Shown here piece by piece: positions 1-40,447 of a DNA stretch of 40,447 nucleotides. Each line of letters begins with the position of its first letter. The stretch's first letter is position 1. The translations under genes were made by a program, and so were the position numbers. This DNA comes from Bacteroidales bacterium. Lineage in GTDB: Bacteria > Bacteroidota > Bacteroidia > Bacteroidales > UBA932. The notes under the pieces are model-generated. The model did not search any database. It was not told the origin of the DNA and saw only the letters and a list, made by a program, of their open reading frames with translations. The stretch spans positions 1-40,447 of the forward strand of contig JAGCDF010000060.1 of the NCBI GenBank assembly GCA_017651225.1. The letters run 5' to 3'.

Positions 1-3
1 CAT
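1..3 (-). other. possible start codon of the gene after dnaN
   Basis: On the minus strand an ATG sits four bases beyond the dnaN stop codon, right at the window edge. This spacing suggests a co-transcribed downstream gene, but none of its coding sequence is visible, so no product can be named. Confidence 0.3.
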
Positions 4-7
4 AGGC

Positions 8-1129
8 TTAGGAAACCATGATCGGCATCAGGATGCCGCAGATCTTCTCGCTCTCTTCTTCCTCCTCGGCCGGGACGATCAGCGCGGCGCGGCGCGGGTC
101 GGCGAACTTCATCACCACGGTGCCGCAGGTCATGTTGGAGAGGATCTCGATGAGGAAGGAGGACTTGAAGCCGATGCTCAGCTCGCCGCCGTTGTAGTCG
201 CATTCGAGCTTCTCGTAAGCCGCCAGGGCGAAGCCCAGGTCCTGGGCCGTGATCTCGATCTGGCCGTTCTTGAGGTCGAACTTGATGTGGTTGGAGGCCT
301 TGTTGGCGCACACCGCCACGCGGCGGACCGTGTTGAGCAGCTGGTTGCGGTCGATCTTGAGGATGTTGGCGTTGTTCTGCGGGATGACCTTGCGGTACTC
401 CGGGAACTTGCCGACGATCAGGCGGCAGACCATCATCGTGCTGCCGAAGGTGAAGACCACGGTGGAGGAGTCGAAGGCGATGGTCACGTCCTCGTCGTCC
501 TTGTCCAGGATGGACTTCAGCACGCCCGCGGGCTTCTTGTGCAGGATGAAGGAGGCCTTCTCGGGGGCCTTGAACTCGCGGGTGGTGTAGCAGATGAGCT
601 TATGGGAGTCGGAGGCCACGAGCGTGGTGCTCTCCGGGTCCATGTCGAAGAAAATACCGTTCATTGCGGGACGCATCTCGTCGTCCGCGGTCGCGTAAAT
701 CGTGCTCCCGATGCCTTCCGCGATCACGGAAGCGGGGACGGTGGCACTGATGGCGTCGCTGCTCGCGCCCTTGATTTCCGGGTAGTCCGCGGCCGGGAAA
801 TAGGGGAGGGAGGAATTACCGTTGCTCCAGATGCACTCGAAGGAGCCTTCGCCGGCGGTCTTGATCGTGATGGGCTGGTCGGGCAGGGCCTTCAGCAGGT
901 CCATCATCTGACGGGCGGGCACGGCGATGCTGCCTTCTTCGGCAATGCCGTCCACGGCCACGACGGTACGGAGCGTGAGCTCCTGGTCGGAGGCGGTGAC
1001 CTCCAGCTGTCCGTCCTTGAGGACGAAGAGGAAGTTTTCCAGGATGGGAAGGGCGGTCTTGGCGGGAATCGCCTTGGAAACATCGAGAATGCCCTTGAGC
1101 AGTCCGGCGCTAGAAACGTTGAATTCCAT
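8..1129 (-). CDS. dnaN: DNA polymerase III subunit beta (sliding clamp)
   Basis: This 373-residue protein is the beta clamp, the ring that tethers the replicative polymerase to DNA and also serves other DNA-processing partners. The N-terminus (MEFNVSSAGLLKGILDVSK, then KTALPILENFL) and the internal stretches GIFFDMDPE, ASDSHKLICY and GKFPEYRKVIP match the three-domain clamp fold, and the length is typical of the family (about 370). The C-terminus ends in an acidic EEEEESEK insertion before GILMPIMVS, which corresponds to the usual hydrophobic MPM cap. It is the only minus-strand gene in the first 11 kb and is divergent from htrA. No dnaA or recF is seen here, so the usual origin-linked arrangement cannot be tested. 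Identification is secure. Confidence 0.97.
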   Translation of the reverse strand: MEFNVSSAGLLKGILDVSKAIPAKTALPILENFLFVLKDGQLEVTASDQELTLRTVVAVDGIAEEGSIAVPARQMMDLLKALPDQPITIKTAGEGSFECIWSNGNSSLPYFPAADYPEIKGASSDAISATVPASVIAEGIGSTIYATADDEMRPAMNGIFFDMDPESTTLVASDSHKLICYTTREFKAPEKASFILHKKPAGVLKSILDKDDEDVTIAFDSSTVVFTFGSTMMVCRLIVGKFPEYRKVIPQNNANILKIDRNQLLNTVRRVAVCANKASNHIKFDLKNGQIEITAQDLGFALAAYEKLECDYNGGELSIGFKSSFLIEILSNMTCGTVVMKFADPRRAALIVPAEEEEESEKICGILMPIMVS

Positions 1130-1164
1130 ATCAGTCTTTTTAATTATTCGATTAATCGTTCTGG

Positions 1165-1172
1165 CAAATTTA
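1165..1172 (-). promoter_or_regulatory. candidate -7 element for dnaN
   Basis: On the minus strand the bases read TAAATTTG, a full match to the Bacteroidetes TAnnTTTG -7 motif. It would place the transcription start about 33 nt before the dnaN ATG. No TTTG is seen at the expected -33 distance, so support is the -7 motif only. Confidence 0.35.
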
Positions 1173-1244
1173 CAAATTAATTCTTGGATTTTGGCATGTA
1201 TTTTGACTTTTTACTGCCCGGACAAAATTTTAAACGACAGATAT

Positions 1245-2678
1245 ATGAAAAAAGGTTTTATCACTGTGCTTCTTTCGGTCCTGCTGAGCGGCCTGACCGC
1301 TTATGCGATCGTAAAATCCGCGGCTCCCGAGCAGGGGGGCGCGCAGACGAAGACCGTCTACACCTCCGACGGACAGGCGGTCCGCACTGTCAATTTGTCA
1401 CTCTCTGATTATCCCGACTTTACCTACGCGGCCGAGAACGCCGTGGAGGCGGTCGTCTTCGTGAAGGTCACCATCAAGGCGCAACAGCAGCAGCGCCAGC
1501 AGTACCGCGACCCGCTCCTGGATTTCTTCGGCTTCGGTAACGGTTACGGCTTCGGCGGCGGCGACCGCCAGGGCAGCGGCTCCGGCGTGATCATCCGCCC
1601 GGACGGCTACATCGTCACGAACAACCACGTCGTGTCCGGCGCCACCACCATCGAGGTTACGCTGAACAACAACAAGACCTACGAGGCCACCGTCATCGGT
1701 GCCGACCCCGTCACGGACGTCGCCCTGATCAAGATCGACGCCACCGACCTGCCGGTCCTGCAGTTCGCCGACTCCGACAAGCTGCGCCTCGGCGAGTGGG
1801 TGCTGGCCATCGGCAGCCCGCTGGGTGAGGAGCTCCGCTCCACCATCACCGCCGGCATCGTCAGCGCCAAGGGCCGTTCGATGCCCAACACCGACGGTCA
1901 GTTCAAGATCGAATCCTTCATCCAGACCGATGCGGCCGTCAACCCCGGCAACTCCGGCGGCGCCCTGGTCAACAAGGAGGGCGAGCTGGTGGGCATCAAC
2001 ACCGCCATCGTTTCCACGACCGGTTCCTACAGCGGCTATTCCTTCGCCGTTCCTTCCAATATCGTGAAGAAGGTCGTCTCCGACCTCATCGACTTCGGCT
2101 CCGTCAAGCGCGCGATCCTGGGTATCTCCGGCATTACGGTGGACGACGCCGCGGCCAAGAAGTTCAACCTCTCCGTGACCGAGGGCGCCTACGTGGCCGA
2201 GATCGCGAAGGGCGGCTCCGCCGACAAGGCGGGCCTCAAGAGCGGCGACGTGATCACTGGTATCGACAACGCCAAGATCGGTTCGATGCCTGATCTCCAG
2301 GCCAAGGTGAACAGCTTCCACCCGGGCGACAAGGCCACGGTCAAGCTCCTGCGCGACGGCAAGTCGATCGAACTCTCCGTCACCTTCTCCGACGGCAATG
2401 TCGAGAACGGCACGGTGACCAGCGAAGGTACGGTCATGTTCTACGGCGCTGAGCTCAAGGCGGTCGACAACGGCGTGCTCATCGTCTCCGCCGGCAACGG
2501 CAAGCTGGCGCGCGCCGGCGCCGTGGACGGCTTCGTGATCCGCTTCGTCAACGACCAGAAGGTCAGCAAGCCGCAGGATGTCATCGACATCGCCAAGAAG
2601 AGCAAGCGCTCCATCTTCATCGAGGGCGTCACGGCCACCGGCCGTCCCGGCTACTTCGGCTTCGGCAAAGACGAATAA
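1245..2678 (+). CDS. htrA: HtrA/DegQ-family periplasmic serine protease
   Basis: This 477-residue protein is a trypsin-fold protease and chaperone for misfolded envelope proteins. It starts with MKKGFITVLLSVLLSG, a signal peptide or anchor; the ATG at 1245 was chosen because the upstream in-frame extension is antisense dnaN. A Gln-rich, Gly-rich linker (QQQQRQQYRD, then FGFGNGYGFGGG) precedes the protease domain. The catalytic triad is visible: His128 in TNNHVV, Asp158 in DVALIKID and Ser237 in NPGNSGGALV. Two PDZ domains follow: a clear first one (AYVAEIAKGGSADKAGLKSGDVI, about residues 300-385) and a degenerate second one near the C-terminus. No stress-type promoter could be assigned. Family placement is firm; the choice between DegP, DegQ and DegS type is not made. 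Confidence 0.93.
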   Translation: MKKGFITVLLSVLLSGLTAYAIVKSAAPEQGGAQTKTVYTSDGQAVRTVNLSLSDYPDFTYAAENAVEAVVFVKVTIKAQQQQRQQYRDPLLDFFGFGNGYGFGGGDRQGSGSGVIIRPDGYIVTNNHVVSGATTIEVTLNNNKTYEATVIGADPVTDVALIKIDATDLPVLQFADSDKLRLGEWVLAIGSPLGEELRSTITAGIVSAKGRSMPNTDGQFKIESFIQTDAAVNPGNSGGALVNKEGELVGINTAIVSTTGSYSGYSFAVPSNIVKKVVSDLIDFGSVKRAILGISGITVDDAAAKKFNLSVTEGAYVAEIAKGGSADKAGLKSGDVITGIDNAKIGSMPDLQAKVNSFHPGDKATVKLLRDGKSIELSVTFSDGNVENGTVTSEGTVMFYGAELKAVDNGVLIVSAGNGKLARAGAVDGFVIRFVNDQKVSKPQDVIDIAKKSKRSIFIEGVTATGRPGYFGFGKDE

Positions 2679-2680
2679 AA

Positions 2681-2708
2681 TGTCATCCTGAGCGAAGCGA
2701 AGGATCTG
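2681..2708 (+). repeat. short dispersed-type repeat with ATCCT/AGGAT arms
   Basis: Just after the htrA stop the sequence contains ATCCT, then GAGCGAAGCGA, then AGGAT, so short inverted arms flank a GCGAAGCGA core. From general experience this motif recurs in intergenic regions of many bacterial genomes. Its 13-mer GAGCGAAGCGAAG (2690-2702) reappears, inverted, at 6026-6038 inside the ygiQ insertion. Confidence 0.5.
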
Positions 2709-2727
2709 TTGAAAACTTTCGGAAAAA

Positions 2728-2760
2728 AATCCCGCGCAGGTTTGAAACTTGCGCGGGATT
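2728..2760. terminator. strong hairpin between htrA and rpoD
   Basis: A 13-bp stem (AATCCCGCGCAGG at 2728-2740 pairing with 2748-2760, one G.T pair) closes a 7-nt loop TTTGAAA. On the plus strand no T-run follows; an A-run precedes it, so the T-tract would be on the minus strand. It may still end htrA transcription or act on the rpoD leader. It is reported as an inverted repeat with possible terminator function. Confidence 0.5.
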
Positions 2761-2793
2761 GTTCCGTATAAATGGGCAGAGATTCAAAGAGAA

Positions 2794-3654
2794 ATGAGAC
2801 AGTTAAAGATCACGAAATCCATCACCAACCGCGAGAGCGCGTCCCTGGACAAGTATCTCCAGGAGATCGGCCGCGAAGAACTGGTGTCCCCGGAAGAAGA
2901 AGTCGAACTTGCCCAGCGCATCCGCAAGGGCGACCAGGAAGCCCTGGAGAAGCTGACCCGCGCGAACCTGCGTTTCGTCGTGTCCGTGGCGAAGCAGTAT
3001 CAGAACCAGGGCCTCAGCCTGCCTGACCTGATCAACGAAGGCAACCTCGGCCTGATCAAGGCCGCCGAGAAGTTCGACGAGACCCGCGGCTTCAAGTTCA
3101 TCTCCTATGCCGTGTGGTGGATCCGTCAGTCCATCCTGCAGGCCCTCGCGGAGCAGAGCCGCATCGTGCGCCTCCCGCTGAACCAGGTGGGCTCCCTGAA
3201 CAAAATCAACAAGGCCCTCGGCAAGTTCGAGCAGGAGAACGAGCGCCAGCCGTCCACCGACGAGCTCGCCGACATGATCGATATCCCGAAAGACAAGATC
3301 GCCGATACGCTCCGCGTGTCCGGCCGCCACGTCAGCGTGGACGCCCCCTTCGTGGAGGGCGAGGACAACAGCCTGCTGGATGTGCTGCCCAACGACGACT
3401 CCCCGAGCGCCGACAAGGGCCTCACCAACGAGTCGCTGAGCACGGAGATCGAGCGCGCGCTGCAGATCCTCACGCCGCGTGAGCGCGAGATCATCAAGTC
3501 CTTCTTCGGCATCGGCTGCCAGGAGATGACCCTCGAGGAGATCGGCGAACGCCTGGACCTCACCCGGGAGCGCGTCCGCCAGATCAAGGAGAAGGCCATC
3601 CGCAAGCTCAAGAAGCCGTCCGCCAGCAAACTCCTCAAGACCTACCTCGGCTGA
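2794..3654 (+). CDS. rpoD: RNA polymerase primary sigma factor (sigma-70, Bacteroidetes type)
   Basis: This 286-residue sigma factor directs RNA polymerase to housekeeping promoters of the TTTG/TAnnTTTG kind. The start [19 protein letters not shown] was preferred over an ATG-less extension because this N-terminus is characteristic of the short Bacteroidetes primary sigma, which lacks region 1.1. Region 1.2 ([26 protein letters not shown]), region 2 ([18 protein letters not shown], then [16 protein letters not shown]), region 3 and region 4 ([20 protein letters not shown] helix-turn-helix) are all visible. Its TGA overlaps the argS ATG (TGATG), implying translational coupling. Upstream lie a repeat and a large hairpin rather than an obvious -7 element. 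Identification is secure. Confidence 0.97.
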
Positions 3655-5384
3655 TGACACCGGAGCAGTTCCTCGCTGCGAAGGCCTCAGAGGCCGTCAA
3701 AGCGCTGTATGGCGCCGACGTCGAGGCGTCCGCCATGCAGGTCGCGGTGACCCGCAAAGAATTCGAAGGCGATTTCACCCTGGTCGTGTTCCCGCTGCTG
3801 CGCACCTCGCGCAAGAGCCCGGACGCCACGGGCGTGGAGATCGGCGACTGGCTGATCGCCAACTGCCCGGAGGTCGCCGCCTACAACTCCGTCAAGGGCT
3901 TCCTGAACCTGAGCCTGTCCAACCTCTACTGGCGCGAGGCCCTCGCGTGCATCGTGGAGGATGACAACTTCGGCCAGCTGCCCGCCACGGGCCGCCGCGT
4001 GATGGTCGAGTTCTCCTCGCCCAACACCAACAAGCCCCTGCACCTGGGCCACATCCGCAACAATCTCCTCGGTGCGTCCGTCTCCGACCTGCTCAAGGCC
4101 GCGGGCAACGAGGTGATCAAGGCCACGCTCGTGAACGACCGCGGCGTGCATATCTGCAAGTCCATGTACGCCTGGCAGCAGCGCTTCAACGGCGCCACGC
4201 CGGAGAGCACGGGCAAGAAGGGCGACCACCTCGTGGGCGACTGCTACGTGGAGTTCGCCAAGATGGAGAAGGATGACCCGTCCGTGATGGACAAGGTCCA
4301 CGAGATGCTCGTGAAATGGGAGGAGGGCGATCCCGCCGTCCGCCAGCTCTGGGAGATGATGAACAGCTGGGTCTTCGCCGGCTTCGAGCAGACCTACAAG
4401 GCCCTCGGCATCACCTTCGACCGCACCTATTACGAGCATGAGACCTACCTGCTCGGCAAGGAGCTGGTGCAGCGCGGCCTCGACATGGGCGTGTTCGTCA
4501 AGGATCACGACGGCTCCGTGTGGTGCGACCTCACGGCCGACGGCCTGGACCGTAAGCTCCTGCTCCGTTCCGACGGCACGTCGGTCTACATCACGCAGGA
4601 CCTCGGCACCGCCGAGCGCCGTTTCAGCGAATTCAAACTCGACTCCCACATCTACGTGGTGGGCGACGAGCAGAACTACCATTTCCAGGTCCTCAAGCTC
4701 ATCCTCAAGAAGCTGGGCTTCGACTGGGCCGACCAGATCTTCCACCTGTCCTACGGCATGGTGGAGCTCCCGGAGGGCAAGATGAAGTCCCGCGAGGGTA
4801 CGGTGGTGGACGCCGACGACCTCATCGAGAAGATGTACGAGGAGGCGAAGGCCACCTCCGAGGAGAGCGGCAAGCTCGACGGCATCGCCGACGAGGAGAA
4901 GGAGCGCCTGTACCGCATGATCGGCCTCGGCGCGCTCAAGTACTTCATCCTCAAGGTGGATCCCAAGAAGAAGATGCTCTTCAACCCCAAGGAGTCCATC
5001 GACTTCAACGGCAACACCGGACCTTTCATCCAGTACACCCACGCGCGTATCTGCTCGATCCTGCGCAAGGCGGAGGAGCAGAACCTGAAGGCCTCGCTCA
5101 ACCCGTCGGTGGAGCTGAGCCCGAAGGAGGTGCGTCTCGTCAAGATCCTGGGCGCCTATCCGCAGAAGGTGGCCGAGGCGGCCGCGGCGTTCTCGCCCGC
5201 GCTCATCGCCAACTACTGCTACGAGCTCGCCAAGGAGTTCAATCAGTACTACCACGACACGCCGATCCTCAAGGAGCCGGACCAGGAGGTCCTGAAGATG
5301 CGTCTGGAGCTGATCTCCACGCTCGCCGGCGTCCTGCGGCGCGGCATGAAGATCCTGGGCATTGACTTACCGGACAGAATGTAA
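3654..5384 (+). CDS. argS: arginyl-tRNA synthetase
   Basis: This 576-residue class Ia enzyme charges tRNA-Arg with arginine in the cytoplasm. It has an N-terminal Add1-type domain, the HIGH signature as HLGH at residues 130-133 (preceded by SSPNTNKPL and followed by IRNNLLG), and a KMSKS-region sequence KMKSR at 376-380 followed by EGTVV. The C-terminal anticodon-binding DALR domain includes YCYELAKEFNQYYH and ends RRGMKILGI. Length is normal. The start overlaps the rpoD stop by one base, and the end overlaps ygiQ by 23 bases, so rpoD, argS and ygiQ probably form one transcript. No defect is seen. Confidence 0.97.
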   Translation: MTPEQFLAAKASEAVKALYGADVEASAMQVAVTRKEFEGDFTLVVFPLLRTSRKSPDATGVEIGDWLIANCPEVAAYNSVKGFLNLSLSNLYWREALACIVEDDNFGQLPATGRRVMVEFSSPNTNKPLHLGHIRNNLLGASVSDLLKAAGNEVIKATLVNDRGVHICKSMYAWQQRFNGATPESTGKKGDHLVGDCYVEFAKMEKDDPSVMDKVHEMLVKWEEGDPAVRQLWEMMNSWVFAGFEQTYKALGITFDRTYYEHETYLLGKELVQRGLDMGVFVKDHDGSVWCDLTADGLDRKLLLRSDGTSVYITQDLGTAERRFSEFKLDSHIYVVGDEQNYHFQVLKLILKKLGFDWADQIFHLSYGMVELPEGKMKSREGTVVDADDLIEKMYEEAKATSEESGKLDGIADEEKERLYRMIGLGALKYFILKVDPKKKMLFNPKESIDFNGNTGPFIQYTHARICSILRKAEEQNLKASLNPSVELSPKEVRLVKILGAYPQKVAEAAAAFSPALIANYCYELAKEFNQYYHDTPILKEPDQEVLKMRLELISTLAGVLRRGMKILGIDLPDRM

Positions 5385-7212
5385 TATTCCCACCTCCGTC
5401 AAGGAGGTTCAGCAACTGGGCTGGGACTGGATCGACATCATCTTCTTCACCGGAGACGCTTTTGTGGATCATCCCAGTTTCGGCACGGCCTGCATCGCGC
5501 GGTACCTGGAGAAAGCCGGGTACCGCGTCGCGGTCGTGCCCCAGCCGAACTGGCGCGACGACCTGCGGGATTTCCGCAAGCTGGGCGCTCCGCGGCTGTA
5601 TTTCGCGGTCAATTCGGGGGCCATGGATTCCATGGTCAACCACTACACCGCCGCGAAGCGCCTGCGCCACGACGACGCCTACACGCCGGAGGGCAGGGCG
5701 GGGCAGCGGCCGGACCGCGCCGTGACCGTCTATTCGAAGATCCTCAAGCAGCTCTGGCCCGACGTGCCCGTCGTCATCGGCGGCGTCGAGGCCTCCCTGC
5801 GCCGTCTGACGCATTACGACTACTGGGACGACCGGCTGATGCCGTCGATCCTCGTCGACAGCGGCGCCGACTGGCTCTGCTACGGCATGGGCGAACGCCC
5901 CATGCTGGAGCTCACCCGCGCCATCGAAGCCGGCCGCAATCGGAAGCAAATTGAACAAATCCCGCAGCTTGCATTTTTCCGCACTGGCAAAATTAGCTCC
6001 GTTGCGCCGGAAGACCCTCGGAAAACTTCGCTTCGCTCATCCTTCCCACAGCCTTCGGCTGCGGGCCCCTCCCATTTACGAGGCCATGGGTGGCCACGGT
6101 TTTCCGAGGGTCTCCCGGACTCCACTGCGCCGATTCTGCTGCATTCGTTTGAGGAATGTTGTAAGGATAAAGTGGCGTTTGCGGAGAATTTTCATCATAT
6201 TGAGATTCAGGCGAATGTGCTTCATGCACAGACGCTCATCGAGCCGGTCGGGAACGGTTACGTGCAGGTGAATCCGCCGTATCCGCCGGCGACGACCGAG
6301 GAGATGGACGCCTGCTGGGACCTGCCGTTCACCAAGCTCCCGCACCCCCGCTACAAGGGCAAGCGCATCCCCGCCTACGACATGATCAAGGACTCGATCA
6401 TCACCCACCGGGGCTGCTTCGGCGGCTGCAACTTCTGCACGATCGCCGCCCACCAGGGCAAATTCATCCAGTCGCGCAGCGAGCGCTCCATCCTGGAGGA
6501 AGTCCGCAAGCTGGCGGCCATGCCCGAATTCCACGGCAACATCTCCGACCTCGGCGCGCCCACGGCGAACATGTACGGCCTCCACGGCAAGAACCAGGAC
6601 CTGTGCGCGAAATGCCGCCGCCAGTCCTGCCTCTTCCCGGGCCCCTGCCCGAACATGGACCGCTCGCACGAGCGCGTGCTCAAGCTCTACCGCGCCGTCG
6701 ACGCCGTCAAGGGCGTGCGCCACAGCTACATCGGCAGCGGCGTGCGCTACGACCTCTTCCTCGACGAAAAGGGTTTCGTCGACGAGACGGGCAAGCCCTA
6801 CCTGCGTGAGCTCATGCTCAAGCACACCTCCGGCCGCCTCAAGGTGGCCCCGGAGCACACGGAGGACAAGGTGCTGCACTACATGGGCAAGCCGTCCTTC
6901 CGCCTCTTCGAGCGCCTGCGCATCGAGTTCGACAAGATCAACCGGGAGAACGGCACGCACACCGAACTTGTGCCGTACTTCATCTCCTCGCATCCCGGCT
7001 GCCGGCTTGAAGACATGCGCCGCCTGGCGGCCAATCCCTGCCTGAAGGGGATTTGGATGGAGCAGGTGCAGGACTTCATGCCCACGCCCATGACCACCTC
7101 CTCCGTGATGTGGTGGAGCGGCCTGGACCCCCGTACGATGAAGCCTGTGTGGACCGAAAAGGATATGTTGAAAAAAAAGGAACAGAAAGCACTTTTTTTT
7201 AAGAAAAAGTAG
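5362..7212 (+). CDS. ygiQ: YgiQ/UPF0313 radical SAM protein with an internal insertion
   Basis: This 616-residue protein belongs to the UPF0313 (YgiQ) radical SAM family, whose reaction is not established. The TTG at 5362 is the only upstream in-frame start after a stop at 5347; family homology begins almost at once (LGWDWIDIIFFTGDAFVDHPSFGTA). The radical SAM cluster motif is CFGGCNFC with Cys352, Cys356 and Cys359. A second Cys-rich patch (CAKCRRQSC) and the YgiQ C-terminal part (GSGVRYDLF, KVAPEHTED, PYFISSHPG) are present. Residues about 214-255 (SSVAPEDPRK...FSEGLPDS) do not fit the family and are encoded by a palindromic insertion described separately. The gene ends with A8 and T8 runs (7171-7178, 7193-7200) that give a Lys-rich tail and could allow slippage. 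The reading frame is intact throughout; whether the product is active is unknown. Confidence 0.9.
   Translation: MTYRTECNIPTSVKEVQQLGWDWIDIIFFTGDAFVDHPSFGTACIARYLEKAGYRVAVVPQPNWRDDLRDFRKLGAPRLYFAVNSGAMDSMVNHYTAAKRLRHDDAYTPEGRAGQRPDRAVTVYSKILKQLWPDVPVVIGGVEASLRRLTHYDYWDDRLMPSILVDSGADWLCYGMGERPMLELTRAIEAGRNRKQIEQIPQLAFFRTGKISSVAPEDPRKTSLRSSFPQPSAAGPSHLRGHGWPRFSEGLPDSTAPILLHSFEECCKDKVAFAENFHHIEIQANVLHAQTLIEPVGNGYVQVNPPYPPATTEEMDACWDLPFTKLPHPRYKGKRIPAYDMIKDSIITHRGCFGGCNFCTIAAHQGKFIQSRSERSILEEVRKLAAMPEFHGNISDLGAPTANMYGLHGKNQDLCAKCRRQSCLFPGPCPNMDRSHERVLKLYRAVDAVKGVRHSYIGSGVRYDLFLDEKGFVDETGKPYLRELMLKHTSGRLKVAPEHTEDKVLHYMGKPSFRLFERLRIEFDKINRENGTHTELVPYFISSHPGCRLEDMRRLAANPCLKGIWMEQVQDFMPTPMTTSSVMWWSGLDPRTMKPVWTEKDMLKKKEQKALFFKKK
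6003..6132 (+). mobile_element. palindromic element inserted in frame in ygiQ
   Basis: A near-perfect 20-bp inverted repeat (6007-6026, CCGGAAGACCCTCGGAAAAC, against 6099-6118, one mismatch) encloses two smaller hairpins: CCCACAGCC/GGCTGCGGG at 6046-6066 (one mismatch) and GGCCA/TGGCC at 6082-6095. The block is bracketed by direct repeats TGCGCCG at 6003-6009 and 6126-6132, extended as CTCCnnTGCGCCG. The copies are 123 bp apart, exactly 41 codons. This pattern fits insertion of a small structured element with target duplication, and it stays translatable. It contains no gene of its own. Confidence 0.7.
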
Positions 7213-7213
7213 T

Positions 7214-7221
7214 TATACTTG
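7214..7221 (+). promoter_or_regulatory. candidate -7 element for the 7245 gene
   Basis: TATACTTG differs from TAnnTTTG at one base and lies just beyond the ygiQ stop, giving a leader of about 21 nt. This would start a transcript for the small protein, ClC channel and dtd. Confidence 0.45.
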
Positions 7222-7244
7222 CAGCACGAAACTAAACCTGAGTT

Positions 7245-7613
7245 ATGGCACAAGACAATAAGAAACGACACATCGTCAGCTACGAAAACATGTCTCCCGA
7301 ACTGGCTGCTGCATTCGCGGAGAAATACCCGAAAGGCTTCAATGACTATCTTCCTGATCTCAATAAATATACGAAGCCGGACGGCACGCCGTTCTATGCG
7401 GTGATGATTGAAATTCCGGATGCGATCTACCTGGTGAAGATCAAGGTGCAGATCGACAATCCCGACGATATCGAGCGCTGGCTCGAAGGGGAAGAGGAGG
7501 CCGAGGTCGAGTCCGTGGCCGGTACCACTTCCGCGCCGGAAGGCGAGGGCGACACCCTGCCGGACGACAACATCTCCCAGTACGGCGCTGACGACGAAGG
7601 AGCCGACGCCTAG
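7245..7613 (+). CDS. small acidic protein of unknown function
   Basis: A 122-residue soluble protein with no signal peptide or membrane segment. Residues 1-85 look folded (KKRHIVSYENMSPEL, EKYPKGFNDYLPDLNKY, FYAVMIEIPDAIYLVKIKV), while the last third is low-complexity and strongly acidic (EGEEEAEVE, then DDEGADA). I believe similar short proteins occur in Bacteroidales, but I cannot name a family or function. Its own -7 element precedes it, and only one base separates its TAG from the GTG of the ClC gene, so the two are probably translated together. The coding call rests on the promoter, good codon structure and tight spacing. Confidence 0.8.
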   Translation: MAQDNKKRHIVSYENMSPELAAAFAEKYPKGFNDYLPDLNKYTKPDGTPFYAVMIEIPDAIYLVKIKVQIDNPDDIERWLEGEEEAEVESVAGTTSAPEGEGDTLPDDNISQYGADDEGADA

Positions 7614-7614
7614 C

Positions 7615-9357
7615 GTGAAGTTTTCTCTGAAACATATTTCCGAACACAGCAAACTGCTGTTGCTGAGTCTGATGGTCGGCGTACTCTCCGGGTGCGCCGC
7701 CGTCGTTTTGGACTGGGCGATCCACGCCATCAAGCACCTGCTCAGCGACGGTTTTCATTTCGCGTACGCGTGGCAGAACCTCGTGCTGCCGGGCATCGGC
7801 ATGCTGCTCTCGCTGCTGCTGGTGCGCTATCTGATCAAGGACAACATCGGCCACGGCGTCACGAAGGTGCTCCTGGCCGTGTCGCGCAACGAGTCGAAGA
7901 TCAAGCCGCACAACACCTGGTCTTCGATGCTGACCTCCAGCATCACCATCGGCTTCGGCGGCTCCGTCGGTGCTGAGGCGCCGATCGTGTACACGGGTGC
8001 CGCCATCGGCTCCAACCTGGGCCGCGCCTTCGGCCTGTCCTACCGCAACATCACCCTGCTGCTGGGCTGCGGCGCCGCCGGTGCCGTGGCCGGCATCTTC
8101 AAGGCGCCGCTGGCGGGCGTGCTCTTCACGCTGGAGATCCTGCTCTTCAACGTGTCGATGAAGTCGCTCCTGCCGGTGCTGATCTCCACCATCTCCGCGA
8201 CGGTGGTATCCTACATCTTCCGGGGCCAGACGCCGATCTTCGCCTGCACGCTGACGCCGTTCTCGATGGGGAATCTCCCGTTCTACCTCGTGCTGGGCGT
8301 ACTGGGCGGCCTGGGCTCGCTGTACTTCCTGCGCACGACCCTCTTCCTGGAGGACCGCATCGGCAAATTGAAGAATCCTTACCTGCGCTGGGCGCTCTGC
8401 GCCGGGGCGCTGGGCCTGCTGATCTTCCTTTTCCCGCCGCTCTACGGCGAGGGCTATGATTCCCTCGGCCTGCTGCTGAACGGGCAGTCGCTCGACCTGG
8501 AGGGCCGCAGCGTGTTGTCGTTCCTATTGGACACGAAGTGGGGCGTGCCGCTGTTCTTCGCGCTGGTCTTTTTCCTGAAGGTGCTCGCGATGACGGCGAC
8601 CAACGCCGGCGGGGGCGTGGGCGGTACCTTCGGTCCGACGCTGTTCGTGGGTGCCATCCTGGGCTTCGTCTTCGCCCGCTGCTTCAACAACCTGGGCTTC
8701 AGCGTGCCGGAGCAGAATTTCGCCCTCGTGGGCATGGCGGCGCTGATGGCCGGCGTGATGCAGGCGCCGATGACGGCCATCTTCCTCATCGCCGAGATTT
8801 CCGGCGGCTACGAGCTGCTGATTCCGCTCATCCTGACTTCGACCGTGGCGTTCGGCACCGTGCGCCTCTTCGAGAAATATTCCATCTATACCAAGCGTAT
8901 CGCGCAGAGCGGCGACCTGCTCACGCACGACAACGACCAGGCCGTCCTGACGCTCATGCACATGGAGGACCTGATCCGCGACAAGTATCCGAAGGTGCAG
9001 ATCGACGCCACGCTGCGCGAACTGGCCACGGTGGTGGCCGACACGGACGCCGCCGTGCTGGCTGTCATCGACTCGAAAGGCCGTTTCCAGGGCATGATCG
9101 ACATTGCCCTGGCCCGCAAGCCTTTGCTGGATCCGTCCAAATACGATTCCTGGCACGTCTACAACATCATGGAGCCGGTGCCGGAGTTCCTCTATGTCGG
9201 CGAGAAGATGGAGTCCGTGATGGCGAAGTTCGACCGCACGGACGCCTGGCGTCTCCCGGTTGTCGACGCCGACCGCAAGTACCTCGGCTTTATCTCCAAA
9301 TCACGTCTTCTGATGGCCTATCGCGCCGAACTCAAGGAGATCACCTCGGAGGATTAG
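7615..9357 (+). CDS. ClC-family chloride channel or H+/Cl- antiporter with CBS domains
   Basis: A 580-residue integral membrane protein of the ClC family. The GTG start follows the previous stop by one base. The membrane part (about residues 10-425) shows the family's anion-pore segments: GSVGAEAPIV in place of the GxEGP motif, with the glutamate kept, and GGTFGPTLFVGA matching GGxFxP. The C-terminal 150 residues form a CBS pair (TDAAVLAVIDSKGRFQGMI and WRLPVVDADRKYLGF), a nucleotide-sensing module. Whether it is a channel or an antiporter cannot be decided by eye. dtd starts two bases after its stop, which suggests a shared transcript without implying related function. Confidence 0.93.
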   Translation: MKFSLKHISEHSKLLLLSLMVGVLSGCAAVVLDWAIHAIKHLLSDGFHFAYAWQNLVLPGIGMLLSLLLVRYLIKDNIGHGVTKVLLAVSRNESKIKPHNTWSSMLTSSITIGFGGSVGAEAPIVYTGAAIGSNLGRAFGLSYRNITLLLGCGAAGAVAGIFKAPLAGVLFTLEILLFNVSMKSLLPVLISTISATVVSYIFRGQTPIFACTLTPFSMGNLPFYLVLGVLGGLGSLYFLRTTLFLEDRIGKLKNPYLRWALCAGALGLLIFLFPPLYGEGYDSLGLLLNGQSLDLEGRSVLSFLLDTKWGVPLFFALVFFLKVLAMTATNAGGGVGGTFGPTLFVGAILGFVFARCFNNLGFSVPEQNFALVGMAALMAGVMQAPMTAIFLIAEISGGYELLIPLILTSTVAFGTVRLFEKYSIYTKRIAQSGDLLTHDNDQAVLTLMHMEDLIRDKYPKVQIDATLRELATVVADTDAAVLAVIDSKGRFQGMIDIALARKPLLDPSKYDSWHVYNIMEPVPEFLYVGEKMESVMAKFDRTDAWRLPVVDADRKYLGFISKSRLLMAYRAELKEITSED

Positions 9358-9359
9358 GT

Positions 9360-9812
9360 ATGCGCGTCGTTATCCAGAGGGTTACTTCCGCTTCCGTTAC
9401 GATTGACGGGAAGGTCCGGTCGGAGATCGGGCCGGGGTTGCTGGTGCTGCTCGGGATCGGCCCGGACGACGGGGCGGAGGATATCGAGTGGCTGGTCCGG
9501 AAGGTGGCCGGGCTGCGGATCTTCAACGATGACGAGGGGGTGATGAACCGGAGTGTCGTGGAGATTGGGGGCGAGGCGCTGGTGGTGAGCCAGTTCACGC
9601 TGATGGCCTCTACCAAAAAAGGCAACCGGCCGTCTTATATCGGCGCTGCCGGGCACGAAATCGCGATTCCGCTGTATGAGACGTTCTGTCGGGAACTGGG
9701 CGCTGCCATCGGCCGGCCGGTCGGGACGGGGGAGTTCGGCGCCGATATGAAAGTCGCGCTGCTGAACGACGGCCCCGTCACCATCTGCATCGACTCGAAA
9801 AGCCGGATCTGA
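9360..9812 (+). CDS. dtd: D-aminoacyl-tRNA deacylase
   Basis: A 150-residue enzyme that hydrolyses D-amino acids mischarged on tRNA. It begins MRVVIQRVTSASVTIDG, the usual DTD N-terminus, and has both active-site motifs: SQFTL, and NDGPVT in the C-terminal part. Length is as expected. The ATG at 9360 was chosen because family homology starts there; the longer upstream frame is antisense-like sequence inside the ClC gene. The left end of the RAYT unit begins only 17 bp after its stop and may serve as its transcript end, since no other terminator is seen. Confidence 0.96.
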   Translation: MRVVIQRVTSASVTIDGKVRSEIGPGLLVLLGIGPDDGAEDIEWLVRKVAGLRIFNDDEGVMNRSVVEIGGEALVVSQFTLMASTKKGNRPSYIGAAGHEIAIPLYETFCRELGAAIGRPVGTGEFGADMKVALLNDGPVTICIDSKSRI

Positions 9813-9829
9813 TTTACTCGCTTGAAAAT

Positions 9830-9939
9830 GGGGAAGGTCTGATTATAGGGTCGGCACCTTCACCATTGGAAGTGCCGCAGAACACTGTCAGATGTAGAAT
9901 GACCGGGGAAGGTCCCCTACCTGGAATCAGGCCTTTCCC
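9830..9939 (+). repeat. left 110-bp palindromic end repeat of the RAYT unit
   Basis: It starts GGGGAAGGTCTGATT (9830-9844) and ends with the complementary AATCAGGCCTTTCCC (9925-9939). Both departures from perfect complementarity in this stem are G.T pairs, so the hairpin is preserved. A third copy of the core, GGGGAAGGTC, lies inside at 9905-9914. Confidence 0.8.
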
Positions 9940-10018
9940 GTAAAATTTGTATTTTTTATCCGATTACTCTTTTTTAAACGGATAGCTATACCTACTTTGG
10001 CCGAAAATACTTTAGATT

Positions 10019-10372
10019 ATGAAAAAGATTCTAGAAATCCTCCAGTATGGAGAAACCGACATCCGTTTCAAAACGGATCTCAAGCCAGCCGAAAAACCGG
10101 ATACCATTCCGGGACTTATCGCTGCATTCTGCTTCGCCATGATGACCTCTTTGTGGGGTGGCAATGAACAAGACGTTATGGCTATTATCAGGGCCTTGGC
10201 CATTGCGGATTTGTCAGTCAGCGTAAACCGCGAAGAGATGATCAAGATGATTGATCTGGAGTCCGCCGAGTTTTCTCGACTTGTGCAGGAGGCCCACAGG
10301 GAATTCGAGAAGAACGGCGGGAAGATCGTGCAGTTTGCACCATTCATCCAGCCTGGCAAGATGAGGAGCTGA
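10019..10372 (+). CDS. unknown ORF paired with the RAYT transposase
   Basis: This 117-residue protein starts MKKILEILQYGETDIRFKTDL and is predicted mostly helical, with a hydrophobic stretch GLIAAFCFAMMTSLWGG (about 39-55) and a helical segment VNREEMIKMIDLESAEFSRLVQEAH. I do not recognise a domain. It ends two bases before the transposase ATG, with a GAGGAG ribosome-binding site for that gene inside its 3' end, so the two are surely co-translated. Upstream (9940-10018) is AT-rich DNA with a 6-bp inverted repeat TATCCG/CGGATA (9957-9962, 9979-9984) but no clean -7 element. Its place inside the end repeats suggests a role in transposition, its control, or repeat binding; that is inference. Confidence 0.75.
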   Translation: MKKILEILQYGETDIRFKTDLKPAEKPDTIPGLIAAFCFAMMTSLWGGNEQDVMAIIRALAIADLSVSVNREEMIKMIDLESAEFSRLVQEAHREFEKNGGKIVQFAPFIQPGKMRS

Positions 10373-10374
10373 CC

Positions 10375-11292
10375 ATGCGTCGCGTTGTTACACACGAGCT
10401 GCCGGATGGAAGCATTCGGCAGCTTTATCCCTTTCATATCAGCATGGAGGGGCTGGAAACGGCTATCCTGTGCCGGGATGACGTGGATTATGATGCCATG
10501 GTGAAAATCCTGTGCATCGCAGCTCGCAGGAAGAACGTCATTGTCGTCATTTATGCGGTTGTCTCCAACCATAGCCACGTTGCCATTCTGGCAGCCAGCC
10601 AACAAGAAGCTCATGACTATGGACAGGAGTTGAAAAGGATGTATGCCATGTGGTTCCGGCGCAAATACGGTGAAAGCAGCGTCCTGCGAAGGACAGATAT
10701 CAAAGCCATTCTGTTGGATTCTGACTGGTATGTCCGTAATGCCCTGGCGTACATTCCCCGGAATGCCTTGGATAACGGATGTCCAATCAATGATTATCGT
10801 TGGACGGGATACCGAGCCATGTTCAGGGAAAACACTATTCCCGGCCCTGTCCGACGGGTCGCCGGACTGACGAAAAGAGAGCGGGAGTCGATTATGCATA
10901 CCGGAGACGATTTATCCGGTGTCTCATGGCTGATAGACAGTAAAAACGAGTTAATCCCGGACAGCTTCTGCGAACACCGCTATCTGGAGCAGGCCTTCGA
11001 ATGGGATCATGCTTTCTTCCTAAAGACCCTGGGTGGGCAGAACTCGGCAGAAATGTATAACAAGTTGATTGATACTCCCAGACAGATGCAAACCGACGGT
11101 GAATTCTTCAAACGGGCCAACGAGACCTGTCAGAGATGGTTCAAGGAAGATCTGTCCGGAATTTCCGAGGAAAGAAAAACGAGATTGATTCCTTATCTGT
11201 ACCGTACATGCCATACCACCATTCCGCAGCTTTCGCGGGCATTCGGGCTCTCCCAGAGCAGAGTCTCCCATATTCTAGGTCGGAAATCTTGA
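10375..11292 (+). CDS. REP-associated tyrosine transposase (RAYT, Y1/HUH family)
   Basis: A 305-residue single-strand DNA transposase of the TnpA-REP type, which in studied bacteria nicks and moves hairpin repeats. The HUH metal-binding pair is NHSH (His66, His68) after a beta strand VIVVIYAVVS. The likely catalytic tyrosine is Tyr126 in LAYIPRNAL, which corresponds to the family's YIxxNP motif, and YRWTGYRAMF matches the usual YxWSSYRAY. The C-terminal 40 residues (RTCHTTIPQLSRAFGLSQSRVSHILG) form a helix-turn-helix, an extra DNA-binding module that could read the repeat ends. No TnpB-type partner is present. The reading frame is complete, so the unit may be active. Confidence 0.88.
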   Translation: MRRVVTHELPDGSIRQLYPFHISMEGLETAILCRDDVDYDAMVKILCIAARRKNVIVVIYAVVSNHSHVAILAASQQEAHDYGQELKRMYAMWFRRKYGESSVLRRTDIKAILLDSDWYVRNALAYIPRNALDNGCPINDYRWTGYRAMFRENTIPGPVRRVAGLTKRERESIMHTGDDLSGVSWLIDSKNELIPDSFCEHRYLEQAFEWDHAFFLKTLGGQNSAEMYNKLIDTPRQMQTDGEFFKRANETCQRWFKEDLSGISEERKTRLIPYLYRTCHTTIPQLSRAFGLSQSRVSHILGRKS

Positions 11293-11312
11293 TTATTTCT
11301 GAAAGGATTTCT

Positions 11313-11422
11313 GGGGAAGGTCTGATTTTAGGTGGCAGACCTTCCCCGGCAATTCGGCCTCTGAAAGTCTCCAGTGACACTTTCCATGGTGAAGGTGTCG
11401 ACCCTAAAATCAGACCTTCCCC
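11313..11422 (-). repeat. right 110-bp palindromic end repeat of the RAYT unit
   Basis: A perfect 20-bp inverted repeat closes it: GGGGAAGGTCTGATTTTAGG at 11313-11332 against 11403-11422. A competing shorter stem pairs 11313-11324 with CAGACCTTCCCC at 11336-11347. An inner imperfect palindrome surrounds CCATGG. It is the inverted counterpart of the left repeat. Confidence 0.82.
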
Positions 11423-11451
11423 AAAAGGCGGAGCCAGTGCTGCTCTTCGTC

Positions 11452-11475
11452 ATTCGCCGGCTCCGACCGGCGAAT
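11452..11475. terminator. 9-bp perfect hairpin after the BlaI operon
   Basis: ATTCGCCGG (11452-11460) pairs with CCGGCGAAT (11467-11475) around CTCCGA. It lies downstream of the minus-strand BlaI-BlaR-TPR genes and their protease remnant. There is no T-run, so it is a weak terminator candidate or a plain palindrome. Confidence 0.4.
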
Positions 11476-11476
11476 C

Positions 11477-11578
11477 TCATTTGATATATAACTTCTTTGC
11501 CTTCAGGTCGAGGATGATGGCGAAGTGCTCCCAGACTTCGTTGCCGACGAGGGTGGTGAAAACGTCGCTGGTGAGAGA
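11477..11578 (-). pseudogene. 3' remnant of a retropepsin-like aspartyl protease gene
   Basis: On the minus strand, 33 codons after a TGA and without a start codon read ...TTLVGNEVWEHFAIILDLKAKKLYIK-stop (the end in parts: LVGNEVWEHF, AIILDLKAKKLYIK). This resembles the end of Bacteroidetes retropepsin-like proteases, where GxxxLxxFxVxxDxxxxxIYxx is typical. The rest of the gene is missing; its upstream edge abuts the stop of the TPR gene, implying a deletion. The assignment is by pattern only. Confidence 0.5.
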
Positions 11579-11589
11579 TCACCGGTGGA

Positions 11590-12747
11590 TTATTCGTTCA
11601 AGAAGAAGAGTTCGGCTTCCATGCGCTGGATGCCGGTGTCGGCGATCTCGCGGCCGCGGGTGCCTTCGGCGAAGTAGGGCTGGGCTTTCTTGTACCAGCT
11701 GAGTGCCGTCTTGTAGTCTTTTTTGAGCTCGTAGCACTGCGCGATCATGTAGTAGGCAGCGTAGTGCTTCGGACTGTATTCCAGCATCTTCTTGTACTCC
11801 GCGATGCAAAGGTCGAAGTCGCCGTTCTTGTAGGCGGAGAGGGCGTAGTTCTGGTGGGCGATGGCGGTGGCGGAGATGACCTTGGGGTCCGGCTGGAGCA
11901 TAGTGAGTGCTTTGTCGTACCAGACCTCCCAGCCGTCCTTGCGGGCGTCCGAAATCAGCTGCGCGATGGTCAGCGCCACGTTTACGTCGGTGGAATCGCG
12001 CTCCCAGGCCAGCTTGAACTCCCGTTCGGCATCGCGGAGCAGGCCGTTTTTCTGGGCGCACTGGCCCAGGTAATAGTGGACGGCGTAACCATCTTCGCCG
12101 AGTTCGTTCATGTGCTTGAAATCCGCTTCCGCGTCGTCGTAGCGCTTCTTGGCGAAGCGCGCGATGCCGCGAACCGGCAGGATGGTCAGGTTGTCCGGCT
12201 CTTCGGCGAGAAAAGCGTCCGCCAGCGCCAGCACTTCGTCGTGCTGTTCGCGCCCCAGCAGGATGCTGCAGAGTTTGTTCAGCACGCTCTCGCTGTGCGG
12301 CCGGCGGGCGAGGGCCGCGCGGTAGTAGCATTCCGCGGAGTCGCGCCGCTCCTGCTGGTTGAAGGCGTCGCCCACCAGGGAGATGACCTGCGTGATGGAG
12401 TCGCGCTGCAGGATGCCGCGCCCGATCTCGATGGCGCCGTCGTACTGCCTGCCGCGGTAGAACAGGCTCATCAGGCGGATCTGGTAGAGCAGCTTGTCCG
12501 GCTGCATCTGGGCGAGCAGAGAGTACTGATCCAGCGCTTCCGCTGCATTGCCGCTCTGGAAATGGCAGTCCACCAATTCCTCCAGAAGCTCGGGCCGGGG
12601 CCCCTGCTCGGCCATCATCTGCGTCAGCGACGCGATGGCCTCGTCATACTTCCACAGCTGCTTGAGCTCCCTCACCGCCGTGAGGTCCTGCGCCGCGAGC
12701 GGCGCCAGGGACAGGATCATCAGGATGAGGGAGATCAGGCAGCGCAT
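11590..12747 (-). CDS. secreted tetratricopeptide-repeat protein
   Basis: A 385-residue protein with a signal peptide (MRCLISLILMILSLAPLAAQ) followed by about nine helical TPR units through to the C-terminus, for example YDEAIASLTQMMAEQGPRPEL, AEALDQYSLLAQMQPDK, RDSAECYYRAALARRPHSE and DLCIAEYKKMLEYSPKHYAAYY. TPR arrays hold protein-protein contacts; no enzyme domain is seen. It is the last complete gene of a minus-strand operon: 12 nt separate its start from the M56 peptidase stop. The context suggests it works with, or is controlled by, the BlaI/BlaR pair in the periplasm, but its partner is unknown. Confidence 0.85.
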   Translation of the reverse strand: MRCLISLILMILSLAPLAAQDLTAVRELKQLWKYDEAIASLTQMMAEQGPRPELLEELVDCHFQSGNAAEALDQYSLLAQMQPDKLLYQIRLMSLFYRGRQYDGAIEIGRGILQRDSITQVISLVGDAFNQQERRDSAECYYRAALARRPHSESVLNKLCSILLGREQHDEVLALADAFLAEEPDNLTILPVRGIARFAKKRYDDAEADFKHMNELGEDGYAVHYYLGQCAQKNGLLRDAEREFKLAWERDSTDVNVALTIAQLISDARKDGWEVWYDKALTMLQPDPKVISATAIAHQNYALSAYKNGDFDLCIAEYKKMLEYSPKHYAAYYMIAQCYELKKDYKTALSWYKKAQPYFAEGTRGREIADTGIQRMEAELFFLNE

Positions 12748-12759
12748 GGTTGGTATGGT

Positions 12760-14265
12760 TTACTGTTTTTTGGAGGTGATCAGGATGACGCCGTTCTTGG
12801 CCTCATCCCCGTATTTTTTGATGGTTTCCTCGTCCTTGAGGACTTCCATTTTTTCGATGGTGCTGGGATCGATGGCGCTGAGCTCGCCGATGTACTTCAC
12901 ACCGTCCAGGATGATCAGCGGCATGGCACCGGAGGCGGTTCGGATGGAAATGGTCTGTCCTGCCGGTTTGGGGTCGTCCTTGTCGCCGCGCACCTGATAG
13001 ATGACCGGGAACATGAAGGTGACCTTGACCGGCTGGCCGTTCACCATGCCCGGCTTCCAGTTGGGGGAGGAGGAGATCACGCGGACAGCTTCGTTGTCCA
13101 GGGCTTCATAGCCGGTGCTGCGCATGACTTTGACGTCGCTGACGGAGCCGTCCGTGTTGATGGCGAACTGTACCATCACACGGCCCTGGTGGCCGGCTTC
13201 TTTTTCTTCTGCGGGATAAACCAACTGAGAGGAGACCCATTTGGCGAAGGCCTGGGCGTCGCCGCCCTGGAAGGTCGGCTTGTCCTCGATGCTGGAGAAA
13301 TCAAAGGTCTTGGCGCCTGCAGGCGGGTTCTGGGCCGTCGGCGTTTCGACGACGACAGGCGTTTCCGCGATGGCCGGGAATTCTGCAACGGTGAGCGTTT
13401 CAGTGGTGGCGGGGCGGATTTCCGCGCGAGCGGGGTTGCACAGGAACATGGTCCCTGCGAGGAGGGGAAGGAGCGCGACGTAGGCGAGGCGCATCCAGCC
13501 CGATGTGGGTTTTTTGTGCATCATGGCAATTCTTTGTTTGAGTTTGGCGTGGTTGAAGCCGTTGGCCAGGGAGAAGCGTTGCTCTCCCACGGCTTTCCGC
13601 ACCAGGAGGAGTTGGTATGAGGTTGCATCAATGCCTTGTCGGATGAGGCCTTCGTCGGCCTCGTATTCGTGCAGGAGCCGCAGCTCCGCGCGGGCGATCC
13701 ACGCCAGCGGGTTGAACCAGTGGATGGTGTTTACGAGCGTCATCAGCAGGACGTCCAGCGAGTGGTGCGCGTGGATGTGCTGCAGCTCGTGCCGCAGGAT
13801 CGCGGGGTATTTCTCATAATCCTGCCGGCTCATTACGACCTTGCGGCCCCAGCTGAAGGAGGGGACGTCGAGGTCGAGCAGTGTCAGGCGGCAGCCCTCG
13901 CAGGGCTCCTGGGAGCCGCTGCGGATGATGCGCTGCGTGCGGGCGATGGAGATGATCGACGCAGCCACGACGGAGGCGGCGCCGACCAGGTAGAGCGCGA
14001 GGAGCCAGGGGAAGGAGCCCCCGGCGGCCTGTTCGGCCTCCGTCCCGACCAGCTGCAGGTCGCCGACCTGGATGCCGGAGAGGTCCGGGACGATGACGGT
14101 GCGCAGGCGCAGCAGCGGCAGCAGGTGGCAGACCAGCGTGCCGGCGAGCAGCACGACGCGGTTGAAGCGGAAGAGGGAAGTCTTCCGCATGACCAGCAGG
14201 TAGAAGGCGTAGAAGAGGGCCAGGTACAGGCTGGCGCGCGCAATATAAAGGAGGGCCGGTGTCAT
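12760..14265 (-). CDS. BlaR1-like M56 metallopeptidase with TonB and plug-like C-terminus
   Basis: A 501-residue membrane protein of the BlaR1/MecR1 class, which senses an envelope signal and triggers BlaI cleavage. Transmembrane segments lie at about 6-25, 36-52, 86-106 and 262-276. The zinc-protease motif HELQH is at residues 159-163, with EYEADE at about 200-205 supplying the third ligand. Beyond the last membrane segment there is no penicillin-binding domain. Instead there is a TonB C-terminal domain (about 335-424: SSQLVYPAEEKEAGHQGRVM, VKVTFMFPV), then a stretch like a TonB-receptor plug (449-498: PLIILDG, IEKMEVLKDEETIKKYGDE, NGVILIT). Its start overlaps the BlaI stop by 4 bases. The signal sensed is unknown; beta-lactams are not implied. 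Confidence 0.88.
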   Translation of the reverse strand: MTPALLYIARASLYLALFYAFYLLVMRKTSLFRFNRVVLLAGTLVCHLLPLLRLRTVIVPDLSGIQVGDLQLVGTEAEQAAGGSFPWLLALYLVGAASVVAASIISIARTQRIIRSGSQEPCEGCRLTLLDLDVPSFSWGRKVVMSRQDYEKYPAILRHELQHIHAHHSLDVLLMTLVNTIHWFNPLAWIARAELRLLHEYEADEGLIRQGIDATSYQLLLVRKAVGEQRFSLANGFNHAKLKQRIAMMHKKPTSGWMRLAYVALLPLLAGTMFLCNPARAEIRPATTETLTVAEFPAIAETPVVVETPTAQNPPAGAKTFDFSSIEDKPTFQGGDAQAFAKWVSSQLVYPAEEKEAGHQGRVMVQFAINTDGSVSDVKVMRSTGYEALDNEAVRVISSSPNWKPGMVNGQPVKVTFMFPVIYQVRGDKDDPKPAGQTISIRTASGAMPLIILDGVKYIGELSAIDPSTIEKMEVLKDEETIKKYGDEAKNGVILITSKKQ

Positions 14266-14627
14266 TTCTGCTTGTTTTCGATGGTTGCGATCAGCGCCTT
14301 CAGCTCTTCGAGGTCCATCTTGTCGTCTTCGACGAACTGGGACACGAGCATGGCGTAGGAATTATCATAGTAGCGCTCGACCAGGTCGCCGACCGTGGAG
14401 CCGCGGTATTCCTTCTCCGTGACGGCGGGGGAGTAGCAGAAGCTGTTGGCCATGGGCTTGCGGGTCAGGAAGCCTTTGTCTTCCAGGAACTTGACCTGCG
14501 TCGCTACGGTGTTGTAGGAGGGTTTGGGATCGGGGATCCGGGCCACGATGTCCCGGATGAACAGGTCGCCGTTCTGCCAGACGATCTGCATGATCTCTTC
14601 TTCTTTTGCTGTTAATTTCGGTCGCAT
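14262..14627 (-). CDS. BlaI/MecI-family transcriptional repressor
   Basis: A 121-residue winged-helix repressor. The start MRPKLTAKEEEIMQIVWQNG was chosen because it matches the family N-terminus and leaves the promoter and palindrome upstream; an in-frame extension would run through them. The recognition helix region SYNTVATQVKFLEDKGFLTR is clear, and the C-terminal dimer and cleavage region follows (LVERYYDNSYAMLVSQF). It is the first gene of the operon with the M56 peptidase, overlapping it by ATGA-type spacing. By family knowledge it represses its own operon until cleaved by the peptidase. Confidence 0.93.
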   Translation of the reverse strand: MRPKLTAKEEEIMQIVWQNGDLFIRDIVARIPDPKPSYNTVATQVKFLEDKGFLTRKPMANSFCYSPAVTEKEYRGSTVGDLVERYYDNSYAMLVSQFVEDDKMDLEELKALIATIENKQK

Positions 14628-14632
14628 AGTTA

Positions 14633-14646
14633 CAGTGTTTCCACTG
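14633..14646. promoter_or_regulatory. candidate BlaI operator
   Basis: CAGTG-TTTC-CACTG is a perfect 5-bp inverted repeat that touches the -7 element and covers the expected transcription start, 6 bp upstream of the repressor ATG. Its position fits autorepression. Confidence 0.45.
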
Positions 14647-14654
14647 CAAATATA
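14647..14654 (-). promoter_or_regulatory. -7 element of the BlaI operon
   Basis: TATATTTG on the minus strand is a full match to the Bacteroidetes -7 motif, giving a leader of about 17 nt. No TTTG at -33. Confidence 0.6.
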
Positions 14655-14757
14655 CAAACAAATTTTAAAACTCCTAATCTTTTTCGGAGTTTTCCTACTT
14701 TTTTTTCGGAAACAGGCTTCTCAAGGGTCGGAAAAAGGGGATTAAAAAATAAATGCG

Positions 14758-14765
14758 TATCTTTG
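14758..14765 (+). promoter_or_regulatory. -7 element of the glycosyltransferase operon
   Basis: TATCTTTG, a full match, with the ATG 18 nt downstream. It is divergent from the BlaI promoter; about 100 bp of AT-rich DNA separates the two. Confidence 0.6.
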
Positions 14766-14783
14766 CAGGATTTAATAATCGAC

Positions 14784-15938
14784 ATGAAAGTTTTATTCGT
14801 TTGCAATAACGCGTATAACCAGGGAAACGGTCTCTCCGTTTCCATCCACAATACCATGCGGAAGCTCCGCGAACATGGCGTGGACGCGCGTCTGATGGCG
14901 ATCCGCAACCTCTACGACGAGAACGGCCCCCAGCCGGACTTCCCGCTGGACCATTGGAAATTCCCCATCTTCGAGCCCATCATCTACGCCAACGGCTTCG
15001 CCTATGCGAAGATTGACAGACAGAAGATTACCGAAGCCCTCGAGTGGGCCGACATCGTACACATCCAGGAGGCCATGCCGCTGGAAAACGTAGTCGTCAA
15101 GATGGCGGTCAAGATGGGCAAGACCCTCACCGCGACCTTCCACCTCTATCCGCACAATGTCACCGCCAACCTGGGCCTGCCCAAGCATAATTTCGTCAAC
15201 TGGCCGCTCGTGCATAACTGGCGCCGTCTGGTCTTCAACCACTGTGCGGACATCCAGTGCCCTACGGCGATGGTGCGCGATTACCTGCTGAAGCAGGGCT
15301 TCACGGCCCGCCTGCACATCATCTCCAACGGCATCGACATGCCCGCGGAGCCTGTTAAGGTCAAGCCCGTGTCGGCCGATGGCATCGTCGACGTGCTCTG
15401 CATCGGCCGCCTGGCCAACGACAAGCGCCAGGATGTCCTCCTGAACGCCATGCGCTACAGCCGCTACGCCGACCGCATCCGCCTGGTCTTCGCCGGCCGC
15501 GGCCCCAAGGAGCAGAAATACAAGAAGATGGCTGACCGCCTGCTCAAGCAGGGCGTCCTGAAGGTTCCCGCCACCTTCGGCTTCTACACGCACGACGAGT
15601 TGCATGAGCTGGCCCGCAAGTCTTATCTTTATATCCACTGCGCCGAGATCGAAGTCGAGGGCCTGTCCTGCCTCGAGGCCGTCCGCGAGGGCATCGTGCC
15701 CATCATCTCCGAAGGCTGGCTGATAGGCACATCTACTTTTGCTCTCAGCCCTGAGAGCCTCTATCCCGTATTTGACAGCCGCGCGCTGGCAGAGCGCATC
15801 GACTGGTGGATCGAGCATCCCGCCGAGCGCAACGAGATGGCGCAGCGCTACGCCGACTCCGCCCGCAACTACGACAACGACAAGACCATCGAGTCGCTGA
15901 TCGGCATGTTCCGACAGGCGCTGGGGGAGAAAGCCTGA
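14784..15938 (+). CDS. GT4-type glycosyltransferase, first of a tandem pair
   Basis: A 384-residue cytoplasmic glycosyltransferase with the GT-B fold. The start MKVLFVCNNAYNQGNGLSVS was chosen because it matches its paralogue and follows the -7 element at a normal distance. The N-terminal domain carries DIVHIQEAMPL; the C-terminal nucleotide-sugar domain has IISNGID, CIGRLANDKRQDVLL, FAGRGPKEQ and EIEVEGLSCLEAVREG, which corresponds to the family's E-x7-E region. Sugar and acceptor are unknown. A very similar gene starts six bases after its stop. The pair has no transporter or polymerase nearby, so a role in capsule or glycolipid assembly is possible but unproven. Confidence 0.88.
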   Translation: MKVLFVCNNAYNQGNGLSVSIHNTMRKLREHGVDARLMAIRNLYDENGPQPDFPLDHWKFPIFEPIIYANGFAYAKIDRQKITEALEWADIVHIQEAMPLENVVVKMAVKMGKTLTATFHLYPHNVTANLGLPKHNFVNWPLVHNWRRLVFNHCADIQCPTAMVRDYLLKQGFTARLHIISNGIDMPAEPVKVKPVSADGIVDVLCIGRLANDKRQDVLLNAMRYSRYADRIRLVFAGRGPKEQKYKKMADRLLKQGVLKVPATFGFYTHDELHELARKSYLYIHCAEIEVEGLSCLEAVREGIVPIISEGWLIGTSTFALSPESLYPVFDSRALAERIDWWIEHPAERNEMAQRYADSARNYDNDKTIESLIGMFRQALGEKA

Positions 15939-15944
15939 CGCGCC

Positions 15945-17096
15945 ATGAAGGTTCTGTTTGTCTGCAACAACGTATATCATAAGGGCAACGGCCAGAGCGT
16001 TGCCGTCAAGGCTACGATGTCCGCGCTGCGCGAGCATGGCGTGGACGTGCGTCTGATGTCGATTGCCAATCCGGACCCCAACGGCCCGCAGCCCGAATAC
16101 CCGCTGGAGCACTGGAAATTCCCCATCTTCGAGCCCGTCATCTACGCCAACGGCCTGGCTTACGCCAAAATTGACAAAAAGAAGATCCGCGAAGCCGTCG
16201 AATGGGCGGACATCGTCCACATCCAGGAAGGCCTGTTCCTGCAGGGCGCAGCCCTGAACGAGGCCCGTAGGCAGGGCAAGATCCTGACCGCGACCTACCA
16301 CGTCTTCGCGCAGAATTTCAACGCCAACCTCGGCTTTTCCAAGAACAGCCCCATCAACTGGCCGATGATGTACCTGTGGCGTCGCTTCGTCTTCGACCCC
16401 TGCACGGACATCCAGTGCCCGACGCCCGCCGTGCGCGACCAATTGAAGAAGGAAGGCTACAAATCGCGCCTGCATGTGATCTCGAACGGCATCGCCATTC
16501 CGGCAGAGCCCGTGAAGGCCACGTCCGTGTCGGCGGAGGGAACGATCGACCTCCTCTGCGTCGGCCGCCTGTCCAAGGAGAAGTCGCAGGACACGCTCCT
16601 GAAAGCCATGCGCTACAGCCGCTACGCCGACCGCATTCGCCTGATTTTCGCCGGGCGGGGGACCAAAGAGAAGAAATACCGCAAGATGGCCGACCGCCTC
16701 CTTCAGGAGGGGATCCTGAAGACGCCTCCCACCTTCGGTTTCTATACACATGACCAGCTGAACGAGCTGGCGCGCACGTCCTACCTCTACATCCACTGCG
16801 CGTGGGTGGAAGTCGAAGGTCTTTCCTGCCTGGAGGCCGTGCGCGAGGGCGCCGTGCCCGTGATCGCCGAAGGCGACATGATCGGCACGTCCGTGTTCGC
16901 GCTCTGCCCGGAGAGCCTGTATCCCGTCTATGACAGCCGCGCGCTGGCAGAGCGCATCGACTGGTGGATCGAGCACCCCGAGAAGCGCAACGAGATGGCA
17001 CAGCGCTACGCCGACTCCGCCCGCAACTACGATATCAATAAATCCGCCGAAGCCCTGGTCGCGATGTTTGAGCAGGCGCTTGGCATGAAGCAATGA
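15945..17096 (+). CDS. GT4-type glycosyltransferase, second of a tandem pair
   Basis: A 383-residue paralogue of the preceding enzyme, sharing start (MKVLFVCNNVYHKGNGQSV), central motifs (VGRLSKEKSQDTLL, FAGRGTKEKKYRKMADRLL) and end (RYADSARNYD). Similarity is high along the whole length, including long near-identical DNA runs around the shared 3' part (15781-15880 against 16930-17030), as expected for a tandem duplication or gene conversion. Differences cluster in the N-terminal acceptor-binding half, for example GLFLQGAALNEARRQG in place of AMPLENVVVKMAVKMG, so the two copies may use different acceptors. Its TGA overlaps the esterase start. Confidence 0.88.
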   Translation: MKVLFVCNNVYHKGNGQSVAVKATMSALREHGVDVRLMSIANPDPNGPQPEYPLEHWKFPIFEPVIYANGLAYAKIDKKKIREAVEWADIVHIQEGLFLQGAALNEARRQGKILTATYHVFAQNFNANLGFSKNSPINWPMMYLWRRFVFDPCTDIQCPTPAVRDQLKKEGYKSRLHVISNGIAIPAEPVKATSVSAEGTIDLLCVGRLSKEKSQDTLLKAMRYSRYADRIRLIFAGRGTKEKKYRKMADRLLQEGILKTPPTFGFYTHDQLNELARTSYLYIHCAWVEVEGLSCLEAVREGAVPVIAEGDMIGTSVFALCPESLYPVYDSRALAERIDWWIEHPEKRNEMAQRYADSARNYDINKSAEALVAMFEQALGMKQ

Positions 17097-17971
17097 TGAA
17101 ACGATTCTTCTTACTCCTGATACTGGCTGCAGGGCTTTGCGCCTGCGGTACCGCGGCGCGCTACGGCCGCGGCCCGGAGAGCAGCGTCCTCGAGGCGCTG
17201 CCGGGCGAGGGCATCGTCGAGGCCGTGTATTACCCCAGCAGCGAGCCGCACCTGACGCAGCGGCGTATGCTGGTCTATCTGCCGAAAGATTATTACAAGG
17301 ACACGCTCAAGCGCTATCCGGTGTTCTATCTCTTCCACGGCGCGCGCGGCAATGAGAAGACCTGGGTGGACAGCGCGGACGTCTTCCATCGTCTGGATTC
17401 CCTGCGGCACGAAGGCCTCGCCAAGGATTTCATCCTGGTCATGCCGAACATGAACCGCTACGCCAACGACAAGAGCTTCAACAATGGTCGTTGCCTGCGC
17501 GCCCTCGAGGCTTTCTGGACGCAGACCGGCGAGCCGGAGCGCTTTTTCCGCCACGACGTGGTGGGTTTTGTGGACCAGCGCTATCGGACCGTTCCGACCA
17601 AGGCCGGCCGCGCCATCGCGGGCATGTCCAACGGCGGCCTGCAGGCCGTCTACCTCTCGGCGAACCATCCGCAAACCTTTGATTATGTGGGACTTCTCTC
17701 GCCCTATACCCAGGCGACCATGGCGGCCAAGTACCACCGCGACGTCTACAAGGGCCTGGCGTGGAAGCTGGAGGAGCAGTTCGCCATCCCGCCGAAGGAC
17801 TACGTCATCTATATCGGCAAGACGGATTTCTTCCATCCCCACATAGAGTTCTACCACAAGCGCCTGGTCCGGCACGGTTATCCGCACGACTACGTCCTGG
17901 TCGAGGGCGGCCATGAGTGGTACAACTGGATCGACTTCTTCGAAGACTTCAGCAAGCGGATCTTCCAGTAG
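17093..17971 (+). CDS. esterase-like alpha/beta hydrolase lipoprotein
   Basis: A 292-residue hydrolase of the esterase D / enterochelin-esterase-like group. A lipoprotein signal is present (FFLLLILAAGLCAC, Cys18 as the likely lipidated residue). The fold begins with RRMLVYLPKDYY, KRYPVFYLFHGARGNE includes the oxyanion strand, the nucleophile elbow is GMSNGG with Ser179, and the catalytic His is in EGGHEWYNW near the end. Known relatives cleave acyl or feruloyl esters and similar bonds; the substrate here is unknown. It is translationally coupled to the glycosyltransferases (ATGA overlap), so it may trim or transfer acyl groups on their product. Its stop codon directly abuts the tex stop on the other strand. 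Confidence 0.85.
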   Translation: MMKRFFLLLILAAGLCACGTAARYGRGPESSVLEALPGEGIVEAVYYPSSEPHLTQRRMLVYLPKDYYKDTLKRYPVFYLFHGARGNEKTWVDSADVFHRLDSLRHEGLAKDFILVMPNMNRYANDKSFNNGRCLRALEAFWTQTGEPERFFRHDVVGFVDQRYRTVPTKAGRAIAGMSNGGLQAVYLSANHPQTFDYVGLLSPYTQATMAAKYHRDVYKGLAWKLEEQFAIPPKDYVIYIGKTDFFHPHIEFYHKRLVRHGYPHDYVLVEGGHEWYNWIDFFEDFSKRIFQ

Positions 17972-20107
17972 CTATTTCAGCAATCTGAGGGAAATGCGCC
18001 CGCGGTCGAGATCGACGGCGGTCACGGCGACGCGCACCTGCTGGTGCAGTTTCACGACCTTGGTCGGGTCGGTGCCGCGCGGGCCCATCTGCGAGACGTG
18101 CACGAGGCCGTCGTCGTGGATGCCGATGTCGACGAACGCGCCGAAGTTGGTGATGTTCGTGACGATGCCGGGCAGCTCCATGCCGACCACGAGATCCTCG
18201 ATGCCGTGGATGTCCTCGGCGAAAGCGAACTCGGAGGCTTGCTCGCGCGGGTCAAGGCCCGGCTTGGCAAGCTCCTTCAGGATATCGTTGACGGTCGGCA
18301 GACCGGCCTTTTCCGTGACATAGTCTTTCGCCTGGATCTTCGCGCAGAGCTCGGCGTTGCCGACCAGCTCTTTCGTGCTGACACCCAGCGATTTCGCCAT
18401 CCGGTCCACGATGCCGTAGGATTCGGGATGCACGGCGGAGCCGTCGAGCGGATTCTCCGCGCCGCGGATGCGCAGGAAGCCCGCGCACTGCTCGAAGGCC
18501 TTCGGCCCGAGGCGCGGCACCTGCCGGAGCTCGGCGCGGCTGCGGAAACCGCCGTTCTCCGTCCGGTAGGCGATGATGTTCTCCGCCAGGGTGGGACCGA
18601 TGCCGGCCACGTAGGCCAGCAGGTAGGGGGAGGCGGTATTGAGGTTGACGCCCACGGCGTTCACGCAGCTCTCGACCGTGTTGTCGAGCTGCTCCTTGAG
18701 CAGCGCCTGGTCCACGTCGTGCTGGTACTGCCCGATGCCGAGGTTCTTGGGGTCGATCTTGACGAGCTCCGCGAGCGGATCCATCAGGCGGCGGCCGATC
18801 GACACGGCGCCGCGCACGGTCACGTCCTCGTCCGGGAACTCCTGCCGCGCGATTTCAGAAGCGCTGTAGATGGAGGCGCCGTCCTCGCTGACCGTCCACA
18901 CTTTGCAGCCGTCGGGCAGCTGGATGCGCCGCATGAAATCCTCCGTCTCGCGGGAGGCCGTGCCGTTGCCGATGGCGACGGCCTGGATGCCGTATTTGTT
19001 CAGCATGTCCTGCACGGCCATGATGGCCTTGACCTTCTCGTTCTGCGGGGGATGGGGGTAGATGATCGTATGGCAGAGCAGGCCGCCCTGCTCGTCCAGG
19101 CAGGCGATCTTGCAGCCGTTGCGGAAGCCCGGGTCGATGGCCATGGTGCGTTTCTGCCCCACGGGGGCGGAGAGCAGCAGCTGGCGCAGGTTCTCGCCGA
19201 ACACGCGGATGCTCTCGCGGTCCGCCTTCTCCTTGGCCTCGCGCAGCACCTCGCCGCTGATGGACGGCTCCAGCAGGCGCTTGAAGGCGTCGGAGACGGC
19301 CTCCTTGACCTGGTCGGCCGTCGGCCCGGCGGGGTAGCCGTGGGCCTGGCAGTGGTCGTAGTAAATTTTGGCGTCGCACTTCTCCGCGTCGGCGTCGATG
19401 CTGACGTTCAGGAACCCTTCGTTCTGCGCACGCAGGATGGCGAGCAGATTGTGGGAGGGAATGCGCTCCAGCGGCATCTTGAAATCGAAATAGCTGCGGT
19501 ATTTCGCCGCCTCGGCGCTGTCGCGACCGGCCTTCGTGACCGTCGCGACCACCCGCCGGCGGCGGAAGATCGCGCGCAGGTTCTCGCGGATCAGCGCCGT
19601 CTCGCTGAGGCGCTCCGCGACGATGTCGCGCGCCCCCGCGAGGGCCGCGTCCACGTCGGGCACCTTGTCGCCGACGAACTTGCGCGCGTCGGCCTCGGGG
19701 TTGCGCGTCTTGCCGTTCCAGAGCAGGTCCGCGAGGGGCTCGAGGCCCAGCTCGCGCGCTGCCGTGGCGCGGGTGCGGCGCTTGGGCCGCCAGGGGAGGT
19801 AGAGGTCTTCCAGCTCGGTGCCGGAGACGCAGTTCTCAATCTGCGCGCGCAGCTCGTCCGTGAGGGCGCCCGCCTCACCGATGACCTTCAGGATGGTCTC
19901 CTTGCGCTTTTCCATCTCGGCGAAGACGTCCGCCCAGTGGCGCACTTCGGCCACCTCGGCGTCGTCCATTCCGCCCGTTTTCTCCTTGCGGTAGCGGCTG
20001 ATGAAGGGGATGGTGTCGCCGTCCTCGAAGAGCTCGGCGCAATTCTCGACCTGCCAGTCCTTGAGGTTCAGCAGGCCGGCGATGTGCTTGATGTAGATTT
20101 CTTTCAT
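17972..20107 (-). CDS. tex: Tex-family S1 RNA-binding transcription accessory protein
   Basis: A 711-residue Tex protein, a nucleic-acid-binding factor linked to transcription. The start MKEIYIKHIAGLLNLKDWQ overlaps the preceding gene's stop (ATGA); the long upstream frame extension is out of frame with that gene and has no homology. Visible domains are the N-terminal helical part (TIPFISRYRKEKTGGMDDAEV), a YqgF-like domain (RTMAIDPGFRNGCKIACLD), helix-hairpin-helix motifs (SPYLLAYVAGIGPTLAENII) and a C-terminal S1 domain (GIVTNITNFGAFVDIGIHDD, GLVHVSQM). Length is normal. It is the second gene of an operon with a GT2 enzyme. Convergent with the esterase, without intervening DNA. Confidence 0.95.
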   Translation of the reverse strand: MKEIYIKHIAGLLNLKDWQVENCAELFEDGDTIPFISRYRKEKTGGMDDAEVAEVRHWADVFAEMEKRKETILKVIGEAGALTDELRAQIENCVSGTELEDLYLPWRPKRRTRATAARELGLEPLADLLWNGKTRNPEADARKFVGDKVPDVDAALAGARDIVAERLSETALIRENLRAIFRRRRVVATVTKAGRDSAEAAKYRSYFDFKMPLERIPSHNLLAILRAQNEGFLNVSIDADAEKCDAKIYYDHCQAHGYPAGPTADQVKEAVSDAFKRLLEPSISGEVLREAKEKADRESIRVFGENLRQLLLSAPVGQKRTMAIDPGFRNGCKIACLDEQGGLLCHTIIYPHPPQNEKVKAIMAVQDMLNKYGIQAVAIGNGTASRETEDFMRRIQLPDGCKVWTVSEDGASIYSASEIARQEFPDEDVTVRGAVSIGRRLMDPLAELVKIDPKNLGIGQYQHDVDQALLKEQLDNTVESCVNAVGVNLNTASPYLLAYVAGIGPTLAENIIAYRTENGGFRSRAELRQVPRLGPKAFEQCAGFLRIRGAENPLDGSAVHPESYGIVDRMAKSLGVSTKELVGNAELCAKIQAKDYVTEKAGLPTVNDILKELAKPGLDPREQASEFAFAEDIHGIEDLVVGMELPGIVTNITNFGAFVDIGIHDDGLVHVSQMGPRGTDPTKVVKLHQQVRVAVTAVDLDRGRISLRLLK

Positions 20108-20832
20108 CGCTGTGCGGGACGGAGTTTGCGGAAGCGCAGGCCCAGCACGCCCCAAAAGGCTTCGCCGAAGATGCTGCCGGACATCTTGGAAGTGCCCTCC
20201 TGGCGGTTCACGAAGATCACGGAAACCTCCTTGATCTTGAAGCCCAGCTTCTTGGCGGTGTACTTCAGCTCGATCTGGAAGCCGTAGCCTTTCATCTTCA
20301 CGGCGTCCAGGTCGATGGTCTCCAGGACCTTGCGGGAGTAGCAGACGAAGCCGGCCGTGCTGTCGCAAATGCGCACGCCCAGGGCGGCGCGCACGTACAG
20401 CGAGGCGCAGTAGGACATCATGATGCGGCCCAGCGGCCAGTTGACGACGTTGATGCCGTCGCAGTAGCGCGAGCCGATGGACATGTCGGCGCCGCCGACC
20501 GTGCAGGCTTCCAGCAGGCGCGGGAGGTCGGCCGGGTTGTGGGAAAAGTCGGCATCCATCTCGAAGACATAGTCGTAGTCGCGCGCGAGGGCCCATTTGA
20601 AGCCGGTCACATAGGCCGTGCCGAGCCCCAACTTGCCGCTGCGCTCCACGAGGTGGAGCCGCTCGGGATACACCTGCTGCAGCGATTTGACCACGGCGGC
20701 GGTCCCGTCCGGGGAGCCGTCGTCGATCACGAGGATCTGATACTCACCAGGCAGGTTGAAAACGGCCTGGATAATTTTGGCGATGTTCTCAATCTCGTTG
20801 TATGTCGGGATGATGACGAGCTTCTTTTCCAT
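20104..20832 (-). CDS. GT2 dolichol-phosphate-mannose-synthase-like glycosyltransferase
   Basis: A 242-residue cytoplasmic-face enzyme of the DPM1 type, which moves a sugar from a nucleotide carrier to polyprenyl phosphate. MEKKLVIIPTYNEIENI was taken as the start because homology begins there and the -7 element lies just upstream. Motifs are IDDGSPDGT (nucleotide binding), EMDADFSHNP (metal and donor site), GSRYCDG, and the C-terminal GYGFQIELKYTAKKLGFKI with NRQEGTSKMSGSI. There is no C-terminal membrane domain, as in the shorter DPM1 class. It is the first gene of an operon with tex, and its transcript probably has an extremely short 5' leader. Confidence 0.92.
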   Translation of the reverse strand: MEKKLVIIPTYNEIENIAKIIQAVFNLPGEYQILVIDDGSPDGTAAVVKSLQQVYPERLHLVERSGKLGLGTAYVTGFKWALARDYDYVFEMDADFSHNPADLPRLLEACTVGGADMSIGSRYCDGINVVNWPLGRIMMSYCASLYVRAALGVRICDSTAGFVCYSRKVLETIDLDAVKMKGYGFQIELKYTAKKLGFKIKEVSVIFVNRQEGTSKMSGSIFGEAFWGVLGLRFRKLRPAQR

Positions 20833-20838
20833 ATCCCA

Positions 20839-20846
20839 CAAATATA
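20839..20846 (-). promoter_or_regulatory. -7 element of the GT2-tex operon
   Basis: TATATTTG on the minus strand ends six bases before the ATG. With the motif centred at -7, the mRNA would begin only about 4 nt before the start codon. Confidence 0.55.
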
Positions 20847-20853
20847 CAAAAAA

Positions 20854-22026
20854 TCAGAAAACCTTCAGCGCGGACAGCGAATGGCGGTAGTCGCGCTCGG
20901 CTTCGAGCGTCTGCTCCAGGGCTTCATAGTAGAGATCGTTCTCCACCAGATACTCCACCATCGAGATCTCGCCCCGCGACAGGGCGGAGAGCAGGAAATC
21001 CCGGTAGTCCGTGTCTGTGAGCGAAGCGCGCAGCATCTCGGCGTTCTCCTTCATCGCCAGGGCAATCCGGTAGTTGTCGCGAAGCTGTTCGTAGAAGGCA
21101 TGCTCGGCGGCTTTCTGTCGCGACTCGGCTGCCGCGACGCCTGCCCGGGCGCGTTTGACGCGGTTGGCACCGCTCCAGAGCGGAATGCTCACCCCGACGG
21201 TCACGCCGCGGAACTGCTCTTCGGTCCGCAGTTCGCTCATGTAGCCGACCGTCAGTTCGGGCATCCAGTTCATGCGCTCGATGGCGAGCTGCTGCTGTCC
21301 GACCCGGACTTCCTGCCGGACATAAGCGAGGACAGGATTCTGCTCGGAGGCCTGCTCAAACCAGCTTTCAAAGTCCTCCGGCAGCGTATCATCCAGGTCG
21401 TAGGCGGTCAGGGCGACATCCACGTCGCGGCCGCCGTTGAGCATGCGCAGGGCGGCGAGCAGCGACTGCCGCTTGTTCTCGACACGGTTGATCTGGCCCT
21501 GCACGGAAGCAAGGTGGAGCCGGGCTTTGTTGAGGTCCAGGATCGTAGCGCCACCGGCTTCGAGGCGCCGCTCATAAGCCTGTACCAGCGATGCGGAGCG
21601 TTCCTGGTGGTCTTGCAGTTCCTCCAGGAGCAGGTGGCTGTGCACCAGGTCGATGCAGAGCTCGCGGGCCTGCCGGAACACGTCCAGCAATTGGGCGCGG
21701 TACTTCAGGGCGGCCAGCTCGTCCAGGCGGGTGACCTGGCCGGAGCGCAGGCCGCTCAGGGTCGGCATGTCGAGGGCCTGCGTGACCCGCAGATCGTGGC
21801 GGTTGCCGATGCCGGCAGCCCCCCAGAGATAGTTGAACTCGAGTTCGGGGTTGGCGGGCAGCGCCTCCGACCGGTGCGCGAGGCGTTCCTCGTCCAAAGC
21901 GGCCGCGGCGGCCTGCAGATCGGGATTGTTCAGCTCAATTTCCCGCAGCACCGTCTCCACGGCGCCCTGGGCGAATCCTTGCAAGCAGCAGCACAGACAG
22001 AGCAGGGTCAGACTGATTCTTCTCAT
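20854..22026 (-). CDS. TolC-family outer membrane efflux channel (CusC/CzcC type)
   Basis: A 390-residue outer membrane factor with a cleavable signal peptide (RRISLTLLCLCCCLQGFAQ). It shows the two long coiled-coil repeats typical of TolC-like proteins: the first around AAAALDEERLAHRSEALPANP to NLNKARLHL-type segments (ATILDLNKARLHLASVQGQI), the second around NPVLAYVRQEVRVGQQQL to ISMVEYLVENDLYYEALEQ. VSIPLWSGANRVKRA is a standard family motif. Its start overlaps the RND pump stop by 4 bases. It forms the outer-membrane exit of the tripartite pump encoded upstream in the operon. Confidence 0.92.
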   Translation of the reverse strand: MRRISLTLLCLCCCLQGFAQGAVETVLREIELNNPDLQAAAAALDEERLAHRSEALPANPELEFNYLWGAAGIGNRHDLRVTQALDMPTLSGLRSGQVTRLDELAALKYRAQLLDVFRQARELCIDLVHSHLLLEELQDHQERSASLVQAYERRLEAGGATILDLNKARLHLASVQGQINRVENKRQSLLAALRMLNGGRDVDVALTAYDLDDTLPEDFESWFEQASEQNPVLAYVRQEVRVGQQQLAIERMNWMPELTVGYMSELRTEEQFRGVTVGVSIPLWSGANRVKRARAGVAAAESRQKAAEHAFYEQLRDNYRIALAMKENAEMLRASLTDTDYRDFLLSALSRGEISMVEYLVENDLYYEALEQTLEAERDYRHSLSALKVF

Positions 22027-25000
22027 AGCTGTTTTTTCTTTTTCTTCGAGTTGGTGACGAAATACATGATCGGGATGACGAAGGCGTTCAGCAGTGTCGA
22101 GGAGAGCAGGCCGCCCAGGATCACCCGGGCCATCGGGGCCTGGATCTCGTTGCCCGGCAACTCGCCGCCGAGCGAGAGCGGCAACAGCGCGAGGGCGGAA
22201 GTGACGGCCGTCATCAGGATGGGGTTCAGCCGGTCCAGCGAGCCGTTCAGGACGGTCTCGGCGGGGGAGAGGCCCTGCGTCGCGAGGGCGTTGTAGCGGT
22301 CGATCAGCAGCATGCCGTTGCGTGTGGCGATGCCGAACAGGGAGATGAATCCGATGATGGCCGGGATGCTCAGGATGCCGCCGGAGAAGAAGACCGTCGC
22401 CACGCCGCCGATCAGCGCGAGCGGCAGGTTCAGCAGCACGGTCAGGGATTGCGAGGTGTTGCGGAACTCTCCCTGCAACAGCAGGAAAATGAGCAGGATG
22501 CTGAACAGGCTCACGAGCGCGATGGTGCGGGAGGCCCTTTCTTCGCTGTCGAATTGTCCGCCGTATTCGATGCGGTAACCGTCAGGCAGGGTGACTTCCC
22601 GCGCGACGGCGGCGCGGATGGCTGCCACGGCCCGGGCCAGTTCGCCATCTGCGGCATTGCAGGAGACCACGAGCTTGCGGCTGAGGTTCTCCCGGTTGAT
22701 CGTGTTGGGACCGGCCGAGGAGACGATGTCGGCAACCTGCGAGAGGGGAACCTTGTCCCCGGAAGCGGTGTCAAGCATCAGGTCGCCGAGGCGCTCCATC
22801 GTGGCGCGGGCGTCTTCTTTTACCTTGAGTGTCAGGTCAAAGGCCCGGTTCCCCTCATAGACGGTCGAGACAGGCATGCCTTCCAGCATGACCTGTAGGA
22901 ACTCCGCAAATTCCGGAAGCGTGATTCCGTGGCGGGCAAGCAGCTCCCGGCGCGGCACGATGTTCAGTTCCGGGCGCTCCACCTGCTGCTCGACATTGAT
23001 GTCCACGATGCCCTCGATGCCGCTGATGGCCGACTTGATCTGCGTGCCGATCGCGTACATTTTGTTAAGGTCGGTGCCGAACACCTTGATGGCGATGCCG
23101 GCCTGCGTGCCGGAGAGCATCGCGTCGATGCGGTGCGAGATGGGCCCGCCGATTTCGAGGTTCACGCCCGGCAGGACCGAGAGCTTCTCGCGCACTTCGG
23201 CGATCAGCTGACGCCGGCTCTTGCCGTTCAGTTCGAAGGGGCACTCGAATTCGGAACAGTTCACCCCGAATGCGTGCTCGTCCAGCTCGGCCCGGCCGGT
23301 CTTCCGGCCGACGGTACGGATCTCCGGGATGCTCATCAGCAACTCCTCGGCCTGGCGGCCCAGCCGGTCGGACGCCTCGATGGAGATGCCCGGCACGGAA
23401 CTCATGGCAATGGTCAGCGATCCTTCGTTGAAGGCGGGCAGGAAACTGCGTCCGAGCGTAAGGAACATGGCGACGGCCGTCAGCAGCAGGGTGCCGACCA
23501 GGGTCAGGACGCCCCGGCGGTGCTCCAGCGCCCACTTGAGCGCCGTGGAATAGCGTTTCTTGAGCCAGTGCGTGACGGGCGTTTCACGGGGAGCGCTGCC
23601 GTCTGCGGCGGGCTGCAGTTCCCGCGCGAGCAGGTAGGAACTCAGGACCGGCGTGAGGGTCAGGGCGACGAGGGTCGAGGTCAGCAGCGAGATGATGAAC
23701 GTGATCCCCAGCGGCTTGAGCATGCGTCCCTCCATGCCGGACAGGAAGAAGAGCGGCAGGAAGCAGGCAATGATGATCAGCGTGGAATTGAGCATCGGCA
23801 TACGAACCTCCCGGGAGGCTTCATAAACCACTCCCAGCACGTCCTTGCCCTGCCCGCGCACCTGTCGGAGGCGCTTGAATACATTCTCCACATCCACGAT
23901 GGAGTCATCCACCAGCGAGCCGATGGCGATCGCGATGCCGCCCAGGCTCATCGTGTTGACGGTCATGCCCATCCAGCGGGTGACCAGCAGCGTGATGAGG
24001 ATGGACAGGGGGATGGATACCAGCGAGATGAGCGTGGTCCGCCAGTTCATCAGGAAGACGAACAGGACCAGGATGACGAAGATGCCGCCTTCGAGCAGCG
24101 ATTTCTTCACGTTGCTGATGGAGCCTTCGATGAAGCGGGACTGGCGGAAGATGTCCGCATTGACGCGGACGTCCGCCGGGAGGATGGTGCGGATCTCGTC
24201 CAGTTCGCGGTCCAGGCGGCTGGTCAGGTCTAGCGAAGAGGTGTTGGGCTGCTTGGTGACGGTCAGGATGACAGCCGGACGTCCGTCGTTGGAGGCGACG
24301 CCGAGCACGGGGGTCTTGGGGCCGGTCGTGACCTCTGCGACGGCTTCGAGCGGGATGGGACGCCCGGACGCGCCGGTTTTCACGACGGCTTTGCGCAGCA
24401 GGGCGGTCTCGTCCGTGGACAGGACGCCGCGGACGATGTATTCGTTGCCGTATTGGTAGAGCGTGCCGCCGGGGGCGTTCTGGTTCATCCCCCGGACGGC
24501 ATCGAGGACTTCGTCCATCGCCACGCCGTAGTGGCGCATCCGGCCGGGATCCAGCAGGATCTGGTATTCTTTGATGTCTCCGCCCATCACCGCCACCTGG
24601 GCCACGCCGCCCAGCGAAAGCAGGCGCGGGCGCAGGGTCCAGTCGGCTAGCGTGCGGAGTTCTTCCATGGACGTGTTTTCGGCCGTGAGGCCGATAATCA
24701 TCAGTTCGCCCAGGATCGAGGCCTGCGGGCCGAGGGTAGGATTTCCCACACCCGGGGGCAGGGCTTCGCCCACCGCGGCGATCTTCTCGCTGACAATCTG
24801 GCGGGCCCGGTAAATATCTGTGCCCCAGTCGAATTCGATATTGACGATAGAGAAACCTGCGGTCGACGAAGACCGGACACGGCGTACATTCGTGGCGCCG
24901 TTCACGGCCGTCTCGATCGGGAAGGTCACCAGGCGCTCCACCTCCTCCGGCGCCATTCCCTCGGCTTCGGTCATCACGACCACGGTCGGTGCGTTCAGGT

Positions 25001-25118
25001 CGGGGAAGACGTCCACCTCTGCCCGGGAGGCCGAATACAGTCCTGCGACCATGCACAGGATGGCCATTACCAGAATGGCCAGGCGGTTGTTGAGCGAGAA
25101 TGCGATGAGCTTGTCCAT
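22023..25118 (-). CDS. CusA/CzcA-family heavy-metal RND efflux pump
   Basis: A 1,031-residue inner-membrane proton-driven pump. MDKLIAFSLNNRLAILVMAIL was chosen as the start because it is the first transmembrane segment of the family; the upstream extension in this frame is shadow sequence inside the adaptor gene. Hallmarks are EVDVFPDLNAPTVVVMTEAEG, PEEVERLVTFPIETA, the transmembrane-4 motif GGIAIAIGSLVDDSIVDVEN with acidic residues for proton relay, and the second-half counterpart around ATRNGMLLIDRYN. A small Cys pair (NCSEFEC) lies in the periplasmic part. The exported ion cannot be settled by eye: the motif matches neither the canonical CusA nor the CzcA version. Four bases separate it from the adaptor gene. 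Confidence 0.95.
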   Translation of the reverse strand: MDKLIAFSLNNRLAILVMAILCMVAGLYSASRAEVDVFPDLNAPTVVVMTEAEGMAPEEVERLVTFPIETAVNGATNVRRVRSSSTAGFSIVNIEFDWGTDIYRARQIVSEKIAAVGEALPPGVGNPTLGPQASILGELMIIGLTAENTSMEELRTLADWTLRPRLLSLGGVAQVAVMGGDIKEYQILLDPGRMRHYGVAMDEVLDAVRGMNQNAPGGTLYQYGNEYIVRGVLSTDETALLRKAVVKTGASGRPIPLEAVAEVTTGPKTPVLGVASNDGRPAVILTVTKQPNTSSLDLTSRLDRELDEIRTILPADVRVNADIFRQSRFIEGSISNVKKSLLEGGIFVILVLFVFLMNWRTTLISLVSIPLSILITLLVTRWMGMTVNTMSLGGIAIAIGSLVDDSIVDVENVFKRLRQVRGQGKDVLGVVYEASREVRMPMLNSTLIIIACFLPLFFLSGMEGRMLKPLGITFIISLLTSTLVALTLTPVLSSYLLARELQPAADGSAPRETPVTHWLKKRYSTALKWALEHRRGVLTLVGTLLLTAVAMFLTLGRSFLPAFNEGSLTIAMSSVPGISIEASDRLGRQAEELLMSIPEIRTVGRKTGRAELDEHAFGVNCSEFECPFELNGKSRRQLIAEVREKLSVLPGVNLEIGGPISHRIDAMLSGTQAGIAIKVFGTDLNKMYAIGTQIKSAISGIEGIVDINVEQQVERPELNIVPRRELLARHGITLPEFAEFLQVMLEGMPVSTVYEGNRAFDLTLKVKEDARATMERLGDLMLDTASGDKVPLSQVADIVSSAGPNTINRENLSRKLVVSCNAADGELARAVAAIRAAVAREVTLPDGYRIEYGGQFDSEERASRTIALVSLFSILLIFLLLQGEFRNTSQSLTVLLNLPLALIGGVATVFFSGGILSIPAIIGFISLFGIATRNGMLLIDRYNALATQGLSPAETVLNGSLDRLNPILMTAVTSALALLPLSLGGELPGNEIQAPMARVILGGLLSSTLLNAFVIPIMYFVTNSKKKKKQL

Positions 25119-25122
25119 GGGC

Positions 25123-26262
25123 CTAGTGGTTGTGCGTGTGGCCGGCCGGAACGGCGGAAATCCCTGCCAGCTTGACATGGACGGCACCGCGGGTGACGAC
25201 GTCTTCGCCCGCCTGCAGGCCCTGCAGGACCGGGACGCGCCGGCCATCGGACAGGCCGAGGACGACTTCCCGTCTCTCGAAGCAGTCAGTATCGTCCGCT
25301 TCGCGCACGAATACATATTGGACGCCCTGATCCTCCACGACTGCTGTCAGGGGCACGGACAGACAGTCGCCCGTCCGGTCCGCCTGGAGCCAGACCTCCG
25401 CGTACGAGCCGCTCACTATCCCGCCGCGGTTGTCGAATTCGAAGATGACCGGGATATAGAAATCGCCGTTGGAGGCGCGTCCATGGCTGATCACCCGGCC
25501 GCCCAGTTCGGACATGCTGTAGGTCCGGTCGTGGTAGGCCGTGCTGAAATTGGCATCCCGGATGGCCGCGATCCTGTCAAAATAGGACTCCGGTACATCC
25601 GCCTGCAGCCGGAGCCGCCGGTTGCTGCTCACGACGGCGACGGGCGTGCCGGTCTGCACATAGTCTCCGCTGGCGACCAGCCAGTCCTTGATGAAGCCGG
25701 AAATGGGAGCGGTGACAGCCAGACCTCCTTCCGGCGTGCTGCCGGCGGCGAGCGCCTCATATTCGATCTTGGCATGCTCATAGGCCTGGCGGCTCAGATC
25801 CAGGTGACTCTCGCTGACGATATTTCCCTCGCGGAGCTGCTGGTCGCGCTCATATTCCTTGCGTGCCGTCTCCAGGTCGATCTCCGCCTTGGCGAGCCTG
25901 TCGCCGGAGCCGACGCTGCGGGTGGAGAGGGTGGCGATCCGTCCGCCTTTCGAGACGGGCGAGCCCTGCGTGAGGGAGCCGATGCTGATGATGCCCTCGC
26001 TGCGGGCGACGACGGTCATTTCCTCCCCGGCGGCCGGAAGGATCTGTCCGCTGGTGCGGATCACTTCGCGGAAAGGACCGGGCTGGACGGCCTCCACGGC
26101 AATGCCCAGCTGCTCCTGACGCTCGGGGCTGATGACGATATGGCCGTGCTCGTGCTGTTCTTCGGACGGCTCGGATTCATGCTCGTGTCCGTGCGGATGG
26201 CAGCCGCAGACGGCGCCCAGCACCATCGCGGCCAGCAGATAATGTAATGCAGGTGTTTTCAT
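25123..26262 (-). CDS. periplasmic adaptor (membrane fusion) lipoprotein, His-rich
   Basis: A 379-residue adaptor of the HlyD/CusB class linking pump and outer-membrane channel. A lipoprotein signal ends at about Cys21 (VLGAVCGC). It is followed at once by a His/acid-rich segment (HPHGHEHESE, then EEQHEHGH), and the protein ends GHTHNH; both are probable metal-binding sites. The barrel-sandwich and hairpin parts are visible: GEEMTVVARSEGIISIGSL, LAKAEIDLETARKEYERDQQ, APISGFIKDWLVASGDYVQTG, and a C-terminal domain with VVEDQGVQYVFVRE. It is the first gene of the efflux operon, preceded by a palindromic candidate operator and a -7 element very close to the ATG. Confidence 0.92.
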   Translation of the reverse strand: MKTPALHYLLAAMVLGAVCGCHPHGHEHESEPSEEQHEHGHIVISPERQEQLGIAVEAVQPGPFREVIRTSGQILPAAGEEMTVVARSEGIISIGSLTQGSPVSKGGRIATLSTRSVGSGDRLAKAEIDLETARKEYERDQQLREGNIVSESHLDLSRQAYEHAKIEYEALAAGSTPEGGLAVTAPISGFIKDWLVASGDYVQTGTPVAVVSSNRRLRLQADVPESYFDRIAAIRDANFSTAYHDRTYSMSELGGRVISHGRASNGDFYIPVIFEFDNRGGIVSGSYAEVWLQADRTGDCLSVPLTAVVEDQGVQYVFVREADDTDCFERREVVLGLSDGRRVPVLQGLQAGEDVVTRGAVHVKLAGISAVPAGHTHNH

Positions 26263-26308
26263 CGGGTTGCAAAGATACCGCCATTTACTTGCAACCGGGT
26301 TGCAAAGA
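26263..26308 (-). promoter_or_regulatory. candidate operator of the metal-efflux operon
   Basis: A perfect 17-bp palindrome, TTGCAACCCGGTTGCAA (26289-26305, read on the minus strand), covers the -33 region. A direct copy of CGGGTTGCAAAGA occurs twice (26263-26275 and 26296-26308), 33 bp apart, or three helical turns. The second copy covers the transcription start and abuts the ATG. This suggests a repressor or metal sensor binding both sites; the regulator is not in the window and is not identified. Confidence 0.6.
26270..26277 (-). promoter_or_regulatory. -7 element of the metal-efflux operon
   Basis: TATCTTTG on the minus strand, a full match, ending seven bases before the ATG. The implied 5' leader is about 5 nt. 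Confidence 0.6.
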
Positions 26309-26319
26309 GATGCTCGTTA

Positions 26320-28173
26320 CTATTTGAGCACCAGCACGAAGCCGCCGCGGGCGCGGCAGGGGACCGAGACGTCGCCCGCCGGGCTGAGCGTCTCGATGCG
26401 GAAGCTGCGGTCCTCGTCGCCGTCGGCGAAGAGTGTCCAGCTGCCCTGCGGGGCGTTCAGGCGGTCCAGCGAGAAGCTGATCTCCTTCGGCTCGTCGCCG
26501 CCGTTGATGCCGGCGATGTACCATTTATTGCCTTTCTGGCGCGCCAGGACCACGGATTCGCCCGGATAGCCGGCCAGCAGGCGGGTGTCGTCCCAGGCGG
26601 CCGGCAGGGTGGTGAGCATGGCCCGCACCTCGGCGGGCAGCGCGGCGTAGGCCTCAGGCCGGTCGGGCATGTGCTGGATGCCGGACTCGAAGAGGATGGG
26701 CAGCGCCAGCTCGTGGGCATTGGTGGTGATGTGCGGGAACTGGCTGTCCGTGAAGGTGCCGGGGGTATAGTCCATCGGTCCGATGACGCCGCGCGTGAAG
26801 GGGAGCGTGGCGTTGTGGGCGGCCGCCCGCGTGGTCAGGAAGGGGCCGTTGTTGTACCATTCCGCGCCGAGCACGCTCTCCATCGAGACCATGTTCGGCC
26901 AGGTGTGCTGCCAGCCGCGCGGGATCGTGCAGCCGTGGAAATCCACCAGCAGGTGGTGCTTGGCAGCGTCTTCGAGGATGTCCAGGTAGTAGTCGACCAT
27001 GCGCGCGTCGTCCGGGAGGAAGAAGTCCACCTTGATGCCGCTCACACCGAGGCTCTCGAGCCAGGCGAGCTCCTGCTCGCGGCGCGCGGGCTCATTCAGG
27101 CAGTCCTCGGGCTGGGGCGCGCCCGCGCCCACCCAGGAGGTGCCGGAGTTGTACCAGAGGTTGATCCTGACGCCTTTCTCCTTGGCGTAGGCCATCACGT
27201 CCTCGATGCTGTAGCCGCCTTCCATCTGGGGCCATTCCCAGTCCACGAGGCAGTAGGGCCAGCCTTGCTCGGCGGCCAGGTCGATGTAGGACTTGATCAG
27301 GGCGAAATCCTTGGAGCCGTGGTTGTAGGCCCAGTAGATCCAGGAGGACACGCCGGGCTCCACCCAGTCCGGCTCGAAGGCCGTGTAACTGGCGAGGTCG
27401 GTGACCAGCGTGGACTCGACCACGTCGGCGAGGGAGCCGATGATCGCGAGGCGCCAGGGGGAGCGGCCCTCCGCGAAATGCGCGGGGCCGGTCAGATGCA
27501 CGCGGTACCATTCGCTGTCGGCGCGGTTGTCGAGCGAGGCGGCGCTGTCGCCGTGGCGCAGGTCGGACTCGCTGAGCAGCGCGAACACGCCGTCAGCCGG
27601 CTCGTAGAGGGCCGGGAAGCCCCAGGTGCCGGGGTTGCGGTTGAAGCGCGCCATCGGGTCGCCCGTCTGGGGTTTGCCGCTGGTGGAGAAGGGATAGTAG
27701 GATTCGTAGTCCGTCTTGAGCTGGGCCATCCAGCGCCGGGTCCCTTCGGGGATCTGCCAGGCGGAGCGGTCCTCCAGCGTCTCCACGTCGCCGGGGAGCT
27801 GGTAGCTGAAGGCGAAGCCGTCGTCGTAGAGACGGATGAGCACGTCCAGCTTGTCTCCGGCGGGATTCTTATAGGAGAGCCGGTACTGCTGGGCGACGTT
27901 CTGGCAATGCGCCCGCTTGCCGGTCTTCATCATGTAATCGTCGTTGATGCGCCATTTCGGCGTGCTGCCGGTGAAGGTCAGGGCGGAGTCCAGGTCCGCC
28001 TCGGCCGTCACGAGTCCGAGGTGGACCGTGGCTGCCAGGACGTTCTGACAGTAAACGGAAACGGTCTGGCCGTCAACGGTGGCTTTCAGCGTGCCGTTCG
28101 GCGAACGGAAATCCCGGCTGCAGCCGATGGCCAGCAGCGAAAGGAGGGACAGCAGAAGTGTTATCTTTTTCAT
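26320..28173 (-). CDS. GH97 glycoside hydrolase (alpha-galactosidase-like) lipoprotein
   Basis: A 617-residue GH97 enzyme with a lipoprotein signal (LLSLLSLLAIGC, Cys18). The N-terminal beta-sandwich begins SPNGTLKATVDGQTVSVY; the TIM-barrel domain has YWAYNHGSKDFALIK, DWEWPQMEGGY and GVRINLWYNSG; a short C-terminal domain follows. Residue Asp383 in GIKVDFF stands where retaining GH97 alpha-galactosidases have the nucleophile, whereas SusB-type inverting alpha-glucosidases lack it; Glu432 in SMESVLGAEW fits the acid/base. A retaining, galactosidase-like activity is therefore inferred. It lies 18 nt after the rhodanese/metallo-beta-lactamase gene on the same strand and may be co-transcribed. 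No SusC/SusD pair is nearby. Confidence 0.92.
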   Translation of the reverse strand: MKKITLLLSLLSLLAIGCSRDFRSPNGTLKATVDGQTVSVYCQNVLAATVHLGLVTAEADLDSALTFTGSTPKWRINDDYMMKTGKRAHCQNVAQQYRLSYKNPAGDKLDVLIRLYDDGFAFSYQLPGDVETLEDRSAWQIPEGTRRWMAQLKTDYESYYPFSTSGKPQTGDPMARFNRNPGTWGFPALYEPADGVFALLSESDLRHGDSAASLDNRADSEWYRVHLTGPAHFAEGRSPWRLAIIGSLADVVESTLVTDLASYTAFEPDWVEPGVSSWIYWAYNHGSKDFALIKSYIDLAAEQGWPYCLVDWEWPQMEGGYSIEDVMAYAKEKGVRINLWYNSGTSWVGAGAPQPEDCLNEPARREQELAWLESLGVSGIKVDFFLPDDARMVDYYLDILEDAAKHHLLVDFHGCTIPRGWQHTWPNMVSMESVLGAEWYNNGPFLTTRAAAHNATLPFTRGVIGPMDYTPGTFTDSQFPHITTNAHELALPILFESGIQHMPDRPEAYAALPAEVRAMLTTLPAAWDDTRLLAGYPGESVVLARQKGNKWYIAGINGGDEPKEISFSLDRLNAPQGSWTLFADGDEDRSFRIETLSPAGDVSVPCRARGGFVLVLK

Positions 28174-28191
28174 ATAAACTAGAATTACCGA

Positions 28192-29232
28192 TTATTGCAG
28201 CTGGCGCAGGAGCACCTCGATGCCGGGCAGCTGCCCGGGCAGGGCGGAGAGGTCGGTGTTGGAGAAGTGGTAGGGGATCAGGACGCGCGGCTGCAGGACC
28301 TTCGCGGCCTTGACACACTGCTCGACGGTCATCGTATACGGCTGATTCACAGGCAGGAAGGCGATGTCGACATCCTCGATGTCGGCGAGCTCCGGGATGT
28401 CCTCCGTGTCGCCCGCCACGTAGATGCGCAGATCGGCGATGTCGAAGACATAGCCATTGTCGCGCCCCTGCGGGTGGAAGTTCGTGTGGCCCTCGCTGTT
28501 GTTGTAGGCCGGGACGACGGTGAACTGGATGCCGCAGGGGAGCTCGCCCTCTTCGCCGTTGGGCTGGGCAATGCCGAAGCCCAGCTGCTGGACGCTGTTG
28601 GGATTGGCGATGAGCGTGGTCTTACCCTCCTCGTAGAGGGCGGCGACGGCCTCCTTGTCGAGGTGGTCGCCGTGCTCGTGGGTGATGAAGATGGCGTCCG
28701 CCTTGGGGAATTCCTTCGCGTAGTCCGTGGGCTTGCCCAGGCCGCTCACGGGGTCGATATGGATCGTGGCGCCCTGGTAGGAGATTGCGAGGGTGCCGTG
28801 CTTGAGCAGGGTGATGGCCACGGGGCTGAAGTCCTCCGTGAAGAACACCTCCACCTCATAGGTCTGGGTGGGCTTGCCGGCCGCGGTCCAGGCCTCGATG
28901 CCGCCCTGCAGGTTGTAGACGGTGTAGCCGGCGTCGGCGAGCTTCGCCGCGGCCTCGGCGCTGCGCCGGCCGGTGCGGCAGTAGACGGCGAGGGGCACCT
29001 CCTTCGGGTATTTGGCCTGGATGGCTCCCAGGAAGCCTTCGGCCTTCCAGTCGCAGTTGGCGGCGTCGCGCAGGTGTCCGGCGGCGTATTCCTCGGGGGT
29101 GCGGACGTCCACGATGGCGGGGGTGCCGTCGTAGGCGGTCTGCTCGAAATCATTGACGGTCAGGTCCGTGTAGTTGGTGGCGCAGGCGGTCATGCCGACC
29201 AGGGATAACAGGGTGGCGAAAACGGTTTTCAT
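28192..29232 (-). CDS. rhodanese / metallo-beta-lactamase-fold fusion lipoprotein
   Basis: A 346-residue exported protein. The start MKTVFATLLSLVGMTAC was chosen because it gives a signal sequence (Cys17 possible lipidation); the longer frame upstream is antisense tRNA-Ser. Residues about 25-120 form a rhodanese domain with active-site Cys85 in CRTGRRS, and VDVRTPEEYAAGHLRDA is typical. Residues about 127-346 form a metallo-beta-lactamase-fold domain of the UlaG-like type with HEHGDH at 185-190, YVAGDTED and LIPYHFSNT as metal ligands. Known sulfur-metabolism fusions of these folds usually have the lactamase domain first; here the order is reversed. The substrate is unknown. Confidence 0.88.
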   Translation of the reverse strand: MKTVFATLLSLVGMTACATNYTDLTVNDFEQTAYDGTPAIVDVRTPEEYAAGHLRDAANCDWKAEGFLGAIQAKYPKEVPLAVYCRTGRRSAEAAAKLADAGYTVYNLQGGIEAWTAAGKPTQTYEVEVFFTEDFSPVAITLLKHGTLAISYQGATIHIDPVSGLGKPTDYAKEFPKADAIFITHEHGDHLDKEAVAALYEEGKTTLIANPNSVQQLGFGIAQPNGEEGELPCGIQFTVVPAYNNSEGHTNFHPQGRDNGYVFDIADLRIYVAGDTEDIPELADIEDVDIAFLPVNQPYTMTVEQCVKAAKVLQPRVLIPYHFSNTDLSALPGQLPGIEVLLRQLQ

Positions 29233-29255
29233 ATTGGTATTCTTTTTATCGTCGA

Positions 29256-29263
29256 CAAATATA
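29256..29263 (-). promoter_or_regulatory. -7 element for the rhodanese/lactamase gene
   Basis: TATATTTG on the minus strand, a full match; leader about 21 nt. It is back-to-back with the tRNA-Ser promoter. Confidence 0.55.
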
Positions 29264-29282
29264 ATAATTAAAAAAATCTTCC

Positions 29283-29290
29283 TATATTTG
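29283..29290 (+). promoter_or_regulatory. -7 element for tRNA-Ser
   Basis: TATATTTG, a full match, placing the start about 9 nt before the mature tRNA. The upstream -33 region is AT-rich without a clear TTTG. Confidence 0.6.
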
Positions 29291-29301
29291 CAGTCCCGTT
29301 T

Positions 29302-29389
29302 GGAGAGATGCTCGAGTGGCTGAAGAGGCACGTCTGGAAAGCGTGTGACCGTCCAAAGCGGTTCCAGGGTTCGAATCCCTGTCTCTCCG
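29302..29389 (+). tRNA. tRNA-Ser (anticodon GGA)
   Basis: An 88-nt class II tRNA. The acceptor stem GGAGAGA (29302-29308) pairs with TCTCTCC (29382-29388), with discriminator G29389. The anticodon stem CACGT/GCGTG holds loop CTGGAAA with GGA at 29336-29338, reading UCC and UCU codons. A long variable arm and GGTTCGAATCC T-arm are present. CCA is not encoded. Confidence 0.96.
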
Positions 29390-29395
29390 CGCTGA

Positions 29396-29424
29396 AACCG
29401 CACCGTTCTGGTGCGGTTTTTTTT
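29396..29424 (+). terminator. rho-independent terminator of tRNA-Ser
   Basis: AACCGCACC (29396-29404) pairs perfectly with GGTGCGGTT (29410-29418) around GTTCT, followed by six more T residues. The tail overlaps the stop codon of the minus-strand porin gene, so the stem may also end that operon. Confidence 0.9.
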
Positions 29425-30418
29425 ATCGCTTGATGATGTCCAGGCGCCAGGTCACGCCGATGTCGAAGTTGTCGATGCCGATGGAGCTGCTCTTGAAGTA
29501 GACCGCGTGCAGGCGGAGCTTGTCGCGGTCGGGCAGGGGAAAGAACTCCACGCCGCAGCCGGCGTAGATGTTGCGCGTGCCGGGCGCGACGGCCAGGTCG
29601 AGCGGCCGGCCCTGCGCGTCGATGTTCTCCCAGGGGTTCTCCTCATAGCCGCCCTTGGCGCAGATGTTCCATTTCCCGACGGTCCAGATGATCTTCGAGA
29701 TCACGGTGAAGTCCGAGAAGAAGTTCTTCTGGCCCGCGCCGGCGCGGTTCATCCACTCCAGGTCGATGGCCACGGGGCCGAAGGTGAAGCGGTTGCCGAG
29801 GGCGATGTAGTTGATGAAGCGGTTGTACTCGTCCTGTACGAAGTTGACGCTCCAGATGGTGTTCCACCAGGGGGCGAAGGAGCCGAACCACGCCAGGTTG
29901 TAGGCGTAGAGGTTCGAGAAGCCCAGCGACAGCGGGGAGTTGCAGAACTGGAAGGCCAGCACCTCGCCGGGGAGGAACTCGTACTCGGCGTTCACACCGA
30001 AGGCAAAGCCCTGGTAGAGGTTGTTGCAGAAGTTGCTGTAGTAGTAGACGTCGATCGGGACGGCGTCGAATTCGTAGCCGCCGATGAAGAGGGCGTTCTT
30101 GCCCGCGGTCAGCGCCAGCTTGGGCGTGGCCTGCCAGCGGAGATACAGGAAGTCCGTGGCGTTGAAGATGTTCTTCGCGTCGAAGACCGCCTTGTTGAGC
30201 CGCTGGCGGATGCGGAAGTCGAGCTTGTCCGTGAGCTGGCCGCGGACGTTCAGGTTGAAGTGGTCGCCGGTGAACTGGCTGTGGTATTTCCCGTTCTCCC
30301 ATTCCTGGTGGAAAGAGGCGCGGGTGTCGAAATACAGTTGCGTGATTTTCGGTTGGGCCGTCGCGGCGCTGCAGAGCAGCAGGGCGGCGCAGGTCAGGAG
30401 GGTAAGTCGTTTCTTCAT
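29423..30418 (-). CDS. Porin O/P-like outer-membrane beta-barrel protein
   Basis: A 331-residue protein with signal peptide (KKRLTLLTCAALLLCSAATAQ) and a repeated pattern of amphipathic, aromatic-rich beta strands through to the C-terminus (FNLNVRGQLTDKLDFRIRQRL, LYLRWQATPKLALTAGK, ending DIGVTWRLDIIKR). This resembles the phosphate-selective porin O/P family found widely in Bacteroidetes, although phosphate selectivity is not implied. It is the last gene of a four-gene operon, five nt after the lipoprotein gene. Confidence 0.75.
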   Translation of the reverse strand: MKKRLTLLTCAALLLCSAATAQPKITQLYFDTRASFHQEWENGKYHSQFTGDHFNLNVRGQLTDKLDFRIRQRLNKAVFDAKNIFNATDFLYLRWQATPKLALTAGKNALFIGGYEFDAVPIDVYYYSNFCNNLYQGFAFGVNAEYEFLPGEVLAFQFCNSPLSLGFSNLYAYNLAWFGSFAPWWNTIWSVNFVQDEYNRFINYIALGNRFTFGPVAIDLEWMNRAGAGQKNFFSDFTVISKIIWTVGKWNICAKGGYEENPWENIDAQGRPLDLAVAPGTRNIYAGCGVEFFPLPDRDKLRLHAVYFKSSSIGIDNFDIGVTWRLDIIKR

Positions 30419-30423
30419 CTCAG

Positions 30424-31263
30424 TTATTCATATTCATCGTTCTCGCTCGGCCAGATCCATTCGGTGAGGGCGGACTCGCCGGGGCTCCAGATGAATTTCA
30501 CGATGGTCTCATCGCTGTTGATTTCGCCATCCCGGTAGCTGGCCAGGATCAGGTAGCACTCTTTGCCCGCGGGCAGGCTCTTGTCGTCGAGCGGGAACAC
30601 CCAATCGTTATCCCCGCGGGAGACCAGGCTGTCCATGAATCCGTACTGCTCGTACATGTCGACGATGGTGTGGTAGTAGACGATGGGGGAGTTGTATTCG
30701 TTGTCCACGATCTCGACTTCCTCGTATTCCCAATAATACGGCGCGTCCGGGTCCGAGGGATGGATGTGGAGGACGTCTCCGTCGAAGGTGAGTTGGAAAT
30801 GCAGGTCGACGAATTCGACGTCAGGGGTGCGGAAATACACTTCCTTGGGCGTGCCGATGCCTTCCTTTTTCCAGGGATTGACCTGAATGACCACCAGCTT
30901 GTAATTCGTCTGCCGGTCCAGGAAAAGCTGGACCAGGTCCGCCTGGTCCTGGTAGCAGAAGGCGTCGGCGAAATCCACGTTCGGATTCTTGTCCAGGTCG
31001 AACAGCTCGAAGTTGGTGATCAGCTGCTCCATCTCTCTTTGCAGCAGCGCATCCCCGGTCAGGTGGTAGGGCTCCCAGTAATCCGGCTCCAGCATGTAGG
31101 CGTAATAGGCCTCCGGATTGCTGGGCGTGATGGTGAAGCGGATCTTGTCCCCCTTCAGGTCGGTGATCTTGACATCGAACTCGCAGGGACGGCTGGATAT
31201 CTGTTCTTTGGAGCAGGCCGCGAGCGTCAGCAGGCAGGCCGCCAGCAGGATAATCTTTCTCAT
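30424..31263 (-). CDS. lipoprotein of unknown function
   Basis: A 279-residue lipoprotein (signal ILLAACLLTLAAC, Cys16). The mature part starts CEFDVKITDLKGDKIRFTITP, a strand pattern like an immunoglobulin-type or fibronectin-type domain that Bacteroidetes surface lipoproteins often carry, and continues with acidic, aromatic-rich stretches (EPDYWEPYHL, YYWEYEEVEIVDNEYN). I do not recognise a family. Its start overlaps the hydrolase stop by 4 bases, and the porin gene follows within 5 nt, so it is part of a coupled envelope operon. Confidence 0.75.
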   Translation of the reverse strand: MRKIILLAACLLTLAACSKEQISSRPCEFDVKITDLKGDKIRFTITPSNPEAYYAYMLEPDYWEPYHLTGDALLQREMEQLITNFELFDLDKNPNVDFADAFCYQDQADLVQLFLDRQTNYKLVVIQVNPWKKEGIGTPKEVYFRTPDVEFVDLHFQLTFDGDVLHIHPSDPDAPYYWEYEEVEIVDNEYNSPIVYYHTIVDMYEQYGFMDSLVSRGDNDWVFPLDDKSLPAGKECYLILASYRDGEINSDETIVKFIWSPGESALTEWIWPSENDEYE

Positions 31264-32498
31264 AAGTCCTTGGAAACCTTGATGATGAACTGGAGGTAGG
31301 CCGTGCCGTGCGCGCCGTAATGGTCGAAGTCGTAGTGGACGTCGTGCATCTTGAAATAGCGCTCGGCCCGCTCGGCGTTGACAAAGGGAACCGTCTTGTC
31401 GTCCCGGCTGTGGAACATGAATACGGGCGAGGTGGGCTCGAAGTTCAGCGTCGAATTGGTCAGCAGCGCCTTATACAGCCGGGCTGTCTGGTTGTTGGTC
31501 TTGTCCCTGCCCTTGTCGGTCATGATCTCGTGCAGGTAGGAGGAGTTGATCAGCGCGTTGATCTCCGTGACCGTGTATTTCTTGGAGTTGATCCACTCCT
31601 TGTAATGCGCGAGCAGGTTTGGCTTGAAGAAGTCTTCCATCTTCAACCCGAGGCTCTCGCCTTCGTTGATGCCCTGGACGATCATCGGGATGGCGCAGGG
31701 GATGCCTGTCTCGTCCCACTCCATCGAGATGTCGAAGGTGGCGCAGAGGTCGTACGGGCCGCCGCCGGCGTAGGTTTTCTTGATCGGAAAGACGTCCTTG
31801 TATTCGCGCTGGAGCCGCGACATGACGGCCATGGTGGTGGAGCCGCCCTGGGAGTAGCCCACGAGGATGACTTCGGGGCTCTCGGGCGCGCGGCCGATAT
31901 GTTCGAGGTAGGGCTTCACGGCCAGGGCCATGTCGATGACGCTCTGCGAGGTGCTGAGCGTGTGCATGTACGGGTGGATGCGGTCCGCCGTGACGCCGAA
32001 TCCGATGTAGTCGGCCTCGAGCACGGCGTAGCCCTTGCCGGCCAGGATGCCCTCGATAGGGAAGGCTTCGGAGGGCGCCTCGCTGTTGGCGCCGATGGTG
32101 AAGTGGCTGACGATGACCATGTTCTTGATCCTTCCGCTTGCGGGCAGGACCAGCTTGCCGGACTGGACGAGCGGGGAGCCGTCCAGGTCGTGCCCCTTGA
32201 AGGTGCCGGCGATCTGGACGACCTTGTTGCTGTTGAAGCTGCCGAACAGGTCGCGCGCCAGGGCCACGGAGTTGGTCTTGGCCGTCTTCGTGCCTGCGTT
32301 GGCGGTGGCGGGCGCGCCGTCCTCGTCCATCAGCTGGACCTCGGGGTTGATCAGCCCGTCTTCGTCGAAGAGTTCCGAGGACTTGACGGACAGAACCTGG
32401 AAGGTGTCGAAATCGGCGTATTCCAGCGCAGGCTGGCGGCAGGCGCCGAGCAGGACGCCGGCCAGTATAAGTATGAGTATTGTGCTCTTTTTCATCAT
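31260..32498 (-). CDS. alpha/beta-hydrolase (secretory lipase-like) lipoprotein
   Basis: A 412-residue surface or periplasmic hydrolase anchored as a lipoprotein (LLGAC, Cys20). The fold resembles fungal-type secretory lipases: strand and turn NMVIVSHFTIGANSEAPSE, GKGYAVLEADYIGFGVT, nucleophile elbow GYSQGG with Ser216, acid in FHSRDDKTVPF and His in YGAHGTAYLQF. The ester substrate is unknown. One base separates its start from the upstream barrel gene and it overlaps the next lipoprotein gene, so expression is tightly coupled. Lipase versus peptidase cannot be decided, but the lipase-like pattern is the better fit. Confidence 0.85.
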   Translation of the reverse strand: MMKKSTILILILAGVLLGACRQPALEYADFDTFQVLSVKSSELFDEDGLINPEVQLMDEDGAPATANAGTKTAKTNSVALARDLFGSFNSNKVVQIAGTFKGHDLDGSPLVQSGKLVLPASGRIKNMVIVSHFTIGANSEAPSEAFPIEGILAGKGYAVLEADYIGFGVTADRIHPYMHTLSTSQSVIDMALAVKPYLEHIGRAPESPEVILVGYSQGGSTTMAVMSRLQREYKDVFPIKKTYAGGGPYDLCATFDISMEWDETGIPCAIPMIVQGINEGESLGLKMEDFFKPNLLAHYKEWINSKKYTVTEINALINSSYLHEIMTDKGRDKTNNQTARLYKALLTNSTLNFEPTSPVFMFHSRDDKTVPFVNAERAERYFKMHDVHYDFDHYGAHGTAYLQFIIKVSKDL

Positions 32499-32499
32499 C

Positions 32500-33108
32500 T
32501 TACCAAGTATAGTTTACACTGACGCTGAAGATGCGCGAGCCCAGCAGATAGATGTTGTCGCCCTGCTGGGAAATCATGGGATTGATCTCGAATGAGCCGG
32601 ACCAGGGGCCCTTGCCCACCTGCACGCCCAGCAGGTTCACGCTGAGGGCATGGGCGGCCTCGGTGTTGCGCTCGTTGTCCCAGGCGATGAGCAGGCCGCT
32701 TCCCAGGCCGGCGTACATGCGCACCCATTCGCGGCGCAGGTAGGTGAAGCGGACGTTGGGCAGCAGGGTCAGGTCGTAGTTCTTCGAGCGGAAGTTCTTT
32801 TCGGTGGTCCAGAAAATCCCCTGGAAGTCCGCCTGCATGCCGAAGCTGAGCCACTTCAGCAGGTGGTAGCGGTATTCCGCGAAGATGTGGCCGGTGTAGG
32901 CGTAGTCGCGGTTCTCCTGGTAGGCATAGCCGGTCGGCTTGCCGGAAGGATAGCTGTGCGTGGAGCTCGGGTGGAAGGCCATGGTCTCGAAGAGCATGTC
33001 GCCCCAGCCCAGCCGGACCTCATGCTGGTCGAGCACCTGCGCGCCGCAGCAGAGCGGGAGCGCCAGCAGGGCGATGGCGATGGAGAGAAGTTTTGTCTTT
33101 CGAATCAT
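32500..33108 (-). CDS. small outer-membrane beta-barrel protein
   Basis: A 202-residue protein with signal peptide (IRKTKLLSIAIALLALPLCCGA) and alternating beta strands ending in an aromatic residue (FSVSVNYTW), as expected for an outer-membrane barrel. MIRKTK was chosen as the start because it opens the signal peptide. Strand-like pieces include AGHIF-type YTGHIFAEYRYHLLKWLSFG and LLPNVRFTYLRREWVRMYAGL. It is probably an OmpW/opacity-like eight-stranded barrel; no specific family is assigned. It is the first gene of the four-gene envelope operon. Confidence 0.78.
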   Translation of the reverse strand: MIRKTKLLSIAIALLALPLCCGAQVLDQHEVRLGWGDMLFETMAFHPSSTHSYPSGKPTGYAYQENRDYAYTGHIFAEYRYHLLKWLSFGMQADFQGIFWTTEKNFRSKNYDLTLLPNVRFTYLRREWVRMYAGLGSGLLIAWDNERNTEAAHALSVNLLGVQVGKGPWSGSFEINPMISQQGDNIYLLGSRIFSVSVNYTW

Positions 33109-33128
33109 CGTGTGGTTAGTTTCAAAAG

Positions 33129-33136
33129 CGAAAATA
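33129..33136 (-). promoter_or_regulatory. candidate -7 element of the envelope operon
   Basis: TATTTTCG on the minus strand is one base from TAnnTTTG; leader about 18 nt. Evidence is the motif and its position only. Confidence 0.35.
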
Positions 33137-33148
33137 ACAAGAAATCCG

Positions 33149-33156
33149 TATATTTG
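33149..33156 (+). promoter_or_regulatory. -7 element of the GH95 gene
   Basis: TATATTTG, full match, about 21 nt before the ATG, divergent from the envelope operon promoter. Confidence 0.55.
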
Positions 33157-33177
33157 GAAACAATCCCGAATAATTAG

Positions 33178-35505
33178 ATGAATCATCACTCACTTCTGTT
33201 GCTTTGTCTGCTGCCGCTGGCGGCATGCACGGCCGTGCCGCAGCGGGCCCTTGTCCTGCATTACGACCGCCCTGCGACCTGCCTCGAGGAGGCCCTTCCG
33301 CTGGGGAACGGACACCTTGGCGCCCTGGTCTATGGCGGCACGGACGAAGAACGCATCTCGCTCAACGACATTACGTTGTGGACCGGTGAGCCGGACCGCG
33401 GCGAGCAGCATCCCGACCTGCAGGACGGGGTGGGGGCGCACGCGGCGGAGACGGTCCCGCTGATCCGCGAAGCGCTCGCACGGGAGGATTACCGCGAAGC
33501 GGAACGCCTCCAGCGGCAGGTGCAAGGGCATTTCAGCGAATCCTACATGCCGCTGGGCACGCTCTGGATTCGCTACACCGACGGCGGGGACGTGAGCGGC
33601 TACTGCCGCGAACTCGACCTCGCATCCGCCGTCGCTCGGACGTCTTATGCCCGCGACGGAAAAGCCTTCGAGGCGTCGTACTACGTGTCCGCTCCGGACT
33701 CTGCCATCGTTGTCCGGCTGCGGTCGGAAGACGGCCTGCACGCGCGTCTGCGCCTGGATTCGCCGCTGCCGCATACGGTGAGCGTCCGCGACGGGGCGCT
33801 GGTCTCGGACGGCTATGCCGCCTGGCACGCCTATCCGGGCTACTACTGCAGCGGCGAGGGGCAGTTGCTGTATGACCCGGAACGGGGGATCCATTTCCGG
33901 ACGGTCTTGTCCGTCCGGGCTTCCGGCGGGCAAGTGCGCACGGAAGGGGAGGAACTGGTACTGGACGGCTGCCGGGAAGCGACGCTGCTGGTCGTCAACG
34001 CCACCAGTTTCAGCGGCTTCGACAAGGACCCGGTGCGCGAAGGACGGCCCTATCGGGCGCTCGCGGACGCCGCTGCCGCGCGGGTGCTCGCCGTCGATGA
34101 CGCCACGCTGCGCGCGCGGCATGAAGCGGACTACCGGGGGCTGTTCGACCGCGTCCGACTGGACCTGGGCCGGACGGATCCCGAGTTGCTGGCGCTGCCG
34201 ACCGACGAGCAGCTGCGCCGCTACGCCGAAGGCGCCGCCAATCCCGAGCTGGAGGCGCTCTACTTCCAGTACGGGCGCTATCTGCTGATCGCCTCGTCCC
34301 GGACGCCGGGCGTTCCAGCGAACCTGCAGGGACTGTGGAACGAGGGCGTGGATCCGCCGTGGAGCAGCAACTATACCGCCAACATCAATGTGGAAGAGAA
34401 TTACTGGCCCGCCGAGGTTGCGAATCTGGGGGAGTGCCACGAGGTGCTGCTGGATTTCGTGCAGGAGCTGGCGAAGAACGGCCGGGACGCTGCCGCGCAC
34501 TATTACGGCGCACAGCGCGGCTGGAACGCCGGGCACAACACGGACATCTGGGCGATGGCCTGCCCGGTGGGCCTGGGGACCGGCCAGTCTAGCTGGGCCA
34601 ACTGGACCATGGGCGGCGCCTGGCTGTCCACGCACCTCTGGGAGCATTGGCTGTTCAGTCGCGACCGGGCGCGCCTGGAGCGCGACTATCCGGTGCTGAA
34701 GGGGGCGGCGGAGTTCTGCCTGGACTGGCTGGTGGAGCGCGACGGGGAACTGATCACTTCGCCCGGCACCTCGCCGGAGAATTACTTTATCACTGACACC
34801 GGGGTGCGCGGGGCCACGCTGTACGGCGGCACGGCCGACCTCGCCATCATCCGGGAATGTCTCACCGATGCTGTCGCAGCGGCGCGCGAACTGGGAGTCG
34901 ACGAGGCTTTCGTCCAAGAGGCATCTGATGCCCTGGCGCGCCTGCACCCGTACCATGTCGGCGCCGCCGGGAACCTGCAGGAATGGTACTACGACTGGGC
35001 CGATCTGGAGCCGACGCATCGCCACCAAACACATTTGTTCGGTGTTTATCCCGGGCATCAGATCAGCGACGGACCCTTGGCGGACGCTTCGCACAAAACG
35101 CTGGATATCAAGGGATTCGAGACAACTGGCTGGAGCTGTGGCTGGCGGATCAATTTGTATGCGCGGCTGGGCGATGCGGAGAGCGCCTACCGGATGTACC
35201 GGCGCATCCTGCGCTATGTCAGCCCGTCTTCCGAGAGCGACGAACCCGACTATCAGGGCGGGGGAGGCACCTATCCCAACCTGCTCGACGCCCATCCGCC
35301 GTTCCAGATTGACGGCAATTTCGGCGCCTGCGCCGGCCTCGCCGAAATGCTCCTCCAATCGGCGCCCGACGGCACCGTCTCGCCGCTCCCGGCGCTGCCC
35401 GCCGCCTGGCCTGACGGCCGCGTCTCGGGCCTGCGCACCCGCAGCGGCCAGACGGTCGAGATGTCCTGGCGCCACGGCAAGCTCCGCCGCTTCCGGGTGT
35501 ACTAG
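33178..35505 (+). CDS. GH95 alpha-L-fucosidase-type lipoprotein
   Basis: A 775-residue GH95 enzyme with a lipoprotein signal ([11 protein letters not shown], Cys17). The N-terminal super-sandwich domain has [16 protein letters not shown] and [15 protein letters not shown]; the helical-barrel catalytic domain has [44 protein letters not shown] and [10 protein letters not shown]. By comparison with the characterised 1,2-alpha-L-fucosidase, the two Asn of NIN, the Glu of SPEN and the Asp of IDGNFG are the catalytic set, all kept. GH95 also includes galactosidases, so fucose is likely but not certain. It is a single-gene unit with its own -7 element and no SusC/D neighbour. Confidence 0.93.
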
Positions 35506-35519
35506 CCTCGCTCTAAATA

Positions 35520-35551
35520 TTTGGCAGGATTGCGAAAAAGTCCTATCTTTG
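35520..35551 (+). promoter_or_regulatory. promoter of tRNA-Val and tmRNA
   Basis: TTTG (35520-35523) and TATCTTTG (35544-35551) are separated by 20 nt, a full match to the two-part Bacteroidetes promoter. The start would be about 24 nt before the tRNA. Confidence 0.8.
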
Positions 35552-35577
35552 CAATCATTTTTGGGACCAGCGCTTTT

Positions 35578-35655
35578 GGGAGATTAGCTCAGTTGGTTCA
35601 GAGCACTTGCCTTACAAGCAAGGGGTCACTGGTTCGAACCCAGTATCTCCCACCA
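35578..35655 (+). tRNA. tRNA-Val (anticodon TAC), CCA encoded
   Basis: Acceptor stem GGGAGAT (35578-35584) pairs with ATCTCCC (35645-35651), then discriminator A and encoded CCA (35653-35655). Anticodon loop CTTACAA holds TAC at 35613-35615; the D-loop and GGTTCGAACCC T-arm are standard. It is followed 11 nt later by tmRNA. Confidence 0.96.
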
Positions 35656-35666
35656 CTTACACATTC

Positions 35667-36059
35667 GGGGATGTTCTGGTTTCGACAGCACTGATTTTGG
35701 ATGGTAAGCACGTCGGGTGTAGGAGGCTGACCCGTTAATCCCAGTCTTCGAGCCATAACTGGCAACTACAATTATTCATACGCTTGCTAATCTCCAAGAG
35801 ATTGAGCATCAATCGCTTCCGCCTAGGCTGCGGAACGACGTATATCCCTCCAGCTTTAGGCCGGTTCAGTCTGGATCCAGGGGTATCATCAAAACCGGAT
35901 GCGCGGCTCAGACGCCTCTAAGGACCGCTAAGATTCAGAGGATAAGCCCGTAGTGGCCTGCCTTCCGGCAGCTCCGGGCCGACAATCAAAGAAAGGATAA
36001 GCGTGTAGAAAGCTATCTGGGACTCTGTTTGGACGGCGGTTCGACTCCGCCCATCTCCA
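35667..36059 (+). ncRNA. ssrA: transfer-messenger RNA
   Basis: A 393-nt tmRNA that rescues stalled ribosomes. The 5' end GGGGATG (35667-35673), followed by GGTTTCGACAGC, pairs with 3' CATCTCC (36052-36058), and the T-arm GGCGGTTCGACTCCGCC is present; CCA is not encoded. The tag frame runs 35761-35790, resume codon GGC, giving Gly-Asn-Tyr-Asn-Tyr-Ser-Tyr-Ala-Cys then TAA. Hairpin-rich pseudoknot regions follow. The Ala-Cys ending departs from the common Leu-Ala-Ala end. No separate promoter is seen, so it is probably processed from the tRNA-Val transcript. Confidence 0.95.
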
Positions 36060-36060
36060 C

Positions 36061-36096
36061 AAAAAAGGCCGTCGGTATCCGCCGATGGCCTTTTTT
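36061..36096 (+). terminator. terminator of the tRNA-Val-tmRNA transcript
   Basis: A run of A then GGCCGTCGG (36067-36075) pairs with CCGATGGCC (36082-36090, one G.T pair), followed by six T (36091-36096). With A:T pairs the stem extends to 15 bp. Confidence 0.92.
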
Positions 36097-36120
36097 GCGG
36101 AGATATCGCTTCCGCTATGA

Positions 36121-36140
36121 TTGGGGGGCGTTCCCCCCAA
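36121..36140. repeat. G-run/C-run palindrome after the VanX-like gene
   Basis: TTGGGGGG and CCCCCCAA pair perfectly around CGTT. It lies 31 bp downstream of the minus-strand dipeptidase stop and could end its transcript, but no T-run follows. From memory such G/C-run hairpins are common intergenic repeats in Bacteroidetes. Confidence 0.5.
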
Positions 36141-36171
36141 ACCCCCTGCGTCGCTTCACTCCGATTCTGCT

Positions 36172-37101
36172 TTACGGCAGATTCCGGACCGGGAAGGTGA
36201 AATAGGTCTCGGGGTAGGGTTCGTCGGCCAGGGTGAAGTGCCACCACTCGCTCTCAAGCGGCTTGAAACCGTGGCGGAGCATCGCCTCGCGCAGGATCTG
36301 GCGGTTGGCGAACTGCTCTGCGTTGATGCTGCGGCTTGCGGGGCTCTTTCGGTTGTCGCCGTTATAAAGGCCCATGACGGGGTTGCCGCAGAAGTCCGGA
36401 TGGCTCTCCGGGCCGAACCAGTCGAAGGTGCCGCCCATATCCACTTCCTTCTCGGTGGACATGTCGAAAAGCGTCAGATCGACCGTGGAGCCGCGCGTGT
36501 GGCCGGATTTCTCCATGATGTACAATTGCTCGAAGAGCACAGATTTGTCCAGGTCGGGGTAGAAGTACGGCTTCATCAGCGTGTCCGTGAGGTTGGCCGC
36601 CCAGCGGACGAAATGGTCCACCGCGCACTGCGGCCGGTAGGCGTCGTAGATCTTGATTCGGTAGCCCAGCGTGAGCAGTTCGTCACTGACGGCGCGCAGG
36701 GAATCGGCCGCCTGCCGCGTCAGCAGGGCGGTGGGCTGGAGGTAGCCGTCGATGCGTGCGCCGACGAAATTGTAGGTGCTGTGATAACGGATTTCCAGGA
36801 TGGCGTCCGGCACCGCCTCGGCGATCTCGACGAAATCGTCGAAATTCTCTTCCGGGGTCTCCTTGGCCTTGCCGAAGAGGCCGAAGCCCTTGCGGATCAT
36901 CCGGGAGTGGCGGCGGGCGTCGCCCTTGACCTGGGCGAGCGAGGCGGAGGTGATGCCGTCGATGCCTTTGATTTTGTTTTCAAGCTTGGCGATGCCGATG
37001 TAGGCGGGGCGGAGCCGGTGCTCGCTGGCGGCCCAGAAGAGCACCAGCACCACGATGGCGAGCAGGATCCAAAGGATACGATGGGGGGATTTCTTTTTCA
37101 T
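36172..37101 (-). CDS. VanX/DdpX-type D-alanyl-D-alanine dipeptidase, membrane anchored
   Basis: A 309-residue M15D metallopeptidase that, in its family, cleaves D-Ala-D-Ala dipeptide. An N-terminal membrane anchor spans about residues 10-24 (LWILLAIVVLVLFWA), then a linker, then the enzyme domain. Zinc ligands are His201 and Asp208 in SGHTRGSTVDLTL and His288 in ESEWWHFTL, with Glu285 as base; Arg156 in YDAYRPQ is the substrate-contact residue. The start MKKKSPHRI was chosen over an upstream ATG because of the adjacent basic anchor. No VanH/VanA genes are near, so a cell-wall recycling role is more likely than vancomycin resistance. It is divergent from the COG0523 gene. Confidence 0.92.
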   Translation of the reverse strand: MKKKSPHRILWILLAIVVLVLFWAASEHRLRPAYIGIAKLENKIKGIDGITSASLAQVKGDARRHSRMIRKGFGLFGKAKETPEENFDDFVEIAEAVPDAILEIRYHSTYNFVGARIDGYLQPTALLTRQAADSLRAVSDELLTLGYRIKIYDAYRPQCAVDHFVRWAANLTDTLMKPYFYPDLDKSVLFEQLYIMEKSGHTRGSTVDLTLFDMSTEKEVDMGGTFDWFGPESHPDFCGNPVMGLYNGDNRKSPASRSINAEQFANRQILREAMLRHGFKPLESEWWHFTLADEPYPETYFTFPVRNLP

Positions 37102-37149
37102 GGAGGTAAAGGTAAACATTTTTTCGGGATAAGGTGTTGATTTATTTGC

Positions 37150-37157
37150 TAACTTCG
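37150..37157 (+). promoter_or_regulatory. candidate -7 element for the COG0523 gene
   Basis: TAACTTCG, one base from TAnnTTTG, ending nine bases before the ATG and implying a leader of about 7 nt. Weak support. Confidence 0.3.
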
Positions 37158-37166
37158 CGCCCAGTT

Positions 37167-38345
37167 ATGAATATAGAATTGGAAAACAAGCAGCTGCCGG
37201 TGCTGCTGATTACCGGCTATCTGGGGAGCGGCAAGACGACGCTTCTGAACAGGATCCTGACGAACCGCCGCGGCATCAAGTTCGCGGTGATTGTCAATGA
37301 CTTGGGCGAGGTGAACATCGACGCGGACCTGATCGAGAAGGGCGGTGTCGTGGGCCAGACGGACGACAGTCTGGTGGCCCTGCAGAACGGCTGCATCTGC
37401 TGCACGCTGAAGATGGACCTCATCGCGCAGCTGGAGGAGATCGCGAAGATGAACAGGTTCGACTACATCGCCATCGAGGCGAGCGGCATCTGTGAGCCCG
37501 CCCCGATCGCGCAGACGATCAACTCCTATCCGCAGCTCTCGCGGCCGTCCTACCCGGGCGTCGCCATCCCGACGATGGACTGCATCGTCACGGTCGTGGA
37601 CGCCCTGCGGATGAAAGACGAATTTGCCTGCGGCGAAGCGCTCAAGCGCGAAAACATCGACGAGGAAGACATCGAGAATCTCGTGATCGAGCAGATCGAA
37701 TTTTGCAATATCGTGCTGCTCAACAAGGCCTCCGAGGTCACGCCCGAGGAGCTCGGACGCGTGAAGAGCATCGTGCGCGCCCTGCAGCCGAAGGCCGAGA
37801 TCCTGACCTGCGACTACGGCGATATCGAGCTCGACAAGCTCCTGCACACGGGCCTGTTCGACTTCGACAAGGTGGCCACCAGTGCCGCCTGGATCGCTGA
37901 AATCGAAGGCGACGATGACGATGATCACGAGCACCACCATCACCACGACCACGACCATGAAGAGGGCGAGGCAGAGGAGTACGGCGTGGGGACCTACGTG
38001 TATTACTCGCGTCCTGCGCTGGATATAAACAAGTTTGACTACTTTGTCGCGAAAAAGTGGCCCAAGAACATTATCCGCTGCAAGGGCCTGTGCTACTTCA
38101 GCGCCGACGTCGACAAGTGCTACCTCTTCGAGACGGCCGGTCAGCAGAAGACGCTCAAGGACGCGGGATATTGGTTCGCCACGATGCCCCGCGACGAGCT
38201 GCAGGAGATGATGCGGCGCGACGCCAAGCTGCGCCGTGACTGGGATCCGGAGTACGGGGACCGCATGAACAAGATCGTGTTCATCGGGCAGCACCTCGAC
38301 AAGGAAGCCATTGAATCCCTGATGGACGGCTGTCTGCAAGAGTAA
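37167..38345 (+). CDS. COG0523 (CobW-family) metallochaperone GTPase
   Basis: A 392-residue G3E GTPase thought to deliver metal, often zinc, to client proteins. MNIELENKQLPVLLITG was chosen as the start because it opens the Walker A strand; GYLGSGKT is at residues 17-24. The family's metal-binding CxCC motif is Cys76, Cys78, Cys79 (NGCICCTLKMD), and the switch and GTP motifs EASGICEP and LNKASEV are present. A linker at about 251-273 is strongly His/Asp-rich (DDDDDHEHHHHHDHDHE), probably a metal store. The C-terminal CobW domain starts GTYVYYSRPALDINKFDYF. Its stop overlaps the next gene's ATG (TAATG). The metal is not determined. Confidence 0.93.
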   Translation: MNIELENKQLPVLLITGYLGSGKTTLLNRILTNRRGIKFAVIVNDLGEVNIDADLIEKGGVVGQTDDSLVALQNGCICCTLKMDLIAQLEEIAKMNRFDYIAIEASGICEPAPIAQTINSYPQLSRPSYPGVAIPTMDCIVTVVDALRMKDEFACGEALKRENIDEEDIENLVIEQIEFCNIVLLNKASEVTPEELGRVKSIVRALQPKAEILTCDYGDIELDKLLHTGLFDFDKVATSAAWIAEIEGDDDDDHEHHHHHDHDHEEGEAEEYGVGTYVYYSRPALDINKFDYFVAKKWPKNIIRCKGLCYFSADVDKCYLFETAGQQKTLKDAGYWFATMPRDELQEMMRRDAKLRRDWDPEYGDRMNKIVFIGQHLDKEAIESLMDGCLQE

Positions 38346-39331
38346 TGCGCAGCGAGATTCTCTCCGTCGTTGCTTTATGGCTGGCTGTGGCCCTGGCGCT
38401 GCTGGTCCTGGACGCCATCGTCTCCGGGCTGCTCGCTCTGGTGTGCCGCCGGAACTTCCGCCGCTGCTTCCGTCGGGGCCTGCTGTCGCAAGCCCTGCCG
38501 CCGCTGCTCCTGCTCTACGGCATGCTGATTGAGCGGAACTGTTACCGGGTGCGGAACGTGGAGCTTGTTTCCGAGACGCTTCCTGCGGCCTTTGACGGCT
38601 ATACGCTGGTCCAGTTGTCCGACATCCATTCCAGTTCTTTCCGCTTTCGCATCCGCTCCCTGGAGCGGGCGATGGACAAGGTGAACGCCCTCGGGGCGGA
38701 CCTCATCGTGTTCACGGGTGACCTCGTGACCCTCCTTCCGTCCGAATTGCAGAAGACGGCTCCCGCCCTGGCGCGCCTCCATGCGCCGGACGGCGTGCTC
38801 TCCGTGCTCGGCAATCACGACTACTGCCCTTATTTCCCCGGTGCCTACCGACAGGCAAATCTGGACTCGCTGGAAGCGGTCGCGGCGCGGGAGAGGGCCC
38901 TGGGCTGGGATCTGCTCCGCAACGAGAACCGTCGGATTGTCCGGGGAGGCGATACCCTGGCCGTCGTGGGCGTGGAGAATATCAGCGATATACCGAAATT
39001 CCCTTCGACGGGCGACCTTCCGCTGGCGATGCAGGGGACCGAGGGCTGCTGGCGCATCCTGCTGAGCCACGATCCCACGCACTGGGAGCGCGATGTGGTG
39101 GGCAAAGTTGACATCCCCCTGACCCTCAGCGGACATACCCATGCCTCCCAGGTGAGTCTTTTCGGCCTCTGGACGCCGAGCAGCCTGAAATACCGCCACA
39201 CGCACGGCCTGTACCGGGAGCAGGGACAGTACCTCTATGTGAACATCGGCCTGGGCGAGACCATCTTCCCGGCCCGCTTCTGCGCCGTTCCGGAGATTAC
39301 CCGCATTGTCCTGCGGAGAAAAGGGGAATAG
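38345..39331 (+). CDS. membrane-anchored calcineurin-like metallophosphoesterase
   Basis: A 328-residue YkuE-type phosphoesterase. Two hydrophobic segments lie at about 6-35 and 46-62 (SVVALWLAVALALLVLDAIV; LPPLLLLYGML), then the catalytic domain with all metal-binding blocks: LSDIHS, FTGDLV, LGNHDY, LLSHDPTHW and LSGHTHASQV. Relatives act on phospholipid headgroups or UDP-sugar lipids, but the substrate is unknown. It is translationally coupled to the COG0523 GTPase, which suggests metal supply to this metalloenzyme; that link is inference. Its stop lies two bases from the stop of the convergent transporter. Confidence 0.9.
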   Translation: MRSEILSVVALWLAVALALLVLDAIVSGLLALVCRRNFRRCFRRGLLSQALPPLLLLYGMLIERNCYRVRNVELVSETLPAAFDGYTLVQLSDIHSSSFRFRIRSLERAMDKVNALGADLIVFTGDLVTLLPSELQKTAPALARLHAPDGVLSVLGNHDYCPYFPGAYRQANLDSLEAVAARERALGWDLLRNENRRIVRGGDTLAVVGVENISDIPKFPSTGDLPLAMQGTEGCWRILLSHDPTHWERDVVGKVDIPLTLSGHTHASQVSLFGLWTPSSLKYRHTHGLYREQGQYLYVNIGLGETIFPARFCAVPEITRIVLRRKGE

Positions 39332-39333
39332 CG

Positions 39334-40272
39334 TTACAGCAGGAAGAACAGCGCGACGCCAATCATCGAAACGGTCACGCCGAGGATTTCCTTCGGCGTG
39401 ATTTTTTGTTTGTAGATCAGCGCGTAGGGGAGGATGATGAGCACGGGTGTGAGGGCCATCAGCGTGGAGGCGATGCCGGCGCGGGCGTACTGCACGGCCA
39501 TGAGCGAGAGCGACACGCCGATGAAGGGTCCGAAGAGGGTGGTGAGGCCGGTGAACTGCATACCGCGGCGGTTGTGGACGGCGGCGCGCAGCTGCGGCAA
39601 CTGGCGCAGCAGGGCCATCCAGACGAAGAAGCCGACCGCGCCGACCAGCGAACGTATCATCGTGGAGGCGAAGGGCATGGCCCAGTCGAAAGCGGCCGGG
39701 GCGTCTGCAGGGAGCGCCGCCTCGTAGTGCTGCATGCCGATCTTGCTCAGCACGAGGCCCACGCCCTGGCCCATGCCGGCGCCGATGCCCAGCAGGACGC
39801 CCTTGAGGGGCAGCTTGAGCGTGAGGTGGTGGCCGTCCTGGGAGCGGCTGAGGATGGACAGGGCGATACCCGACAGGGTCACGCCCATGGCCAGTACGGA
39901 CTTCCAGGAGAGCGTCTCGCCGAGCAGGATCCAGCCGGCAAAGGCGGCGAAGACGGGCGCAAGCGTCATGAAGAGCTGCCCGAAGCGGGCGCCGATCACG
40001 ACGTAGGAGTTGAAGAGACAGAAGTCCCCGAACACGTAGCCGACCAGGGCGGAGAGGCCCATCCAGAGCCAGGTCTTGCCGTCGGCGAAGGCGGGGTAAG
40101 GGTGTCCGATGACGATCCAGAGAAGTGCGCCGAGCAGGACGGACGACAGGATCATGCGGAACAGGTTGGTGCTCATGGCGCCAATCCTGCGGCTCGCCTC
40201 GTTGGCGAAGAGCGCGGTCGCGGTCCACAGCATGGCCACGACGAGCGAGATGATTTCTCCCAGATATTGCAT
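39334..40272 (-). CDS. EamA-family (DMT) membrane transporter
   Basis: A 312-residue protein with about ten transmembrane helices in two EamA repeats: the first about 1-140 (LGEIISLVVAMLWTATALFA, VFAAFAGWILLGETLSWKSV), the second about 160-312 (LKGVLLGIGAGMGQGVGLVLS, APVLIILPYALIYKQKITPKE with the repeat-end motif). MQYLGEIISL was taken as the start, just after a -7 element. Family members export amino acids, nucleotides or other metabolites; the substrate is unknown. It converges on the phosphoesterase gene with no terminator between. Confidence 0.9.
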   Translation of the reverse strand: MQYLGEIISLVVAMLWTATALFANEASRRIGAMSTNLFRMILSSVLLGALLWIVIGHPYPAFADGKTWLWMGLSALVGYVFGDFCLFNSYVVIGARFGQLFMTLAPVFAAFAGWILLGETLSWKSVLAMGVTLSGIALSILSRSQDGHHLTLKLPLKGVLLGIGAGMGQGVGLVLSKIGMQHYEAALPADAPAAFDWAMPFASTMIRSLVGAVGFFVWMALLRQLPQLRAAVHNRRGMQFTGLTTLFGPFIGVSLSLMAVQYARAGIASTLMALTPVLIILPYALIYKQKITPKEILGVTVSMIGVALFFLL

Positions 40273-40277
40273 AAAAG

Positions 40278-40285
40278 CGAAACTA
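40278..40285 (-). promoter_or_regulatory. candidate -7 element for the EamA gene
   Basis: TAGTTTCG on the minus strand, one base from TAnnTTTG; the implied leader is about 3 nt. TTTG occurs at 40302-40305, slightly close for a -33 element. Confidence 0.4.
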
Positions 40286-40298
40286 ACGGCGCGCAAAT

Positions 40299-40447
40299 TT
40301 ACAAATATTCCCGGAGAATGGAAGCGGCCGCTTCGGCAATGCGCTCGCGGGCCCAGGCGGGCTGCATGGCGACGCAGTCGGGGATGCCGTCGTCCGCCAG
40401 GGCGACGATGCGGGAGAAGGGGAGCGCGGGGCCGGGGGCGACGCGGC
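40299..40447 (-). CDS. partial gene, 3' end only, product unknown
   Basis: The minus strand is open from the window edge to a TAA at 40299, ending ...FSRIVALADDGIPDC, then VAMQPAWARERIAEAAASIL, then REYL. It has the amphipathic helix expected of a protein C-terminus. It lies 26 bp before the EamA gene on the same strand. The fragment is too short to identify. Confidence 0.5.
   Translation of the reverse strand, partial: RVAPGPALPFSRIVALADDGIPDCVAMQPAWARERIAEAAASILREYL

Follow-up and report, generated by a model that had tools for sequence, protein, structure and literature searches.

The window, a 40,447-nucleotide stretch of DNA from a Bacteroidales bacterium (contig JAGCDF010000060.1), carries a pair of genes set between two inverted repeats. 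We annotate the locus and its neighbours as follows:

9360-9812, plus strand: dtd, D-Tyr-tRNA deacylase, the upstream neighbour
9829-9940, minus strand: upstream REPIN-like element, 112 nt (arm comparison, covariance model R1, fold), with mutually inverted REP hairpins at about 9829-9864 and 9905-9940
10019-10372, plus strand: partner ORF, 117 aa (homologues upstream of other RAYTs)
10375-11292, plus strand: RAYT-like Y1/HUH transposase, 305 aa (Pfam Y1_Tnp, invariant residues)
10570-10578, within the transposase: H66-S-H68
10750-10752, within the transposase: putative catalytic Tyr126
11312-11423, plus strand: downstream REPIN-like element, 112 nt (arm comparison, R1, fold), with REPs at 11312-11347 and 11388-11423
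11483-11578, minus strand: remnant of an aspartyl-protease-like gene, 32 codons (tblastn)

The arms form a gapless inverted match of 116 nt (9829-9944 and 11308-11423) that is 79% complementary, and BLAST of one flank against the other gave 80.2% over 111 nt (E 3.6e-25). The covariance model R1 placed elements at 9829-9940 on the minus strand (90.6 bits) and at 11312-11423 (111.8 bits), with no further significant match in the window beyond both arms. These comparisons confirm a preliminary description of this DNA, which had reported two gapless inverted repeats at about 80% bracketing a Y1/HUH gene and a partner ORF. In an Rfam scan of the window, one tRNA and one tmRNA alone attained the gathering score, and we rejected a known RNA family as an explanation. 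The G+C content of the unit is 49.6%, against 61.9% for the window, and a lower value occurs in 0.26% of equal-size windows (100-nt steps). The gene remnant has an intact counterpart in the genome RUG11407, a 301-aa ORF matching Pfam Asp_protease_2. AAAA is present at both outer edges of the unit (9825-9828 and 11423-11426), a string too simple for calling a target-site duplication.

By sequence, the larger protein belongs to the RAYT type, having a Y1_Tnp domain with the HUH motif and a putative catalytic tyrosine. It matches Pfam Y1_Tnp at 26.1 bits (cut-off 23; E 1e-5), a domain matched by 30 of 31 family members at E<=0.1. In an alignment of 31 relatives, the residues conserved without exception include N65, H66, H68, K87, Y126 and N130, as expected for an HUH/Y1 nuclease. 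The middle residue of the HUH motif is a serine in the window protein (HSH), and its tyrosine motif is YIPRNA, the family motif being Y-x3-N(A/P). Relative to canonical RAYTs there is a long C-terminal extension, whose tail (about residues 274-302) shows weak HTH similarity only. A PDB search by sequence with the RAYT alone gave nothing credible, and a RAYT profile reached the transposase entries 2xm3, 2xo6 and 2xma at merely E 0.3. The hallmarks of IS200/IS605 elements are a Y-x3-Q motif and near-identical genomic copies; with Y126 and N130 invariant and intragenomic copies only 41-58% identical, we rejected such an element. We also rejected a plasmid origin, as the RAYT protein had no match at E 1e-5 in the plasmid collection.

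Each arm consists of two facing REP hairpins of about 36 nt, 112 nt in total, and the whole arm can also fold on itself. At the right end, 11309-11347 is 82% complementary to 11388-11426, and the single-stranded DNA fold of 11312-11423 gave z values of -7.2 and -8.4 for the two strands; the left arm folds less convincingly (-3.6 and -2.1). The preliminary description had noted that the same 5' sequence faces outward at each end. We see this too, although it is largely a consequence of the internal dyad of each arm and so says less about the unit as a whole. A scan for long palindromes in the flanks of 35 RAYT loci yielded 27 copies, picked by eye, of which 20 were aligned (A1); other flanks in the scan gave no copy for A1. 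The seven left out were L051dn (shortened), the copies of about 99 nt at L020, L023, L024 and L025, and the two at L027; all but the two L027 copies were subsequently recovered by R1. In A1 the outer stem is paired in 81.4% of cells, with 13 double-change pairs, a percentage that is partly circular because the scan scored outer pairing. The two separate REP hairpins, which the scan did not score, are paired in 89.2%, with 16 double-change pairs. Both alternative pairings covary, and the covariation score was equalled in 0 of 500 shuffles for either one, a test that is inflated by the relatedness of the copies. The letters of the stems vary by lineage (GGGGAAGGTC, GGGCAAGGTC, GTTCAAGGTC and GGCGCAGGTC, among others; GGGGAAGG or GGGAAAGG in the window), and the pairing is largely kept. 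A GT(A/G)G head was found at neither outer hairpin foot in any of 62 copies. The same tag occurs in the REP1 loop region of only 10 of the 62, and we find a tag in the inner REP loop unconvincing.

The repeat is also dispersed without the genes. R1 matches 33 of the 61 genomes of the genus, this one included; counts per genome are lower bounds, with up to 62 candidates scored in each, and the richest genome has at least 45 matches counted on both strands, or about 20 sites or more. The window's own genome (G000), an assembly 79% complete, has at least three full sites and one single REP. Beyond the window these comprise a full copy at C76 and a single REP at C51, and a plain DNA search of this genome likewise found few copies. 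RUG11407 has at least eight sites, six of them with no RAYT within about 1.5 kb, and no RAYT was found at 14 loci (12 distinct sites) around solo copies in G008, G028 and G034. The preliminary description had allowed that the repeats might occur only at this locus; they occur elsewhere, away from the gene pair. With one arm as query, a plain DNA search reached no more than 4 of 101 genomes; it is the structure model R1 that shows the repeat to be widespread.

R1 was present in the fetched flanks of all 26 close RAYT loci, 10 of which had not been used in building it. The match was at E<=1e-5 for 24 of them, was weak at L017 and L052 and lay 1 kb distant at L016; it stood on both sides at 11 loci and on one side at 15, three of these at contig ends. 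Elsewhere R1 was found at 0 of 29 control dtd loci, 1 of 9 distant RAYT loci, 8 of 10 later-fetched RAYT loci (one weak) and 1 of 7 loci retrieved solely on account of the partner (L055); the RAYT-bearing L059 and L060 were without it. By genome, it occurred in all 21 with a close RAYT (E<=1e-80) versus 12 of 40 others (Fisher 3.8e-8). Distances between RAYTs and between REPINs were correlated (Mantel r 0.50, p 0.001, 16 loci), both for the stems (r 0.54, p 0.0007) and with RUG11407 removed (r 0.43, p 0.004). The repeat and the RAYT co-diverge, and this correlation together with the association makes them look cognate, as reported for RAYTs generally. Distant RAYT relatives have palindromes of their own, on one or both sides, that R1 missed (L027, 1294-1402 and 2583-2691; L028; L026).

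The stop codon of the partner ORF lies 2 nt before the RAYT start. No Pfam, NCBIfam or PHROG family matched the partner above cut-off, and its profile found nothing credible in PDB. By a strict count, a partner homologue ends 1-3 nt before the RAYT start at 10 of the 26 close loci. The earlier reading of a RAYT-type transposase is supported, and its partner gene is genuine. Contig ends truncate two further partner loci, L015 and probably L055/L006. In the latter, a REPIN and the partner stand at the end of one contig and a RAYT and a REPIN at the start of another, and L055 and L006 are probably two halves of one locus. Weak partner relatives at L019, L020 and L023 (E 2.4e-4 to 3.8e-6, with just 55 ORFs searched) were not recovered by the genome-wide profile search, and at 11 of the 26 close loci no partner was found. 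The partner also precedes more distant Y1-like ORFs at L059 and L060, and at L056, L061, L062 and L063 it stands, as read by eye, with no adjoining Y1-like ORF. Within the genus its profile matches 15 of the 61 genomes; in a sample of 393 genomes from the order it matches this genome alone. RAYT and partner, with a dN/dS of 0.054, are both under purifying selection. That the partner is a cofactor or regulator of the RAYT is a guess, which we rate as slightly less likely than not.

We compared the locus with excerpts of the published descriptions of related systems. In those of Nunvar 2010 (PMC2817692), every RAYT gene lies between two inverted REPs and forms a transposon-like unit with them, and the abstract gives REPs as usually exceeding 100 copies per genome. 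The preliminary description had opposed this locus to classical RAYTs beside short REPs, recalling no such architecture, a contrast that PMC2817692 had already removed. As in the RAYT/REPtron systems excerpted from PMC2817692 and PMC8266576, a Y1/HUH gene lies here between two inverted palindromic repeats, which also occur gene-free at scattered sites, gene copies are divergent and not identical, and repeat and transposase co-diverge. Unlike those systems, the locus here has no GT(A/G)G head, a 112-nt element, a partner ORF, and a longer protein with a C-terminal extension, a Y-x3-N-A motif and 'HSH'; the copies here are apparently far fewer, by counts that are lower bounds (at least three full sites). 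The arms resemble the REPIN, as excerpted from Bertels and Rainey 2011 (PMC3116915), in being inverted REP doublets that form one long hairpin with compensatory changes, and differ from it in that the GTAG head is missing and that some genomes have concentric 22-nt half-REP wrapping.

RAYT-like genes between long, sometimes self-complementary TIRs are named 'TIRtrons' in the excerpted text of PMC3733652, where a GGGGWSAS motif is reported for some, not all, TIRs of the TIRtron/TIRYT type. Long, partly self-complementary TIRs around a RAYT-like gene are common to the window, to TIRtron/TIRYT and to TnpA-Y1 subclass 2.1 as excerpted from PMC6006769, but by eye GGGGWSAS does not fit GGGGAAGG or GGGAAAGG. 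Subclass 2.1 also has a long protein with a C-terminal tail that is possibly an HTH, the HTH similarity in the window being weak. Its HUH, W and Y motifs differ from those here, where a partner ORF is also present; in a by-eye comparison, the window's HUH and tyrosine motifs match no row of Table 1 in that paper. Subclass 2.6, described in the same excerpts, is likewise from Bacteroidetes and has atypical structures without GT[AG]G around the genes and copies elsewhere in the genome, but its proteins (median 179 aa, YIH[QN]NP) are unlike the 305 aa and YIPRNA of the window. The architecture is already known, and our best call is that the locus is a variant REPtron with an extra partner gene and an unusual type of hairpin. 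Given the missing GT(A/G)G head and an abundance that appears low from lower-bound counts, we would not class it among canonical GTAG REPtrons, though it looks as if it works like a REPtron. Our literature search found no paper on a RAYT in Bacteroidales and no title or start of an abstract on this type, which is weak evidence of absence.

Mobility of the REPINs alone is the model proposed for such systems. We consider it likely that this is a REPtron-like locus, where a resident RAYT-like nuclease and its upstream partner, between cognate 112-nt REPINs, would mobilise the REPINs and not the genes. The RAYT would recognise REPIN hairpins in single-stranded DNA, nick beside them via the putative catalytic Tyr126, and place REPINs, by copying or moving them, at new positions, while the gene pair would stay where it is. 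As a resident, the cassette may be exchanged now and then from one lineage to another, with homologous recombination the probable route. The partner would be co-produced with the RAYT and is probably a RAYT-binding or regulatory cofactor, which is the least secure step. Counting against this REPtron-like reading are the 0 of 62 GT(A/G)G heads, R1 in 12 of the 40 genomes that have no close RAYT, R1 at just 1 of the 7 partner-fetched loci and at neither of the RAYT-bearing L059 and L060, one-sided R1 at 15 of 26 loci, the weak fold of the left arm, a copy number that looks low from lower-bound counts (at least three full sites), and a partner that was not found at 11 of 26 close loci and also occurs where no adjoining Y1-like ORF was seen.

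Alternatively, the whole REPIN-partner-RAYT-REPIN unit may be an autonomous transposon with the 112-bp REPINs as its TIRs, a TIRtron in the strong sense, which we judge quite improbable. Bracketing by inverted arms and a G+C content of 49.6% versus 61.9% favour this, as does the placement of related units in other neighbourhoods, no ClC/dtd/TPR match having been found in the fetched flanks, several of them short, of the other 24 close loci. In RUG11407 the unit lies between the same neighbours (amino acid identity 98% for the ClC channel, 95% for the TPR protein and 95% for the M56/TonB protein). With this locus occupied there too, the unit is no fresh insertion here. The NG86 dS against RUG11407 is 0.20 for ClC, 0.19 for TPR, 0.09 for M56, 0.29 for ORF122 and 0.58 for dtd; for the partner and the RAYT it is 1.41 and 1.54, values near 1.5 being close to saturation. 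dN/dS is at most 0.25 for all genes compared. A RAYT dS of 1.54 where ClC, TPR and M56 give 0.09-0.20 would suit a transposon, and it also means that the cassette was probably exchanged. In RUG11407 dtd is inverted (L049, 2953-3405) relative to the window, and its orientation relative to ClC in G058, G008 and G015 is that of the window. The simplest reading of these comparisons is that dtd and the RAYT cassette were probably exchanged with a more distant lineage, in either the window lineage or RUG11407; the alternatives are independent insertion at the same place and unusually fast change. G008 has ClC, another gene, dtd, a thioredoxin-like gene and TPR, with no RAYT. This unoccupied neighbourhood, a further point for a transposon, is yet too diverged for reading the junction, and the absence of the unit fits gain or loss.

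Other evidence speaks against an autonomous transposon. Close-RAYT copies within one genome share only 41-58% amino acid identity (11 pairs, from nine genomes with more than one close match), so there is no sign of recent gene copying. The REPIN pair gives direct matches at L020, L021, L023 and L025 and is direct or ambiguous in orientation at L010 and L051, and R1 is one-sided at the 15 loci noted above. No clean base-resolved empty site was found in comparisons covering the C76, C51 and L106 REPINs. The C76 REPIN is absent beside the orthologous tRNA-bearing region of RUG11407, where nothing aligns beyond position 1395 of L104. At the C51 place there is a single REP here and a full REPIN in RUG11407; the right flank aligns adjacent to it, the DNA immediately to the left fails to align, and a more distant part on that side aligns in inverted orientation. 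The flanks of the L106 REPIN have no unique place in this genome, and the adjoining DNA is another dispersed repeat (L106, 1621-1807), which is different from the REPIN and has matches in C64, C22, C72, C6, C70, C8 and others. The preliminary description had taken the 1.6 kb for a mobilisable unit and proposed a search for an empty site identical to its flanks; with none found, no near-identical copies and the same locus occupied in RUG11407, mobility of the whole unit is unsupported. REPIN-only mobility fits the data, direct movement not being seen at the C76 and C51 comparisons. Finally, that the host has domesticated the RAYT gene and that the flanking REPINs are ordinary structured repeats between genes, serving as terminators or nucleoid-protein sites and not mobile at present, is very improbable: it agrees with a dN/dS of 0.054, the same position in a related species, the few REPINs of this genome (at least three full sites) and the lack of a visible insertion junction at C76 and C51, but not with REPINs that are strongly tied to close RAYT loci (26 of 26 versus 0 of 29 controls), co-diverge with the RAYT and differ in number between congeners, from none found to at least about 20 sites.

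Beyond the REPtron-like reading, we regard as unlikely, though conceivable, a distinct and apparently genus-restricted two-gene RAYT class, in which the partner and a C-terminal HTH would enable the RAYT to read 22-bp-phased double-stranded half-REPs in addition to single-stranded hairpins, and lineages would trade the RAYT cassette at one constant position in the chromosome. If true, this would explain the concentric 22-nt half-REP arrays of some congeners. RAYTs are held to be domesticated transposases, and we know of no established job for them. In a Bacteroidales lineage whose RAYT-REPIN pairs are numerous and divergent, and which also has a co-encoded partner and phased half-site arrays, natural variants can be used to test how a RAYT reads a repeat that lacks the GTAG guide, and whether it needs a second protein.

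Several congeners have REPINs enclosed by units that recur every 22 nt exactly. Each unit comprises an 11-nt half-stem and 11 nt more, in direct orientation to the left of the REPIN and inverted to its right. Such arrays surround REPINs at L047, L035, L022 and L044 (G034), L038 and L148 (G028; L148 by eye) and L145 (G048); the window arms have no 22-nt array units. A distance of 22 bp is two helical turns, and phasing at this step would suit an HTH that binds double-stranded DNA. A unit stands at -22 in 12 of 62 copies (five genomes; seven copies in G034) and at +22 in 17 of 62 (seven genomes; eight in G034), and more units follow at 44, 66 and 88. Counting a match at any offset, we observed 20 copies on the left and 21 on the right, against about 4-5 per side in shuffled flanks. 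One variety of the array has 21-nt steps.
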